Shown one piece after another: positions 1 through 64,000 of a stretch of DNA of 64,000 bases. The stretch is from an uncultured Pelagibacteraceae bacterium (GTDB taxonomy: Bacteria > Pseudomonadota > Alphaproteobacteria > Pelagibacterales > Pelagibacteraceae). A program made the translations under genes and the position numbers. The stretch is from contig CACDWM010000005.1 in NCBI GenBank assembly GCA_902556505.1, positions 1 to 64,000 on the forward strand. The letters are read 5' to 3'. Below the pieces are notes generated by a model. It was not told where the DNA came from. It ran no database searches and saw nothing but the letters and a program-made list of their open reading frames with translations. Position 1 is the stretch's first letter. The number at the start of each line of letters is the position of its first letter.

Positions 1-1
1 T

Positions 2-424
2 GCTGGATCAACTACTTGTGGAGTCAAAATTTTTAGAATTCAAATTCTATATTTATTTATATTAAATCAATTAAAAAAAATTATATATCCCAAGGGAATA
101 TTTGTAATTAAATATGATCAAGGATCTGTTGATGATAAATTTATTGCATCAATAATTTCATTTATTTATTTTTACTTTGTAATTTTTTTTATTTTAGCTG
201 CATTATTATCATTAACAGGTCTCGATTTTATAACTGCCATTTCTGGAGCGGCAACATCAATATCAAATGTTGGTCCTGGTTTAGGTCCTATAATAGGACC
301 TAATGGAGATTTTTCATCTTTGCCCGATATTTCTAAATGGATCTTAACTGTAGGTATGATTTTAGGTAGACTTGAGTTGTTTGCAATATTAGTATTGTTC
401 TTACCATCTTTTTGGAGAAATTAA
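2..424 (+). CDS. trkH: Potassium uptake protein TrkH/KtrB family, C-terminal part (5' end outside window)
   Basis: Only the last 140 residues are present; the reading frame is open from base 2 to a TAA at 422-424. The encoded segment starts AGSTTCGVK, the selectivity-filter-like loop typical of TrkH (S/T-T-x-G with following K), continues with a membrane helix (FYFVIFFILAALLSL) and a final pore motif ISNVGPGLGP, which is the usual fourth filter of TrkH. It ends in GMILGRLELF followed by a short hydrophobic tail, as in TrkH proteins. Function from family knowledge: inner-membrane K+ translocation subunit working with TrkA. The next gene begins 2 bases after the stop, so they are probably co-transcribed. 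TrkH versus the smaller KtrB cannot be fully separated from a fragment, but the GRLE ending favours TrkH. Confidence 0.88.
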   Translation, partial: AGSTTCGVKIFRIQILYLFILNQLKKIIYPKGIFVIKYDQGSVDDKFIASIISFIYFYFVIFFILAALLSLTGLDFITAISGAATSISNVGPGLGPIIGPNGDFSSLPDISKWILTVGMILGRLELFAILVLFLPSFWRN

Positions 425-426
425 TT

Positions 427-1803
427 ATGTCTGAAACAAAGAAACAAACATGGCTTGATTCTCTTGCAGTTTATAAAGATATTCGAATGGTAAGAATTCT
501 TTTATTAGGTGCAATAAGTGGATTTCCATGGGTGTTAATTGCAAGCAGCTTAAGTCTTTGGCTTAAAGAAGAAGGTCTTAGTAGATCAACAATTGGATGG
601 GCAGGTTTAATTTTTGGAGTATATGCTTTCAATTATTTGTGGGCTCCAATTATAGATAGAATTCAAATTCCAATATTAACAAAAAAATTAGGTCATAGAA
701 GAGGATGGATAGTTTTGATGCAATTAATTATTTTGTTAAGTCTTGTTGTTTGGAGTGTGATTAATCCAACTGAAAATTTGGCTTTATTAATTACTGTAGG
801 TTTAATTATTGCTATTGCGTCAGCAACCCAAGATATAACTGTAGATGCATTAAGAATTGAACAGATAAGTGAAAATGAAGGAAAATCAATGGCTGCTGGT
901 GCAGCTATGGCTGTTGTTGGTTGGTGGACAGGTTATAAATTAGGTGGAGTTGTTGCTTTATTCACAGCAGAATTTTTTGAAAACCTAGGGGTGGCTGACT
1001 ACTGGCAAGCTACTTTTTTAATTTTAGGTATTTTAATAATTTTAATGAATATTGGATTAATGTTTGTTCATGAACCTATAGAGACAAACAGACAAGCAAA
1101 ACAGAGAGAAACAGACAAATTAATTGAAAGTAAACTTGGATCTAGCAATATTATTACAAACTTTATCGCATATATTACAGGAACTATAGGAGGACCTATT
1201 ATTAGTTTTTTTAGAAAAAATGGTTTTGCCATTGCAGCCGGAATTTTAGGATTTGTTTTCTTGTTTAAGATAGGTGAGGCATTTATGGGAAGAATGTCTA
1301 TTGTTTTTTATAAAGAAATTGGTTTCTCCAAAGGTCAAATTGCAATTTATTCAAAAGGACTTGGCTGGATAACAACAGTTGTATTTACTTTGTTGGGTGG
1401 AGTAATGGCCATGAGAGCTGGAACAATTAAAACTATGTTCTTTGCTGGTGGGTTAATGGCTATAACCAATCTTTTATTTGCAGTTTTAGCATGGACTGGA
1501 AAATCAGAAATTTTATTTGCAATTGCAGTTATAGCTGATGATATCACAGCAGCTTTTGCAACTGTAGCATTTGTTGCATTTATATCATTACTAGTTGATA
1601 GAACTTATACAGCCACACAATATGCATTGCTTGCTTCAATTGGTACTGCTGGTCGTACTACTTTAGCTTCATCATCAGGAGCTTTAGTGGACTTGTTAAA
1701 CGGAGATTGGGGAACATTTTTTGTTTTAACAACTATAATGGTGATACCATCATTAATTTGTTTGTATTTAATTAAAAACAAAATTAAAATTGGTGCAAAA
1801 TAA
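427..1803 (+). CDS. MFS permease, AmpG/PAT-like (probable muropeptide transporter)
   Basis: A 458-residue, roughly 12-14-helix membrane protein. The ATG at 427 (MSETKK) is chosen over an upstream TTG at 412, which would lie inside the preceding trkH gene. Family signs of AmpG/PAT-type permeases are visible: a first helix ending GFPWVLIASSLSLWL, YLWAPIIDR, RRGWIVLMQL, and ATQDITVDALRIE, the counterpart of the S-Q-D-I-x-x-D-A-x-R motif of AmpG. AmpG imports GlcNAc-anhydroMurNAc peptides for cell-wall recycling, and the neighbouring NlpC/P60 peptidase fits that role. The substrate is inferred; a siderophore or acetyl-CoA carrier of the same superfamily is the alternative. Its stop overlaps the next gene by about 11-14 bases, implying translational coupling. 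Confidence 0.75.
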   Translation: MSETKKQTWLDSLAVYKDIRMVRILLLGAISGFPWVLIASSLSLWLKEEGLSRSTIGWAGLIFGVYAFNYLWAPIIDRIQIPILTKKLGHRRGWIVLMQLIILLSLVVWSVINPTENLALLITVGLIIAIASATQDITVDALRIEQISENEGKSMAAGAAMAVVGWWTGYKLGGVVALFTAEFFENLGVADYWQATFLILGILIILMNIGLMFVHEPIETNRQAKQRETDKLIESKLGSSNIITNFIAYITGTIGGPIISFFRKNGFAIAAGILGFVFLFKIGEAFMGRMSIVFYKEIGFSKGQIAIYSKGLGWITTVVFTLLGGVMAMRAGTIKTMFFAGGLMAITNLLFAVLAWTGKSEILFAIAVIADDITAAFATVAFVAFISLLVDRTYTATQYALLASIGTAGRTTLASSSGALVDLLNGDWGTFFVLTTIMVIPSLICLYLIKNKIKIGAK

Positions 1804-2539
1804 TTTTTATTTCATAGGTAATTTTTCGAATATTTATAAAAATCCTTCGAAAAGATCTGAAATAACTTCACAAATTATACATGGTGAAAAATTCAAAATA
1901 TTAGCAAAAAATAAAAATTGGATAAAAATTAAAACTTTATTTGATAATTATAAGGGGTTTATAAAAAATTCAAAATATATAGAAAAATTTAGCCCCAATT
2001 ATAAAGTCAGCTCATTAAAAGCAAAGATTTATAAAAAACCTGGAATTGGAACTAGCAGTTGGCTTCCATTTGCATCCAAATTTTCTGTATTTGAGCAAAA
2101 TAAGAATTACGTAAGAATTGAAAAAAATAAATGGATTAAAAAATCAGATATTAAAAAAATAAACCATAAAGAAAATAATTTTACAAAAATATTTAAAAAA
2201 TTTCTCGATGTGAAATATGTTTGGGGTGGAAAAACATTTAAAGGTATTGATTGTTCAGCCTTATTGCAAATATTTTATTGTTATAATAATTCGTTTTATC
2301 CAAGAGATACAAAAGATCAGATCAAATATACAAAAAAGAATTCAAAGAAAAGACTATTTAAAAAAGGAGATATTATTTTTTGGAAAGGTCATGTTGCTAT
2401 GTGTTTAAATTCTAAACAACTAATTCATGCTTATGGTCCAGAAAGAAAAGTAATTATTATGCCAATTATAGAAACAATTAACAGAATTGAAAAAACTGCC
2501 AAGCTAAAGGTAAAAAAAGTATCTAGAATAAAATATTAA
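1790..2539 (+). CDS. NlpC/P60 cysteine peptidase with N-terminal SH3-like repeats
   Basis: A 249-residue protein with two SH3b-like segments (about residues 5-65 and 70-125, each with an 'x-W-I-K-I/KKSD' strand pattern) followed by an NlpC/P60 domain (about 130-245). The catalytic Cys155 lies in the motif GIDCSAL, His201 follows GDIIFWKG, and His213 is in LIHAYG. Family members cleave the D-gamma-Glu/mDAP or mDAP/Ala bonds of peptidoglycan peptides. No signal peptide is seen, which suits cytosolic turnover of imported muropeptides next to an AmpG-like permease. Start is uncertain: TTG at 1790 or GTG at 1793, both overlapping the upstream gene. The stop converges with tyrA and overlaps it by 3-4 bases, so no terminator separates the two operons. 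Confidence 0.82.
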   Translation: MVQNNFYFIGNFSNIYKNPSKRSEITSQIIHGEKFKILAKNKNWIKIKTLFDNYKGFIKNSKYIEKFSPNYKVSSLKAKIYKKPGIGTSSWLPFASKFSVFEQNKNYVRIEKNKWIKKSDIKKINHKENNFTKIFKKFLDVKYVWGGKTFKGIDCSALLQIFYCYNNSFYPRDTKDQIKYTKKNSKKRLFKKGDIIFWKGHVAMCLNSKQLIHAYGPERKVIIMPIIETINRIEKTAKLKVKKVSRIKY

Positions 2540-3432
2540 TTTCTTCCAAAGTCAGGTTTATCAATATCTTGTTTCAATTTGATGATTTTTGACCTTACTT
2601 TTTTAGTCTGAATAAGTTTCTTTACGATAGACTTATTATTTTTTGAATTAATATCTTTTTTAAATTGATTTAAATTTTTAATAAATAAATCAATCGCTTT
2701 TGAAATATTATTTTTATTGTTGAAAAAAATATCTCTCCACATGATTTCATTTGATGCTGCAATCCTAGAAAAATCTCGTAATCCACCAGCACTATATTTG
2801 ATTAGCTCATAATTTTGTTTTTTCTCAAAATCTTGAGCAGATTTCACCAGATTATATGCAATTAAGTGTGGTAAATGACTAGTAATAGAAAAAATTTTGT
2901 CATGTTTTTCAGCGCTCATAACAACTACTTTGGCTCCAATTTTTTTCCAAAACTGAGTTAGAATATTTATGTTATTTTTTTTAATATTTTTTTCTTTAAT
3001 TATTATGCACCATCTATCAGTAAACATATTTTCTTTACCATGCTCTGGACCACTGACCTCTGATCCAGCTATTGGGTGACTTTGAATCCAATGAATACCT
3101 TTCTTTAAAAATTTATTTATAATTTTAGAAGTTTCAATTTTTGAAGAACCAATATCAGTAATCAATGTTTTCGATGGTATAAATTTATTAATTTTTAAAA
3201 TAATATTTTTGTATTCACTCATTGGTGTACAAAAGATGATTAAATCGGAATTACTTACACCTTCTTTTAATGATTTAACAATTGTTCCAGGTAATTTTAA
3301 TCTTTTTATCTTAGCAATATTTGATTTTGATTTTTCATAAATAAATATTTTTTTTGCTATTTTTTTTTTGCTAATACACCTTAATAAAGATGAACCTAAT
3401 AATCCACAGCCAATAATTAAAATATTTTTCAT
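2536..3432 (-). CDS. tyrA: Prephenate/arogenate dehydrogenase
   Basis: A 298-residue protein with an N-terminal Rossmann motif GCGLLGSS (residues 8-15) and the prephenate dehydrogenase signatures SHPIAGSEVSGP, TSHLPHLIAY and SAGGLRDFSRIA. It oxidatively decarboxylates prephenate (or arogenate) in tyrosine synthesis. Its ATG overlaps the stop of hisC by 4 bases (ATGA), so it is translationally coupled to an aminotransferase that may also transaminate aromatic substrates. Substrate and NAD/NADP preference cannot be read from the sequence. Confidence 0.9.
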   Translation of the reverse strand: MKNILIIGCGLLGSSLLRCISKKKIAKKIFIYEKSKSNIAKIKRLKLPGTIVKSLKEGVSNSDLIIFCTPMSEYKNIILKINKFIPSKTLITDIGSSKIETSKIINKFLKKGIHWIQSHPIAGSEVSGPEHGKENMFTDRWCIIIKEKNIKKNNINILTQFWKKIGAKVVVMSAEKHDKIFSITSHLPHLIAYNLVKSAQDFEKKQNYELIKYSAGGLRDFSRIAASNEIMWRDIFFNNKNNISKAIDLFIKNLNQFKKDINSKNNKSIVKKLIQTKKVRSKIIKLKQDIDKPDFGRN

Positions 3433-4514
3433 TTTTTCAATACTTGCTTAATAACACTCATAAATTTTAAGTTTTCTTTTTTAGATCCAATAGTTAACCT
3501 TAATTTATTCTTTATATGATAACCATCTTCTGTTGATCTTAAAATAATTCCCTTATTTTTAAGTTTTTCATACAGAAACTTTGCTGAATATCTGCATTTT
3601 TCAAAATTAAGTAACAAAAAATTTGCTGAAGCTGAATTTGAAAAAATATTATATGCCTCAAGAAATTTCTTAATTTTTTCAGAATATAATAAATTATGTC
3701 TAATCGATTTATTTATGAAAGCTTTATCCTTCAGTGACTCGATGGCAGCTAATTGAGCAATACCATTTACATTAAATGGTGGTTTTATAACATTTAGCGC
3801 ATCAACTATTTTTTTTGATCCATATCCCCAACCTACTCTCAGAGAAGCTAATCCAAACATTTTTGAAAAAGTTCTAAGGATGAAAACATTATCTTTATTT
3901 TTAAACAAATCTAACCCAGATGAATAATCTTTGTTTTTCATATATTCTGCATAGGCATCATCTATAACTAGTAAAATTTTTTTGTTTAATCTTTTTCTTA
4001 ATTCTAAAACTTCTTTTCTCGTTAAATAAGTTCCTGTAGGATTGTTTGGGTTTGCTATAAACACAATTTTAGTTTTTTTTGTAATTTTTTTTAAAATTTC
4101 ATTTACCGAAACTTTGAAATTAATTTCTTTTGCAAATAAAACTTTTGCACCTACAATTTTTGAGTAAATTCTGTACATTAAAAAACTGTACTCTGGTACC
4201 ACAACCTCATCTTTTGGGTTTAAAAACAACTGACAGAGCATTTGAATAACTTCATCTGAACCAGCTCCACAAATAATTTTCTCAGAATTACATTTATAAG
4301 CTTTAGATATTGCTTTTCTTAAATTTTGAGATTTTCCATCTGGATATTTATCTAAATTCAGATTTTTATTTGATATTATTTTCTTTGCTTTAGGGCTCAT
4401 ACCTAGAGCAGACTCATTTGCAGAAAGCTTAATTACGTTCTTAAGTTTCTTAACTTTTGATTTGCCAGGCTTATAAGCCTCAATTTTAAATTTTTTGAAA
4501 TTTGGAGTTATCAT
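3429..4514 (-). CDS. hisC: Histidinol-phosphate / aromatic aminotransferase
   Basis: A 361-residue fold-type I PLP enzyme. Visible are the ANPNNPTGT loop (154-162), DDAYAEY (185-191), the Schiff-base lysine K218 in RTFSKMFGLASLR, and RLTIG near the C-terminus. Length and motifs are those of HisC. Because it is fused in an operon with tyrA rather than with other his genes, an additional or main role in tyrosine/phenylalanine transamination is plausible (inference). It is the first gene of a two-gene operon and is divergent from metX across a 191-bp region. Confidence 0.88.
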   Translation of the reverse strand: MITPNFKKFKIEAYKPGKSKVKKLKNVIKLSANESALGMSPKAKKIISNKNLNLDKYPDGKSQNLRKAISKAYKCNSEKIICGAGSDEVIQMLCQLFLNPKDEVVVPEYSFLMYRIYSKIVGAKVLFAKEINFKVSVNEILKKITKKTKIVFIANPNNPTGTYLTRKEVLELRKRLNKKILLVIDDAYAEYMKNKDYSSGLDLFKNKDNVFILRTFSKMFGLASLRVGWGYGSKKIVDALNVIKPPFNVNGIAQLAAIESLKDKAFINKSIRHNLLYSEKIKKFLEAYNIFSNSASANFLLLNFEKCRYSAKFLYEKLKNKGIILRSTEDGYHIKNKLRLTIGSKKENLKFMSVIKQVLKK

Positions 4515-4541
4515 TTTTTTTAATTTATGTGCTCTTTATAG

Positions 4542-4561
4542 ATAAAATTACAAAATTTTAT
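4542..4561. repeat. AT-only inverted repeat between hisC and the metX promoter
   Basis: ATAAAATT (4542-4549) and AATTTTAT (4554-4561) form an 8-bp perfect inverted repeat around ACAA, just upstream of hisC. It could be an operator or simply AT-rich DNA. The hisC promoter presumably lies here, but no clear hexamer pair was seen. Confidence 0.3.
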
Positions 4562-4587
4562 AGAGAATAAGAGGATTTTTTAAAAAA

Positions 4588-4616
4588 TTGACATAATAAA
4601 TAAGTTCTAGTAAAAA
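4588..4616 (+). promoter_or_regulatory. Sigma70-type promoter of metX-metW-gloB
   Basis: A perfect -35 TTGACA (4588-4593), a 17-base spacer and a -10-like TAAAAA (4611-4616). The predicted transcription start, near 4622-4624, coincides with the first paired base of the SAM-II riboswitch, which supports both calls. Confidence 0.6.
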
Positions 4617-4621
4617 AATTA

Positions 4622-4670
4622 TGCGCTGATTTAACTGAATTGCGAGCGCTTAAAAAAAACCGCTAAAATA
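4622..4670 (+). promoter_or_regulatory. SAM-II (metA-type) riboswitch controlling metX
   Basis: The segment carries the SAM-II pattern: P1 5' arm GCGCT (4623-4627), the conserved GATTTAA, ATTGC, P1 3' arm AGCGC (4645-4649), an A-rich linker and the pseudoknot strand GCTAAAA (4662-4668). This is nearly the arrangement of the crystallised marine-metagenome metX riboswitch, from memory of that structure. SAM binding closes the pseudoknot and shuts off methionine synthesis. Downstream, the metX ATG is about 36 bases away, and a run of eight T (4672-4679) follows the pseudoknot directly. Confidence 0.93.
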
Positions 4671-4705
4671 GTTTTTTTTCTCACAATTCGAAACAGTCAA
4701 AAACT

Positions 4706-5821
4706 ATGAATACTGAGAAAAACATAAAAACTTTAATTGTAAAGAAACCACTAAAATTAGACTGTGGAAAGACCATAAAAGATTTTCCGATAGCCTATGA
4801 AACTTACGGTTCACTTAATTCAAAAAAAGATAATGCAATACTAGTTTTTCATGCTCTAACAGGAGATCAATTTGTAACCGGAATAAACCCTGTAACTAAC
4901 AAAGAGGGTTGGTGGAGTTATGCAGTAGGTCCTGATAAGGCTATCGATACGAATAAATATTTTGTTATTTGTTCTAACGTAATTGGTGGATGTATGGGAT
5001 CATATGGTCCAAGTCATAAAGATCCTTATCAAAAAATTTTTGGAACAAATTTTCCCGTTATTACAATTAATGATATGGTGAATGCTCAATATAATTTACT
5101 TGATCATTTTGGTATTGATAAACTATTTTCTATAACTGGTGGTTCAATGGGAGGTATGCAAGTCCTTCAGTTTATTAGTAACTTTCCTGATAAATCTAAA
5201 ACAGTGATACCGATAGCAACCACATCTAGTCATTCAGCACAAAATATTGCTTTTAACGAGCTAGGTAGACAAGCTATTACAGCTGATAGTAACTGGAAAG
5301 ATGGGAACTATACATCAAACGAAACTAATCCTGGAAAAGGATTGGCAGTAGCAAGAATGGCAGCACATATTACTTATTTATCTAAAAAAGGTTTGCAGGA
5401 AAAATTTGGAAGAAAATTACAAGAAAGAGAAGATCTTAAATTTGGATTTGACGCTGATTTTCAAATAGAGAGTTATTTAAGATATCAGGGCTCAGTTTTC
5501 GTGGATAGATTTGATGCAAATAGTTATCTTTATATTACTAGAGCTATGGATTATTTTGATTTAGCTAAGCAATTCAATGGTAATCTTTCGGAAGCATTTA
5601 TAAATACAAACGCGAAATTTTTTATAATTTCTTTTACTTCAGATTGGCTTTATCCAACCCAAGAAAACAAAGATATTGTGATTGCTTTAAACTCAATAGG
5701 AGCCGATGTTGGATTTGTAGAAATTGAGTCAGATAAAGGTCACGACTCCTTTTTACTAGACGTTCCTGATTTCTTGAGTGCACTTAAAAACTTTTTAGAT
5801 AAATCTTACGAAGAAAATTAA
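4706..5821 (+). CDS. metX: Homoserine O-acetyltransferase
   Basis: A 371-residue alpha/beta hydrolase-fold acyltransferase of the MetX family. Motifs: VFHALTGDQF (oxyanion loop), GGCMGSYGPSH, the nucleophile elbow GGSMGG with Ser147, the acid in SDWLYPT, and the histidine in KGHDSFLLD near the C-terminus. It activates homoserine with acetyl-CoA (or succinyl-CoA, which cannot be excluded) for direct sulfhydrylation in methionine synthesis. It is the first gene behind the SAM-II riboswitch; metW follows after 2 bases. Confidence 0.95.
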   Translation: MNTEKNIKTLIVKKPLKLDCGKTIKDFPIAYETYGSLNSKKDNAILVFHALTGDQFVTGINPVTNKEGWWSYAVGPDKAIDTNKYFVICSNVIGGCMGSYGPSHKDPYQKIFGTNFPVITINDMVNAQYNLLDHFGIDKLFSITGGSMGGMQVLQFISNFPDKSKTVIPIATTSSHSAQNIAFNELGRQAITADSNWKDGNYTSNETNPGKGLAVARMAAHITYLSKKGLQEKFGRKLQEREDLKFGFDADFQIESYLRYQGSVFVDRFDANSYLYITRAMDYFDLAKQFNGNLSEAFINTNAKFFIISFTSDWLYPTQENKDIVIALNSIGADVGFVEIESDKGHDSFLLDVPDFLSALKNFLDKSYEEN

Positions 5822-5823
5822 TT

Positions 5824-6420
5824 ATGAAAAATGAATTTCAAGTAATAGCAGATTTAATTGAAAAAGATAAGAAAGTCTTAGATGTAGGTTGTGCCGATGG
5901 AACTTTGATGAAATTTTTAAAGGATAATAAAAACATAAATATAAGAGGATTAGAGATTTCAAAAGAAAAAGTGCAAGAATGTATTGCTAAAGGTTTAACT
6001 GTAATTGAAGGAAATGCTGAAAAAGATTTAAAGCAATTTCCAGACAAATCATTTGATTATGTTGTTTTAAGTCAAACCCTTCAAGCTTTTCTTAATCCTG
6101 AGTTAGTTTTAGATGAACTTTTAAGAGTTGGAAAAAAAGCAATAGTTACGATTCCTAATTTTGGATACTGGAAAGTAAGATTTCATTTATTATTTAAAGG
6201 TACAATGCCAATTACAAAAACACTGCCAGATGAATGGTATAACACTCCAAATTTACACATGTGCACAATCAAAGATTTTTTTCATTTTGTAAAATCAAAA
6301 GATATAAAGATTTTTAAATCACTCGCTTTAAACAATATTAACAAATCAACAATAAATCAGAGTAATTTAGGTATTAAAAATTTGTTTGCAGATCTTGGTA
6401 TATTTTTGATAGAAAAATAA
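5824..6420 (+). CDS. metW: Methionine biosynthesis protein MetW (class I SAM methyltransferase fold)
   Basis: A 198-residue protein with the SAM-binding motif VLDVGCADGTL (residues 18-28), DYVVLSQTLQA, and the MetW hallmark VTIPNFGYWKVR followed by W and HMCTIKDF. MetW is normally adjacent to metX and needed for full MetX function in several proteobacteria; its biochemical activity is not defined. Start ATG lies 2 bases after metX and gloB begins 1 base after its stop, a tight three-gene operon. Confidence 0.92.
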   Translation: MKNEFQVIADLIEKDKKVLDVGCADGTLMKFLKDNKNINIRGLEISKEKVQECIAKGLTVIEGNAEKDLKQFPDKSFDYVVLSQTLQAFLNPELVLDELLRVGKKAIVTIPNFGYWKVRFHLLFKGTMPITKTLPDEWYNTPNLHMCTIKDFFHFVKSKDIKIFKSLALNNINKSTINQSNLGIKNLFADLGIFLIEK

Positions 6421-6421
6421 A

Positions 6422-7141
6422 ATGCGTATTGAAATTATACCTTGTCTTCAAGATAACTATAGCTATTTAATAATAGATGAAAGTAACAATTTTGCGTGTG
6501 TTGTAGATCCCAGTGAGTCTGAACCAATAATAAATTTCCTAAAAAATGAAAATATAAAATTAAAATATATTCTTAATACTCATCATCATTATGATCATAT
6601 CGGAGGAAATCAAGAATTAAAAAAAAAATATGGTTCAGTTGTTGTGGGTTTTAAAGGAGACTCAAAAAGAATACCTGGAATTGACATATTGTTAGAAGAC
6701 AATCAAATATGGAAAGCTGAAAACTTTGAAGCTAAAATCATGCATATACCTGGACATACCTCAGGCCATATTTGTTTTAATTTCTTTAAAGAAAAAATAG
6801 TTTTTACTGGAGATACACTTTTCTCACTTGGTTGTGGAAGAATATTCGAAGGTTCTTATGAGGAAATGTTTGAATCTTTAAACAAAATTAAATTATTACC
6901 AGAAGACACAAAAATTTATTGTGGTCATGAATACACTCTTAACAATGCAAAATTTTGCAAAAAATACGATTCCGAAAACAAAGATTTACAAAAAAAAATA
7001 GAAAAAATAGAAAAATTAAGAGAAAATGGAATTCCAACAATACCCTCAACTTTAAAAGAGGAATTGGATTGTAATATATTTTTAAGAGCAAAAGATGTTA
7101 AAACTTTTTCAAAATTAAGAGATTTTAAGGATAATTTCTAA
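6422..7141 (+). CDS. gloB: Hydroxyacylglutathione hydrolase (glyoxalase II)
   Basis: A 239-residue metallo-beta-lactamase-fold enzyme with the metal motif THHHYDHIGG (53-62), further ligands in HIPGHTSGH and FTGDTLF, and YCGHEYT. The C-terminal LRAKD segment resembles the glutathione-binding end of GloB. It hydrolyses S-lactoylglutathione in methylglyoxal detoxification. It is the last gene of the metX operon, an association seen in several alphaproteobacteria. Confidence 0.88.
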   Translation: MRIEIIPCLQDNYSYLIIDESNNFACVVDPSESEPIINFLKNENIKLKYILNTHHHYDHIGGNQELKKKYGSVVVGFKGDSKRIPGIDILLEDNQIWKAENFEAKIMHIPGHTSGHICFNFFKEKIVFTGDTLFSLGCGRIFEGSYEEMFESLNKIKLLPEDTKIYCGHEYTLNNAKFCKKYDSENKDLQKKIEKIEKLRENGIPTIPSTLKEELDCNIFLRAKDVKTFSKLRDFKDNF

Positions 7142-7151
7142 TTAATTCGGC

Positions 7152-7179
7152 TTGACTAAAGGCTGGCTACAACTATATT
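7152..7179 (+). promoter_or_regulatory. Promoter of the rplU-rpmA-obg operon
   Basis: TTGACT (7152-7157), a 16-base spacer and TATATT (7174-7179) lie in the 64-bp gap between gloB and rplU, placing the start of transcription about 20 bases before the rplU ATG. Confidence 0.6.
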
Positions 7180-7205
7180 GCTGTAACTTTAAATTAAATC
7201 ATACT

Positions 7206-7604
7206 ATGTCATACGCAGTAATAAAAACAGGTGGAAAACAGTATAAAGTAAAATCTGGAGAAATTCTAAAGATTGAAAAACTACCAGACTCTAAACCTGA
7301 GACCAAAATAGAGTTTAACGAAATCTTGGCATATGGTGATGATAAATCAATTGAAATTGGAACTCCAAATGTTGAGGGCGCAAAAGTAGAGGCTGATTTA
7401 ATTAAAAATAGTAAAAATAGAACGATTTTAATTTTTAAAAAAAGAAGAAGACAAAATTCAAGAAGAAAAAATGGGCATAGACAACAATATTCTGTGATAA
7501 GAATTAACAAAATTTTTTCAAAAGATGGTAAAGTGTTATCAGAAGCTGAAAAAATTTCTAAAACTTCAAAAAAAGAAGAAGTTAAGGAAGCAGTAAGCAA
7601 ATAG
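7206..7604 (+). CDS. rplU: 50S ribosomal protein L21
   Basis: A 132-residue protein that begins MSYAVIKTGGKQYKV, the standard L21 N-terminus, and contains KRRRQNSRRKNGHRQ, the basic rRNA-binding loop. An in-frame GTG/ATG-like start farther upstream (7152) would fall in the promoter, so the ATG at 7206 is used. A lysine/glutamate-rich tail of about 25 residues extends beyond the usual end. rpmA follows after 14 bases. Confidence 0.95.
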   Translation: MSYAVIKTGGKQYKVKSGEILKIEKLPDSKPETKIEFNEILAYGDDKSIEIGTPNVEGAKVEADLIKNSKNRTILIFKKRRRQNSRRKNGHRQQYSVIRINKIFSKDGKVLSEAEKISKTSKKEEVKEAVSK

Positions 7605-7618
7605 TTATTAGGTAAATT

Positions 7619-7873
7619 ATGGCAACAAAAAAAGCAGGTGGATCATCACGAAACGGACGAGATAGTGCCGGTAGAAGACTTGGTGTAAAAAAGTATGGTG
7701 GTGAAACAGTAATTCCTGGAAACATAATTGTTAGACAAAGAGGAACTAAGATTTTTCCAGGTGAAAATGTTGGTATGGGTAAAGATCATTCAATATTTTC
7801 AGTTGTTAAAGGGAAAGTTGTTTTCAAAAAATCTAAATCAGATAGAACTTTTGTTTCTGTAAAGCCCAATTAA
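7619..7873 (+). CDS. rpmA: 50S ribosomal protein L27
   Basis: An 84-residue protein starting [16 protein letters not shown], the nearly invariant L27 start whose N-terminal tail reaches the peptidyl transferase centre. It contains [19 protein letters not shown], also diagnostic. Standard partner of rplU and obg. Confidence 0.97.
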
Positions 7874-7889
7874 TAGTACAACCAATTAA

Positions 7890-9984
<2,095 letters not shown>

Positions 9985-11235
9985 ATGATTAAATATATGA
10001 ATTTAATTGGAATAAAAGCTCGAAAAGCTAGTGAGTATAAAGTTACAACTGAAGTAAAAAATAAAGTCTTAAATGATTACGCGAAATTAATTAAGAATGA
10101 AAAAAAATTTATTATCAATCAAAATTCAAAAGATATTAATTACGCAAGAAAAAAAGGTTTAAAAGAAAACTTAATCAAAAGACTTCATTTAAATGAAAAT
10201 AAATTAGATGGAATTATAAATTCTATTTTAAAGATAGCTAAATTAAGGGATCCTATAGATAGTACTTTAGAAAAATGGAAAAGACCAAATGGTTTGAATA
10301 TTAAAAGAGTTTCAATACCAATTGGAGTTATTGGGGTTATTTATGAAAGTAGACCAAATGTAACTTCAGATGTTGCTAGTCTTTGTTTTAAATCTGGAAA
10401 TGTAGTGATTTTGAAAGGAGGCTCTGAGGCCATAAATTCAAATAAAGCTTTAGCCAAGCTGTTTAGAAAAGCACTTAAAAAAAATAAAGTTAATGAAAAC
10501 TTTATACAATTTATTGACTCAAACCAAAGGCGGCTTGTCGATATTATGCTTTCTAAGATGAAAAAATATATCGATGTCATCATACCTCGTGGTGGAAAAA
10601 ATTTAGTTAAAAAAGTTTTAGAATTATCCAAAGTACCTATAATTGGGCACTTAGAGGGGCTTTGTCATACTTATATAGATAAAGATGCAGAATTAAAAAT
10701 GGCTAAAGAAATAGTCTATAACGCTAAATTAAGAAATACAAGTATTTGTGGTGCGACTGAAACTATTCTTATTCATAAAAATATTGTCAGAAAATTTAGT
10801 AATCCTATTTTGCAGGAACTTGAAAATAGTGGTTGTAAAATAATTGGCGATAAGATTTTGAAAAGTAATTACAATGGTCAAGTATATCCTGCAAAAGAAA
10901 AAGATTGGTCAATTGAATATTTATCATCAATTGTATCTGTTAAAGTTGTTAAAAATTCTGAAGAGGCAATTAAGCATATTAATAAATATGGCACTATGCA
11001 CACTGACTCCATCATTACAAAAAATAAAAAAACAGCTAAATACTTCTTAAAAAATGTTAAAAGCTCAATTGCAATGCATAATACCTCAACTCAATTTGCT
11101 GATGGTGGTGAATTTGGATTTGGTGGAGAAGTTGGAATTTCTACTAATACACTACCACCAAGAGGCCCTGTAGGTTTAAATCAATTGATTTCATATAAAT
11201 ATGAAATCACTAGTAATGGTAAAATAAGAAATTAA
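9985..11235 (+). CDS. proA: Glutamate-5-semialdehyde dehydrogenase (gamma-glutamyl phosphate reductase)
   Basis: A 416-residue aldehyde dehydrogenase-fold enzyme with ESRPNVTSDVASLC, LKGGSEA, PRGG and the catalytic Cys255 in NTSICGATET, ending with the family signature FADGGEFGFGGEVGIST. It reduces gamma-glutamyl phosphate to the semialdehyde, using the product of the adjacent proB. Start is either ATG 9985 or ATG 9997; the first is used because it abuts the proB stop. Confidence 0.94.
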   Translation: MIKYMNLIGIKARKASEYKVTTEVKNKVLNDYAKLIKNEKKFIINQNSKDINYARKKGLKENLIKRLHLNENKLDGIINSILKIAKLRDPIDSTLEKWKRPNGLNIKRVSIPIGVIGVIYESRPNVTSDVASLCFKSGNVVILKGGSEAINSNKALAKLFRKALKKNKVNENFIQFIDSNQRRLVDIMLSKMKKYIDVIIPRGGKNLVKKVLELSKVPIIGHLEGLCHTYIDKDAELKMAKEIVYNAKLRNTSICGATETILIHKNIVRKFSNPILQELENSGCKIIGDKILKSNYNGQVYPAKEKDWSIEYLSSIVSVKVVKNSEEAIKHINKYGTMHTDSIITKNKKTAKYFLKNVKSSIAMHNTSTQFADGGEFGFGGEVGISTNTLPPRGPVGLNQLISYKYEITSNGKIRN

Positions 11236-11236
11236 A

Positions 11237-11758
11237 TTGAATAACACAAAAATAAAAATTGGTGTATTAGGTGGATCGTTTGATCCTGCTCATAAAGGAC
11301 ATTTGGCAATTTCTAAGGAAGCAAAAAAAAGATTCAAACTCAAAAAAGTTATTTGGGCAATTACAAAAAAAAATCCATTTAAAATAGAGAGTAAGACATC
11401 TGTTACTGACAGAATTAAATATTGTAAAAAAATTATTAGTACAAATTCATTTATTAAGGTTAAATTTTATGAAAAAATTATTAAATCAAATAAAACTATT
11501 AATTTAATCAATCATTTAAAAAAAGATAAAAGCATTGAAATTTATTTTTTAATGGGTGCCGACAACCTTATTGATTTTCATAAATGGCATAAATCTAAAT
11601 TAATTTTACAAAAATGTAAAATTCTAGTTTTTGATAGACATGGGTATAAAAAAAATTCTTTAAAATCAAAGACATTTAAGCAACTTAGTAAGGCTAATCT
11701 AGAGTTCATCGAGTTTAATAAAGTCAACATTTCATCTTCTCAATTAAGAAAAATTTGA
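11237..11758 (+). CDS. nadD: Nicotinate-nucleotide adenylyltransferase
   Basis: A 173-residue nucleotidyltransferase with GGSFDPAHKGH (12-22), the HxGH-type signature of NadD, MGADNL, and the C-terminal SSSQLRK (ISSTxIR-like) motif. It forms deamido-NAD+ from NaMN and ATP. No ATG exists at a suitable place; the TTG at 11237, one base after the proA stop, gives a normal N-terminus. The order proA-nadD-rsfS is typical of alphaproteobacteria. Confidence 0.9.
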   Translation: MNNTKIKIGVLGGSFDPAHKGHLAISKEAKKRFKLKKVIWAITKKNPFKIESKTSVTDRIKYCKKIISTNSFIKVKFYEKIIKSNKTINLINHLKKDKSIEIYFLMGADNLIDFHKWHKSKLILQKCKILVFDRHGYKKNSLKSKTFKQLSKANLEFIEFNKVNISSSQLRKI

Positions 11759-11775
11759 TAATCTAAAATCAATTA

Positions 11776-12126
11776 ATGGACAAAATTTCAGACTTAAAAG
11801 AAATTGTAATCAACACACTAGATCTCAATAAAGCTCAAGACATTGTAACTATTGAACTTAAAGACAAAAGTTCTATGGCTGATTACATGATCATAGCAAG
11901 TGGAACTTCATCTAGACATATTCAATCTTTATCAGAACAAGTTTTAGAAAAACTTAAAAATAACGGTGTAAAAGACTCAAAAATTGAGGGTAAAGAAAGT
12001 GGAGAATGGAAACTTGTTGATGGGATTGATTTGATTGTTCATATTTTTCACCCAGAAAAAAGAAAGTTTTATGAATTAGAGAAAATTTGGTCAGAGCTGA
12101 TTCCAAAAGAAAAAGTGATTATATGA
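11776..12126 (+). CDS. rsfS: Ribosomal silencing factor RsfS
   Basis: A 116-residue protein of the RsfS/YbeB/Iojap family: KAQDIVTIEL, ADYMIIASGTSSRHIQSL, GEWKLVDGIDLIVHIFHP, FYELEKIW. It binds L14 and prevents subunit joining, saving energy under starvation. The usual downstream rlmH gene is missing; ctpA starts within the rsfS stop codon. Confidence 0.95.
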   Translation: MDKISDLKEIVINTLDLNKAQDIVTIELKDKSSMADYMIIASGTSSRHIQSLSEQVLEKLKNNGVKDSKIEGKESGEWKLVDGIDLIVHIFHPEKRKFYELEKIWSELIPKEKVII

Positions 12127-13262
12127 AAAAAATTAAATTTTTATTATTAATTTTTTTTTCCGTTTTTTATTTAAATAAAATAGTTATTTCAGCTGAAATT
12201 GATATTTATAAAAAAATTGATCTCTTCGGTGAGGTTCTAGAAAAAATTAATAAAGAATATGTTGATGAGTTCAATCAATCTGAAAGTATGGACTCTGCCA
12301 TCAATGGACTTTTACAATCCTTAGATCCTTATTCGTCCTACATGCCCCCAAAAATTTTTGATGAAATGCAAACAGAAACCAGTGGTGAGTTTGGTGGACT
12401 GGGAATTGAAGTTAGCATGGAGGCTGGTGTGGTAAAAGTAATTTCACCAATAGATGATACACCTGCATCCAGAGCTGGATTAAAGGCTGGTGATTACATA
12501 GTAAAGATAAATGATGTTCAAGTTCAAGGAAAATCATTAAGTGAAGCTGTTGATTTAATGAGAGGACCTGTAGGTTCTGGAATAGAGTTAACAGTAAGAC
12601 GAAGAGGTGAAAGAAAAGCATTAACATTTAATATCATAAGAGAAGTTATTCAGGTTCAATCTGTAAAATCTGAAATTATAGATGAAAATATTGGATACAT
12701 CAGGCTTACTTCATTTAACGATAACAGTAGTGATCAAATAGAAAAACAAATTAAAAAACTTAAAAAAAATAAAAACCTAAATTCATATATTTTAGATTTA
12801 AGAAATAATCCCGGAGGTCTTTTATCTCAAGCAATAAAGATATCAGATTTTTTTCTAGATAATGGAGAGATAGTTTCAACAAAAAGCAGAAAAAAATCTG
12901 AAAATAGAAAATGGTTTGCAAAGAAAGGAGATATTACCGATGGAAAAACACTGTTAGTTTTAATTAACTATGGTTCAGCATCTGCATCTGAAATTGTTGC
13001 TGGAGCTTTAAAGGATCACAAAAGAGCAATCATCGTTGGTGAAAATAGCTTTGGTAAAGGTTCTGTCCAATCAATTATTCCTTTAAAAAATCGTGGAGCT
13101 ATAAGATTAACTGTCGCAAAATATTATCTTCCTTCTGGAAAATCTATTTCTGAGGTAGGTGTAAGACCAGATATTGAAGTAAATGAAAAAGGTGATGATT
13201 TTAGAATAAAAACTGATACTGATAATCAATTAAACTACGCTATTAAGTTACTTAACGGATAA
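12123..13262 (+). CDS. ctpA: Carboxy-terminal processing peptidase, S41 family
   Basis: A 379-residue periplasmic serine protease. ATG 12123 overlaps the rsfS stop (ATGA) and gives a clear signal peptide (MKKIKFLLLIFFSVFYL to about residue 24). Then a PDZ domain (about 90-170, FGGLGIEV..ASRAGLKAGD), and an S41 catalytic core with DLRNNPGG, the nucleophile Ser287 in YGSASASE and the general base Lys312 in SFGKGSVQ. It trims C-termini of exported proteins. An upstream in-frame start would place extra residues before the signal peptide and is not used. The C-terminal extension of larger homologues is absent. Confidence 0.92.
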   Translation: MKKIKFLLLIFFSVFYLNKIVISAEIDIYKKIDLFGEVLEKINKEYVDEFNQSESMDSAINGLLQSLDPYSSYMPPKIFDEMQTETSGEFGGLGIEVSMEAGVVKVISPIDDTPASRAGLKAGDYIVKINDVQVQGKSLSEAVDLMRGPVGSGIELTVRRRGERKALTFNIIREVIQVQSVKSEIIDENIGYIRLTSFNDNSSDQIEKQIKKLKKNKNLNSYILDLRNNPGGLLSQAIKISDFFLDNGEIVSTKSRKKSENRKWFAKKGDITDGKTLLVLINYGSASASEIVAGALKDHKRAIIVGENSFGKGSVQSIIPLKNRGAIRLTVAKYYLPSGKSISEVGVRPDIEVNEKGDDFRIKTDTDNQLNYAIKLLNG

Positions 13263-13263
13263 T

Positions 13264-13737
13264 ATGAATAAAAATTTTAAAGATTTACCACTGAGAAGTG
13301 GAGTCGGAATTGTGTTATTGAATAAAGAAAATAAAGTATTCGTAGCAAAAAGAATAGATAATCCTAAAAATTTTTGGCAAATGCCTCAAGGTGGTATTGA
13401 TGAGGGAGAGGATAATTTAAAAGCTGCATTTAGAGAACTAGAGGAAGAAACAAGTATCAAAAGCGTAGAACTTATAAAAGAATTAGATGGTACATTAACA
13501 TATGATTTACCTGATAGATTACTAGGTATTATTTGGAAAGGTAAGTACAAAGGTCAGAAGCAAAAATGGTTTTTAATGCGATTTATTGGAAATGATAATG
13601 AAATAAATATCAATACATCTAATCCAGAATTTTTAGATTGGAAGTGGATTGACTTAGATTTAATTACTGATGTTGTTGTTGATTTTAAACATCATGTTTA
13701 CAAAGAACTTAAAGAAAAAGTAAAAAAATTAATTTAG
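13264..13737 (+). CDS. rppH: RNA pyrophosphohydrolase (Nudix)
   Basis: A 157-residue Nudix hydrolase: RSGVGIVLLN, FWQMPQGGIDEGE and a Nudix box spanning G43 to I65 with REL-EEE. It removes pyrophosphate from mRNA 5' ends to start decay (RppH) and may hydrolyse diadenosine polyphosphates. One base separates it from ctpA. Its last 9 bases overlap the end of the convergent atpC gene. Confidence 0.92.
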   Translation: MNKNFKDLPLRSGVGIVLLNKENKVFVAKRIDNPKNFWQMPQGGIDEGEDNLKAAFRELEEETSIKSVELIKELDGTLTYDLPDRLLGIIWKGKYKGQKQKWFLMRFIGNDNEININTSNPEFLDWKWIDLDLITDVVVDFKHHVYKELKEKVKKLI

Positions 13738-14120
13738 AGTTTTTAAAACTTCAACTTTTTGATCTGCTAAATATTTAGATTGATCGTTAATATCGGTTTT
13801 ATTAGCCTCTTCTTCTGCCTGTTTAAGTAAATCTTGTTGCTTTGATTTATCCATATCAGCAAGATTAAAAATTGTACTTGTTAAAATAGATAGATTGTTA
13901 TTTTTAAACTCAACAATCCCATCTTCAACATAGTAATTTTCATCACCTGATTTTGATAAAATCTTAATTATCCCAGGTTTTAAAAAGGAAATAATAGAAA
14001 TATGATCCTTCAATATTCCCATCTCTCCTTCAAAAGCAGGGACTACAACTTCTGAAACATCATCTTTTACTAAAAAGGATTTTTCAGGATTTACTATTTC
14101 AACTTTAAACTCTTCGCTCA

Positions 14121-14121
<1 letters not shown>
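13729..14121 (-). CDS. atpC: ATP synthase F1 epsilon subunit
   Basis: A 130-residue protein with the N-terminal beta-sandwich of epsilon (FLVKDDVSEVVVPAFEGEMGILKDH..) and a short helical C-terminus. It couples rotor to stator and inhibits ATPase activity. Last gene of the F1 operon; its start overlaps the atpD stop by one base, and its end runs 9 bases into the opposite-strand rppH gene. Confidence 0.93.
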
Positions 14122-16414
<2,293 letters not shown>

Positions 16415-16420
16415 AAATTA

Positions 16421-17956
16421 TTAAGATTTAAAATTTACTTTTAATTGAGTGATTACCTCAACAAGTAATTTTTCTTTATCTTCCTCAAGTTTTCCTGAAC
16501 TTAAAATTGACTCTATAATTTCAGGCTTATCTGATTTACATTTTTCAATAATCTTACTCTCAAATTCAGCAACGTCTTTTAAATCAATATCATCCAGATA
16601 ACCTTTTACTCCACAAAATACTGAAATAACTTGTTCTGCAACAGTCATGGGTGAATATTGTTTTTGTTTTAAAAGTTCAGTTAGTTTAGAGCCTCTATTC
16701 AAGAGTTGCTGAGTAGATGCATCTAAATCAGATCCAAATTGAGCAAAAGCTGCCATTTCTCTGTATTGCGCTAGCTCTAATTTCATTGAACCAGAAACTT
16801 TTTTCATTGCTTTTGTTTGAGCTGACGAACCAACCCTAGACACTGATAAACCTACGTTAATTGCAGGTCTTATACCTTGGTTAAATAGTTCTGTTTCAAG
16901 GAAAATTTGTCCGTCTGTAATTGAAATAACGTTAGTTGGAATAAACGCGGATACGTCTCCACCTTGTGTTTCGATAATTGGCAGTGCTGTAAGTGATCCA
17001 CCACCATGTTCATCACTTAATTTAGCTGCTCTTTCAAGTAATCTACTATGAAGATAAAATACATCTCCAGGATAAGCCTCACGTCCCGGGGGTCTTCTTA
17101 ATAGCAATGACATTTGTCTATAAGCAACTGCTTGTTTAGACAAATCATCATAAATTATTAACGCATGCATTCCATTATCTCTAAAATACTCACCCATAGC
17201 ACAACCTGTATATGGTGCTAAGAATTGTAAAGGAGCAGAGTCGGATGCAGTAGCAGCAACGATTGTTGTATACTCCATTGCTCCAGCCTCTTCTAATGTT
17301 TTTTGAATTTGTCTTACTGTTGATCTTTTTTGTCCAACTGCAACGTATATACAATACAGTTTTTGTTTTTCATCACCAGATTCATTGATTTTTTTTTGAT
17401 TAATAATTGCATCTACTGCAACTGCTGTTTTACCAGTTTGTCTATCACCGATAATTAACTCCCTTTGCCCTCTTCCAATCGGAACTAGACTATCAATTGA
17501 TTTAAGACCAGTTTGCATTGGTTCACTTACAGATTGTCGTGGAATAATACCGGGAGCTTTTACTTCAACCCTGCTTTTTTTAATTCCTTTATCTAATGGT
17601 CCTTTTCCATCAATAGGATTTCCTAAACCATCCACTACTCTTCCTAATAATTCTTTTCCAACTGGTGTATCAACAATATTACCAGTTCTTTTTACTACAT
17701 CTCCTTCTTTAACATTTCTGTCATCACCAAAAATTACCACACCAACGTTTTCACTTTCTAAGTTTAGAGCCATACCTTTTGAACCATCTGCAAACTCTAC
17801 CATTTCACCAGCTTGAACATTATCCAAACCATAAATCCTAGCAATACCATCTCCAACTGATAAAACTTGACCAACTTCTGTGACTTCTGCTTTATCACCA
17901 AAATTTTTAATTTGTTCTTTTAATATTTTTGTAACTTCTGAAGGATTTATTTCCAT
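16421..17956 (-). CDS. atpA: ATP synthase F1 alpha subunit
   Basis: A 511-residue subunit with the non-catalytic P-loop GDRQTGKT (170-177), the family pattern [35 protein letters not shown] region and the N-terminal [10 protein letters not shown] segment that binds delta. It begins on the base after the atpH stop. Confidence 0.99.
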
Positions 17957-18514
17957 TTATGCCTCTATCATTCTATTTTCGATTTGTTGTAATTTATTTT
18001 TAATTGAGGTATCGACCATAGTACTTCCAACTTGTACTACCAGACCTCCTATTAAACTTTCATCATGTTTATAGTTTAATTTTATTTTTGAGCTAAAATT
18101 TTTTGTTAACTCCTCTGTAATTTTTGCAATTTCTTCATTAGATAATTCTTTTGCTGATTTTAATTCTGCCTTAAGTTCACCTCTTTTTCTTGAACAAATT
18201 TCAATAAAACTTTTAAGGATACGCTCGATAAAAAAGAAACGTCTTTTTTGGATTAAAAAACTTAAAAAATTTTTAAATAAAGACTCAAAATTATTATTTT
18301 CAGAGATTATATTAATTACTTTCAGTAAATCTTCTTGACTTGTAGTTGGATCTTTAATCAAATTAGAAAAATCTTCACTTTGATCAATTAAATTAATAAT
18401 AGATGAAGACTGATCTTCGGTCTGACTTAAAAGATTGTTTTCCTCTGAAAGTTCAAAAAGCGCGAGAGAGTACCTTTCAGCTGAAGTTATTGAAAATCCG
18501 GTGTCTTTACTCAA
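17957..18514 (-). CDS. atpH: ATP synthase F1 delta subunit
   Basis: A 185-residue OSCP/delta protein: AERYSLALFELSEE at the N-terminus and the C-terminal signature region LIGGLVVQVGSTMVDTSIKNKLQQI. The start is TTG at 18514, preceded by an AGAGGAA Shine-Dalgarno about 8 bases upstream. No ATG would give the usual length, and a TTG start may limit its rate of synthesis. First gene of atpHAGDC; the F0 genes are not in the window, so F1 and F0 are separate operons here, as in other alphaproteobacteria. Confidence 0.95.
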   Translation of the reverse strand: MSKDTGFSITSAERYSLALFELSEENNLLSQTEDQSSSIINLIDQSEDFSNLIKDPTTSQEDLLKVINIISENNNFESLFKNFLSFLIQKRRFFFIERILKSFIEICSRKRGELKAELKSAKELSNEEIAKITEELTKNFSSKIKLNYKHDESLIGGLVVQVGSTMVDTSIKNKLQQIENRMIEA

Positions 18515-18558
18515 CTTGGTTCCTCTATAATGTTGAAGATTATTTAAAAATCACGCCC

Positions 18559-18587
18559 TAAATAGCATATGACCCTTATGTCTTCAA
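18559..18587 (-). promoter_or_regulatory. Probable promoter of the atpHAGDC operon
   Basis: On the minus strand TTGAAG (18587-18582), a 17-base spacer and TATTTA (18564-18559) precede atpH, putting transcription start about 35 bases before its TTG codon. Confidence 0.5.
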
Positions 18588-18600
18588 GTAGCGGATTCGT

Positions 18601-18618
18601 AAAAAAGGGGTCTTTTTT
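18601..18618. terminator. Candidate A/T-stem hairpin after priA
   Basis: AAAAAAG (18601-18607), loop GGGT, CTTTTTT (18612-18618) makes a 7-bp stem, ending 5 bases before the priA stop. Read on the minus strand it ends in a T run and could terminate priA transcripts. The A-U-rich stem makes it a weak terminator. Confidence 0.4.
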
Positions 18619-18622
18619 CCGG

Positions 18623-20578
18623 TTAATTGAAGTTAATTGGGTCAACATCAACTGAAAGTTTTATTCCAGAAGAAAATTTATATTTTGGAATAATTTTTGC
18701 AAGAGAGCTTTGTAGTTTCATAGATTTTAAGCCTCTAATTAAAAATCTAATTCTAAATTTTCTCTTTAATCTAAATAATGGAGCATTCACTGGCCCTAAC
18801 ATTTTTCCTTCTATTTTGTTTTCAATAAAATTTTTAAAATTAATAGCTTCTTTTTCTAATTTAATTTCATTATCTCCTACTAAGATTAAAGAAATAAACC
18901 TTTGAAATGGAGGTAGTTTATTTTTTTTTCTTATCTCCAGTTCTCTTTCTAAAAAAATATCTGGATTTTTACTTGTAATTTCTGAAATCATCTTAGTATT
19001 ATTTTCATAGGTTTGAAAATATACAGTTGCTGGTTTTCCAGTTCTTCCTGCACGTCCTGAAAGTTGATGATAAAGCTGCAAATTTTTCTCTGCACCTCTT
19101 AAATCATGTCCTTGAGATGAAAGATCAATATCAACAACTACAATGCAATTTAAGCTTGGAAAATGAAAACCTTTTGAAATTAATTGAGTTCCAACTAAAA
19201 TATGCGTTTCATTATTAATAATTTTATCTATTTTTTCTTTAGAATCTTTTTTATTCATTGTGTCACTTGAAAAGATCTCTATTTTTTTACCAGGAAATTT
19301 TCTTTTTACTTCTTCTGAAATTCTCTCAACACCAGGGCCACTAAAAATAAATTCACAATTGCCTTCTTTTTTACATTTCCTTTTAAGATCAGATTTATAT
19401 CCGCAATAATGACACAAAAGGTTATTTTTATTTTTATGATAAACTAAATTGATACTACAATTTGGACATGTAAAACTTGTAAAACACTTATTACATAAAG
19501 CATTTGGAGAAAAACCTCTTCTGTTTAAAAAAAACAAAACTTGATCTTTTTTTTCTAAATGTAAATTAACTTTTTCAATAATTTTATTTGATAACCATGA
19601 TTGTTTTTCAAGTTTGGTATTATTCAAATTAATAATTTCATAATTGGGTAATGCTGCGTTTTGATATCTTTCATTTAATCTAGAAACTTCGTATTTACCC
19701 TTTTTAATATTTTCAAAAGTTTCTATGGACGGGACAGCGGTAATCAAATTGATTGGAATATTTTCGAAAGATGCTCTGGAAATTGCCATATCACGAGCAT
19801 TGTAAGTTATACCTTCGTCTTGTTTAAATGATTGATCATGTTCCTCATCAACTATGATCATTCCTAATTTTTTAAATGGTAAAAATAGTGAAGACCTTGC
19901 TCCGATGATTATTTTTATTTTACCGTTAGAAACACCACTCCAAATTAATTCTTTCTTTTTTTTTGAAATGCCAGAATGCCAAATTGCAGGTTTAAAACCA
20001 AAATATTCTAAAAATTTTTGTTCAAACTGACTGGTGAGACCTATTTCTGGTAATAAAATTAATCCTTGAAAACCCTTCACTATCAGTGGTTTTAACGCTT
20101 CAAAATAAACTAAAGTTTTTCCTGATCCAGTCGTACCTTGTAAAACATGAACTCTAAATTTTTTATTTGAAGCGTTCATTTTTTTTAGAGATTTATTTTG
20201 ATCACTAGATAGCTTGATTAAGTTTTGTTTAATTTTGCTATCAAATATTTGATAAAGTTGAGTTTCTTTGTTCTCTACCACATTACTAGTTAAAAGTACT
20301 AACTTTAAAGCCATACCTTTTGGGATAAGATTATATTCTGCAAACCAATTTAAAAAATTTATTGTATTTTTTTTTAACGGAGTGACATCTAATTTCTTGA
20401 TTATATTTTTAGTCTTAAAATTTTTATTATTATTTTTTTCAAATTCGTCCCAAACAACTCCGGTAATTTTTGATTTTCCAAAAGGTACCATTACATAATC
20501 ACCAACTTTAAGTTTTAAACTACTTTCATAAGTGAATGGATGATTAAAAATATTTGGTACAAGAATCGGATATTTCAT
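18623..20578 (-). CDS. priA: Primosomal protein N' (replication restart helicase PriA)
   Basis: A 651-residue superfamily 2 helicase: Walker A GTTGSGKT (148-155), Walker B DEEH (244-247), ARSSLFLPF, and later helicase motifs GTQLISKGFHFP and QLSGRAGRTG. A zinc-binding insert with eight cysteines in CxxC pairs lies at about residues 355-410 (e.g. CPNC, CHYCG). It reloads the replisome at stalled forks. The N-terminal DNA-binding domain is somewhat shorter than in the E. coli enzyme (about 730 aa). Upstream lies the pilin/repeat region. Confidence 0.95.
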   Translation of the reverse strand: MKYPILVPNIFNHPFTYESSLKLKVGDYVMVPFGKSKITGVVWDEFEKNNNKNFKTKNIIKKLDVTPLKKNTINFLNWFAEYNLIPKGMALKLVLLTSNVVENKETQLYQIFDSKIKQNLIKLSSDQNKSLKKMNASNKKFRVHVLQGTTGSGKTLVYFEALKPLIVKGFQGLILLPEIGLTSQFEQKFLEYFGFKPAIWHSGISKKKKELIWSGVSNGKIKIIIGARSSLFLPFKKLGMIIVDEEHDQSFKQDEGITYNARDMAISRASFENIPINLITAVPSIETFENIKKGKYEVSRLNERYQNAALPNYEIINLNNTKLEKQSWLSNKIIEKVNLHLEKKDQVLFFLNRRGFSPNALCNKCFTSFTCPNCSINLVYHKNKNNLLCHYCGYKSDLKRKCKKEGNCEFIFSGPGVERISEEVKRKFPGKKIEIFSSDTMNKKDSKEKIDKIINNETHILVGTQLISKGFHFPSLNCIVVVDIDLSSQGHDLRGAEKNLQLYHQLSGRAGRTGKPATVYFQTYENNTKMISEITSKNPDIFLERELEIRKKNKLPPFQRFISLILVGDNEIKLEKEAINFKNFIENKIEGKMLGPVNAPLFRLKRKFRIRFLIRGLKSMKLQSSLAKIIPKYKFSSGIKLSVDVDPINFN

Positions 20579-20600
20579 ATTTTTATAATATGAAAAAAAA

Positions 20601-20613
20601 TTAAGAGTGTATT
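20601..20613 (+). repeat. 13-bp direct repeat, left copy (duplicates the end of lpd)
   Basis: TTAAGAGTGTATT here is identical to 21588-21600, where it is the last 13 bases of the lpd coding strand (complement of AATACACTCTTAA, residues ..IHS-stop). It lies 22 bases upstream of the priA start, so the pilin region is bracketed by this repeat. Confidence 0.75.
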
Positions 20614-20640
20614 TGACTTTTTAACATACACACAGAACCG

Positions 20641-20651
20641 TTGATACAAAA
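20641..20651 (+). repeat. 11-bp direct repeat TTGATACAAAA, left copy
   Basis: The same 11 bases occur at 21542-21552 on the other side of the pilin gene, again in direct orientation. It is a second repeat flanking the same segment. Confidence 0.55.
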
Positions 20652-20683
20652 CACTTTTAGAAGCAATGTTCACTCTCTACTTT

Positions 20684-20709
20684 CCGTGCCAAGAATGTGC
20701 CAAGAAATA
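20684..20709 (+). repeat. Tandem CCAAG repeat unit, left copy
   Basis: A 26-base unit made of two GTGCCAAGA half-units. It matches 21437-21462 at 21 of 26 positions, with R=G here and A in the right-hand copies. A third, shorter copy is at 21403-21425. An inverted half-unit (TTGGCAC) is at about 20775-20781. The rest of 20579-20840 shows no gene other than the pilin fragment. Confidence 0.7.
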
Positions 20710-20784
20710 CGAATGTTTCATTAATATTTTCTAGCATTCTCAACATTTCTCAAGATCATATTCCAAATCAAATCTTGGCACAAG

Positions 20785-20844
20785 TTATGTTTTATTGGCT
20801 ACTACGACTAAGAGTTCTATTAGGGTGAAGCCTTTTTGTTTCAT
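20785..20844 (-). pseudogene. 5' fragment of a second type IV pilin gene
   Basis: The ATG overlaps the stop codon of the intact pilin gene (ATGA). The reading frame encodes MKQKGFTLIELLVVVA, identical to the first 16 residues of the upstream pilin, then NKT and a stop. Over those 48 bases the two copies differ at four positions, all third-codon and synonymous. This indicates that the second copy was under protein-level selection before it was truncated. It includes the prepilin cleavage site but only half of the N-terminal helix, so it cannot make a pilin. Confidence 0.8.
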
Positions 20845-21347
20845 TGAAGTTTAATTGTATTATTTAAAAATTTACTATCAGCAACCTTAGTATCAATAAT
20901 TAAATTATTACCAGATATAATTATTTGAGTTTCTCCCAATTTTCCATTTCCAATAGTGCCTTGACCAGCAGATGCAACAGCTTGTTGACAATTTCCACTA
21001 CCATCCTTTAATCCGTGTGGATTACACCAAGGTGGTGCATTAAAATGGTATACAAAATGTGACTGCATTTTTGAAGCGCTAGAAATATCTCCACATACAT
21101 TGCTAGTATAAGTAGTTTTTCCATTTGCCTTACTGTACGAGTATTTTAATATTAACTCTGTGCCCATTTCACATTTCATTAGATTTGCCTCTATAAATTT
21201 AACAACAGTTTTATGATTTGACTCTGCAGAAGCTTTCTTTGCCCCACTAGTATACCCACTATAAGCAACTACTCCTACAGCAGCTAATATACCGATGATA
21301 GCTACAACGACTAAGAGTTCTATTAGAGTGAATCCTTTTTGTTTCAT
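20841..21347 (-). CDS. pilA: Type IV pilin / pseudopilin major subunit
   Basis: A 168-residue prepilin with a very short leader MKQKG, cleavage before F6, the invariant Glu at mature position 5 (E10) and a hydrophobic helix (FTLIELLVVVAIIGILAAVG). The globular part has four cysteines (C59, C85, C108, C120); the last pair could form the C-terminal disulfide loop of type IVa pilins. Type IV pili serve adhesion or DNA uptake. No other pilus gene is nearby. Pilin versus type II secretion pseudopilin is not resolved, but the cysteine loop and alphaproteobacterial plankton context favour a pilin. It stands alone in a repeat-rich region between priA and lpd, consistent with a cassette-like acquisition (inference). 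Confidence 0.85.
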   Translation of the reverse strand: MKQKGFTLIELLVVVAIIGILAAVGVVAYSGYTSGAKKASAESNHKTVVKFIEANLMKCEMGTELILKYSYSKANGKTTYTSNVCGDISSASKMQSHFVYHFNAPPWCNPHGLKDGSGNCQQAVASAGQGTIGNGKLGETQIIISGNNLIIDTKVADSKFLNNTIKLQ

Positions 21348-21363
21348 GATCCAAGATTACCAA

Positions 21364-21394
21364 ATCATAAACCATGTGTCTAACTGAGAGTCAA
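21364..21394 (-). promoter_or_regulatory. Candidate promoter of the pilin gene
   Basis: On the minus strand TTGACT (21394-21389) is followed by TTTATG at 17-base spacing or TATGAT (21369-21364) at 19 bases. Transcription would start close to the ATG, leaving a very short leader. Confidence 0.45.
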
Positions 21395-21402
21395 ATACAT
21401 AC

Positions 21403-21462
21403 CCGTACCAAGATTGTACCAAGAGGATTTTCAGCTCCGTACCAAGATCGTACCAAGAAATA
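21403..21462 (+). repeat. Two tandem CCGTACCAAG repeat units, right copies
   Basis: Two units, 21403-21425 and 21437-21462, share CCGTACCAAGATnGTACCAAGA and match the unit at 20684-20709. They lie upstream of the pilin promoter. The remaining bases of 21348-21587 contain no recognisable gene. Confidence 0.7.
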
Positions 21463-21587
21463 TCAATTAAAATTTAAAAAAAGTTAGCAACCACAATAAT
21501 TTTAAAAAAGTTATTTATTTTGAAAAATTTTATTATTCTTATTGATACAAAAGGATAATTTAGGATTTTCCTATAAAATCCTATAAT

Positions 21588-22988
21588 TTAAGAGTGTATT
21601 GCTCTTTTATCTACTGATAAAGCAGCTTCTTTAACTGCTTCGGAAAACGTTGGATGAGCATGACAAGTTCGGGCGATATCTTCTGCACTTGCACCAAATT
21701 CCATTGCAACACCTATCTCTGCAATTAATTCTCCTGCATGAGGTCCAATTATATGTGCACCTAATACTTTATCTGTTTGCTCATCAGCTAAAATTTTAAC
21801 AAAACCCTCCGCATCATCTATGGCCTTAGCTCTTGAATTAGCCATAAACGAAAATTTCCCTACTTTATATTTTTTATTTAATTCTTTTAATTGTTCCTCA
21901 GTTTTACCGATTGATGCTACTTCTGGTGTTGTATAAACTACTCCTGGGATTGTATCGTAATTTACATGTCCAGATTGACCAACTATGTTTTCTGCAACTG
22001 CTATACCTTCGTCCTCCGCTTTATGTGCAAGCATTGGACCAACAATTACATCGCCTATTGCATAAATATTTTCAACGTTAGTCTTAAAAATTTTATCAGT
22101 TTTAATTCTATTTCTTTCATCAAGATCTACTCCTACAGATTCTAAATTCAAACCATCTGTATTAGGTTTTCTGCCAACAGAAATCAAAACAACATCACAC
22201 TCAAAATTATTTTTGTTACCATCTTTATCTACTGTTGAAACCACTGCACCAGCTGCATTTTTTTTAATTGTTTCAACTTTATTTTGCATATTAAATTTCA
22301 TTCCCTGTTTTTTTAAAATTTTCATAAATTCTGAAGAGATTTCTTTATCCATTCCAGGTGTAATATGATCTAAAAATTCAACAACTTGCACCTCTGCTCC
22401 AAGTCTTGACCATACAGATCCCATCTCTAATCCTATATAGCCTCCTCCTACTACGACCATTTTCTTTGGTACCTTTTCTAACTTTAAAGCACCTGTTGAT
22501 GAGACAATTGTTTTCTCATCTATTTCTATTCCTGGTAATGAAAATGGAACTGATCCTGTTGCAATAACTGTTTTTTCTGTTTGTATGATGGTTTCTTTAT
22601 TTTTATCATCCTTTATTAAAATTTCATTTTTAGATTTAAAACTTCCGTGTCCTTTAAAATAAGTAACTTTGTTTTTTTTCAAAAGAAACTCAACACCTTT
22701 TGTAAGAACGGTTACAGCTTTATCTTTGCTTTTCATCATTTTGTCTAAATTTAATTTTACTTCACCAACTTCAATACCTTTGTTTGCTAAACTTTTTACT
22801 TTATGAAATTCTTCAGACAGATTAAGTAAGCTTTTTGATGGGATGCAACCAACATTTAAACAAGTACCTCCCAAAGAACCTCTAGACTCTATACATGCAG
22901 TTTTTAATCCTAATTGAGCAAGTCTAATTGCGCACACATAACCACCTGGTCCACCTCCAATAACTACAGCTTGAAATTTTTCTGACAT
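21588..22988 (-). CDS. lpd: Dihydrolipoyl dehydrogenase (E3)
   Basis: A 466-residue flavoprotein: FAD motif [10 protein letters not shown] (11-20), redox-active disulfide C43/C48 in [16 protein letters not shown] motif [13 protein letters not shown], and the C-terminal active-site HAHPTFSE. It reoxidises dihydrolipoamide, here presumably for the 2-oxoglutarate dehydrogenase complex, being the last gene of sucAB-lpd. Starts one base before the sucB stop. A copy of its final 13 bases is found near priA. Confidence 0.97.
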
Positions 22989-24287
22989 TTAAATATCTAA
23001 AAATAGCCTTCTAGGGTCTTCTAAGTTTTCTTTAATCATTTTAAGGAAAGATACAGATTCTTTTCCATCAATAATTCTGTGATCATATGATAATGCTAAA
23101 TACATAATTGGTCTTATTTTGATTTCACCATCTACAACAACAGGTCTTTCGACTATATTATGCATACCTAACACTCCAGATTGAGGTAAATTTAGTATTG
23201 GTGTTGAAAGCATAGACCCATACACACCTCCATTACTTATTGTAAATGTTCCTCCCTGAAGATCTTCAATCGTTAGCTTTCCATCTCGTGCTTTTTCTGA
23301 AATTTCTTTAATATTTTTTTCTATATCAGCAAAAGATAATTCATCTGCATTTCTTAAAACTGGAACAACCAAGCCTTTATCTGTTCCAACAGCAAAACTA
23401 ATATTGTAATAATTTTTATATATTATCTCATCGCCATCTATTTCAGCATTCACAGCAGGGAAATTTTTTAAACCAACTACACATGCTTTTACAAAGAAAG
23501 ACATAAATCCTAATTTTATCCCATAACGAGATTGGAAATCCTCTTGATTTTCTTTCCTCATTTCCATCACACTGCTCATATCAACTTCGTTAAATGTTGT
23601 TAAAAGAGCAGCATTCTCTTGGGCTTGCTTTAATCTTTTTGCAATAGTTTGTCTCAACCTAGTCATCTTAATTCGTTCTTCTTCACCATATTGAATTTTT
23701 CTTTCAGATGGTTTTGGATTTGCACCCATCAAACTTATTAAATCTCCTTTTAAAACTCTCCCATCTTTTCCTGAACCTTGAATTGAATTAATATCGATAT
23801 TATTTTCAGTTACTATTTTTCTCACTGCTGGAGACAATGTTGAGTTGACATCTTTTTTTGAAGCAACATCTGATTTAACCTCTTCTGTTAAGACTAGAGG
23901 TTTGTCTTTAGTTTCTCCAATTTCTTTTCCTTCAAATATTTTTGGCTCTTTTTTACTAGCGTCTAATTTTATTACATTGCTCTCTTTAAGAGCAATTTGC
24001 TCTTCATTTATCTCTTTTTTCTTTATTGATGTAGATATAGCTGCTCCACCTCCCTCTGATACAGAACCTAATAATGCTCCTACTTCAACAACCGATCCAT
24101 TTTGTGAGTTTATTTTAGTTAATACACCAGAAATTGGCGATGGTACTTCTAAGTTTACTTTGTCTGTCTCAAGTTCTACAATTGGCTCATCTGCTTCAAC
24201 TGCATCACCTGGGTTTTTTAGCCATTTAGCAACTGTGGCTTCAGTTATACTTTCGCCAAGAGCTGGGACTACAATTTTTTCACTCAT
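22989..24287 (-). CDS. sucB: 2-Oxoglutarate dehydrogenase E2 (dihydrolipoyl succinyltransferase)
   Basis: A 432-residue E2 protein: one lipoyl domain with the lipoylated K43 in [11 protein letters not shown], a charged linker, a peripheral subunit-binding domain (about 150-190, [14 protein letters not shown]), and an acyltransferase core with [11 protein letters not shown] and HRIIDG. It forms the 24-mer core of the complex and transfers succinyl to CoA. Gap to sucA is 5 bases. Confidence 0.97.
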
Positions 24288-24292
24288 TATAA

Positions 24293-27211
24293 TTAATCAA
24301 ACACCTCGTAAATTATTTCTTGTTGTTGAGAATTATGCCTTTTGGCATATCCTGTTGCAGGAGTTGCGTCTGGGCTTCTTCCTATATAAGAAATTTTATT
24401 ATTATTAGCCTTTAAAGTGTCTAATGTCCATTGGATATAATCTCTAACTGAAAACCAAGCACCCATATTTTTTGGTTCTTCTTGACACCAAAAGAATTCA
24501 GCATTTTCAGCATATGGTTTTAACTCCTTAACCAAAGCTTTTGCTGGAAATGGATACAATTGTTCAATTCTATACATCACTACATCATCTCTTTTGAGCT
24601 TTTCTCTGGCATCTAATAAATCAAAATATACTTTTCCAGAACATAGAATTACTTTTTTAATTTTAGAACTTTCTTTTAGTTTAATAAATCCTTTAGACTT
24701 AGGATCGATGGCATGATCCCACAATACTCTATGGAAAGTATTTTTTTTGTTAAAATCTTCTAAATTTGAAACACAATATTTATTTCTTAATAATGATTTT
24801 GGTGTCATTATGATTAATGGCTTTCTGAAACTCCTATGCATTTGTCTTCTTAAAGCATGAAAATAATTTGCTGGAGTTGTACAGTTCATTACTTGCATAT
24901 TATCGTTTGAGCATAATTGTAAAAACCTTTCTAATCTTGCTGAAGAATGTTCTGGTCCTTGTCCTTCATATCCGTGAGGTAACAACATTACTATACCAGA
25001 TGCTCTATTCCATTTTCTCTCACCAGATGCAATAAATTGATCAATTACTACTTGGGCTCCATTAGCAAAGTCACCGAATTGCGCTTCCCAAAGAGTGAGT
25101 GTGTTTGGCTCTACTAGACTATAACCATATTCAAAACCTAAAACCGCAAGTTCAGATAAAAAACTATCTACTACTTCAAATTGCTTTTGATTTTTAGAAA
25201 TATTATTAAGGGGAATATACCTAGAATTATCTATTTGATTTCTCAATACAGAATGTCGTTGACTAAATGTTCCTCTTCCAGAGTCTTGTCCTACAAGTCT
25301 AACTGGATATCCCTCTTCTAGCAAAGATCCAAAAGCTAAAGATTCAGCTGAAGACCAATCGATTCCAGTACCTTTTTTGATACTTTCTTTTCTGGTATTA
25401 AATATTTTAGAGATAGTCTTATGAATATTTTTTTCCTCAGGAATAACATTTATTTTATCTGAAATTATTTTTAATTTATTTTCATCAAAACCTGTTATGC
25501 CCCTTTTATCTTTACCTCTTTCAGGTTTATATCTTGACCATGTTCCCTCAAACCATTCTATTTTAGGTTTATAATCTTTTGCACTTTTGTATTGTTCATC
25601 AAGTAAATCTTTAAATGATTTAACATTTTGATTTAGTAATTCTTCAGTTATAGATTTTTCGTTTACTAATTTATTTCCATAAATTTTGTAAACGCTGGGA
25701 TGAGATCTAATTTTTTTATACATTAAAGGTTGAGTAAATGAAGGCTCATCGCCCTCATTATGTCCATATCTTCTATAACAAATTAAATCTACCACAACGT
25801 CTCTATTAAATTTTAATCGAAATTCTGTTGCTATTCTAGTTGCATAAACAACTGCTTCTGGATCATCACCATTAACATGAAGAATTGGTGCCTCTACCAT
25901 TTTTGCAACATCAGATGGATAAGGTGAGGACCTAGCAAATCTTGGACTAGTAGTAAATCCTATCTGATTATTAACAATAATATGAATTGTTCCTCCAGTA
26001 TTGTGTCCTGGTAGTCCAGACATTGCAAAACATTCTGCAACAACTCCTTGACCAGCAAAGGCAGCATCCCCATGAATGAGAATAGGTATAACTTTATTTC
26101 TTTCACGGTCTTTGTGAAAAAATTGTTTAGCTCTTGTTTGACCTAAAACAACTGGGTTAACAGCTTCTAAATGAGAAGGATTATCTGTTAAACTGACGTG
26201 TACTGAATTTCCATCAAATTCTCTATCTGACGATGCTCCTAGATGATACTTTACATCTCCAGCACTATCTTCAGAATCGGTACTAAACTCACCAGCAAAC
26301 TCATTAAAAATTTTTTTATAAGATTTTTGTAAAACGTTTGCCAAAACATTAAGTCTGCCTCTATGAGACATACCTATTTTAACTTCTTTTATATTATTTT
26401 GGCCACCAATTTTGATTATTTGTTCAAGAGCAGGTATTAAACTTTCACCACCATCTAAACCAAATCTTTTTGTTCCCACATACTTTGTAGCTAAAAATTT
26501 TTCAAATCCTTCTGCCTGTACCAATTTATTTAAAATTGCCTCTTTACCATTTTTTGTAAATTGAAGTGCATTTTTATCTTGCTCTATCCTGTCCCTAAAC
26601 CACTTTCTTTCATCTGGGTTTGAAATATGCATGAACTCATAACCTATTTTTCCACAGTAGGTTTTTTTCATAAACTTAAGTATTTCTCTTATATTTGCAT
26701 ATTTACGATTGATTACCCCGTTTAGAAAAATTTTCTTATCATAATTTTCTTTTTTAAAACCGTAAAAATCTGGATGAAGCTCATCTAGATATTCTGACTC
26801 TCTCATTTCTAAAGGATCAAGATCCGCTAATAAATGTCCTCTTAGTCTATATGCTCTAATTAATGCTACAGCACTAATAGAATCCTTATTTGAGTCAGCA
26901 AGTAATTGAAAATTAAATTTTTCTGAAGTGTCTAATTTGACATTATCAAAATCATTTTTATCTTGTTCTTCTATTTTTTTTTGGAATTCATCAATATCAA
27001 TCTTTTTTTTAGTAGGTCCCCATGATGGACCATTAATTTCTTTTGCTATAACATTTAATTCTTCACCAATTCCCTCAAAATAATTTGCCCAACTTTCTGG
27101 AAGATCAGCATCTTTGTTTATAAACTTTAAATACATTTCTTCTATAAATGCACTATTAGATTTGTTTAAAAATGAAGTTTTTTCGAAATCAAGATTTTTT
27201 GATGAAGACAT
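24293..27211 (-). CDS. sucA: 2-Oxoglutarate dehydrogenase E1
   Basis: A 972-residue thiamine diphosphate enzyme. Recognisable are the N-terminal E2-binding peptide ([21 protein letters not shown] region), [39 protein letters not shown], the ThDP segment and [21 protein letters not shown]. It decarboxylates 2-oxoglutarate in the TCA cycle. Separated from sucD by 35 bases; no promoter is obvious there. Confidence 0.98.
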
Positions 27212-27246
27212 CTTTTTTATTTAATATATCCCTCTAATATTTTTTT

Positions 27247-28122
27247 TCAATTAGACAGTTTATCAAATAAAGTTTTTCCAATAATTGATGGTGATTTGGC
27301 AACTGTAATACCACATTCTTCCATTTTTTTTATTTTATCTTCAGCTCCACCCTTGCCACCTGATATAATGGCACCAGCATGCCCCATTCTCCTTCCTGGA
27401 GGAGCAGTAATTCCAGCAATAAATCCAACTATTGGTTTTTTAATCTTATGATTTTTTATAAATTCAGCCGCTTCTTCTTCGTCTGTTCCTCCAATTTCAC
27501 CTATCATTAAAATAGATTCAGTTTCAGAATCATTTAAAAATAAATCTAAACAATCTATAAAATTTGTTCCATTAATAGGATCACCACCAATACCAATACA
27601 AGTTGATTGACCAAGTCCATTTTCAGTTGTTTGGGCTACTGCTTCATATGTCAATGTTCCTGACCTCGATACAATTCCAACACTTCCTCTTTTATGAATA
27701 CTTCCCGGCATAATCCCAATTTTACATTCATCCGGTGTGATTATTCCTGGACAATTAGGTCCTATTAATCTACTACTAGACCCACTTAATTTTTGTCTGA
27801 CCTTAAGCATATCCTGAATTGGAATTCCCTCTGTTATACAAACAATAAGTTCAACTGATGCATCAATAGCTTCAATGATTGCTGCTGCTGCAAATTTAGC
27901 AGGTACATAAATCATAGTTGCATCTGCTCCTACTTTATTTTTTGCCTCTAAAACGCTATTAAAAACTGGTCTGTCTAAATGTTTTTGTCCACCTTTCTTT
28001 GGCGTAACTCCACCAACAAGATTGGTTCCATATTTTATAGCCTGCTCTGAATGAAATGTTCCGTGTGAGCCAGTAAATCCCTGACAAATTACTTTAGTAT
28101 TTTTATTTACCAAAACCGACAT
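27247..28122 (-). CDS. sucD: Succinyl-CoA synthetase alpha subunit
   Basis: A 291-residue subunit with the CoA-binding [15 protein letters not shown] region (GSxG), [17 protein letters not shown] and the phosphohistidine H248 in [10 protein letters not shown]. Works with sucC, from which it is separated by one base. Confidence 0.98.
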
Positions 28123-28123
28123 T

Positions 28124-29284
28124 TTATTTTATCGCCTCAACAATTTTCTTAGCAGCATCATCTAAATTTTCTGCAGAAATTAATTTTAATCCAGAATTAT
28201 CAAGAATTTCTTTTCCTTCCTTGAAATTTGTGCCTGCTAATCTTACAACTAAAGGTACACTAATATTAATTTCTTTAGCTGCATCAACCACTCCTTGAGC
28301 AAGGACATCACATCTCATTATTCCTCCGAAAATATTAATTAAAATACCTTTAACATTTTTATCTGAGAGAATTATCTTTAATGCGGCAGATACTTTTTCT
28401 TTGGATGCGCCACCACCTACATCTAAAAAATTTGCTGGCTCTTTACCATATAATTTAATTATATCCATGGTTGCCATCGCCAATCCTGCTCCATTTACCA
28501 TACAGCCAATACTTCCATCTAGCTTGATATATGCAAGATCATGCTTGCTAGCTTCTATCTCGGTAGGATCTTCCTCATTTAAATCTCTTAATTCAACAAT
28601 TTCTGGATGCCTGAATAAAGCGTTAGAGTCGAAATTAACTTTTGCATCTAAACAAACAATTTTTTCCTCTTTTGTCAAAATTAGTGGATTTACTTCAACC
28701 ATGTTTGCATCAGTACTCACAAACATTTTATATATTGATTTAATTAATGTTATTGCTTGTTTTTTTGCGTCTTCATTTAAATTAAAAATATTAATTATTT
28801 TTTCACAATCTGACTCAGAAATTTCATCACCTATATCAACTTTTGTAGTTATAATTTTTTCAGGTGAACTGCTTGCAACTTCTTCAATGTCCATCCCTCC
28901 TTGGTCACTTGATATAAATGCAATTTTAGAACTTGCCCTATCAACCAGGCACGATAAGTAAAATTCTTTATCTATATTTGATGATTCTTCTACATATAAT
29001 CTTTTTACCTCTCTACCTTCAGGGCCAGTTTGATGAGTAACTAGTGTTTTTCCTAGTAATTCTTTAGCTGCTACTGTTAGTTCCTCAATAGAATTTAAAA
29101 TTTTTACACCACCAGCTTTTCCTCTACCTCCAGCATGGATTTGTGCTTTAAGCACATATTTCTCAGTTTTGAGTGCTTTTGCTTTTTGAATAAGTTCATC
29201 AACATTAAGTGCAAATACTCCTTCGGGAACTACAGCACCATATTTTTTTAATATTTGTTTAGCTTGATGCTCGTGAATGTTCAT
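28124..29284 (-). CDS. sucC: Succinyl-CoA synthetase beta subunit
   Basis: A 386-residue ATP-grasp subunit that starts [16 protein letters not shown] and contains [20 protein letters not shown], and [11 protein letters not shown], all SucC signatures. It makes ATP or GTP from succinyl-CoA. Located two bases after mdh's... downstream side: mdh stop-to-start order is mdh-sucC-sucD in the direction of transcription. Confidence 0.98.
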
Positions 29285-29286
29285 TA

Positions 29287-30249
29287 TTATTTAGATAAAT
29301 CAGGATCTATTTTAGATGCAGCTTCCCATAAAGCTTTTACAGCATCTATTGAATGCATAAATTCTTTTTTTTCTTTTTCATCTAAATCAATCTCTTCAAT
29401 TTTTTCTACACCATCTTTTCCAATGACAACGGGAACACCTGCATAAACATTTTTCACACCATATTCTCCATTTAATTGTACAGCGCAGGGTAATAATTTT
29501 TTCTGATCATTCAAATATGCTTCGGCCATTTGAACACCTGAAGCTGCAGGTGCATAAAAGGCTGATCCTTTTTCTAAATATTTAACTATTTCCGCACCAC
29601 CATCTCGTGTTCTTTGATTAATTTCTTCAACTCTTTCTGAAGAAATCTTTCCATCCTTTACAAGATCCAACAATGGTTTACCTGAAATTTTTGTAAATCT
29701 TGGCATAGGAACCATAGTGTCACCATGACCACCCATAACCATCGCCTCAATTTCTCTTACTGGCACATTTAGTTCTAATGATAAAAATAATTTAAATCTC
29801 GAACTATCTAAAATACCTGCCATACCAACAACTTTATTTGATGGCAAACCTGAAAATTTTTGAAATGCCATAACCATAACATCTAATGGATTAGTGATAC
29901 AGATCACAAAAGCATTAGGAGCATTTTTCTTTACCCCATCTGCAACTTGTTTAATAATTTTTAAATTAATTCCAAGAAGATCGTCTCGGCTCATTCCAGG
30001 TTTTCTTGGAACACCTGCTGTAATTATTATTACATCTGAATCTTTTATGTCCTCATAGTTATCAGTTCCTGAAAATCTAACATTGAAACCATCTACAGAT
30101 GAAGATTGTGCAATATCTAATGCTTTTCCTTTTGCGATACCACTAGCTACATCAAATAAAACCACTTCATTTACTAATTCTTTTGTTCCTATTAAATGTG
30201 CAAGAGTTCCACCTATTTGGCCTGCACCAATTAAAGATATTTTTGTCAT
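29287..30249 (-). CDS. mdh: Malate dehydrogenase
   Basis: A 320-residue LDH-like malate dehydrogenase: NAD motif GAGQIGGT (8-15), [13 protein letters not shown] with the substrate-discriminating arginine pair, TNPLDVM, and catalytic H175 in [11 protein letters not shown]-dependent oxidation of malate. Gap to mmsA 10 bases and to sucC 2 bases. Confidence 0.97.
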
Positions 30250-30259
30250 TTATTTCCTT

Positions 30260-31753
30260 TTATTTCATTGTTGGCATAACAAATTCCGCATTTGATCGGA
30301 CACCTGAAGGCCATCTGGATGTTACTGTTTTAAGTTTAGTATAAAATTTTATTCCTTCCATACCATGCATTCCACTATCTCCAAATAATGATCTTTTCCA
30401 ACCACCAAAACTATGAAATGCCATTGGAACTGGGATCGGCACGTTAATACCAACCATACCTACTTGAATTTTACTTGCAAAAGTTCTGCCTGCATCACCG
30501 TCTCTTGTATAAATACTAACACCATTTCCGTACTCATGGTCGTTAATTAACTTTGCAGCTTCTTCAAAAGTTTTTACTCGAACAACTGATAAGACTGGAC
30601 CGAATATTTCTTCTTTGTAAATTCTCATATCTTTATTTACATGATCAAATAAACATCCACCTATATAGAAACCATTTTCATAACCTTGAAGTTTTAAACC
30701 TCTTCCATCAACCACTAGTTTTGCACCTTCCTCGACACCTAAATCAACGTAGCTTGTAACTTTTTCTAAATGTTCTTTTGTAACTAAAGGTCCCATTTCT
30801 GATGCCTTATCCATTCCAGGACCAACTTTTAAAGCTTCAGCTTTTTTTGATAATCTTGATACAAGTTCATCACCGATATCTCCAACCGCAACAGCAACTG
30901 ATTGAGCCATACATCTTTCCCCAGCTGAACCATAAGCGGCACCCATTAAACCATTTACTGCACCATCTAAGTCACAATCTGGCATAACAACTAAATGGTT
31001 TTTTGCTCCACCCAAAGCTTGAACTCTTTTTTCATTTTTAGCTGAATTTTCATAAATATATTTTGCAATAGGAGTAGATCCTACGAAACTAACAGCTTTG
31101 ATATCTTTGTTTTCTAAAATTGCATCAACAGCTTCTTTATCTCCATTTATCACATTAAATACTCCTTCTGGAAGACCCGCCTCAGAAAGTAGTTCTGCTA
31201 ATCTTATTGCGCAAGAAGGGTCTTTTTCAGATGGTTTAAGAATAAAAGTGTTTCCACAAGCTATTGCTATTGGAAACATCCACATTGGTACCATAGCAGG
31301 AAAATTAAAAGGTGTGATACCTGCAACAACTCCTAATGGTTGTCTAATTGACCAACTATCAACATTGGTACCAACATTTTCTGAAAACTCACCTTTTAAT
31401 AAATGTGGTATTCCACAAGCAAATTCTACCACCTCAAGTCCTCTAGTTAAAGAGCCTCTTGCATCTTCATAAACTTTTCCATGTTCTGAAACTATTAACT
31501 TCGTTAATTCATCAGAATTTTTTTCAATTAATTCTTTAAACTTAAATATTATTCTAGCTCTTTGTAGAGCAGGTTTTAAAGACCAACTTTCAAATGCTTT
31601 TTTTGCTACCTCAACAGCACTGTCTAGATCAGATTTTGAAGCAAGTCTTACCTCTGACTCTTGTTCGCCAGTTGCTGGATTAAAAACTTTTCCTTTTTTA
31701 TCTGAAGATCCCGGAATTATTTTACCGTTTACGAAGTGTTCTATTAATTTCAT
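30260..31753 (-). CDS. mmsA: Methylmalonate-semialdehyde dehydrogenase (CoA-acylating)
   Basis: A 497-residue aldehyde dehydrogenase: NGKIIPG, ITPFNFPAMVPMWM, catalytic C281 in GSAGERCMA, and Asn252 (GGAKNHLVV) in place of the general-base Glu of non-acylating relatives, as is typical for MmsA. It makes propionyl-CoA or acetyl-CoA from methylmalonate or malonate semialdehyde, which arise from valine, beta-alanine, 3-hydroxypropionate or acrylate. Its place between sdhB and mdh, in the same run as the dmd genes, suggests that it feeds C3 breakdown products into the TCA cycle (inference). The 39-base gap before it is among the largest in the run. Confidence 0.93.
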   Translation of the reverse strand: MKLIEHFVNGKIIPGSSDKKGKVFNPATGEQESEVRLASKSDLDSAVEVAKKAFESWSLKPALQRARIIFKFKELIEKNSDELTKLIVSEHGKVYEDARGSLTRGLEVVEFACGIPHLLKGEFSENVGTNVDSWSIRQPLGVVAGITPFNFPAMVPMWMFPIAIACGNTFILKPSEKDPSCAIRLAELLSEAGLPEGVFNVINGDKEAVDAILENKDIKAVSFVGSTPIAKYIYENSAKNEKRVQALGGAKNHLVVMPDCDLDGAVNGLMGAAYGSAGERCMAQSVAVAVGDIGDELVSRLSKKAEALKVGPGMDKASEMGPLVTKEHLEKVTSYVDLGVEEGAKLVVDGRGLKLQGYENGFYIGGCLFDHVNKDMRIYKEEIFGPVLSVVRVKTFEEAAKLINDHEYGNGVSIYTRDGDAGRTFASKIQVGMVGINVPIPVPMAFHSFGGWKRSLFGDSGMHGMEGIKFYTKLKTVTSRWPSGVRSNAEFVMPTMK

Positions 31754-31792
31754 GAATACGGTGTTTTAGATCAAAAATATCGAATAGTCTAT

Positions 31793-32572
31793 TTAAACAT
31801 TAGCTGTTGCTAACATTTTTTTTATTTCAGCTATAGCTTTTGCTGGATTCAAGCCCTTAGGACATGCATTTGTACAATTTAATATTGTATGGCATCTATA
31901 TAATTTTAATTCATCTGAAACTTTTTTTAATCTAGCTTTTCTCTCTTCATCTCTACTATCAATAATCCATCTATAAGCCTGTAGCAGAACTGCTGGACCT
32001 AAATATTTATCTCCATTCCACCAATAACTTGGGCAAGATGTAGAGCAGCAAGCACACATAATGCATTCGTAAGCACCATCAAGTTTTGCTCTATCTTCTT
32101 TAGACTGATAAATTTCTGTTGTCTGTTTTGTTGAGTTATTTTTTAACCAAGGTTCAATAGATTGATATTGTTTATATAAGCCATCTAAATCACCAATCAA
32201 ATCTCTTTTAACTTTTAAATGAGGTAGAGGATAAATATCGATGTCACCGTCTATCTCTGCATGAGGAGTTGTACAAGCAAGTCCGTTTTTTCCTCCCATA
32301 TTCATAGCACAAGAACCACAAACACCATGAGCACAAGATCTTCTATAAGCCAATGTAGGATCAATTTCGTTTTTAATTTTATTTAGAATATCCAGCACCT
32401 TAGATGGACAATTATTCATATCAACTTCGTATGTATCAATTCTAGGATTTTCTTCTGTCGATGGATCCCATCTATAAATATTTACTTTTCTTAAATTTTT
32501 AGATCCAGTTTTGTCTTTAAAATATTTGCCTTTTTTAACCTCTGAATTTTTAGGTAAACTTAGCTGAACCAT
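31793..32572 (-). CDS. sdhB: Succinate dehydrogenase iron-sulfur subunit
   Basis: A 259-residue protein with the 2Fe-2S cysteines in [18 protein letters not shown], then 4Fe-4S and 3Fe-4S clusters ([16 protein letters not shown] and [17 protein letters not shown]). It passes electrons from SdhA to ubiquinone. Abuts sdhA with 1-base overlap. Confidence 0.98.
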
Positions 32573-34347
32573 TAATATACTCGCTCTTGTGGTGGAAAAT
32601 ATTGAACTTCATTTGTTAAAGTTGATTTATGTACCGCTCTGTAACTAATCTTTGTATTTTTTCCATCACACCAAGCAAGAGTATGTTGCATAAATTTTTC
32701 GTCATCTCTTTTTGGATAGTCATCTCTCGCGTGAGCACCTCTGCTCTCTTTTCTATGATATGCAGACTCTACAGTAGTTACTGCTTGTCTTATTAAATTA
32801 TCAAATTCTAATGTTTCAACTAAATCAGTGTTAAATACTAAAGACCTATCTTTAACTGAAATTGAGTCCATACCATCATAAGTTTTTTTAATCTCATCAA
32901 CACCTTCTTTAAGATTTTTTTCTGTTCTAAAAACTGCACATTTCGACTGCATAGTTTTTTGCATTGAAAGTCTAAGTTCTGCAGTGCTATTATTTCCTTG
33001 TGCATTTCTAAGTTTATCAAATCTATCTAAACATTTTTGTGTTTCTGACTCAGGAATTTCTTCATGAGGTGTTCCTGGCTTAACTAACTCAGCTGCTCTT
33101 TTTGCTGCTGCTCTTCCAAATACTACTAAATCAATTAAAGAATTAGAACCAAGTCTATTTGCTCCGTGAACAGAGACACATGCCGCTTCTCCTATAGCCA
33201 TTAAACCTGGAACAGTTTTTTCTGAGCCATTTACAGTTAATACTTCTGCTTTATAGTTTGTTGGAATACCACCCATATTATAATGAACTGTTGGTACAAC
33301 AGGAATTGGTTCTTTAGTTACATCTACATTTGCAAATAATCTTGCTGCATCAGTAATTCCAGGAAGCCTGCTTTCAATAATATCTTTATCTAAGTGACTT
33401 AGGTTCAAATGAACATGATCTTGATCTTTTCCAACACCTCTTCCCTCATTAATCTCAATAGACATAGATCTGCTAACAACATCTCTTGATGCTAAATCTT
33501 TTGCATTTGGAGCATATCTTTCCATAAATCTTTCACCTTTAGAATTTGTAAGATAACCCCCTTCTCCTCGCGCACCTTCTGTTATTAATGTGCCATGGCC
33601 ATAAATTCCTGTTGGGTGAAATTGAACAAACTCCATATCCTGAAGCGGCAGTCCAGCTCTTAAAACCATTGCATTGCCATCACCAGTGCAAGTATGTGCT
33701 GATGTTGCTGAATAATAAACTTTTCCATAACCACCTGTAGCAATAATTACTGTGTGCGCTCTAAATCTGTGAATTGTGCCATCATTCAAATTCCAAGCAA
33801 TTAGACCTTTGCATTCTCCATTCTTCATCAACAAATCTAATGCAAAATATTCTATAAAAAATTCTGTATTATGCTTTAACGCTTGTCCATATAATGTGTG
33901 TAAAATAGCATGTCCTGTTCTATCAGCTGCTGCACAAGTTCTTTGAACTATTCCATTTCCATAATTTTTTGTCATTCCACCAAATGGTCTTTGATAAATT
34001 TTTCCTTCTTCAGTTCTGCTAAATGGAACTCCATATTTCTCTAATTCTAAAACTGCTTTAGGTGCTTCTTTACAAAGATATTCAATACTATCTTGATCAC
34101 CTAACCAATCTGCACCTTTTACAGTGTCATACATGTGCCATCTCCAATCATCTTCTCCCATGTTTCCTAGTGCTGCTGATATTCCGCCTTGTGCAGCTGA
34201 TGTATGACTTCTGGTAGGAAATACTTTTGAGATACAAGCTGTTTTTAAGCCAGCTTCGCTGAGCCCTACTGCCGCTCTTAAACCTGATCCACCTGCACCA
34301 AGTACAACAACATCGTACTCATGGTCTATAATATTATATGCTTTCAT
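32572..34347 (-). CDS. sdhA: Succinate dehydrogenase flavoprotein subunit
   Basis: A 591-residue flavoprotein. FAD motif [10 protein letters not shown] (17-26), covalent FAD histidine H48 in [18 protein letters not shown], substrate-site HPTGI and REGVDEI-like segments, and C-terminal [14 protein letters not shown]. Start overlaps the sdhD stop by 4 bases. Confidence 0.99.
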
Positions 34348-34673
34348 GTATTTAAGTTAAAAATTACAATTATTGTAATTACTGGAATTGTTATAGCAAA
34401 AAAATTTAGGACTTTGTTTGCGGCATTTTTGGTTTTTTTATCGTTAATATAGTCTTCAAAAACCTCACTTATAGTCAAAGCTGAAAAAAAATAAGCAATA
34501 ACTAAAAATAATCCAATTAAAAATTTAGATGGTTGTGTTGTTAAAAAATTCACTATTTCAAAATAGCTTTTATCATAGATATTCACTAAATTTATAATAA
34601 ACCAAAGCATTAAAGGTAATAAGATTGTGGAACTAATTTTTAAGAATAACCATTTTTTTGTTACTGGAAGCAT
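34344..34673 (-). CDS. sdhD: Succinate dehydrogenase membrane anchor subunit
   Basis: A 109-residue protein with three predicted membrane helices. Sequence conservation is low, as is usual for SdhD; the call rests mainly on its place between sdhC and sdhA. The heme-ligand histidine expected in SdhD is not obvious, so heme ligation may differ. Confidence 0.85.
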
Positions 34674-35053
34674 TATATTAATCCTCTGCCAATTAAATAA
34701 ATTAAGATAGTTAAAACAATCGAACCAAAAATAACTAACATACCTGTAATTTTTGTTGTTTGTAATTCAAATCCATAACCTAAATCCATAATCAAGTGTC
34801 TTACTTCACTTAACATTTGAAAACTAAATGACCAGGTTATTCCAATTAAAATAAACTTACCTAAAAAAGTTTCTAAAAAAATTTTAATAATTTGATAGTT
34901 ACTTTCTCCTAAAAGCATTAATGCAAACCAAATACAAATTAATGTGATCGCAAAAAAATTAATTATTCCTGTAATTCTATGTGAAATAGATACTAATGAA
35001 GAAATATGCCATTTATAAATCTGTATATGTGGTGATAAAGGTCTGTCTTCCAT
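34673..35053 (-). CDS. sdhC: Succinate dehydrogenase cytochrome b556 subunit
   Basis: A 126-residue, three-helix protein with the SdhC signature RPLSPHIQIYKW, SISHRITGI (quinone-site Ser/Arg) and H86 in EVRHLIMDLG, the likely heme b ligand. First gene of sdhCDAB; 3 bases follow the asd stop-to-start gap on the upstream side. Confidence 0.94.
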   Translation of the reverse strand: MEDRPLSPHIQIYKWHISSLVSISHRITGIINFFAITLICIWFALMLLGESNYQIIKIFLETFLGKFILIGITWSFSFQMLSEVRHLIMDLGYGFELQTTKITGMLVIFGSIVLTILIYLIGRGLI

Positions 35054-35056
35054 ATT

Positions 35057-36052
35057 TTATTTTGAGTTAATAATTGTTTCAGCAATTTCAACAGAATTAA
35101 GTGCTGCACCTCTAAGTAGGTTATCTGATACAATCCACAAATTTAATGAATTTTTTTTAGTTTTGTCTTCTCTAATTCTAGATATATATGTCTCATCACT
35201 CCCAGCTGCTTCAAATGGTGTGCTATAACCTCCATTTTCTCTTTTATCAATAACCTCACAACCGTCTGCTTTACTCAGAACATCTCTCACTTTTTCTAAA
35301 GTATATGGTTTTTCAAATTCTATATTTACAGACTCCGAATGAGACACCAAAACAGGAATTCTTACACATGTAGCTGTAAGTTCTATTGAATCATCTAATA
35401 TTTTTTTTGTTTCATTTGTCATTTTTAATTCTTCTTTTGTATATCCATCATCCGCAAAAACATCGATATGTGGAATAACATTAAAAGCGATTTGTTTAGT
35501 AAAATTTTTTGACTCTATTTTTTTTCCATCTAAATATTGTTTAGTTTGATCTATTAATTCGTCCATTGGACTTTTGCCACCACCTGAAACAGATTGGTAA
35601 GTTGAAACTACAACTCTTTTAATTTTGAATAAATTATGTAGTGGTTTAAGTGCTATAACAAGTTGTGCTGTAGAACAATTTGGATTGGCAATAATATTTT
35701 TTTTCATATTTTTAATTTCGGCTGGATTCACTTGTGGAACGATCAATGGAACATCAGGATCCATCCTAAAAAAACTTGAATTATCTATTACAGTTGTGTG
35801 CTTGGCAGCCTTTTCTGCAAATTTTTCAGCAATTTTTCCTCCTGCTGCAAAAAAAGTTATATCTGCTTTTGAAAAATCATATGTCTCTAAATTTTCAATA
35901 ACATACTCTTTATCTCTAAAAGAGATTTTTTTTCCTGCACTTTTTTCTGAGGCAACTAAATATAAATTATCAAACTTGAAGTTTTTTTTATCAAATACCT
36001 CAAGAGTTTTCCTTCCAACATTTCCTGTTGCACCTACTATAGCTATGTTCAT
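35057..36052 (-). CDS. asd: Aspartate-semialdehyde dehydrogenase
   Basis: A 331-residue dehydrogenase: GATGNVGRK (7-15), FFAAGG, catalytic C126 in NPNCSTAQ, STYQSVSGGGK, and RIPVLVSHSESV. It supplies aspartate semialdehyde for threonine, methionine, lysine and DAP (see dapF, metX). Lies 15 bases downstream of dmdA and directly before sdhC. Confidence 0.96.
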   Translation of the reverse strand: MNIAIVGATGNVGRKTLEVFDKKNFKFDNLYLVASEKSAGKKISFRDKEYVIENLETYDFSKADITFFAAGGKIAEKFAEKAAKHTTVIDNSSFFRMDPDVPLIVPQVNPAEIKNMKKNIIANPNCSTAQLVIALKPLHNLFKIKRVVVSTYQSVSGGGKSPMDELIDQTKQYLDGKKIESKNFTKQIAFNVIPHIDVFADDGYTKEELKMTNETKKILDDSIELTATCVRIPVLVSHSESVNIEFEKPYTLEKVRDVLSKADGCEVIDKRENGGYSTPFEAAGSDETYISRIREDKTKKNSLNLWIVSDNLLRGAALNSVEIAETIINSK

Positions 36053-36067
36053 TTTAAAGTTGTTATA

Positions 36068-37177
36068 CTAAATAAAAGGTAAATCGCAAACTTTACCACT
36101 ACAAATATCACCATTTATGCTTGCTTTTACCTTCTGGTCTATATTCCAATGCGATTTTTTCATCATAGCAATACCAATTACTTTTTTGAAATGTGGTGAA
36201 TAGCAAGCTGATCTCAATTCTCCAATTATATTATTGTCTTGATCACTTAAGTCTAATGATCCTGTAATACTTATTTTATCTATATCAAGCATTACCCCCA
36301 TTAATTTTTTTTTAATTCCTTCAGATTTAATTTTTTTTAATTTCTCTTTGCCTAAAAAATTAACTTCGCTTTCTATGTTAATATATTTATCAAATCCACA
36401 TTCATATGGATTGTCTCCATTATCGATATCATTTCCATACGATAATAATCCACTTTCAATACGTTCTATTAAATTTGGACAACCTGGTTTGATATTAAAT
36501 TCTTTTCCAATTTCAAAAAGATGATCATATAATTTTAATCCAGAGACATTATGCTCAACATAAATTTCGTAACCACCTTGTTTAGACCAACCAGATCTTG
36601 CAATTAAATGTTTATCACCACCAAATTCGAAATAATCAAAACCAAAGAATTTTAAATTAACTATCTTATCTCCAAAAACTTTTTCCATTAATTCAAATGA
36701 CTTTGGACCTTGTATAGCCATTATATCAACATCAGGTTCAAAAATTTTTACGTCAAATTTATTTCCAATAGCTAGTCCTTTTGCAAATAATATTACATCT
36801 GAGTCAGCAAGAGAAACCCACCATTTATTTTCATTCAATCTAAGTACAACTGGATCATTAATCAGACCTGCGTTATCATCAATTATTGGACAATAATAAC
36901 ATCTTCCATCTTTTGATTTAGATAAATCTCTACAAGTCATCAACTGAACTAATTTCGCTGAGTCTTTACCAGAAATTTCCACCTGTCTTTCAGCAGCTAC
37001 ATCCCAAATTTGAACATACTGTTTTAAGTGATGGTATGAGTCCTCAATTGAACCAAACGCTGCGGGAAGCAACATATGATTATATATTGTATAAGCCGTA
37101 ACCCCTTGTTTTTCTATTCTAGAGGTATAAGGGGTGCCTCTAAGCCTTCTTGATTTTGCAATTGAAAAACTTTTCAT
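36068..37177 (-). CDS. dmdA: Dimethylsulfoniopropionate demethylase
   Basis: A 369-residue protein of the GcvT (aminomethyltransferase) fold that differs from GcvT by DmdA features: [13 protein letters not shown] at the N-terminus, [29 protein letters not shown], the long run [12 protein letters not shown], and [19 protein letters not shown]. DmdA moves a methyl from DMSP to tetrahydrofolate, giving 3-methylmercaptopropionate. The assignment is strengthened by dmdB and dmdC just upstream in the same operon, and by the arrangement that I recall for Pelagibacter. Its ATG overlaps the hydrolase stop by 4 bases. Confidence 0.9.
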
Positions 37178-37950
37178 TTTTTTAAAAATTCTAAGACCTT
37201 GTCTCTCATTTCGAATGCTTTTTCAATCATAATCATATGACCACAACCCTCAATAATATGTGTTGTTGAATTTTTAATGAAACCAGAAAACTTTTTACCT
37301 GACTCTAAATTTACCATTTTGTCTAATGATCCAAATATCAACAAAGAGGGACAGTCTATTGATCTAGCAGCATCAGAACCATTGGTATAATTATTACATG
37401 CAATTAAATCTACTGCTAATATTTCTCTAATATCTCTTGGTGACTGTATTATTCTTTCCACTGGATTACCTCCTATAAATTTTTTTGAACCTTCATAACC
37501 CCACTTCATCATCAATTTAACAGCATCAGTATCTCCATTTTTTGCTAAATCGATTAGATCTGGATGAACTGGCATTCTATTTGAACCACCAATAAAAACT
37601 AATTTTTTTAATCTTTTTTTATATTTGGATGCATATTCAAGTATCTCTAAACATCCTTGAGAGTGCCCAACGATAATTAGTTGTTTTAAATTTAATTTTA
37701 CAAACACTTGTTCTAGCCAATCAGCTATTTTTTCAATACTATCTAAGCAGGGGCCATCTGAATTACCGTGCCCAGGTAAATCTACAGATAATACGTTAAA
37801 ATTATTATTTAAAAAAAACTGTTCAGTTAGAGACCAAACAATATGCGAAAGACCACTTCCATGAAGAAATACTATTGTTTCTTTATTTTTATCAATACCC
37901 TGTCCTGCATCAGAAGCATAAATATTTTTATTTTCCAATTGAAAATTCAA
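37174..37950 (-). CDS. Alpha/beta hydrolase embedded in the dmd operon (function unknown)
   Basis: A 258-residue alpha/beta hydrolase with oxyanion loop [22 protein letters not shown], nucleophile S97 in GHSQG, acid D210 in FGSLDKMV and H238 in GCGHM, a complete catalytic triad. It sits between dmdB and dmdA with overlaps or gaps of at most 8 bases, so it is almost certainly co-expressed with them. The fold covers esterases, thioesterases and C-C hydrolases. A thioesterase or a hydrolase acting on a C3 or CoA thioester of DMSP breakdown is the simplest guess. No dmdD-type crotonase is present in this cluster. Confidence 0.8.
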
Positions 37951-37957
37951 AAATTAC

Positions 37958-39574
37958 CTAAACTTGTTTTCTTAATTCAAACTTTTGTATTTTTCCTGTC
38001 GAAGTTTTTGGCAACTCACAGAAGACAACTTTCTTGGGAACTTTAAATCCTGCTAAAGTTTCTTTACAAAAATCAATTAATTCTTTCTCACTAACTGGTT
38101 TGTCTTTAACTGCTTCGATAAATGCGCATGGCACCTCACCCCATTTTTCGTCTGGTTTTGCTACAACTGCTGCAATCGAAACGGATGGGTGTTTAGATAA
38201 AGTATTTTCAATTTCAATTGAAGAAATATTTTCTCCTCCAGAAATAATTATATCTTTTGATCTATCTTGTATTTTAATATAACCATCAGAATGCATTACA
38301 GCTAAATCACCACTGTGAAACCAGCCATCTTTCATGGCTTTTTCGGTAGCCTCTTTATCTTTGAAATATCCCTTCATTACGACATTTCCTCTAATCATGA
38401 TTTCACCGATTGTCTTTCCATCTCTAGGAACCTCTTTCATTGTCTCAGGGTCTAAAACAACTACACCTTCCGTATTAGGGTACTTCACACCTTGTCTTGC
38501 TTTAATCTCGTTTTGTTTTTCTTCATCAAAATTATTCCATTCATCATTCCAGGCACACTGAGTTACATGACCATAAGTTTCTGTTAAACCATATACATGC
38601 ATTACTTCAAATCCAAGAGCTCTCATTTTTTTAAAAATTATACTTGGTGGAGGAGCACCAGCAGTTAAAACATAAACTTTTTGTTTTAATTTTTTCTTAT
38701 CACTTTCTGGCGCTCCAGTAATCATATTCAATACTATTGGAGCACCACCAAAATGAGTGATTTCATATTTATCAATAAGTTCAAAAATTTTTTTAATATC
38801 TATATTTCTTAAACATATTGTTCTTCCGTTTAGCATCGGCACAGTCCATGGATAACACCAGCCATTGCAATGGAACATTGGAACAACTGTTAAAAAATTT
38901 AATCTATTTGGCATATTCCAAGCAACTGAGCTTCCTGTAGACATTAAATATGCTCCCCTATGATGATAGACAACACCTTTGGGATTTCCTGTAGTACCTG
39001 ATGTATAACTTAGTGATATAGCTTGCCACTCATCTTCAGGCATTTGCCATTGGTAATTTTCATCACCTGTATTTAAAAAACTTTCATATTCTAAATCACC
39101 AATTTTTTCCAATTTTGATTGATCAGCATATTTATCGTTTATGTCAATAATAGTTATTTTTTTATTAAGATTTTTTAATGCTTTTTTTACTTCTCCATGA
39201 AGTTGTCTATCCACAACTAGCACTTTTGCTTCGCTATGATCTAAAATATAGGAAATTGTTTTAGCATCTAGTCTTATATTTATAGTATTAAGAACTGCAC
39301 CAGTCATAGGTACAGAGTAGTGTGCTTCAAAAATCTCTGGTGTATTGAAAGCTAAGAATGAAACTGTGTCACCTTTTTTAATACCTATTTTTGTCAATGC
39401 ACTAGCAAATTTTACAACTCTTTTATAAACTTCAGCCCAGGTATAATTTCTTTCTTCATAAATTATAGCCTCATAATTTGGGTAAATTTCTTTTGCTCTT
39501 TTTAAAAAAGTTAGGGGAGTGAGGGGGACGTGATTTGCTTTATTTTTATCTAAATTTGTTTCGTAATGGCTCAT
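37958..39574 (-). CDS. dmdB: 3-Methylmercaptopropionyl-CoA ligase
   Basis: A 538-residue acyl-CoA synthetase (ANL superfamily) with phosphate loop SYTSGTTGNPKG (189-200), GLTETYGH, HSGDLAVM, and catalytic K528 in TSTGKIQ. Medium-chain fatty-acyl ligases look similar; the dmd context and its pairing with an acyl-CoA dehydrogenase that has the DmdC length point to MMPA as substrate. Overlaps dmdC by one base (start/stop at 39574). Confidence 0.85.
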   Translation of the reverse strand: MSHYETNLDKNKANHVPLTPLTFLKRAKEIYPNYEAIIYEERNYTWAEVYKRVVKFASALTKIGIKKGDTVSFLAFNTPEIFEAHYSVPMTGAVLNTINIRLDAKTISYILDHSEAKVLVVDRQLHGEVKKALKNLNKKITIIDINDKYADQSKLEKIGDLEYESFLNTGDENYQWQMPEDEWQAISLSYTSGTTGNPKGVVYHHRGAYLMSTGSSVAWNMPNRLNFLTVVPMFHCNGWCYPWTVPMLNGRTICLRNIDIKKIFELIDKYEITHFGGAPIVLNMITGAPESDKKKLKQKVYVLTAGAPPPSIIFKKMRALGFEVMHVYGLTETYGHVTQCAWNDEWNNFDEEKQNEIKARQGVKYPNTEGVVVLDPETMKEVPRDGKTIGEIMIRGNVVMKGYFKDKEATEKAMKDGWFHSGDLAVMHSDGYIKIQDRSKDIIISGGENISSIEIENTLSKHPSVSIAAVVAKPDEKWGEVPCAFIEAVKDKPVSEKELIDFCKETLAGFKVPKKVVFCELPKTSTGKIQKFELRKQV

Positions 39575-41337
39575 TAATTAAACTTAAAATTCATTATATT
39601 TGAGCTTCCTGATATTGCTGATTTGTAATGATACTCAGCCCGAGGTAATACCTTATCAAAATAAAATTTAGCTGTATTTATTTTATCACTATAAAATTCT
39701 TTATTTGTGTTAAAATCATTAAAACTAACTTCTAAAATTTTAATCCAAGCATAAGCAATTGAAACATAACCTAAGCTTTTTAAATAATCATTTGCTGCAG
39801 CACTAACATCATCTTTTTCAATTTTATTTTTATCATTTATCCAATCTGTGAATTTGGATAAAATATCTAAATAATGGTTTAATTCTTTAGAAAATGTTTT
39901 TACTTTTTCATTTTTGCTCTCACATTCAGATTTAATCATTTCTAAAAACTTATTTATAACATCGCCATTTTTATTTGATAATTTTCTAAATACTAAATCT
40001 GCAGCCTGTACGGAATTTGTTCCTTCATAAATTGGGGTAATACGATTATCTCGATATAATTGCTCAATACCTTGGTCTTTAGTATATCCGTATCCTCCAT
40101 GTATCTGCATTGCATCGCTAGTTATTTCCATAGCTAAATCTGTAAAAAGTGATTTAACCACAGGCGTCATTAATGAAACGTAATCTAAAGCAGCTTGTTT
40201 AATTTTTTCGTCTGGATGATAAAGACTTACTTCTGTTTGTTGAGAAAGCCAAAAACATAATGCTCTTTCACCCTCAATTATTGATTTCATATTAAGTAAA
40301 GTTCTTCTAATGTCTGCATGATCAATTATAAAATCTGCACCATTATTAGATTTTGAATTATTTGTTTTTCCTTGCTTTCTTTCTTTTGCGTAAGAAAGTG
40401 AATTTTGATAAGCAATTTCAGAAATACCTAAACCTTGAATGCCTACAACTATTCGCTCTAAATTCATCATTGTGAACATTGCGCTAAGACCTTTATCTTT
40501 GTTACCAATCATGTAACCAGTTGCATCATCAAAATTTAAAACACAAGTTGCTGAACCTTTAATACCCATCTTACTCTCAATTGATCCAGTTGAAATTCTA
40601 TTTCTTGGACCAATACTACCATCCTGGTTCACAATATATTTTGGAACTAAAAATAAACTTATTCCCTTAGTACCAGATGGAGAGTCTGGTGATCTTGCCA
40701 AAACTAAGTGAATAATATTTTCGGTTAAATCATGGTCTCCTGAAGTTATAAATATTTTTTGACCGCTGATTTTATAAGTATTATCTGATTGTTTAATTGC
40801 TTTAGTTTTTAACAAGCCAAGGTCGGTACCACAGACTGGTTCTGTTAAACACATTGTACCACTCCACTTACCTTCTACAATTTTTGGTAAATATTTATTT
40901 TTAATTTCATCAGAAGCATGATGATTAATACAATTATAAGCGCCAATACTTAGTTCACTATATAATTTAAATGATAAACTTGCTGAAGATAGCATTTCAT
41001 CAAAAAATGCACTTACTGTTTTTGGCATTCCTTGACCTCCATATTTTGGATCACAAGACAATGAAGTCCAACCATCCTCAATATACTTTTGATACGCTTC
41101 TTTGTAGCCTGGGGGTGTTCTGACAACACCATTTTCTAAAACTGCTGGATTTTCATCTCCTGATTTAGCAAGAGGTAAAATTAAATTTTGATTTATCTTG
41201 GCTGCTTCCTCTAAAATATCTTTAACTAGATCTGAACTAACTTCATTATATTTTTCAAGTTCATTATAATTTTTATTGTCTCTTAATTTTTCAAAGAGAA
41301 ACATCATGTCTTTTACTGGAGCTGTATAACTTGGCAT
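39574..41337 (-). CDS. dmdC: 3-Methylmercaptopropionyl-CoA dehydrogenase
   Basis: A 587-residue acyl-CoA dehydrogenase, clearly longer than the common type (about 380 aa) and matching the DmdC/AidB-like subgroup, with MCLTEPVCGTDLG, GQKIFITSGDHDLTENI, MQIHGGYGYTKDQGIEQLYRD and ITPIYEGTNSVQA. It oxidises MMPA-CoA to methylthioacryloyl-CoA, passing electrons to ETF. First gene of the dmd segment, 26 bases downstream of leuB. Confidence 0.88.
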   Translation of the reverse strand: MPSYTAPVKDMMFLFEKLRDNKNYNELEKYNEVSSDLVKDILEEAAKINQNLILPLAKSGDENPAVLENGVVRTPPGYKEAYQKYIEDGWTSLSCDPKYGGQGMPKTVSAFFDEMLSSASLSFKLYSELSIGAYNCINHHASDEIKNKYLPKIVEGKWSGTMCLTEPVCGTDLGLLKTKAIKQSDNTYKISGQKIFITSGDHDLTENIIHLVLARSPDSPSGTKGISLFLVPKYIVNQDGSIGPRNRISTGSIESKMGIKGSATCVLNFDDATGYMIGNKDKGLSAMFTMMNLERIVVGIQGLGISEIAYQNSLSYAKERKQGKTNNSKSNNGADFIIDHADIRRTLLNMKSIIEGERALCFWLSQQTEVSLYHPDEKIKQAALDYVSLMTPVVKSLFTDLAMEITSDAMQIHGGYGYTKDQGIEQLYRDNRITPIYEGTNSVQAADLVFRKLSNKNGDVINKFLEMIKSECESKNEKVKTFSKELNHYLDILSKFTDWINDKNKIEKDDVSAAANDYLKSLGYVSIAYAWIKILEVSFNDFNTNKEFYSDKINTAKFYFDKVLPRAEYHYKSAISGSSNIMNFKFN

Positions 41338-41363
41338 ATTTAAACTTTAAAATAATTCTAGTT

Positions 41364-42470
41364 TTATTGCAATTTTGAAATTATCGCATCACCCATTGCT
41401 GAAGTAGACGTTTCTTTCATGCCTTCTGACATTATGTCTTTTGTTCTTAATCCATCATTTAGAACATCTTGAACTGCCTTTTCTAAAACATCTGCTTCTT
41501 TATCAAGATCTAAAGAGTACCTTAAAGCCATAGCAAAACTTAAAATAGAAGCTATTGGATTTGCAATACCTTGTCCAGCTATATCAGGAGCCGATCCATG
41601 TATTGGCTCATACATTGCTCTCATCTCACCATCTTTATTTTTTGCACCCAAAGACGCTGACGGCAAAAGACCTAAAGATCCAGTTAACATCGAAGCTTGA
41701 TCAGACAGCATATCCCCAAATAAATTATCGGTTACAATTACATCAAATTGCTTTGGGTTTCTTAAAAGTTGCATTGCACAGTTATCTGCTAACATATGGC
41801 TTAACTCTACATCTTTGTATTCTTTCTCATGAAGTTCTTTAACTTCTTCTTTCCACAATTGTCCGGCTTCCATTACATTTGACTTTTCACATGATGTAAC
41901 TTTGTTTGATCTTTTTCTTGCTAAATCAAAAGCAACTCTAGCTACTCTTGTAATTTCACTAGTTGTATATGTATGAGTATTAATTCCTTTTCTTTCACCA
42001 TTTTCAATTGGCTTTATTCCTCTAGGTTCACCAAAATATATTCCACCCGTTAACTCTCTTACTATCATTATATCTAGTCCTGAAACTACCTCTGGCTTAA
42101 GGGTTGAAGCATCAACTAATTGTTTAAAACAAATTGCAGGCCTTAAGTTTGCAAAAAGCTTTAATTCTTTCCTAAGTTTTAATAATGCTCTTTCTGGTTT
42201 TTTGGAAAATTCTAGGTTATCCCATGTAGGACCACCAACTGCTCCAAGCATAATTACTTCACTTTCTAGTGCTTTATAAAAAACCTCATCAGTGATTGGG
42301 GTGCCATGTTTATCATAAGAACAACCACCAACTAACTCCTGATCAATTTCAAAATCTAAAGATTTTTTATCATTAAACCAGTTAATGATTTTTTTTACCT
42401 CAGTTATTACCTCCGGACCAATACCATCACCAGGAAGTAAAAGTATTTTTCTTTTTTTTACTTTAATCAT
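41364..42470 (-). CDS. leuB: 3-Isopropylmalate dehydrogenase
   Basis: A 368-residue beta-decarboxylating dehydrogenase: [11 protein letters not shown] at the N-terminus, [39 protein letters not shown], and [28 protein letters not shown]. Catalyses the third step of leucine synthesis. Overlaps leuD by 8 bases. Confidence 0.97.
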
Positions 42471-43068
42471 TAAATACCCAAGGCTTTTTGTTTTTTAAGT
42501 TTGTTTCAAACTTTACTATTTTTTCTGATTTTTTTAGTGATAAAGCAATATCATCAAGCCCTTCTAACAAACATTTTTTCTTAAATGGATCAACTTCAAA
42601 TTTTAGCTCATTATTTCCATAAACTATTTTTTCCTCTTGCAAATCAATAGAAATTTCTTCTTGTCTATTTGCGTATTCAGATAGCTCTTTTATTTTTTCT
42701 TCTTCAAGGATTATAGGCAAAATTCCATTTTTAAAACAATTACTAAAAAAAATATCTGCATAACTTGAACTTATCACACAAGTAATTCCAAAATCTAATA
42801 AAGCCCAAGGAGCATGTTCTCTTGATGAACCACATCCAAAGTTTTTTCCAGCAATTAATATTTTAGATTGATTAAATGGATCTTTGTTTAACACAAAATC
42901 ATTTATTTCTTTACCTTGATCATCATATCTCATTTCAAAAAATAAATTTTTTCCAAGACCAGTTCTTTTGATAGTTTTTAAAAACTGTTTTGGAATTATC
43001 ATATCTGTATCAATATTTACAATTGGTAAATAAGCTGGGATACTTTTTAATTTATTAAATTTTTGCAT
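42463..43068 (-). CDS. leuD: 3-Isopropylmalate dehydratase small subunit
   Basis: A 201-residue swivel domain with [34 protein letters not shown] and [18 protein letters not shown]. Partner of leuC, directly adjacent (no gap). Confidence 0.97.
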
Positions 43069-44472
43069 TTAATTTTGATACTTTCTGACATCATCTAAAT
43101 TACCTGAAATTGCAGCTGCTGCAGCCATTCCTGGACTAACTAGATGAGTTCTACCACCTCTACCTTGTCTTCCCTCAAAATTTCTATTTGATGTAGAGGC
43201 GCATCTTTCTTCTGGTTTTAATTTATCGGCATTCATTGCTAAACACATAGAGCAACCTGGTTCTCTCCATTCAAACCCTGAGCTAACAAAAATTTTATCT
43301 AGTCCTTCTTGCTCTGCTTGTTCTTTAACTAAGCCTGAGCCTGGAACTACTATAGCATTAACATGCGATGATACTTTCTTATCTTTTACGACTTTTGCTG
43401 CTTCTCTCAAATCTTCTATTCTGCCATTAGTACAACTACCAATAAATACTTTATCTATTTTTATATCTGTGGCTGCCATGTCAGGTTTTAAACCCATATA
43501 CTTTAAAGCTCTTTCAATTGAATTTTTTTTATCTTCATCAGTCTCATTATTTGGATTTGGAACTTTTCCATCAATTGTTATTACATCTTGTGGTGACGTA
43601 CCCCATGTAATCATAGGTAAAATTTCATTTGCATTAAGGCTTATTTCTTTATCAAAACTAGCATCAGAGTCTGTTTTTAAAGTTTCCCAATAGTTCAAAG
43701 CTTTATCCCAATTTTCACTTTTTGGTGACATTGGTTTTCCTTTTAAATATTCAAAAATTTTTTCATCTGGTGCAATTAATCCTGCTCTTGCACCACCTTC
43801 GATTGTCATATTGCAAATAGTCATTCTTTGCTCAACACTTAAAGATCTTATTAAATCTCCAGCATATTCCACAACAGATCCTGTTCCACCTGCTGTACCT
43901 ATTTTTCCAATTATTTGAAGTATTACATCTTTAGAAGTAACTCCTAAAGGAAGTTCACCGTTAACATTAATTCTAAAATTTTTAGCTTTCTTCTGAACTA
44001 GTGTTTGGGTTGCTAAAACATGTTCAACTTCTGAAGTTCCTATTCCAAATGCTAAAGCACCAAATGCTCCATGCGTTGCAGTATGACTGTCTCCACAAAC
44101 AATAACTGTACCTGGTTGAGTAAAACCTTGCTCAGGTCCTATAATATGAACGATACCTTGCCTCTTATCATCCATACCAAATAACTGAACACCAAATTCT
44201 TTACAATTTGCCTCTAAAGTATCTACTTGAATTTTTGACTCTTCATCTGAAATACCTTTTGATCTGTCAGTTGTTGGAACATTATGATCTGCAACTGCTA
44301 AAGTTAAATTTGGGTGTCTAACTTTTCTATTAGAATTTCTTAATCCTTCAAAAGCTTGGGGGCTTGTCACCTCATGAATTAAATGTCTATCTACAAAAAG
44401 TAAAGATGTACCATCATCTTGTTGATCAACTAGATGATCGTTCCAAATTTTATCGTATAATGTTGTAGACAT
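43069..44472 (-). CDS. leuC: 3-Isopropylmalate dehydratase large subunit
   Basis: A 467-residue aconitase-family subunit: [37 protein letters not shown], and the 4Fe-4S cysteines in GSCTNGR and [10 protein letters not shown]. Isomerises 2-isopropylmalate. Only 11 bases after the rplS stop, so leucine synthesis genes share the ribosomal-protein transcript. Confidence 0.97.
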
Positions 44473-44483
44473 TGAAAAAAAAA

Positions 44484-45059
44484 TTATTTTTTTTCTGTAG
44501 AGCTTTCTGATTTTTGTTCTTCTTTAGGAGCCTCTGCTGCTGGAGCCACCTCTTCTTTAGGTGCTGCTTCTGCTTTAGGAGCTTGTTCTTTAGGTGCTGC
44601 TTCTGCTTTAGGGGCTTCTTCTTTTAGTGCTTCTACTGCAGGAGCTACATTTTCCTCTGTAACTGTTTCTGGTTTTGCTTCAATATCAATACCAATTTTT
44701 TTTCTAATTTTTTCTGCAATTCTTGCTGATTTACCAGTTCTATCTCTTAGATAATAAAGTTTTGCTCTTCTTACTTTACCTGATCTAATAACCTTAATTG
44801 AATCAATTAAAGTTCCAAATAAAGGAAAAGTTCTCTCAACACCTTCTCCAAAGGAAATTTTTCTAACCGTAAAAGATGAGTTTAGGTCTCTGCTTTTTTT
44901 AGCAATACATACTCCCTCAAAATATTGAATTCTCTCTTTTTTACCCTCGGTAATTCTCACACCAACCTTAACAACATCTCCAGGATAAAATTCTGGAATT
45001 TTTTTCTCTGAAAGAATTTTGTTAACGTTATGTTGGTTTATTTCTTCAATTGTTTTCAT
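44484..45059 (-). CDS. rplS: 50S ribosomal protein L19 with a long low-complexity C-terminal tail
   Basis: A 191-residue protein; residues 1 to about 125 are a normal L19 ([47 protein letters not shown]). Residues 127-191 are a repetitive Ala/Pro/Lys/Glu tail (units such as [11 protein letters not shown]). Typical L19 is 115-125 aa. ATG at 45059 is chosen over a TTG 15 bases upstream. The tail resembles that of rpsP two genes upstream. Confidence 0.95.
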
Positions 45060-45075
45060 GTTAATATTTATCAAG

Positions 45076-45762
45076 TTAATTCTTCTTATATTTTTCCCAT
45101 AAATCTGGTCTTCGGTCGCGTGTTATAGCCTCAGATTGAGATAAACGCCAGTGTTTAATTTTATTATGATCACCTGATAATAGTACGTCTGGCACAGCTT
45201 TTTCCTCCCAAATTTGAGGTTTTGTATACTGAGGGTACTCTAGAAGACCATTTTCAAAGGTTTCATCTAATTTAGAGTTTTCATTTCCTAATACACCTGG
45301 CAGCAATCTTAAAATACTATCTATAACTACATATGCTGCTGACTCCCCGCCTGACAAAACATAATCTCCAATACTAATTTCCTCAATATTTCTTGTTGAA
45401 AGTATTCTTTCGTCCACACCTTCAAAATGACCACAAATTAAAGACAGAGATTTTTCATTAGCTAGCTCTTTTGCTAAATTTTGATCAAATTTTTTTCCTT
45501 TTGGCGATAAGTATAAAATTCTCTCACTTTCATTTTTGTTTTCATCTAAAGACTTTGCAAGAACATCTGCTTTTAACAACATCCCTGAACCACCCCCATA
45601 AGGTGTATCATCTACTGTTTTATGTTTGTCGTCAGCTGCATCTCTTATGTTTACAACTTTAAGTTTCCATAAATTATTTGATAAAGCTTTTCCATAAAGT
45701 CCTTTAGATAAAGGACCAGGGAAAATCTCTGGATACAGTGTAAATACTTGAGCTTGCCACAT
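45076..45762 (-). CDS. trmD: tRNA (guanine-N1)-methyltransferase
   Basis: A 228-residue SPOUT methyltransferase with [52 protein letters not shown] and a C-terminal Arg-rich end. It methylates G37 of tRNAs, preventing frameshifting. The gene rimM, normally between rpsP and trmD, is not here. Confidence 0.97.
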
Positions 45763-45776
45763 AAATAATCTTTAAA

Positions 45777-46220
45777 TTATTTTTTTTCCTCTGCTGGAGC
45801 TTCTGCTTTAGGAGCTGCTTCCTTAGGAGCTTCTGCTGCTGGAGCTTCTGCTGCTGGAGCTGCTTCTGCTTTTGGAGCTTCTGCTTTAGGAGCTTCTTTA
45901 TTATCCTCTTCTTTTTTATTTCTCTCTTTTTTTGGCACTGCTTTATTTGGATTATTTCCATTTGCAGGCATAGGCATTAGTTCGTTCTCACCTAAAATTC
46001 TTGCTACTCTAGTTGTTGGTTGAGCTCCTTGACCAAGCCAATATTTAATTCTCTCAGCTTCTAGGCCCACTCTTTCTTTTTTCTCTTTTGGTAATAGAGG
46101 ATTAAAGAAACCAACCTTTTCTATAAATCTTCCATCTCTTGCAAAACGACTGTCAGCAACAACAACTTTATAAACAGGACGTTTTTTTGTTCCACCTCTT
46201 GATAATCTTAATTTTAACAT
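45777..46220 (-). CDS. rpsP: 30S ribosomal protein S16 with low-complexity C-terminal tail
   Basis: A 147-residue protein; residues 1 to about 85 are a normal S16 ([25 protein letters not shown]-type start, FYNP-like [13 protein letters not shown]). Residues from about 90 on are a Lys/Glu then Ala/Pro/Lys/Glu tail of about 60 residues. Placed 13 bases after ffh. Confidence 0.95.
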
Positions 46221-46233
46221 TTCTTCTCCTTTT

Positions 46234-47592
46234 TTACTTTAATTGGTTAAATAGCTCTGGCGGTATACCTTTATCAGACATACCTTTCAGATTTCCTTTT
46301 GACATCTTTTTCATCATTTCAGACATCATTTTAAATTGCTTAAGCAATTTATTGATAGTGGCCGGATCTGTGCCAGAGCCATTAGCAATTCTTTTTTTTC
46401 TAGAACCATCAATTATTTTTGGGTTCTCTCTCTCTTTTTTTGTCATTGATAAAATAATAGCTTCATTTTTAGTAATTATACTTTCATCAATTCCTGCTGA
46501 ATCCATTTGAGATTTAATTTTAGAAACTCCTGGCATAAAAGACATAATTCCCTCAATACCGCCCATTTTTTTCATTTGTCTTAATTGAGATAAATAATTT
46601 TCCATAGAGAATTGACCTTTTTTTAAATCTTCCTCGGCTTTTTTAAGATTTTCTTCTCCTAAATCTTGAGCCGCTTTTTCTACAAGAGATACGATATCCC
46701 CCATTCCAAGTATTCTGTTTGCAATTCTATCTGGATGGAATACTTCAATATTATCTATTTTTTCTCCTATCCCTAAAAATTTAATTGGAACGTTTGAAAC
46801 ATATTTCATACTCACTGCAGCTCCACCTCTTGCATCACCATCTGCTCTGGTTAGGATAATTCCAGATAAATTAACTGTATTTTTAAATTCTTTTGCCACT
46901 GAGGCAGCAACTTGACCTGTTAAAGAGTCTGCAACTAAGAAAGTTTCTGTTGGATTAACGACAGCCTCGATTTGCTTAATCTCACTCATCATTTGTAAAT
47001 CGATTTGAGTTCTACCAGCAGTATCAAATAAAATTATTTCAGCTCCATTTAAATTAGCGGCACTTATTGCTCTTCTACAAATATCAGCAGGTTGCTGACC
47101 TTCTATAACAGGTAAAGTTAAAATATTATTTTGTTCTCCTAAAGATCTAAGTTGTTCTTGTGCAGCTGGTCTGTAAATATCTAGACTGACCATCATTACT
47201 TTTTTCTTTTTATTATTTTCTAAAAATTTTGCTAATTTTGCTGTTGTTGTTGTTTTTCCAGAACCTTGTAACCCAACTAACATCATTGGCACAGGCGGTA
47301 CTGCATTTAAGTTTATCTCATTATTTGTTGCACCTAATAAGTCTACAAGCTCATCATAAACAATTTTAACAACCATATCCCCAGGAGAGGTAGACCTTAT
47401 TATCTCTTGGCCTAATGCTTTTGGCTTAACTTTTTCAATAAAATCTTTTGCAACATCCAAAGAGACATCTGCTTCAAGTAAGGCTTGCCTAATACCTCTT
47501 AAACCTTCATCTACTTGAGCTTCATCAAGTGAAGGTGCCTTTTTTAGAGAAGAAAAAATTTCTTCAAATTTATTTGTTAAATTTTCAAACAT
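46234..47592 (-). CDS. ffh: Signal recognition particle protein Ffh
   Basis: A 452-residue SRP54 protein: N domain, G domain with GLQGSGKT (107-114), [15 protein letters not shown], and a methionine-rich M domain (about 300-452; e.g. [17 protein letters not shown]) that binds SRP RNA and signal sequences. ATG 47592 is chosen because it gives the canonical [10 protein letters not shown] start; a longer frame runs into the structured leader. First gene of the 26-kb run. Confidence 0.97.
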
Positions 47593-47700
47593 ATTTATTA
47601 CGCATAGCAGTAACGCACTAGTGGGCGAACCCTCGCTGACTAGTGTCGATCTCTTTGTTTCCAAAGACACCGCAAAGTTAATGTTTTTGCGGAAACGGCA
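47593..47700 (-). promoter_or_regulatory. Structured 5' leader of ffh with four serial hairpins (candidate regulatory RNA)
   Basis: Read on the minus strand: hairpin 1 (47692-47670) CCGCAAA/TTTGCGG, 7 bp with a 9-base loop; hairpin 2 (47667-47652) TCTTTG/CAAAGA closed by a GAAA tetraloop; hairpin 3 (47645-47616) CACTAGT/ACTAGTG, 7 bp, with a nested GCGA/TCGC stem; hairpin 4 (47613-47598) TTAC/GTAA, ending six bases before the ffh ATG. Stems are perfect, and one has a GNRA loop, so it looks like a functional RNA rather than a plain spacer. The SRP RNA apical signature is not present, so it is not ffs. Confidence 0.7.
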
Positions 47701-47713
47701 TCAACCTATAATA
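47684..47713. promoter_or_regulatory. Divergent promoter region ffh / dapF with palindromic -10
   Basis: AACCTATAATAGAGGTT (47703-47719) is nearly palindromic. On the plus strand it gives a perfect -10 TATAAT (47707-47712) for dapF, with a weak -35 TTTTTG (47684-47689) at 17 bases. On the minus strand it gives TATTAT (47713-47708) for ffh with a weak -35. The two promoters therefore overlap. Confidence 0.5.
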
Positions 47714-47752
47714 GAGGTTCAAAAAGTCAATAAATAAGTTAAATATCTATAT

Positions 47753-48577
47753 ATGGATATTAAAGCTTTTAAAATGAATGGTTTAGGTAATGATTTCGTC
47801 ATAATAGATAATAGGCAAACAATTACAAATTTGACAAAAGAGCAAATAATAAAGATTTGTGACAGAAATTTTATTGGTTGTGACCAACTAATAGTGATTA
47901 AAAAAAATGATATTTCAGATGCTTCACTAGAATTTTATAATTCAGATGGAGGAATGTCTGGTGCATGTGGAAATGGTACAAGATGTATTGCTGATTTATT
48001 AGGCAAAGAAAATAACAAAAAAGAAATTTTCTTAACAACTTTATCTGGCAAATTAAAATCAAATATTGTTGGAGAAAAAATGGTTTCTACACAAATAGGT
48101 GTTGCAAAAACAAAATGGGATGAGATTCCATTGTCTAAAGAATTAAATACGAATAATTTAGGAATTAAAATTAATGACAAAAATAATAACGAATTTTCTG
48201 GTGGAACTGCTGTTAATGTTGGAAACCCACATGTAGTTTTTTTTGTTGATAATAACGAAAATTTTGAAATTGAAAAAATTGGACCAAGGATTGAAACCCA
48301 CTCACTATTTCCAGAAAAATGTAATGTTACTTTAGCAACTGTTGTTAACAAAGAATTGATAAAAGTTAGAGTGTGGGAAAGAGGAGCTGGGCTTACCAAA
48401 GCTTGTGGAACTGCAGCTTGCGCAACAGCTTTTGCCGCAAAACAAAACGGACTGGTAAATGATAAAGTGGATATTGAATTTTCTACAGGTAGATTGACAA
48501 TTTCAATTGATGAAAACAATAGTATTCATATGAAAGGACCAGTTTCAGATATTGAGGAGATAAATTTTAAAATTTAA
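47753..48577 (+). CDS. dapF: Diaminopimelate epimerase
   Basis: A 274-residue epimerase with KMNGLGNDF at the N-terminus, the two catalytic cysteines C72 (SGACGNGTRC) and C218 (KACGTAAC), and NVGNPHVVFFV. It converts LL-DAP to meso-DAP for peptidoglycan and lysine. Its stop overlaps the ftsY start by one base. Confidence 0.96.
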   Translation: MDIKAFKMNGLGNDFVIIDNRQTITNLTKEQIIKICDRNFIGCDQLIVIKKNDISDASLEFYNSDGGMSGACGNGTRCIADLLGKENNKKEIFLTTLSGKLKSNIVGEKMVSTQIGVAKTKWDEIPLSKELNTNNLGIKINDKNNNEFSGGTAVNVGNPHVVFFVDNNENFEIEKIGPRIETHSLFPEKCNVTLATVVNKELIKVRVWERGAGLTKACGTAACATAFAAKQNGLVNDKVDIEFSTGRLTISIDENNSIHMKGPVSDIEEINFKI

Positions 48578-49494
48578 TGGGAATTTTTGAAAAATTTAAA
48601 TCAGGTTTTAAAAAAAGTGCCTCAGCTTTTACAACTGGTTTAAGAGATATAGTTGTAAAAAAAGAGATTGATGACAAAACACTAGACAAAATTGAAGATT
48701 ACTTAATTCAATCCGATGTTGGTATTGTTTCGGCTTCAGAAATAAGAGAAATAATTTCTCAAACAAAAATTGATCCCAATAAAGATTTAACCGACGAAAT
48801 AAACAATATTTTAAAAAATTATATTATTTCAATTATGAAACCTTTAGAAAATATTGAATTCTTCAAAAAAAAAGAAAAATTAAATGCAACATTAATTTCA
48901 GGTGTCAATGGTGTTGGAAAGACAACTACTATTGGAAAAATAAGCAAAATATTAAAGGGTAATGGAAACAAGGTAATGCTAGCTGCATCAGATACTTTTA
49001 GAGCAGCAGCTATTGAACAACTAGAAAATTGGGCAAACAAAGTTGATGTTCAAATTACAAAATCATCTCAAGGTTCTGATCCTGCATCAGTCGCTTATAA
49101 GGCTATTGAACAGGCATTAAATAATGATTTCAATCAAGTTTTAATCGATACAGCTGGGAGATTACAAAATAAAAAAAATTTGATGGAAGAATATAAAAAA
49201 ATTGCAAACGTTACTAAAAAAATTGATCCTGATGCTCCACATGATGTTATTTTAGTTTTGGATGCAACTTCTGGCCAAAATGTAATTAATCAAGTTGAAG
49301 AATTTAACAAAATTATTCCGATAACTGGTCTTATTATGACAAAATTAGATGGGACAGCAAAAGGAGGTATTCTTTTAGCTGTTGCTAAAAAATATAAACT
49401 ACCAATTATTGCACTTGGATTAGGTGAAAAAGAAGATGATTTACAAATTTTTGAGGCCGAAAAATTCGCAGAGGCATTTACTCAAATTAATTAA
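48577..49494 (+). CDS. ftsY: Signal recognition particle receptor FtsY
   Basis: A 305-residue NG-domain GTPase: GVNGVGKTT (109-117), DTFRAAAIEQL, DTAGRLQNKKNLMEE, TKLDGTAKGG, GLGEKEDDLQIF. The acidic A domain of E. coli FtsY is missing; membrane attachment would rely on the N-terminal amphipathic segment GIFEKFKSGFKKSA. It binds Ffh, which is encoded divergently only two genes away. Confidence 0.96.
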   Translation: MGIFEKFKSGFKKSASAFTTGLRDIVVKKEIDDKTLDKIEDYLIQSDVGIVSASEIREIISQTKIDPNKDLTDEINNILKNYIISIMKPLENIEFFKKKEKLNATLISGVNGVGKTTTIGKISKILKGNGNKVMLAASDTFRAAAIEQLENWANKVDVQITKSSQGSDPASVAYKAIEQALNNDFNQVLIDTAGRLQNKKNLMEEYKKIANVTKKIDPDAPHDVILVLDATSGQNVINQVEEFNKIIPITGLIMTKLDGTAKGGILLAVAKKYKLPIIALGLGEKEDDLQIFEAEKFAEAFTQIN

Positions 49495-50050
49495 TTAAGG
49501 TACTTGAAATTAAAGGTTTATAAAAACTACATTTGTAGTGTTCTTTAAATTCATAATGTCCACAATTTTTGGCTATCGAAGAAATAATAAAATCAAATTT
49601 TCCATTTACAGGATAAAGCTCTAGTTTTTTCTCAATTATATCAAATTTAAAATTAGCTTTTAAACTTTTTACAGCACTAATCATCACTAAAGTTTTATTA
49701 TCTTTTAAAAGATAATATGCAAAATCATCTGGAAAAACTGGAAAATCATATTCCTGTAAATAATATTTTGCAGTTTTGGGAAACCATTCATAAGAAATCA
49801 ATGGCAAAGACTCTTTCGTTTTATAGTTATAAATATAAAGATCTTTTGGAAAATCATTAATATAATTTGAATTTTCTCCTCGAGCTAAGACAGCTTTTTC
49901 ACGGGTTTTAAAATATAATGCAAAATTTTCATCGTGTGAATTCATTTGATCAATATGAAAAAGGCTGTCTACAGATGCTAAATTTTCTTTGGCATTTGAT
50001 AAATTATTTAAAGAAAACAAGATAATAAAAAATAAGAAAAAATTTTTCAT
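49487..50050 (-). CDS. Secreted protein of unknown function
   Basis: A 187-residue protein with a clear signal peptide (MKNFFLFFIILFSLNNLSNA, cleavage likely after residue 20). Mature part is rich in aromatic residues; two cysteines near the C-terminus (NCGHYEF.., KCSFYK) may form a disulfide. No family is recognised. Its stop overlaps the ftsY stop by 8 bases on the opposite strand. It is followed upstream by two genes of similar direction, with a 48-base gap. Confidence 0.7.
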   Translation of the reverse strand: MKNFFLFFIILFSLNNLSNAKENLASVDSLFHIDQMNSHDENFALYFKTREKAVLARGENSNYINDFPKDLYIYNYKTKESLPLISYEWFPKTAKYYLQEYDFPVFPDDFAYYLLKDNKTLVMISAVKSLKANFKFDIIEKKLELYPVNGKFDFIISSIAKNCGHYEFKEHYKCSFYKPLISSTLIN

Positions 50051-50098
50051 AAATTAACCTAAAAAAAAAATTTGAATTATCTTTGTTTAGATTATGGC

Positions 50099-50917
50099 TT
50101 AATTTAAACTATCAACAAATAATTTAAGAGCTAATACAAGTTTATCATCATATTCCATCATATGATCGTCATATTTTGTAAAATATGAATATTTAGGTTC
50201 ACTTGCTAAATTAAAAATTTTTTTACCCATCCAAAATGGAACTATTTGGTCAGCCTCACCGTGCATTACTAATACTGGAATATTAATATTTTTAATTTTT
50301 TCATTATTTTCATACTTATCTTTTAAAATTAAACCTACTGGAATATATGGATAAAAATTTTTCGCAGCCTCTATCATTGATGTGAAGGGCGTTTCTAATA
50401 TTAATCCTGCAAAATTTTTATTCTGAGTAATTTCAGTAGCAATGCCAGTTCCTAATGACTCTCCATAAATAATTATATCTTCTTCATTTAGACCTTTTTC
50501 TTTAAGCCAGTTTATTGCACTAGCACCATCTGTATAAAGACCCTCCTCACTTGGTTTTCCTTTATTGCCACTAAACCCTCTCCATGCAATAATTAAAAAA
50601 TTAACATCCATGTCTTTAAAATGATTTAACTTATGGATTCTGTTTTCAAGTGTCCCTGCATTTCCGTGAAAATAAACTATTGTTTTATAACTTTTTAAAT
50701 TTTTATTATGAAACCAGCCTAAAAGATTAATATTATCAGTTGTTTTGATGGTAACTTTTTCAATGTTAACTTCTAAATTATCTCCAGAATAATTATTCTC
50801 ATCAGGATGATACATTAAATTTCTTTGAAAAAAGAATAAGAAAATTAAAACGATTAAGTAAATAGCTACAATACCAATAAATAATTCCAAAAAAAAATTC
50901 CTACGTTTTATTTTCAT
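50099..50917 (-). CDS. Membrane-anchored alpha/beta hydrolase (Bem46/ABHD13-like)
   Basis: A 272-residue protein with an N-terminal membrane helix (ELFIGIVAIYLIVLIFLFFF) and a hydrolase domain: FHGNAGTLENR (HGN oxyanion), RGFSGNKGKPSEEGLYTD, nucleophile S154 in YGESLGTG, acid in HGEADQIVP, and histidine in DDHMM. Substrates of the family are poorly known. Its start overlaps the MFS gene by 17 bases, so they are coupled. Confidence 0.8.
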   Translation of the reverse strand: MKIKRRNFFLELFIGIVAIYLIVLIFLFFFQRNLMYHPDENNYSGDNLEVNIEKVTIKTTDNINLLGWFHNKNLKSYKTIVYFHGNAGTLENRIHKLNHFKDMDVNFLIIAWRGFSGNKGKPSEEGLYTDGASAINWLKEKGLNEEDIIIYGESLGTGIATEITQNKNFAGLILETPFTSMIEAAKNFYPYIPVGLILKDKYENNEKIKNINIPVLVMHGEADQIVPFWMGKKIFNLASEPKYSYFTKYDDHMMEYDDKLVLALKLFVDSLN

Positions 50918-52124
50918 ATTTTTTTTTATTTAAATAGATAAAAAAAATATAACTTAATACACAAAGAATTAAAAATACAGAAAATGAAATTTTATAACTA
51001 CTTACAATGTCAAATCCTTTATTACTACATATATCAATTACCAATCCTATCCCCCACTGGATAAAAAAAGTTCCAGAAAAAAGAAATACATTAAATGAAG
51101 TAAGAGATTTGCCAGCTAGATTTTTTGAAAAGTTTAGCGCAATTGCTGGCTGAGTTAATGAAATTACAATTGATGTCATTATGTATAAAGTAAATAAAAA
51201 TGCTCCTGCATTATTACCAAGATAAATAATAAGGAATAACGAAAAGTAACTAATTGGCAGGCCCAATTTAATTATTTTAATACTGCTAATACCGTATTCT
51301 GAAATTTTTGGTAAAACATATCCCCAAATAAAATATGAAATCAACATAGTAATATTTATCCAAAATAAACCTGTGGCACTTTGAAGAGGTGTATATCCGG
51401 TAATATTTAACATCCATGGACCAGCCCATAGAGTTTGAATTGCTTGAATTCCTCCATAATTAATGAATGCAAGAGGAATCATGCTTATAAAAAATTTATT
51501 TTTCCATATTTGTCTTAATGACTCTTTTTCAGATTTTGTTGATGTGCTCTCTTTTTTCTCCCAATTAGGAATTAATAAGAAAATTAAAATTATGCTAAAT
51601 AAAATAAGTATAGCTATTAAAATAAAAATCCATCTCCATCCAATATACGGTAATAGTATTTGAACCGGTAAAGTTGACGACACAAATCCAAAATTTGCTA
51701 CCATCAACATCCAAGAATTTGCTCTCTGTTGATATTTTTCTGCAAACCATACTCTATATCCAGTAAGAGGTCCCATCATGCAAGCACTGACACCAATACC
51801 AATAAATATTCTAGATAAAAATAATCCAGTAAAACTTTTTGCAAGTGCAAATGATATTGTTCCAATCAATGCTATTATTAAAAAATAACCAATTACCTTT
51901 TTTGGTCCAATTTTATCTAATAAAAGCCCTACAGGGATTTGCATTATCGAAAAACCAATAAAATATCCTCCTGCCAATAATCCCAGATTTCCTGCAGTTA
52001 GATCAAACTCAGAAGTAAGAACGGGAGTTAAAGTTGCAGTTATAGATCTAACCAGATTAGACAGTAAAAATCCAAAGGCGAAAACACAAAATATGATAAT
52101 GCTTTTATTTACTTTAGTAATCAT
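50901..52124 (-). CDS. MFS transporter of unknown substrate
   Basis: A 407-residue, 12-helix permease. The MFS motif-A equivalent LLLDKIGPKKVIGYFL follows IMQIPVG, and MGPLTGYRVW and RWIFILIAI are characteristic of the NarK/OPA-like lineage. Substrate is not predictable. It is divergent from the ggt-like gene with only 29 bases between the start codons, so shared or overlapping regulation is likely. Confidence 0.8.
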   Translation of the reverse strand: MITKVNKSIIIFCVFAFGFLLSNLVRSITATLTPVLTSEFDLTAGNLGLLAGGYFIGFSIMQIPVGLLLDKIGPKKVIGYFLIIALIGTISFALAKSFTGLFLSRIFIGIGVSACMMGPLTGYRVWFAEKYQQRANSWMLMVANFGFVSSTLPVQILLPYIGWRWIFILIAILILFSIILIFLLIPNWEKKESTSTKSEKESLRQIWKNKFFISMIPLAFINYGGIQAIQTLWAGPWMLNITGYTPLQSATGLFWINITMLISYFIWGYVLPKISEYGISSIKIIKLGLPISYFSLFLIIYLGNNAGAFLFTLYIMTSIVISLTQPAIALNFSKNLAGKSLTSFNVFLFSGTFFIQWGIGLVIDICSNKGFDIVSSYKISFSVFLILCVLSYIFFIYLNKKKYENKT

Positions 52125-52153
52125 TTATAAATTTTTGAGAATTAATCATTACT

Positions 52154-53737
52154 ATGAATAATCAATCAACAAAAGTCAAAGATGCACGTTCTTCAAATGC
52201 AATGGCTGCAACTTCACATCCTTTAGCTACAGAAGAAGCATTGAAAATACTTAAAATGGGAGGAAATGCAGTGGATGCTTCAATTGCTGCCTCGATTGTT
52301 TTATCTGTAGTAGAGCCTAATGCAACGAGTATTGGTGGCGACTGTTTTGCAATAGTTAAAATGGATAACAAGGATGCTGTGTCTTTTAATGGATCAGGTT
52401 TAGCGCCTGAAAAATTAAATTATGATTTTTTTAAGGATAAGCATATTGATAAAATTGGATTAACTAGTCCACATTCAGTCACAATTCCTGGTGCACTGAA
52501 TGCTTGGGAAAAAATTCATAAGGAATTTGGTAAGCTAGATTTTGAACAATTATTTTTAGGTGCAATTAATATAGCAAAGAATGGTCATAGAGTTACAAAA
52601 GTCGTATCAAATGCTTGGAAAAATAGTTTGAATAAAATCAATGGTAATGAAAATTCAAAAAAAATTTTTTTGAAAGATGGTCGTACTTATCAAGAAAATG
52701 AATTAATGAAAAATATTGCTTTAGGAGAAACACTTGAAGCAATTAGCAAAAAAGGAAGTAAAGAATTTTATGAAGGAGAAATTGCAAAAGATATAATTGA
52801 AACTTTAAATGAATTAGGTGGTGTACATACTTTTGAGGATTTTTCAAAACAGAGTACAATAAGATCAGATACAATCAAATCTAATTATAAGGGTGATTTT
52901 ATTCATCAATGCCCTCCCAATGGTCCTGGTGTTACAGTATTGATTATGATGAAATTGTTAGAAAAATTAAATATTCAAAATTATAAATTTAATAGCACAG
53001 AAAGATTCCATCTTGAAGCAGAAGTTACAAAACAAGCTTATAAAGTTAAAGAAACTATTTTAGGCGATCCAAATTTTGTTAACTTTAATTTAGAAGAAAT
53101 TTTAAGTGATAAAAATATTGAGGAAATTTTTAATAAAATTAACTTAAATTCATGCAGTGATGTTGGTGACTTAAATATTCCAGCTCATCCAGAAACAATA
53201 TATTTAACAGTAGTAGATAAAGATTTAAATAGTGTATCAATAATCAATTCTGTTTGTTATGTATTCGGATCAGGTATTACTACAAATAAAAGTGGAATAC
53301 TTTTACATAATAGGGGTACAAATTTCAGAGTAGAAAATGAACATCCAAACTGTATAGCAGGCTTAAAAAGACCGTTACATACTATTATTCCTGGTATGCT
53401 TATTGATAAAAACAACAAAGCAACTTTAAGTTATGGCGTTATGGGAGGCCAATATCAACCAGTGGGACAAGTTCATGTTTTAAATAATATGATTGATTTT
53501 GGAATGGGACCACAAGAAGCTTTGAGTTTTCCAAGAGCTTTTCATTTTAATAATATTTACAAACTAGAAAAAACTGTTGATAAAGAAATTTTAAATGGAC
53601 TCAAAGAAATAGGTCATAATGTAGAATATTTTGATGGTACCCATGGTGGGGGCCAAGCGATAAAAATAAATAGAAGTGAAGGTGATCTCATAGGTGGATC
53701 AGATCCTAGAAAAGATGGGTATGCAAAAGGATATTAA
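52154..53737 (+). CDS. Gamma-glutamyltransferase-family enzyme (Ntn hydrolase), divergent
   Basis: A 527-residue GGT-fold protein: ATSHPLATEEALKILKMGGNAVDASIAA and VVEPNATSIGGDCFAIV are GGT signatures. The autocatalytic Thr348 is in the HPETIYLTVVD segment, equivalent to the usual T-T-H/Y-x-S-V-V-D, but the second Thr and His are replaced by Ile and Tyr. The canonical PLSSMSP oxyanion motif is replaced by RPLHTIIPG. No signal peptide is visible, unlike typical periplasmic GGT. It may process glutathione or gamma-glutamyl peptides, but these substitutions make a different acyl substrate plausible. Confidence 0.85.
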   Translation: MNNQSTKVKDARSSNAMAATSHPLATEEALKILKMGGNAVDASIAASIVLSVVEPNATSIGGDCFAIVKMDNKDAVSFNGSGLAPEKLNYDFFKDKHIDKIGLTSPHSVTIPGALNAWEKIHKEFGKLDFEQLFLGAINIAKNGHRVTKVVSNAWKNSLNKINGNENSKKIFLKDGRTYQENELMKNIALGETLEAISKKGSKEFYEGEIAKDIIETLNELGGVHTFEDFSKQSTIRSDTIKSNYKGDFIHQCPPNGPGVTVLIMMKLLEKLNIQNYKFNSTERFHLEAEVTKQAYKVKETILGDPNFVNFNLEEILSDKNIEEIFNKINLNSCSDVGDLNIPAHPETIYLTVVDKDLNSVSIINSVCYVFGSGITTNKSGILLHNRGTNFRVENEHPNCIAGLKRPLHTIIPGMLIDKNNKATLSYGVMGGQYQPVGQVHVLNNMIDFGMGPQEALSFPRAFHFNNIYKLEKTVDKEILNGLKEIGHNVEYFDGTHGGGQAIKINRSEGDLIGGSDPRKDGYAKGY

Positions 53738-53776
53738 TTCTCATCGAAGAATGATAAAAAAACAAATTCCAAAGAA

Positions 53777-56428
53777 TTAAAAGTTTAAAGATATATCTCG
53801 GTGAACTGAGTTACATCTTGCAACAAATTTAGCTTGTTCTTTAGTTAATCTGTTTTGAAGTCTAAGACCAATATTATGTTTGATAACATCATTATATTTA
53901 ATTAATTCAGGCATCAAATTCTTATTAGCATCGTCTCTCCATGAAACTTCTAAATTGAAAAGATCAAAAGTCTCTGAACTTACTTCAGACAATTTTTGCT
54001 CATCTACCTCATCATTATCTATAACAGATATTAGGTCATCTAATTTATTTGCAAATTCTTCGGTTCCAGAAATTTCTCCTAGTTTTTCAAAAAGATTATC
54101 AATTATTGATATTGCGTTTTCGTAATTTTTATTATCAATATTATATTTTAATTCTTTTATTTCTGGTGAAAGTTCTTTTAATTTTTCATTATCATTTATA
54201 AACATTACTATTTGATCCAGAGTTTCATACGCTTCATCAACGTTTTTTCTATATCTTTTAGTTCTTGTGTTTTTTGCTTTGTGCAATATTTCAAACTCTC
54301 CATTTTTAGCTTTCCAACTTTCAGGAACTTTATTTTGAAGTTCTTTAATTTCTAGCTCGTAATTCTCGATTTTTAATTCTAATTTATTTTTATCTGAAAA
54401 GTCATCATCATCTAAATTTCTAATTTCAGCTTTTGTTTTTTTAATTTTCTGGTCTATTTTTCTAATTTTTTTCTCAATTTTTCTTACATTGAAATGCAAG
54501 TCCCTATAATCTTTTGTAAATAATTCATATTCTTGTTCCGTTTTTTGAAGTTTTTTAACAATAGCAAACGTCCCAAGCGCATTATCAAAATGCTCTTCAA
54601 AAATATCTAATTTATCCATTGGAAGCTTTGCAGGAGTTAATTTCTGCATGTCTTTTATTGCATTGGTAATTCTTTGTTCTTCAGTGTTGTAAATCGCAAA
54701 TTTGTACTCTTGTAAGCAATATTGTAGCTTTGGATTCATCGGTGGTGGAGCAACGTTCGATGTTAAATATGTTCTTGCTGGTAGATAGTTTACTAATGAT
54801 GGATAGAAACCGACAATTCCAAGGCCTATTAATTGTAAAATAATGAATGGAACCACACCTTTCCAAATATTTAAAGTAGTAACAAGTTTTGAAGCTACAC
54901 CTTTTAAGTAAAATAATGCAAAACCAAATGGTGGTGTTAAAAATGAGGTTTGTAAATTCACCCCAATCATTACACCAAGCCAAATTGCACTTACATTAGC
55001 TCCTGGTTCAGCTAATAATATCGGAGCAATGATAGGAACAACAACAACAGCTATTTCTATAAAATCAAGAAAGAAACCTAGTAAAAAAATCACTGCCATT
55101 ACAACAATAAACTGTGTCCAAAATCCCCCTGGCAAATCTTGAAGAAAATCTCTTACTAGCTCTTCACCTCCAAATGCTCTAAATCCAGAGGTTAACATTG
55201 CAGCACCTAATAAAATTATAAAAACCATTGAAGTTGTTACACATGTTTCTGTAACAACCTCCCTTAAAACATTCTCAATTTTATATGCTCTCCAAAAACT
55301 CCAAACAATTCCAATTAAAAAAGTAATTGTAAAAAATCCTGTGATAAAAATTGCTGTAAGATCTCTAGTTTCTACAGCCTTAATATTTAAATTGTAATTC
55401 TTAGATAGAATATAAATTGGAATGACAGATAAAATTGCAATTATAATTGGATAGTAAGCATCTTTTTTTCCTTTATGTAAACGATAACCAGCCATCATGG
55501 TTGCACCAATTGCACCAATTGATCCAGCTTGATTAACGGTTGCAATACCTAAAAGTATAGATCCTAAAACTGCAAAAATTAAAGCAAGGGGAGGAATAAT
55601 TACTATTAAAACCCTAATCCAAAATTTTGTATCAAAATTTCCTTTAAATGGAACGGGAGGAGCTGCCTTAGGATTTAATCTTGCATACACAAATACATAA
55701 ATCATATACAAACCAACCAATACTAAACCAGGTAATAGTGCTCCCAAAAACATATCTCCTGCAGAAGTAGAACCCACTCTAAATTCTCCAGGCATATTAA
55801 ATTCACCAGTTAAAATTTTATAATCAGTCTGACGCATAGTATTTGCAACATCGGCTGCACTAGCCAATTGATCAGCAATAATAATTAATACAATTGAAGG
55901 AGGTATAATTTGACCAAGTGTTCCAGAGGAACAAACAATTCCACTTGCAAGACTTTTGTCATATTTATTATTAAGCATTGTGGGAAGTGAAATTAATCCC
56001 ATTGCTATTACAGTTGCACCAACAATACCTGTGGTTGCTGCAAGTAATGCTCCAACAAAAATTACTGAAATCCCTAGACCTCCAGGAATTGGTCCAAATA
56101 ACTGTCCCATAGTAACTAGAAGATCTTCTGCAATTTTTGATTTTTGCAACATGATTCCCATAAAGATAAACAATGGGATCGCTATTAAGGTATCAGTTTC
56201 TACATCCCAGTAGTTACTCCTAAAGTTTGTAATACCGGCGGTTAACCATTCTTTAGGGCCATCAACAGCAAAATAAGCACTACTATCTCCTGCAAATAAG
56301 TAACCAAAAAAAGCAGCAAGCCCGATTGAAATTATTGCTGATCCAGGTAATGCAAAAGCTACTGGAAAACCAGAAGCTAATGCTCCAATCATTATAATTA
56401 CAAGTAAAGCTAAAAATAAATGTTCCAT
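53777..56428 (-). CDS. dctM: TRAP transporter large permease (DctM) with a coiled-coil C-terminal tail
   Basis: An 883-residue protein. Residues 1 to about 550 are a DctM permease (FPVAFALPGSAI, IPLFIFMG, GIVGATVIAMGLISLP, LGQIIPPSIVLI, TVNQAGSIGAIGA, SFLTPPFGFALFYLKGV), enlarged by an insert with one or two membrane helices at about 320-390. Residues 555-883 are a hydrophilic extension, with a strongly charged coiled coil at about 620-700 and further helices. Normal DctM is about 430 aa. It is the last gene of operon 1 and converges with the ggt-like gene across 39 bases. Confidence 0.85.
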   Translation of the reverse strand: MEHLFLALLVIIMIGALASGFPVAFALPGSAIISIGLAAFFGYLFAGDSSAYFAVDGPKEWLTAGITNFRSNYWDVETDTLIAIPLFIFMGIMLQKSKIAEDLLVTMGQLFGPIPGGLGISVIFVGALLAATTGIVGATVIAMGLISLPTMLNNKYDKSLASGIVCSSGTLGQIIPPSIVLIIIADQLASAADVANTMRQTDYKILTGEFNMPGEFRVGSTSAGDMFLGALLPGLVLVGLYMIYVFVYARLNPKAAPPVPFKGNFDTKFWIRVLIVIIPPLALIFAVLGSILLGIATVNQAGSIGAIGATMMAGYRLHKGKKDAYYPIIIAILSVIPIYILSKNYNLNIKAVETRDLTAIFITGFFTITFLIGIVWSFWRAYKIENVLREVVTETCVTTSMVFIILLGAAMLTSGFRAFGGEELVRDFLQDLPGGFWTQFIVVMAVIFLLGFFLDFIEIAVVVVPIIAPILLAEPGANVSAIWLGVMIGVNLQTSFLTPPFGFALFYLKGVASKLVTTLNIWKGVVPFIILQLIGLGIVGFYPSLVNYLPARTYLTSNVAPPPMNPKLQYCLQEYKFAIYNTEEQRITNAIKDMQKLTPAKLPMDKLDIFEEHFDNALGTFAIVKKLQKTEQEYELFTKDYRDLHFNVRKIEKKIRKIDQKIKKTKAEIRNLDDDDFSDKNKLELKIENYELEIKELQNKVPESWKAKNGEFEILHKAKNTRTKRYRKNVDEAYETLDQIVMFINDNEKLKELSPEIKELKYNIDNKNYENAISIIDNLFEKLGEISGTEEFANKLDDLISVIDNDEVDEQKLSEVSSETFDLFNLEVSWRDDANKNLMPELIKYNDVIKHNIGLRLQNRLTKEQAKFVARCNSVHRDISLNF

Positions 56429-56431
56429 TAT

Positions 56432-57415
56432 TTAATTCTTTAAAAGTTTATGACTGCTACTCATAAAGTAGCTAGTGAATTGAGTTAACATACTTACTGC
56501 AAACACAGCTAAATAAACTGCCATTAGATAAAGTAAATATAATCCGTTTGAACCTTGCTGCGTAATTTCAAATGAAATTACAGGACCATTGATGATACTA
56601 GCTTTACCCCCCATGCCTAAAAATATTACAATCAAACATAAAGGAATTCCTAGAATTAACGACCCTATTGCATTAGTCCAAGCTTTTTTACGTTCACTAA
56701 AACTAGTGTAAAGGACGTCAACCCTTACATGGCCCTCGTGAATTAACGCATATGCGCTTGCAAATAAATAAAGGGCTGCATACCAAAAACGAACAAGATC
56801 ACCCTGAAATGCTTGTTCATATTGAAATATGAATCTTGAGAGAACTATCAAAAATTCACTTCCAACAACTAAAACTGCTAACCAAATAAACCCTACAGAT
56901 CTGGTAAAATAACCAATTACAAAAGAGGCTAATATTAAAGGAAAGTGTATATATGTAATTCTGAAAGCAGGTATTACTAAATTAATTCTAAGTTGCTCTC
57001 CAAAAATTGGCTCAATTAGTTTTTCCACAACCATAAATGAGATTATAAAATCAGCTACTCCAACAATTAATACAGCCCAGAAAGAGGACCTTACAACGTA
57101 AGCTGTAATTTTTGATAAGATCTCAGAGTCTGTTTGCAATGTTTGTTTTATGGATTTCAAAACAAAAAATATAACTCCTGCTAAAGATACAAAATAAAAT
57201 AGTAATTGAATATATGATAAATTTATTGCAAGCCCCTCTAAAGGCTTATTTAATTTTTTAAATCCAAATAATTCATAATGAGCAAAAAGTTTTTTAACTC
57301 CTGGCCAATCAAACCAAACTGTTAAAACATTATTTACTAAAAAAACAAAAGTTAAAGCTAAGATAGAATAACTAAATATTCTTATTAAAATAGATAAGTT
57401 ATTTTTCGCCATCAT
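56432..57415 (-). CDS. dctQ: TRAP transporter small permease (DctQ), long form
   Basis: About 327 residues, much longer than the usual 160-200, with roughly two extra N-terminal helices and a DctQ core containing the typical EGHVRVDVLY motif, EAFQ.., and the YLASAY segment. Start ATG 57415 (or 57412) is used because the upstream in-frame ATG lies within the terminator hairpin. Three bases separate it from dctM. Works as the small membrane subunit. Confidence 0.85.
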   Translation of the reverse strand: MMAKNNLSILIRIFSYSILALTFVFLVNNVLTVWFDWPGVKKLFAHYELFGFKKLNKPLEGLAINLSYIQLLFYFVSLAGVIFFVLKSIKQTLQTDSEILSKITAYVVRSSFWAVLIVGVADFIISFMVVEKLIEPIFGEQLRINLVIPAFRITYIHFPLILASFVIGYFTRSVGFIWLAVLVVGSEFLIVLSRFIFQYEQAFQGDLVRFWYAALYLFASAYALIHEGHVRVDVLYTSFSERKKAWTNAIGSLILGIPLCLIVIFLGMGGKASIINGPVISFEITQQGSNGLYLLYLMAVYLAVFAVSMLTQFTSYFMSSSHKLLKN

Positions 57416-57440
57416 ATTAAATCTTTTATTGATATATAAT

Positions 57441-57470
57441 ATAAAAAGAGGGCCCATTTAAGGGCCCTCT
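57441..57470 (-). terminator. Intrinsic terminator between dctP1 and dctQ1
   Basis: Minus strand: AGAGGGCCC (57470-57462), loop TTAAAT, GGGCCCTCT (57455-57447), a 9-bp G/C-rich stem, followed by a T run (57446-57441). It lies 20 bases after the dctP1 stop and before dctQ1, so it would stop most transcripts after the binding protein gene. Confidence 0.92.
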
Positions 57471-57489
57471 AGTAATAATTAGAATTAAA

Positions 57490-58614
57490 TTATACTCCTA
57501 ATGCTCTATTTCTTTGAGCAACATATGGCCCGTCAGACAAGTTAGTCCAAGCACCAATTTCCTTACGACCTTTAACAAAGGCAGCATGTACTTTCTTAGC
57601 AAGAGCACTATGTTGTTGAACTTCATCGAAAACTTCAGCAGCACCTTTAGCGAAAGCATCGTAAACTTTATCGTTAAACTTCTCTAGTTTAACTCCACTT
57701 TCGTTAACTAATCGTGCTAGTGCAGCTCCGTTTTTAGCATTGTATTCAGCCATTGTAGTTGTGTCAGCCCAATCACATGCAGTTTTAATAATTAACTGAT
57801 CTGATTTTGACAGACTAGTAAACCAAGATTTATTCACTCCACAAGCTAGTGTAGATCCTGGTTCATGCATTCCTGGATAGTAATAATACTTAGCAGCTTC
57901 CTGGAACTTCATAGCTTCATCATTCCAAGGTCCTACCCATTCTGTTGCATCAATTGCACCTGACACAAGGTTTTCATAAATTTGTCCACCAGGAAGTGAA
58001 ATTGGAGAACCACCAAGTTTTCCAAGAACTTGTCCACCTAAACCAGGCATACGCATTTTTAAACCTTTAAAGTCATTAGCTGATCTAATTTTTTTGTTAA
58101 ACCAACCACCCATTTGCACTCCAGTGTTACCAGCAGCAAAACTTTGTGTTCCAAAATCATCAGTCAATTCATCCCACAACTCTTGTCCTCCAGCAAATTT
58201 TAGCCACGCATTCATTTCAGCATATGTGAAACCAAATGGAACGGCAGTAAAATATCCAAATGCAGGGTGTTTTTTAACCCAGTAGTAATCAGCACCGTGA
58301 TACATTTGAGAGTTACCTGATGCAACTTCGTCAAACGAGTCAAATGCTTTTACCCTTTCGTTAGCAGCATAATAAGTAACTTGAATTCTACCGTCACTCA
58401 TATCGCTTAATCTTTGAGCAAGTCTTTGTGCACCAGTTCCTAGGCCTGGAAAATCTCTAGGCCAAGTAGCTACCATAGAAGCTTCAACTCTTTCTTTGGC
58501 AACAGCTGGAGCAGATAAAGCAACAGCAGCAACACCAGTTGCAGCTGCAGTTTTAAAGAACTTACGTCTTGAAGGTGATTTAGAAACCTTCAATGATTTT
58601 TTTTCTTTAATCAT
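57490..58614 (-). CDS. dctP: TRAP transporter solute-binding protein, TakP-like
   Basis: A 374-residue periplasmic protein with a twin-arginine signal (SRRKFFKTAAATG, then AVALSAPAVA and cleavage near residue 40). The mature part shows TakP/2-oxoacid-binding family features: AGNTGVQMGGWF, MRMPGLGGQV, SLPGGQIY, GAIDATEWVGPW, YYYYPGMHEPG. The TakP protein of Rhodobacter binds pyruvate and other 2-oxoacids, so a 2-oxoacid or related carboxylate is the likely ligand (inference). Preceded by a strong AGGAGAG Shine-Dalgarno. Confidence 0.9.
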   Translation of the reverse strand: MIKEKKSLKVSKSPSRRKFFKTAAATGVAAVALSAPAVAKERVEASMVATWPRDFPGLGTGAQRLAQRLSDMSDGRIQVTYYAANERVKAFDSFDEVASGNSQMYHGADYYWVKKHPAFGYFTAVPFGFTYAEMNAWLKFAGGQELWDELTDDFGTQSFAAGNTGVQMGGWFNKKIRSANDFKGLKMRMPGLGGQVLGKLGGSPISLPGGQIYENLVSGAIDATEWVGPWNDEAMKFQEAAKYYYYPGMHEPGSTLACGVNKSWFTSLSKSDQLIIKTACDWADTTTMAEYNAKNGAALARLVNESGVKLEKFNDKVYDAFAKGAAEVFDEVQQHSALAKKVHAAFVKGRKEIGAWTNLSDGPYVAQRNRALGV

Positions 58615-58632
58615 TACTCTCTCCTCTTCTTT

Positions 58633-58642
58633 GTTAATTAAC
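58633..58642 (+). repeat. GTTAATTAAC palindrome upstream of dctP1
   Basis: A 10-bp palindrome in the dctP1 leader. The same GTTAATTAAC, followed on the minus strand by an AGGAGA Shine-Dalgarno, is found before dctP2 at 63448-63457, so the two leaders are homologous. Confidence 0.5.
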
Positions 58643-58697
58643 TTAAAGATTAAATTACAAATGTGCGTTTAAGTCTAGATTAAAATAACTGTAAACT

Positions 58698-58710
58698 ATT
58701 GTATTACAAT
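58698..58710. promoter_or_regulatory. Candidate GntR/FadR-type operator in front of dctP1
   Basis: ATTGTATTACAAT is a perfect 6+6 palindrome about the central T, and its inner part fits the TNGTNNNACNA pattern bound by FadR-subfamily GntR regulators, which often control carboxylate transporters. It lies 84-96 bases upstream of the dctP1 ATG. No regulator gene is in the window, so this is speculative. Confidence 0.35.
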
Positions 58711-58740
58711 CTGAGGTAGTAAATTTAGGAATTATTAAAT

Positions 58741-58917
58741 TTATTTTTTATCAAAAAAGGCTTCGTATAACATCATCGATATCGCAAGTATCATCAATAT
58801 GTAAACTGGTAATACATCAAAAAAACCTATCATCATAGATCTTGTGAGTGTTGTTGCTAAACCCACAAGAAAAAAGATTGCAAAAGAAAGTCCTACAAGT
58901 GTTACAAGTTTATTCAT
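58741..58917 (-). CDS. Small two-helix membrane protein
   Basis: A 58-residue protein with two predicted membrane helices (about 3-25 and 36-52) and a short charged end (EAFFDKK). The ATG at 58917 overlaps the end of the amidase gene by 8 bases. Too short for family assignment; its conserved position at the end of a TRAP/amidase operon suggests an accessory subunit (inference). Confidence 0.6.
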   Translation of the reverse strand: MNKLVTLVGLSFAIFFLVGLATTLTRSMMIGFFDVLPVYILMILAISMMLYEAFFDKK

Positions 58918-60247
58918 TAAATTTCTCACTTTCCTTTTCAAGCCAACTGGAAACTCCTAAGAAACGATTATCGTCATATTTCTCTCCAATAACTTGAATT
59001 CCTAATGGTAAATTATTTTCACCCTGAAGTAAAGGAAGTGAAATACAAGGAGTTCCTAAATAAGACCAAACTTTATTGAAATCAGCTGATCCAGTGCTCT
59101 TTAAACCTTTTAGGGCGACACCTGGGCTGGATGGGGATAAAACCCCGTGATAGTCCTCAAATACTTCTTTATAAGAATCGTAGCTTCTTTTCATAAAATC
59201 TATTGCTTCAGCATATTCTTTTGCAGTATGTTTTCTTCCATTTGCAATTGCATTTTGCATAATTTTTGAAAGTTTAGATTTATAATGTTTGTAATAATCA
59301 CTAAAATTATTAGCTAGATCACTTTCATAAATTATTTGATGATATTTATGGATATCTTTAAAATAAGAAGGAGTATCATGAACTTCTATATTTTTTTTAA
59401 ACGACTTTATAAAATATTCAAAAGCCTCCTTAGATTTTTTGTCAATTGATTTCCAAAATTCAGTTTTATAAAATATGAACTTAGGTTCATATAAAGGACC
59501 TTTTTTTACAGCATCAACCATATTATTCGAGGAATAATAAACAGTGGCAGGGTCATGGGAATCTTTTTTAATTAACTCTTTAACTAAATAAGCTATGTCC
59601 TCGACTGTTTTTCCAAAAACTCCTAAATGATCAAGTTTTTCGGAAGTCTTTAATACTCCATTTCTTGAAATCAAGCCAAATGAAGGTTTGTATCCAACAA
59701 CTCCACAATAGGATGCTGGTCTAATTATTGAGCCACCAGTTTGTGATCCAATTGAAAGCGGGGCCATATAAGATGCAATAACTGCAGCAGAGCCACTCGA
59801 TGATCCTCCTGGAGTTCGTGAATAATCGTGTGGGTTTTTTGTTTTAGAGGGATTTAAATACGCTAATTCTGTAGTAACTGTTTTACCCATCACAATAGCT
59901 CCTGAAGATGTTAATAAATCAATAATTTCCGCATTTTGTGAATAAGATTTGCCTTTTCTTATAGATGTTCCACATTCAGTTGGCATATCTAGAGTACCAA
60001 CAATGTCCTTAACAGCTACAGGAATACCATGCAGTGGACCAATAGGTTTTCCAGATTTTTTGTAAGTATCTGACTCTTTAGCCTTTTCTAGTAATAATTC
60101 TTTATCAAAAAAAGCCCAAGCATTTATATCTTTTTCAAACTTATTAATCCTCTCAATATAAGCTTCACATATTTCCACAGAAGTAATTTGAGAATTTGAA
60201 ATTTTATTTATTAATTCTTCAACAGAATAATTTACAATTTCATTCAT
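58910..60247 (-). CDS. Amidase-signature enzyme linked to a TRAP transporter
   Basis: A 445-residue amidase. The Ser-cisSer-Lys triad is K80 (PVAVKDIVG), S149 (GGSSSGSAA) and S173 (TGGSIIRPAS), the spacing of the amidase-signature family. Length is close to GatA, but no gatB/C is near, so a catabolic amidase is preferred. ATG 60247 is chosen over a TTG at 60262 that would overlap dctM. It lies 4 bases behind dctM2. It may hydrolyse an amide that the transporter imports or makes available (inference). Confidence 0.83.
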   Translation of the reverse strand: MNEIVNYSVEELINKISNSQITSVEICEAYIERINKFEKDINAWAFFDKELLLEKAKESDTYKKSGKPIGPLHGIPVAVKDIVGTLDMPTECGTSIRKGKSYSQNAEIIDLLTSSGAIVMGKTVTTELAYLNPSKTKNPHDYSRTPGGSSSGSAAVIASYMAPLSIGSQTGGSIIRPASYCGVVGYKPSFGLISRNGVLKTSEKLDHLGVFGKTVEDIAYLVKELIKKDSHDPATVYYSSNNMVDAVKKGPLYEPKFIFYKTEFWKSIDKKSKEAFEYFIKSFKKNIEVHDTPSYFKDIHKYHQIIYESDLANNFSDYYKHYKSKLSKIMQNAIANGRKHTAKEYAEAIDFMKRSYDSYKEVFEDYHGVLSPSSPGVALKGLKSTGSADFNKVWSYLGTPCISLPLLQGENNLPLGIQVIGEKYDDNRFLGVSSWLEKESEKFNE

Positions 60248-60251
60248 TAAA

Positions 60252-61613
60252 TTAGTTTGCAAATAATTGATCAGGTAACCACAGAGCTATACCTGGAAAT
60301 AAATACATCAAAACCATTCCAAAAATAACTATCGCCAAGAATGGCATGATTCCTTTAAATACCTCAATTAATTCAACATTTTTAGATTGTACACCTTTTA
60401 AATAATATGCCGACATGGCCATGGGGGGCGTTAAAAATGATGTTTGTAAATTTAACGCAATTAACATAGCAAAAAAATAAGGGTTAACTCCAAAAAATTC
60501 TACTAAAGGTAAAAATATTGGAACAAATATAATTAATATTTCAGTCCACTCTAATGGCCAACCTAATAAGAAAATTATAATTTGTGTAATTACTAAAAAT
60601 TGCCAAGGCTGTATATCCATTGATTTAAAAAAATGCTCAAATACTTCATGTCCTCCTAAATATGAAAATACTGATGCAAACGTCCAAGATCCAATAAACA
60701 ACCACATAATCATTGCAGTAGTTTTTGCGGTTAGAAAGACAGACTCTTTAAAATTTTTCCATTTAAGGGATTTATAAAAGAAAGATAAAACTAATGCTCC
60801 AAAAGCTCCAACACCTGCTGCTTCTGCAGGAGTAGCCAAACCAGCAAGAATACTTCCTAATACTAAAATAATTAATGAAAATAATGGTAAGAATGAAACT
60901 AAAACTTCTTTTAAGATCACTGATCTTGGAGGGATTTCTTCTTTAGGAGGCTTGGGTGCAACTGATGGATTAAAATAAGCCAAAATAATTGCATATAAAA
61001 TATATAAACCCGCTAACATCAAACCAGGAAATATTGCTGCAGCAAATAATCTTAATGGGGATAACTGAGCAATTACTGCATAAACAATAAGCATAATACT
61101 AGGGGGGATTAAAATTCCTAAACAGCCTCCAGCACATATTACTCCTGATGCAAATTTTTTATCATAACCAGCCTTCACCATTGCAGGCCAAGCAAGCAAA
61201 CCCATTAAAGTCACTACTGCTCCTATTATACCTGTTGCTGTAGAGAATAAAGTGCAAGTAACAAGGGCAGCGACAGCCATCGAAGCTGGTAGCGAATGAG
61301 ATGCAAGTCTTATGGCATAAAACAATCTTGCAACTATACCTGCTCTTTCAACTAAATAGCCCATAAATAAAAATAAAGGCACGGCGGTGAGGACATGGTT
61401 ATCCATTACAGAATAGGTATTTGAAACAAATAAATTAAATATCCTATTATCTAATAGATGATCCATTCTTGACGGATCAAAATATGCGTAATACCCAAAT
61501 CCTAAACCCATTGCCATTAAAGTAAATGCAATAGGAAATCCTAGTAATACAGCAAACAGAAATATCACCATCATTAAAATTGCAATTTCTGGATTCGTTA
61601 AACTAAACAACAT
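60252..61613 (-). CDS. dctM: TRAP transporter large permease (DctM), second system
   Basis: A 453-residue, roughly 12-helix permease of normal length: GFPIAFTLMAMG, VPLFLFMG, GIIGAVVTLMGLLAWPAM, LGILIPPSIMLIVY, ATPAEAAGVGAFGA, and SFLTPPMAMSAYYLKGVQ. Overlaps dctQ2 by 11 bases and precedes the amidase. Confidence 0.95.
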   Translation of the reverse strand: MLFSLTNPEIAILMMVIFLFAVLLGFPIAFTLMAMGLGFGYYAYFDPSRMDHLLDNRIFNLFVSNTYSVMDNHVLTAVPLFLFMGYLVERAGIVARLFYAIRLASHSLPASMAVAALVTCTLFSTATGIIGAVVTLMGLLAWPAMVKAGYDKKFASGVICAGGCLGILIPPSIMLIVYAVIAQLSPLRLFAAAIFPGLMLAGLYILYAIILAYFNPSVAPKPPKEEIPPRSVILKEVLVSFLPLFSLIILVLGSILAGLATPAEAAGVGAFGALVLSFFYKSLKWKNFKESVFLTAKTTAMIMWLFIGSWTFASVFSYLGGHEVFEHFFKSMDIQPWQFLVITQIIIFLLGWPLEWTEILIIFVPIFLPLVEFFGVNPYFFAMLIALNLQTSFLTPPMAMSAYYLKGVQSKNVELIEVFKGIMPFLAIVIFGMVLMYLFPGIALWLPDQLFAN

Positions 61614-62187
61614 CTATATTTTCTTCCTCTTTAGATTTTCTCATTAAAATTTTCTCTGTTTCTTCTGCACCAGCATCTCTCTCTGGCCAATGTCCTGTTC
61701 TAATGCAAATAATTGCTCTAAAAACTTCACTAATTCCTTGGAGAGTAAGAAGTATCCCTGATAAAGGTATTAATGATTTTGCCATATAAATTTGAATTTG
61801 TGCTGGACTATTCCAACTTGTTTCTTTCACCATCCATGCTTTAGCTGCATATTCATATCCATAAAATGCAAGTGCAATTACCCCTGGAAAAAAGAAAATG
61901 AAATATAATATTAAATCAATCCATCCTTGAACTTTAGTTGGGAACAACCTGTAAATAACATCCCCTCTAACGTGAGCCTCTGTTGCTAAGGTATAAGCTC
62001 CAGCCATCATAAATATCGCTCCGTACATTTGTAAACTAAAATCAAAATTCCATAAGGTTGGAGCATTAAATGCGTAAGCCATGATTACTTCATAACATGT
62101 TCCACCCATTAAAATTACTATGCACCATGAAAAAGCTTTACCCATTGAGGTACTTAGAGTATCTGCAAATTTTATATAAGAGTACAT
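61603..62187 (-). CDS. dctQ: TRAP transporter small permease (DctQ), second system
   Basis: A 194-residue, four-helix protein with a C-terminal hydrophilic end; the conserved small-subunit motif EAHVRGDVIYR is present. Starts 47 bases after the terminator that follows dctP2. Confidence 0.93.
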   Translation of the reverse strand: MYSYIKFADTLSTSMGKAFSWCIVILMGGTCYEVIMAYAFNAPTLWNFDFSLQMYGAIFMMAGAYTLATEAHVRGDVIYRLFPTKVQGWIDLILYFIFFFPGVIALAFYGYEYAAKAWMVKETSWNSPAQIQIYMAKSLIPLSGILLTLQGISEVFRAIICIRTGHWPERDAGAEETEKILMRKSKEEENIDVV

Positions 62188-62227
62188 ATTTAACTAGCTT
62201 ATCTTAATTTTCTTAATTAATTCAATT

Positions 62228-62255
62228 AAAAAAAAGGGGGCTAAAAAGCCCCCTT
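62228..62255 (-). terminator. Intrinsic terminator between dctP2 and dctQ2
   Basis: Minus strand: AAGGGGGC (62255-62248), loop TTTTTA, GCCCCCTT (62241-62234), then a T-rich tail down to 62228. An 8-bp stem with six G/C pairs, 22 bases after the dctP2 stop. Same placement as in operon 1. Confidence 0.92.
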
Positions 62256-62276
62256 AATTTTTTATATTTTTAAACC

Positions 62277-63434
62277 TTAGATTTTAACTTTCGCTAACGG
62301 ACCAAACTCATTTTCATAAGCAAGTCTGTAGTTAGGCTGATTCATTAGTAAGTATTTCATTACTCTTTTCGCGTAAGCTTTTTGTGAATCAACAATCTTC
62401 TTAAAGAACGGGTCTTTAGAAGAGAAATCACCTACAACTTTATCCCAACCTTTTAACTGCTCTGCTAAAATTGCATCTGAAGTTTGGTAAACGTTTACTT
62501 TATGCTCATTCATCAATTTAGATAAATCAGCTGAGTATCTTACCAAAGCTTTAAAGTAGTTAGCGGTATTTGCTGCATACGAAGCATTTTTTAATATTGC
62601 TTGGTTTGCAGGAGATAAGCTATTAAATGTTTTTTTGTTAATAGGTATTTCAAACATCTCTTGTGATTGGTGGAAAGATCCTAAGTGATAATGCTTAGAA
62701 ACATCTTGCATACCAAATTGAGAGTCTGAAGTAGGGTTATTAAACTCAGCAGCTTCGATCAAACCAGTTTTCATTGCTGGCTGAATTTCACCACCTGGTA
62801 ATTGTCTAACTACCATTCCCATTGCAGTAAGAACGTTAGTTGCAAGACCAACTGTTCTATACTTCATACCTTTAACGTCACTTACTTTAGTTACGTTCTT
62901 TTTGAACCAACCAAATGGTTGAGCTGGCATAGGCATCGCAAAAACACCAACATAGTCGTATCCAACTTTTGCTAATGTTTCTTCATACAATGCTCTTCCA
63001 CCACCTTCTTCCATCCAAGCCATTACTTCTTGAGATGATAGACCGTAAGATGGTCCAGTTCCGAAAAGAGACGCGGCAGGATTTTTTCCATACCAATAAG
63101 CAGTAACCCAGTGTCCCATATCAAGAACACCATCACTTACAGCTTGTCCAATTTCTCCAGTTTTTACGACTGCTCCAACAGGCTGAAGATCAATTTTTAA
63201 ACTTCCACCTGACATGTCTCCAACCATTTTGGCGTAGTCTCCAGCCATTTCAAAAAAGATGTTAGCACCTGATGGCCATGCTGCTTGCATCTTTAATGTT
63301 TGTGGAGCACCAAAAGCAACATTTGGCATTGCTACAGCTGTTGCTGCTGCTGCACCAGTTGCTGCTGCGGCTTTGAAGAACTTTCTTCTTGAAGGAGTTT
63401 TAGAACCCTTCAATGATTTTTTATTTTTAATCAT
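62277..63434 (-). CDS. dctP: TRAP transporter solute-binding protein, TakP/DctP family, second system
   Basis: A 385-residue periplasmic protein with a twin-arginine signal (SRRKFFKAAAATGAAAATAVAMP..). Core motifs: GDMSGGSLKIDL, GHWVTAYWYGKNP, QPFGWFKKNV, MKYRTVGLA, QLPGGEIQPAMKTGLIEAAEFNNP. It is in the same family as dctP1 but diverged in the ligand pocket (EAAEFNNP replaces DATEWVGP), so the substrate probably differs. The signal-peptide region is nearly identical to that of dctP1. Confidence 0.9.
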   Translation of the reverse strand: MIKNKKSLKGSKTPSRRKFFKAAAATGAAAATAVAMPNVAFGAPQTLKMQAAWPSGANIFFEMAGDYAKMVGDMSGGSLKIDLQPVGAVVKTGEIGQAVSDGVLDMGHWVTAYWYGKNPAASLFGTGPSYGLSSQEVMAWMEEGGGRALYEETLAKVGYDYVGVFAMPMPAQPFGWFKKNVTKVSDVKGMKYRTVGLATNVLTAMGMVVRQLPGGEIQPAMKTGLIEAAEFNNPTSDSQFGMQDVSKHYHLGSFHQSQEMFEIPINKKTFNSLSPANQAILKNASYAANTANYFKALVRYSADLSKLMNEHKVNVYQTSDAILAEQLKGWDKVVGDFSSKDPFFKKIVDSQKAYAKRVMKYLLMNQPNYRLAYENEFGPLAKVKI

Positions 63435-63447
63435 TTATTCTCCTCTA

Positions 63448-63457
63448 GTTAATTAAC
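63448..63457 (+). repeat. GTTAATTAAC palindrome upstream of dctP2
   Basis: Identical to the 10-bp palindrome in the dctP1 leader (58633-58642) and in the same position relative to the Shine-Dalgarno and ATG. Confidence 0.5.
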
Positions 63458-63522
63458 TGAGGGAAGTAAAACATAGATTCAGATTAGAGTCTTTCTAAAA
63501 AGAAGCACAGATTGTCACTATT

Positions 63523-63548
63523 ATTGTAAAATTAAAAATTTTTACAAT
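63523..63548 (-). terminator. AT-rich hairpin after the ABC ATPase gene
   Basis: ATTGTAAAA (63523-63531) and TTTTACAAT (63540-63548) form a 9-bp stem with an 8-base loop, starting 12 bases beyond the stop of the ABC gene on the minus strand. It could be a weak terminator or an operator; there is no good T tail. Confidence 0.35.
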
Positions 63549-63560
63549 TTAAGGTTGAGT

Positions 63561-64000
63561 TTAAATTAATTTGTTATCCTCATACACACAACATTTCTCA
63601 GCGGGTATATGAAGTTTAACGTTCTGATTTGGTATTTCGGTTTCTCTAGTAACTTTTGATTTAATTGTAAGACTTCCCATTTTAGCTGTGATTAGTTTAT
63701 AGTTTCCAAGATCCTCAACCTTTTGAACATTAACATCTACTAAATTTTCATTTTGATTTTTTGCAATCTTAATAAATTCTGATCTAATCCCTAATTTAAT
63801 ATTCTTTGTTTTTAATTTAGACAAATTTGTATTTGTTTTAATTAAAGTATTATTAATTTTTACACTATCGTTTGAGGAAGGTTCGCTTTCAAATAAGTTC
63901 ATAGCTGGTGATCCAATAAAGTATCCAACAAATGTTGTATTAGGTCTTTCAAAAAGTTCTTTCGGAGAACCAGTTTGAACTACCTCTCCTTCACTCATAA
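63561..64000 (-). CDS. ABC transporter ATP-binding protein, MalK/UgpC type, C-terminal part
   Basis: The frame is open to the window edge; 146 residues are seen. It starts inside the end of the nucleotide-binding domain (VMSEGEVVQTGSPKELFERP, the D-loop/H-loop to end of ABC domain), followed by FVGYFIGSPAMNLFE and a TOBE_2-type domain (GIRSEF.., MGSLTIKSKV, KLHIPAEKC). This is the layout of sugar or glycerol-3-phosphate importing ABC ATPases. Its true start is outside. Which substrate cannot be told. Confidence 0.85.
   Translation of the reverse strand, partial: MSEGEVVQTGSPKELFERPNTTFVGYFIGSPAMNLFESEPSSNDSVKINNTLIKTNTNLSKLKTKNIKLGIRSEFIKIAKNQNENLVDVNVQKVEDLGNYKLITAKMGSLTIKSKVTRETEIPNQNVKLHIPAEKCCVYEDNKLI

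Follow-up and report, generated by a model that had tools for sequence, protein, structure and literature searches.

A hydrolase gene inside the dmd operon

The window analysed here is a stretch of 64,000 nucleotides from an uncultured Pelagibacteraceae bacterium (contig CACDWM010000005.1), whose genome (G000, 73.6% complete) spans 1.05 Mb over 43 contigs. The window carries dmdA, dmdB and dmdC without dmdD, confirming what an earlier note had read from it, and a gene for an alpha/beta hydrolase lies within this cluster. The relevant features are:

36068..37177, minus strand: dmdA, DMSP demethylase (ORF, NCBIfam)
37174..37950, minus strand: alpha/beta hydrolase, 258 aa, TTG start; assigned to the SAR11 dmd-linked branch of a metY-partner family (ORF, Pfam, tree)
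37958..39574, minus strand: dmdB-type acyl-CoA ligase, PRK08162 subfamily (ORF, NCBIfam)
39574..41337, minus strand: dmdC-type acyl-CoA dehydrogenase (ORF, Pfam domains)
4706..5821, plus strand: metX, homoserine O-acyltransferase (passes the PRK00175 'acetyltransferase' cut-off)
5824..6420, plus strand: presumably a metW-like gene, directly after metX (named by position)

On the minus strand, the gene order is leuC, leuD, leuB, dmdC, dmdB, hydrolase, dmdA, asd, sdhC, sdhD, sdhA, sdhB, with names outside the dmd cluster taken from reading the translations. The hydrolase ORF (37174-37950, stop codon included) is on the minus strand, which the earlier note had not given. The tight coupling described there is borne out: the TTG start lies 7 bp past the dmdB stop, and the hydrolase stop shares 4 bp with the ATG of dmdA. 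An in-frame TAA occurs two codons before the TTG, so the gene has no longer start. At the aligned start of the closest 30 orthologs (L003-L032), with places extrapolated from the alignment, we find TTG in 17, ATT in 6, ATC in 1, other codons in 6 and ATG in none; this gene therefore often has a rare start codon or begins elsewhere.

DmdA scores above the curated NCBIfam DMSP demethylase cut-off (581.6 vs 410 bits). DmdB passes general ligase subfamily models only (PRK08162, 862.1 vs 677 bits; PRK06187, 487.8 vs 476 bits) and scores 343.9 bits where the model for 3-(methylthio)propionyl-CoA ligase requires 822. DmdC has acyl-CoA dehydrogenase domains and matches 19 NCBIfam models, all below their cut-offs. 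Gene order and literature therefore underlie the names of these two proteins. The hydrolase belongs to the alpha/beta hydrolase fold (Abhydrolase_1/6; Abhydrolase_1 at 93.1 bits vs a cut-off of 25.8). It matches 27 NCBIfam models, and none of the 25 listed reaches its cut-off. No crotonase gene is present among the ORFs listed at 30-46 kb of the window. No Rfam riboswitch was detected at the gathering score in the window, dmd operon included; an ffh sRNA is matched at 47608-47660 on the minus strand (56.9 vs 35 bits).

Two genomic homes within SAR11

We searched 150 genomes, the window's own and its relatives, for the hydrolase, DmdA, DmdB, DmdC and MetY. Matches of 37% identity or more were taken as orthologs, those below 35% (paralogs) were left out, and second matches per genome were uncounted. 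A hydrolase ortholog occurs in 75 of the 150 genomes, which form two groups with zero overlap; in none of the 150 is the gene beside both dmdA and metY. The first group contains 46 genomes with orthologs of at least 55% identity, and dmdA is the neighbour in every one of them, a linkage far beyond chance. DmdB is also adjacent in 44; in the other two (G006 and G058) a contig start is no more than 400 bp away on the dmdB side. No PRK08134-type MetY is among the matches found in this group.

The second group consists of 28 SAR11 genomes (40-45% identity) and the non-SAR11 alphaproteobacterium G144 (37%). In all 29, the hydrolase directly follows a PRK08134-type metY (O-acetylhomoserine sulfhydrylase), and this MetY type is found in 29 of the 150 genomes, every one with the hydrolase. 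The count includes 28 matches at 93% identity or above and the G144 match beside the hydrolase, leaving out a second G144 match (56%) and all those at 50% or below. The type was assigned by curated model in G144 and G004 (L037, 781.7 bits; L038, 654.4 bits; cut-off 636), and the other 27 SAR11 sequences are at least 93% identical to the G004 MetY. Where the genomes of this group have dmdA and dmdB on one contig (n=21), the two genes are separated by 14-113 bp in 21 of 21, which leaves no room for the hydrolase between them. Neither dmdA nor dmdB was found in the metY-linked SAR11 genomes G063, G067 and G085 (completeness 91, 77 and 77%), and four genomes with dmdA (G027, G031, G039 and G056; completeness 76-95%) yielded neither the hydrolase nor a PRK08134-type MetY.

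The slot occupied in the second group, for example in G004, reads rpsI, rplM, metY, hydrolase, second metY, ctaA. In the window's genome, where rplM, rpsI and ctaA were named by reading the sequences against the other SAR11 locus, the rplM-ctaA slot holds a single metY with a SAM-V riboswitch ahead of it (L057 1409-1475, 80.1 vs 41 bits) and no hydrolase. This lone MetY is below the PRK08134 cut-off (470.4 vs 636 bits), and a PRK08134-type MetY was not found in this genome. The SAR11 dmd-linked branch has the hydrolase in the dmd operon and has lost its former metY partner. In two genomes (G086, L041 4051-5160; G029, L050 4283-5392), a 369-aa gene replaces the second metY after the hydrolase; it has no confident Pfam match and weak transposase-like hits (E 0.12-0.13).

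The metY partnership outside SAR11

In a scan of named genomes, we kept the best 80 loci, which come from alpha- and betaproteobacteria, together with one titled Gammaproteobacteria and one titled Proteobacteria; 17 are titled Pelagibacteraceae. MetY is encoded upstream on the same strand in 79 of these 80, and the 80th locus begins 19 bases from a contig end. The gap between the two genes is at most 145 bp in 76 of the 79 (756, 1182 and 2091 bp in the rest), and three further MetYs of the scan pass the PRK08134 cut-off (L062, L064 and L071). The partnership is seen in Massilia, Azospirillum and Caballeronia, lineages not known to carry dmdA. No plasmid copies of the hydrolase family were detected at E 1e-25.

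Against the choice bias of named genomes, 240 Alphaproteobacteria were drawn evenly over the class. A PRK08134-type MetY is present in 62, the hydrolase in 68 and both in 60, the pairs spanning 40 family codes (Fisher p 5e-45, with genomes treated as independent of relatedness). The hydrolase is downstream of metY on the same contig and strand in all 60 pairs, within 200 bp in 59 and at 427 bp in one; a weak second hydrolase match in G360 was left unused. Eight genomes have the hydrolase only: G000 and G350 are dmd-linked, contig ends cut the metY side in G207, G214 and G343, G217 (36%, partial) has no MetY within about 4.5 kb, and G176 and G305 carry distant outgroup copies (33-34%) with no MetY within about 7 kb. 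In the two genomes with MetY only (G255 and G367), a contig end lies within about 310 bp on the hydrolase side.

The hydrolase family is thus coupled to PRK08134-type MetY in both Alpha- and Betaproteobacteria. SAR11 has compact genomes, and a move into an operon can serve expression alone, so the gene could be a general housekeeping esterase, a coincidental passenger of well-expressed operons. Given a partnership fixed in 60 of 60 and 79 of 80 loci over two classes, we regard this as extremely improbable. The counts also bear on the earlier proposal that the hydrolase fills the gap left by DmdD, and they argue against it: the regular partner of the family is metY, and dmdA and dmdB stand without the gene in the metY-type SAR11 genomes. 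Co-occurrence with dmd genes holds within this SAR11 branch, where close orthologs adjoin dmdA, but outside it the family tracks metY, so that the association with other DMSP degraders is in part the loose one that the note had named as refuting its idea; roseobacters were not singled out.

Direct coupling to MetY would also suit a homoserine O-acetyltransferase, or an esterase of O-acetylhomoserine that controls how much ester is available to MetY. MetX itself has an alpha/beta-hydrolase fold, and the PRK08775 MetX model gives a weak match to the hydrolase (E 5e-5). However, this match scores 22.4 bits against a cut-off of 296, outside MetX membership, and a full MetX is encoded in the window (4706..5821), so a homoserine-ester enzyme is already present in the genome. 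Its acetyl and succinyl models score alike. Of 41 genomes searched, the window's own and its relatives, 38 gave a near-full-length MetX match (E <1e-130), none of them at the model's 500-bit cut-off. We therefore reject the hydrolase as sole homoserine acyltransferase, and consider the broader idea very unlikely.

No SAM riboswitch was found at the Rfam gathering score in 37 metY-hydrolase loci, nor at a relaxed threshold on L038, so SAM control lends no support to a methionine role.

Of the 60 class-sample loci, 48 were read for other neighbours (G144, seven more, then 40) and 12 are unread. A gene for a 4HBT thioesterase (PF13279) comes immediately after the hydrolase in 17 of the 48 and in 22 of 135 over all loci checked; it is adjacent in only 5 of the 80 best scan loci, some of which are cut by contig ends, and in 0 of 7 SAR11 sources checked alongside them. 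A PIG3-type reductase occurs in the flanks of 23 of the 48 loci and a DUF1013-like gene in 18. For 9 of the 48, the fetched flanks include a gene for a DmdB-type ligase of at least 51% identity. This ligase link may be partly chance, since the DmdB query belongs to a broad PRK08162-type family and only 4 of the 80 best scan loci have such a gene nearby. The order dmdB-metY-hydrolase is found in several alphaproteobacteria (L124, L128, L133, L154 and L156) and possibly connects the gene's two locations.

Phylogeny, conserved residues and predicted fold

In a tree of 42 sequences, the dmd-linked clade (support 100/100) is nested in a clade of 21 (100/100) whose other members are metY-linked SAR11, SAR116 and other marine sequences. 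The rest of the tree is metY-linked, an outgroup pair excepted. Because the tree is rooted at its midpoint, we read its direction from the outgroup pair together with how widely metY linkage occurs. The stem of the dmd-linked clade is long (0.75); unusual letter make-up was flagged in 5 of its 8 sequences, and another sequence, L138, was flagged as long. The topology argues that the dmd-operon copy is a derived branch of the metY-linked family. The window's hydrolase nests within the metY-linked clade without lying directly downstream of a PRK08134-type metY; as it sits in the dmd operon and no PRK08134 MetY was found in its genome, it is a derived and atypical member of this proposed family. 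About nine cap residues are missing from the 6 dmd-linked sequences of the residue alignment (A2), and these differ at positions where all 33 others are identical, for example Arg44 to Gln and Ala55 to Ser.

The full Ser97-Asp210-His238 triad of the earlier note is intact, being identical in 39 of 39 aligned relatives and kept in all 30 closest orthologs read at the DNA level (of 46). Cys185, the aligned counterpart of the AF-Est2 pocket cysteine Cys172, is retained in 37 of 39, and Met212 in 38 of 39. An AlphaFold2 model of the hydrolase has a pLDDT of 94.2, falling to 65-77 in the shortened cap. Its structural matches (Foldseek was also run) are small esterases and lactonases, with Z of 27.8-32.6 in the best 50 rows; many are tied, and they give no hint of substrate.

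PcaD enol-lactonase (2xua), an aryl esterase of P. fluorescens (1va4) and the AHL lactonase Est816 (5egn) resemble the hydrolase in fold and size (Z 29.5-32.6) at 18-22% identity, and the PcaD NCBIfam cut-off is missed (62.6 vs 255.85 bits). Such neighbours would suit a lactonase in damage control, one hydrolysing homocysteine thiolactone or homoserine lactone formed in the vicinity of MetY, MetX and SAM. The partner family makes homocysteine or methionine, and PcaD (Z 32.6), a gamma-lactamase (Z 30.8) and the AHL-degrading Est816 (Z 29.5) are close in structure, but esterases score equally and the common fold shows no substrate. In valacyclovirase/BPHL, an acid after the nucleophile binds the amino group; here that residue is Met, Gln or Leu. 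We consider this role quite unlikely.

The best solved sequence match is AF-Est2 of Archaeoglobus fulgidus (AF1537, PDB 5frd), at E 2.8e-18 with a single sequence and 1e-30 with a profile. The structures align at Z 31.3 and 25% identity, with triad and pocket cysteine in register. According to the accessible parts of its description, AF-Est2 binds CoA and, tried on acetyl- and succinyl-CoA, showed no activity as a thioesterase (PMC4861933). Its CoA-binding residues Arg117, Arg119 and Tyr207 are not conserved in the hydrolase family: the Arg117 column holds Ala in 12, Pro in 12 and Arg in 3 of the 39 relatives, and the Arg119 column holds Pro in 31 of 39, so an AF-Est2-like pair of CoA-groove arginines is absent. 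Lys206 corresponds to Lys or Arg in 33 of 39 relatives and to Glu in the window protein. Unlike the hydrolase family, AF-Est2 has no known metY link.

Candidate hydratases for the DmdD step

DmdD orthologs are absent from Pelagibacter and other enzymes are assumed to act instead, according to the available parts of two studies (PMC5069961, PMC8547437); AcuH can substitute for DmdD, as excerpts of others describe (PMC5651017, PMC10746254, PMC12262181). These methylthioacryloyl-CoA (MTA-CoA) hydratases would act at the step absent from the cluster. In the portions available of two reports, they hydrate the C=C bond with two catalytic glutamates of a crotonase fold (PMC5395565, PMC5651017). The hydrolase has no crotonase (ECH) domain and is not an MTA-CoA hydratase. 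Replacement of DmdD by hydration was rejected on this chemistry, as a Ser-Asp-His hydrolase could at most hydrolyse the thioester, and on the family's distribution.

Six SAR11 genomes were examined for members of the PF00378 crotonase family, other hydratase families being outside the search. The single-contig genomes G012 and G082 (99-100% complete) each encode one full-length crotonase and one FadJ-like protein (744-747 aa), and G350 and G086 carry one further crotonase each (L166 and L167). The common SAR11 crotonase is of the PRK08139/ECHDC3 type (in the window's genome, contig C1, 40704-41480, L001 1474-2253; orthologs L161-L165), and relatives at E 1e-30 or better occur in 116 of the 150 genomes. 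In six of six genomes, it has Gln and Gly where the mitochondrial hydratase has its glutamates (gcQL for gcEL, tPGv for qPEi); DmdD keeps both, in the part of its description that was available (PMC5395565). With both catalytic glutamates missing, the SAR11 crotonase is probably no ordinary enoyl-CoA hydratase. DmdD structures are not among its 60 best PDB matches, which is uninformative alone. The aligned FadJ-like sequences (G000, G012, G004 and G350) have Glu at both places, in weak alignments (E 0.03-0.17). The DmdD gap in SAR11 is therefore real, and the FadJ-like protein, in the window's genome located on contig C3 (L002 79-2301), is a better candidate MTA-CoA hydratase than the hydrolase.

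The hydrolase may then act in DMSP breakdown as an acyl-CoA thioesterase: another enzyme, such as the FadJ-like protein, would hydrate MTA-CoA, methanethiol would leave, and the hydrolase would cleave 3-oxopropionyl-CoA, or trim MMPA-CoA or MTA-CoA, the two jointly replacing DmdD. The invariant dmdA neighbour in the 46 close orthologs is consistent with this, as are the Glu-less crotonase plus FadJ-like protein in G012 and G082; the long branch and lost cap residues are what a changed substrate would lead one to expect. Set against these are the association of the family with metY, the 21 SAR11 genomes with dmdA-dmdB and no gene between, and the unconserved Arg117 and Arg119 of the AF-Est2 groove. 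We judge this reading unlikely; a thioesterase role after hydration may exist, possibly gained only in the SAR11 dmd-linked branch.

Proposed function

We favour, with modest confidence, a serine (thio)esterase of an unnamed, operon-defined family, a partner of PRK08134-type MetY at a methanethiol/homoserine-ester step that was relocated into the dmd operon. MetY (PRK08134; TIGR01326), the fixed genomic partner, is a PLP enzyme and no homolog of the hydrolase. In the available excerpts of one study, a MetY of Rhodospirillum rubrum, Rru_A0774, couples methanethiol (as glutathione adduct) with O-acetylhomoserine (PMC4958253). The hydrolase would act where O-acetylhomoserine encounters a small thiol (sulfide, or methanethiol derived from DMSP), clearing or recycling a small acyl (thio)ester there. 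Ser97 would attack the carbonyl while Asp210 and His238 relay the proton, the thiol or alcohol would exit via a pocket whose expected lining residues are Met126, Cys185 and Met212, and water would then free the acid. In both gene homes, metY and dmd, methanethiol meets acyl-CoA or acyl-adenylates; S-methyl thioesters arising from such attack therefore top the list of candidate substrates, a suggestion that we make tentatively. Homocysteine thiolactone or homoserine lactone, or a CoA thioester, would be others. As the dmd-linked branch has lost the family-defining MetY, its role may have changed.

In the literature searched, we found no description of the metY-hydrolase partnership, and a search on SAR11_0247, which we take to be a locus-tag label, found nothing. 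The accessible parts of PMC4958253 contain nothing on a hydrolase beside metY, and those of PMC5069961 and PMC8547437 nothing on the hydrolase gene. These last two, as far as available, describe Pelagibacter as among the primary marine DMSP consumers and leave its methanethiol-releasing enzyme unidentified.

The earlier note was right to flag the gene and probably wrong about its step; the tie it saw to the use of DMSP sulfur is supported. A hydrolase fixed beside a methanethiol-capture gene, or beside the genes leading to methanethiol, in 40 alphaproteobacterial family codes and in betaproteobacteria points to an unrecognised reaction of methanethiol or methionine metabolism, and suggests a part in capturing DMSP sulfur, not in the missing breakdown step. 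The DmdD question is sharpened as well, as a widespread SAR11 crotonase without catalytic glutamates turns attention to the FadJ-like protein, now a named candidate. It is conceivable, though we think it improbable, that the one-time metY partner was re-purposed in the SAR11 branch (a cap shorter by about nine residues, a long branch) to hydrolyse a CoA thioester of the methanethiol pathway, forming with the FadJ-like hydratase a non-orthologous replacement of DmdD. If true, the two proteins would be the long-sought DmdD replacement in the ocean's most abundant DMSP degraders.
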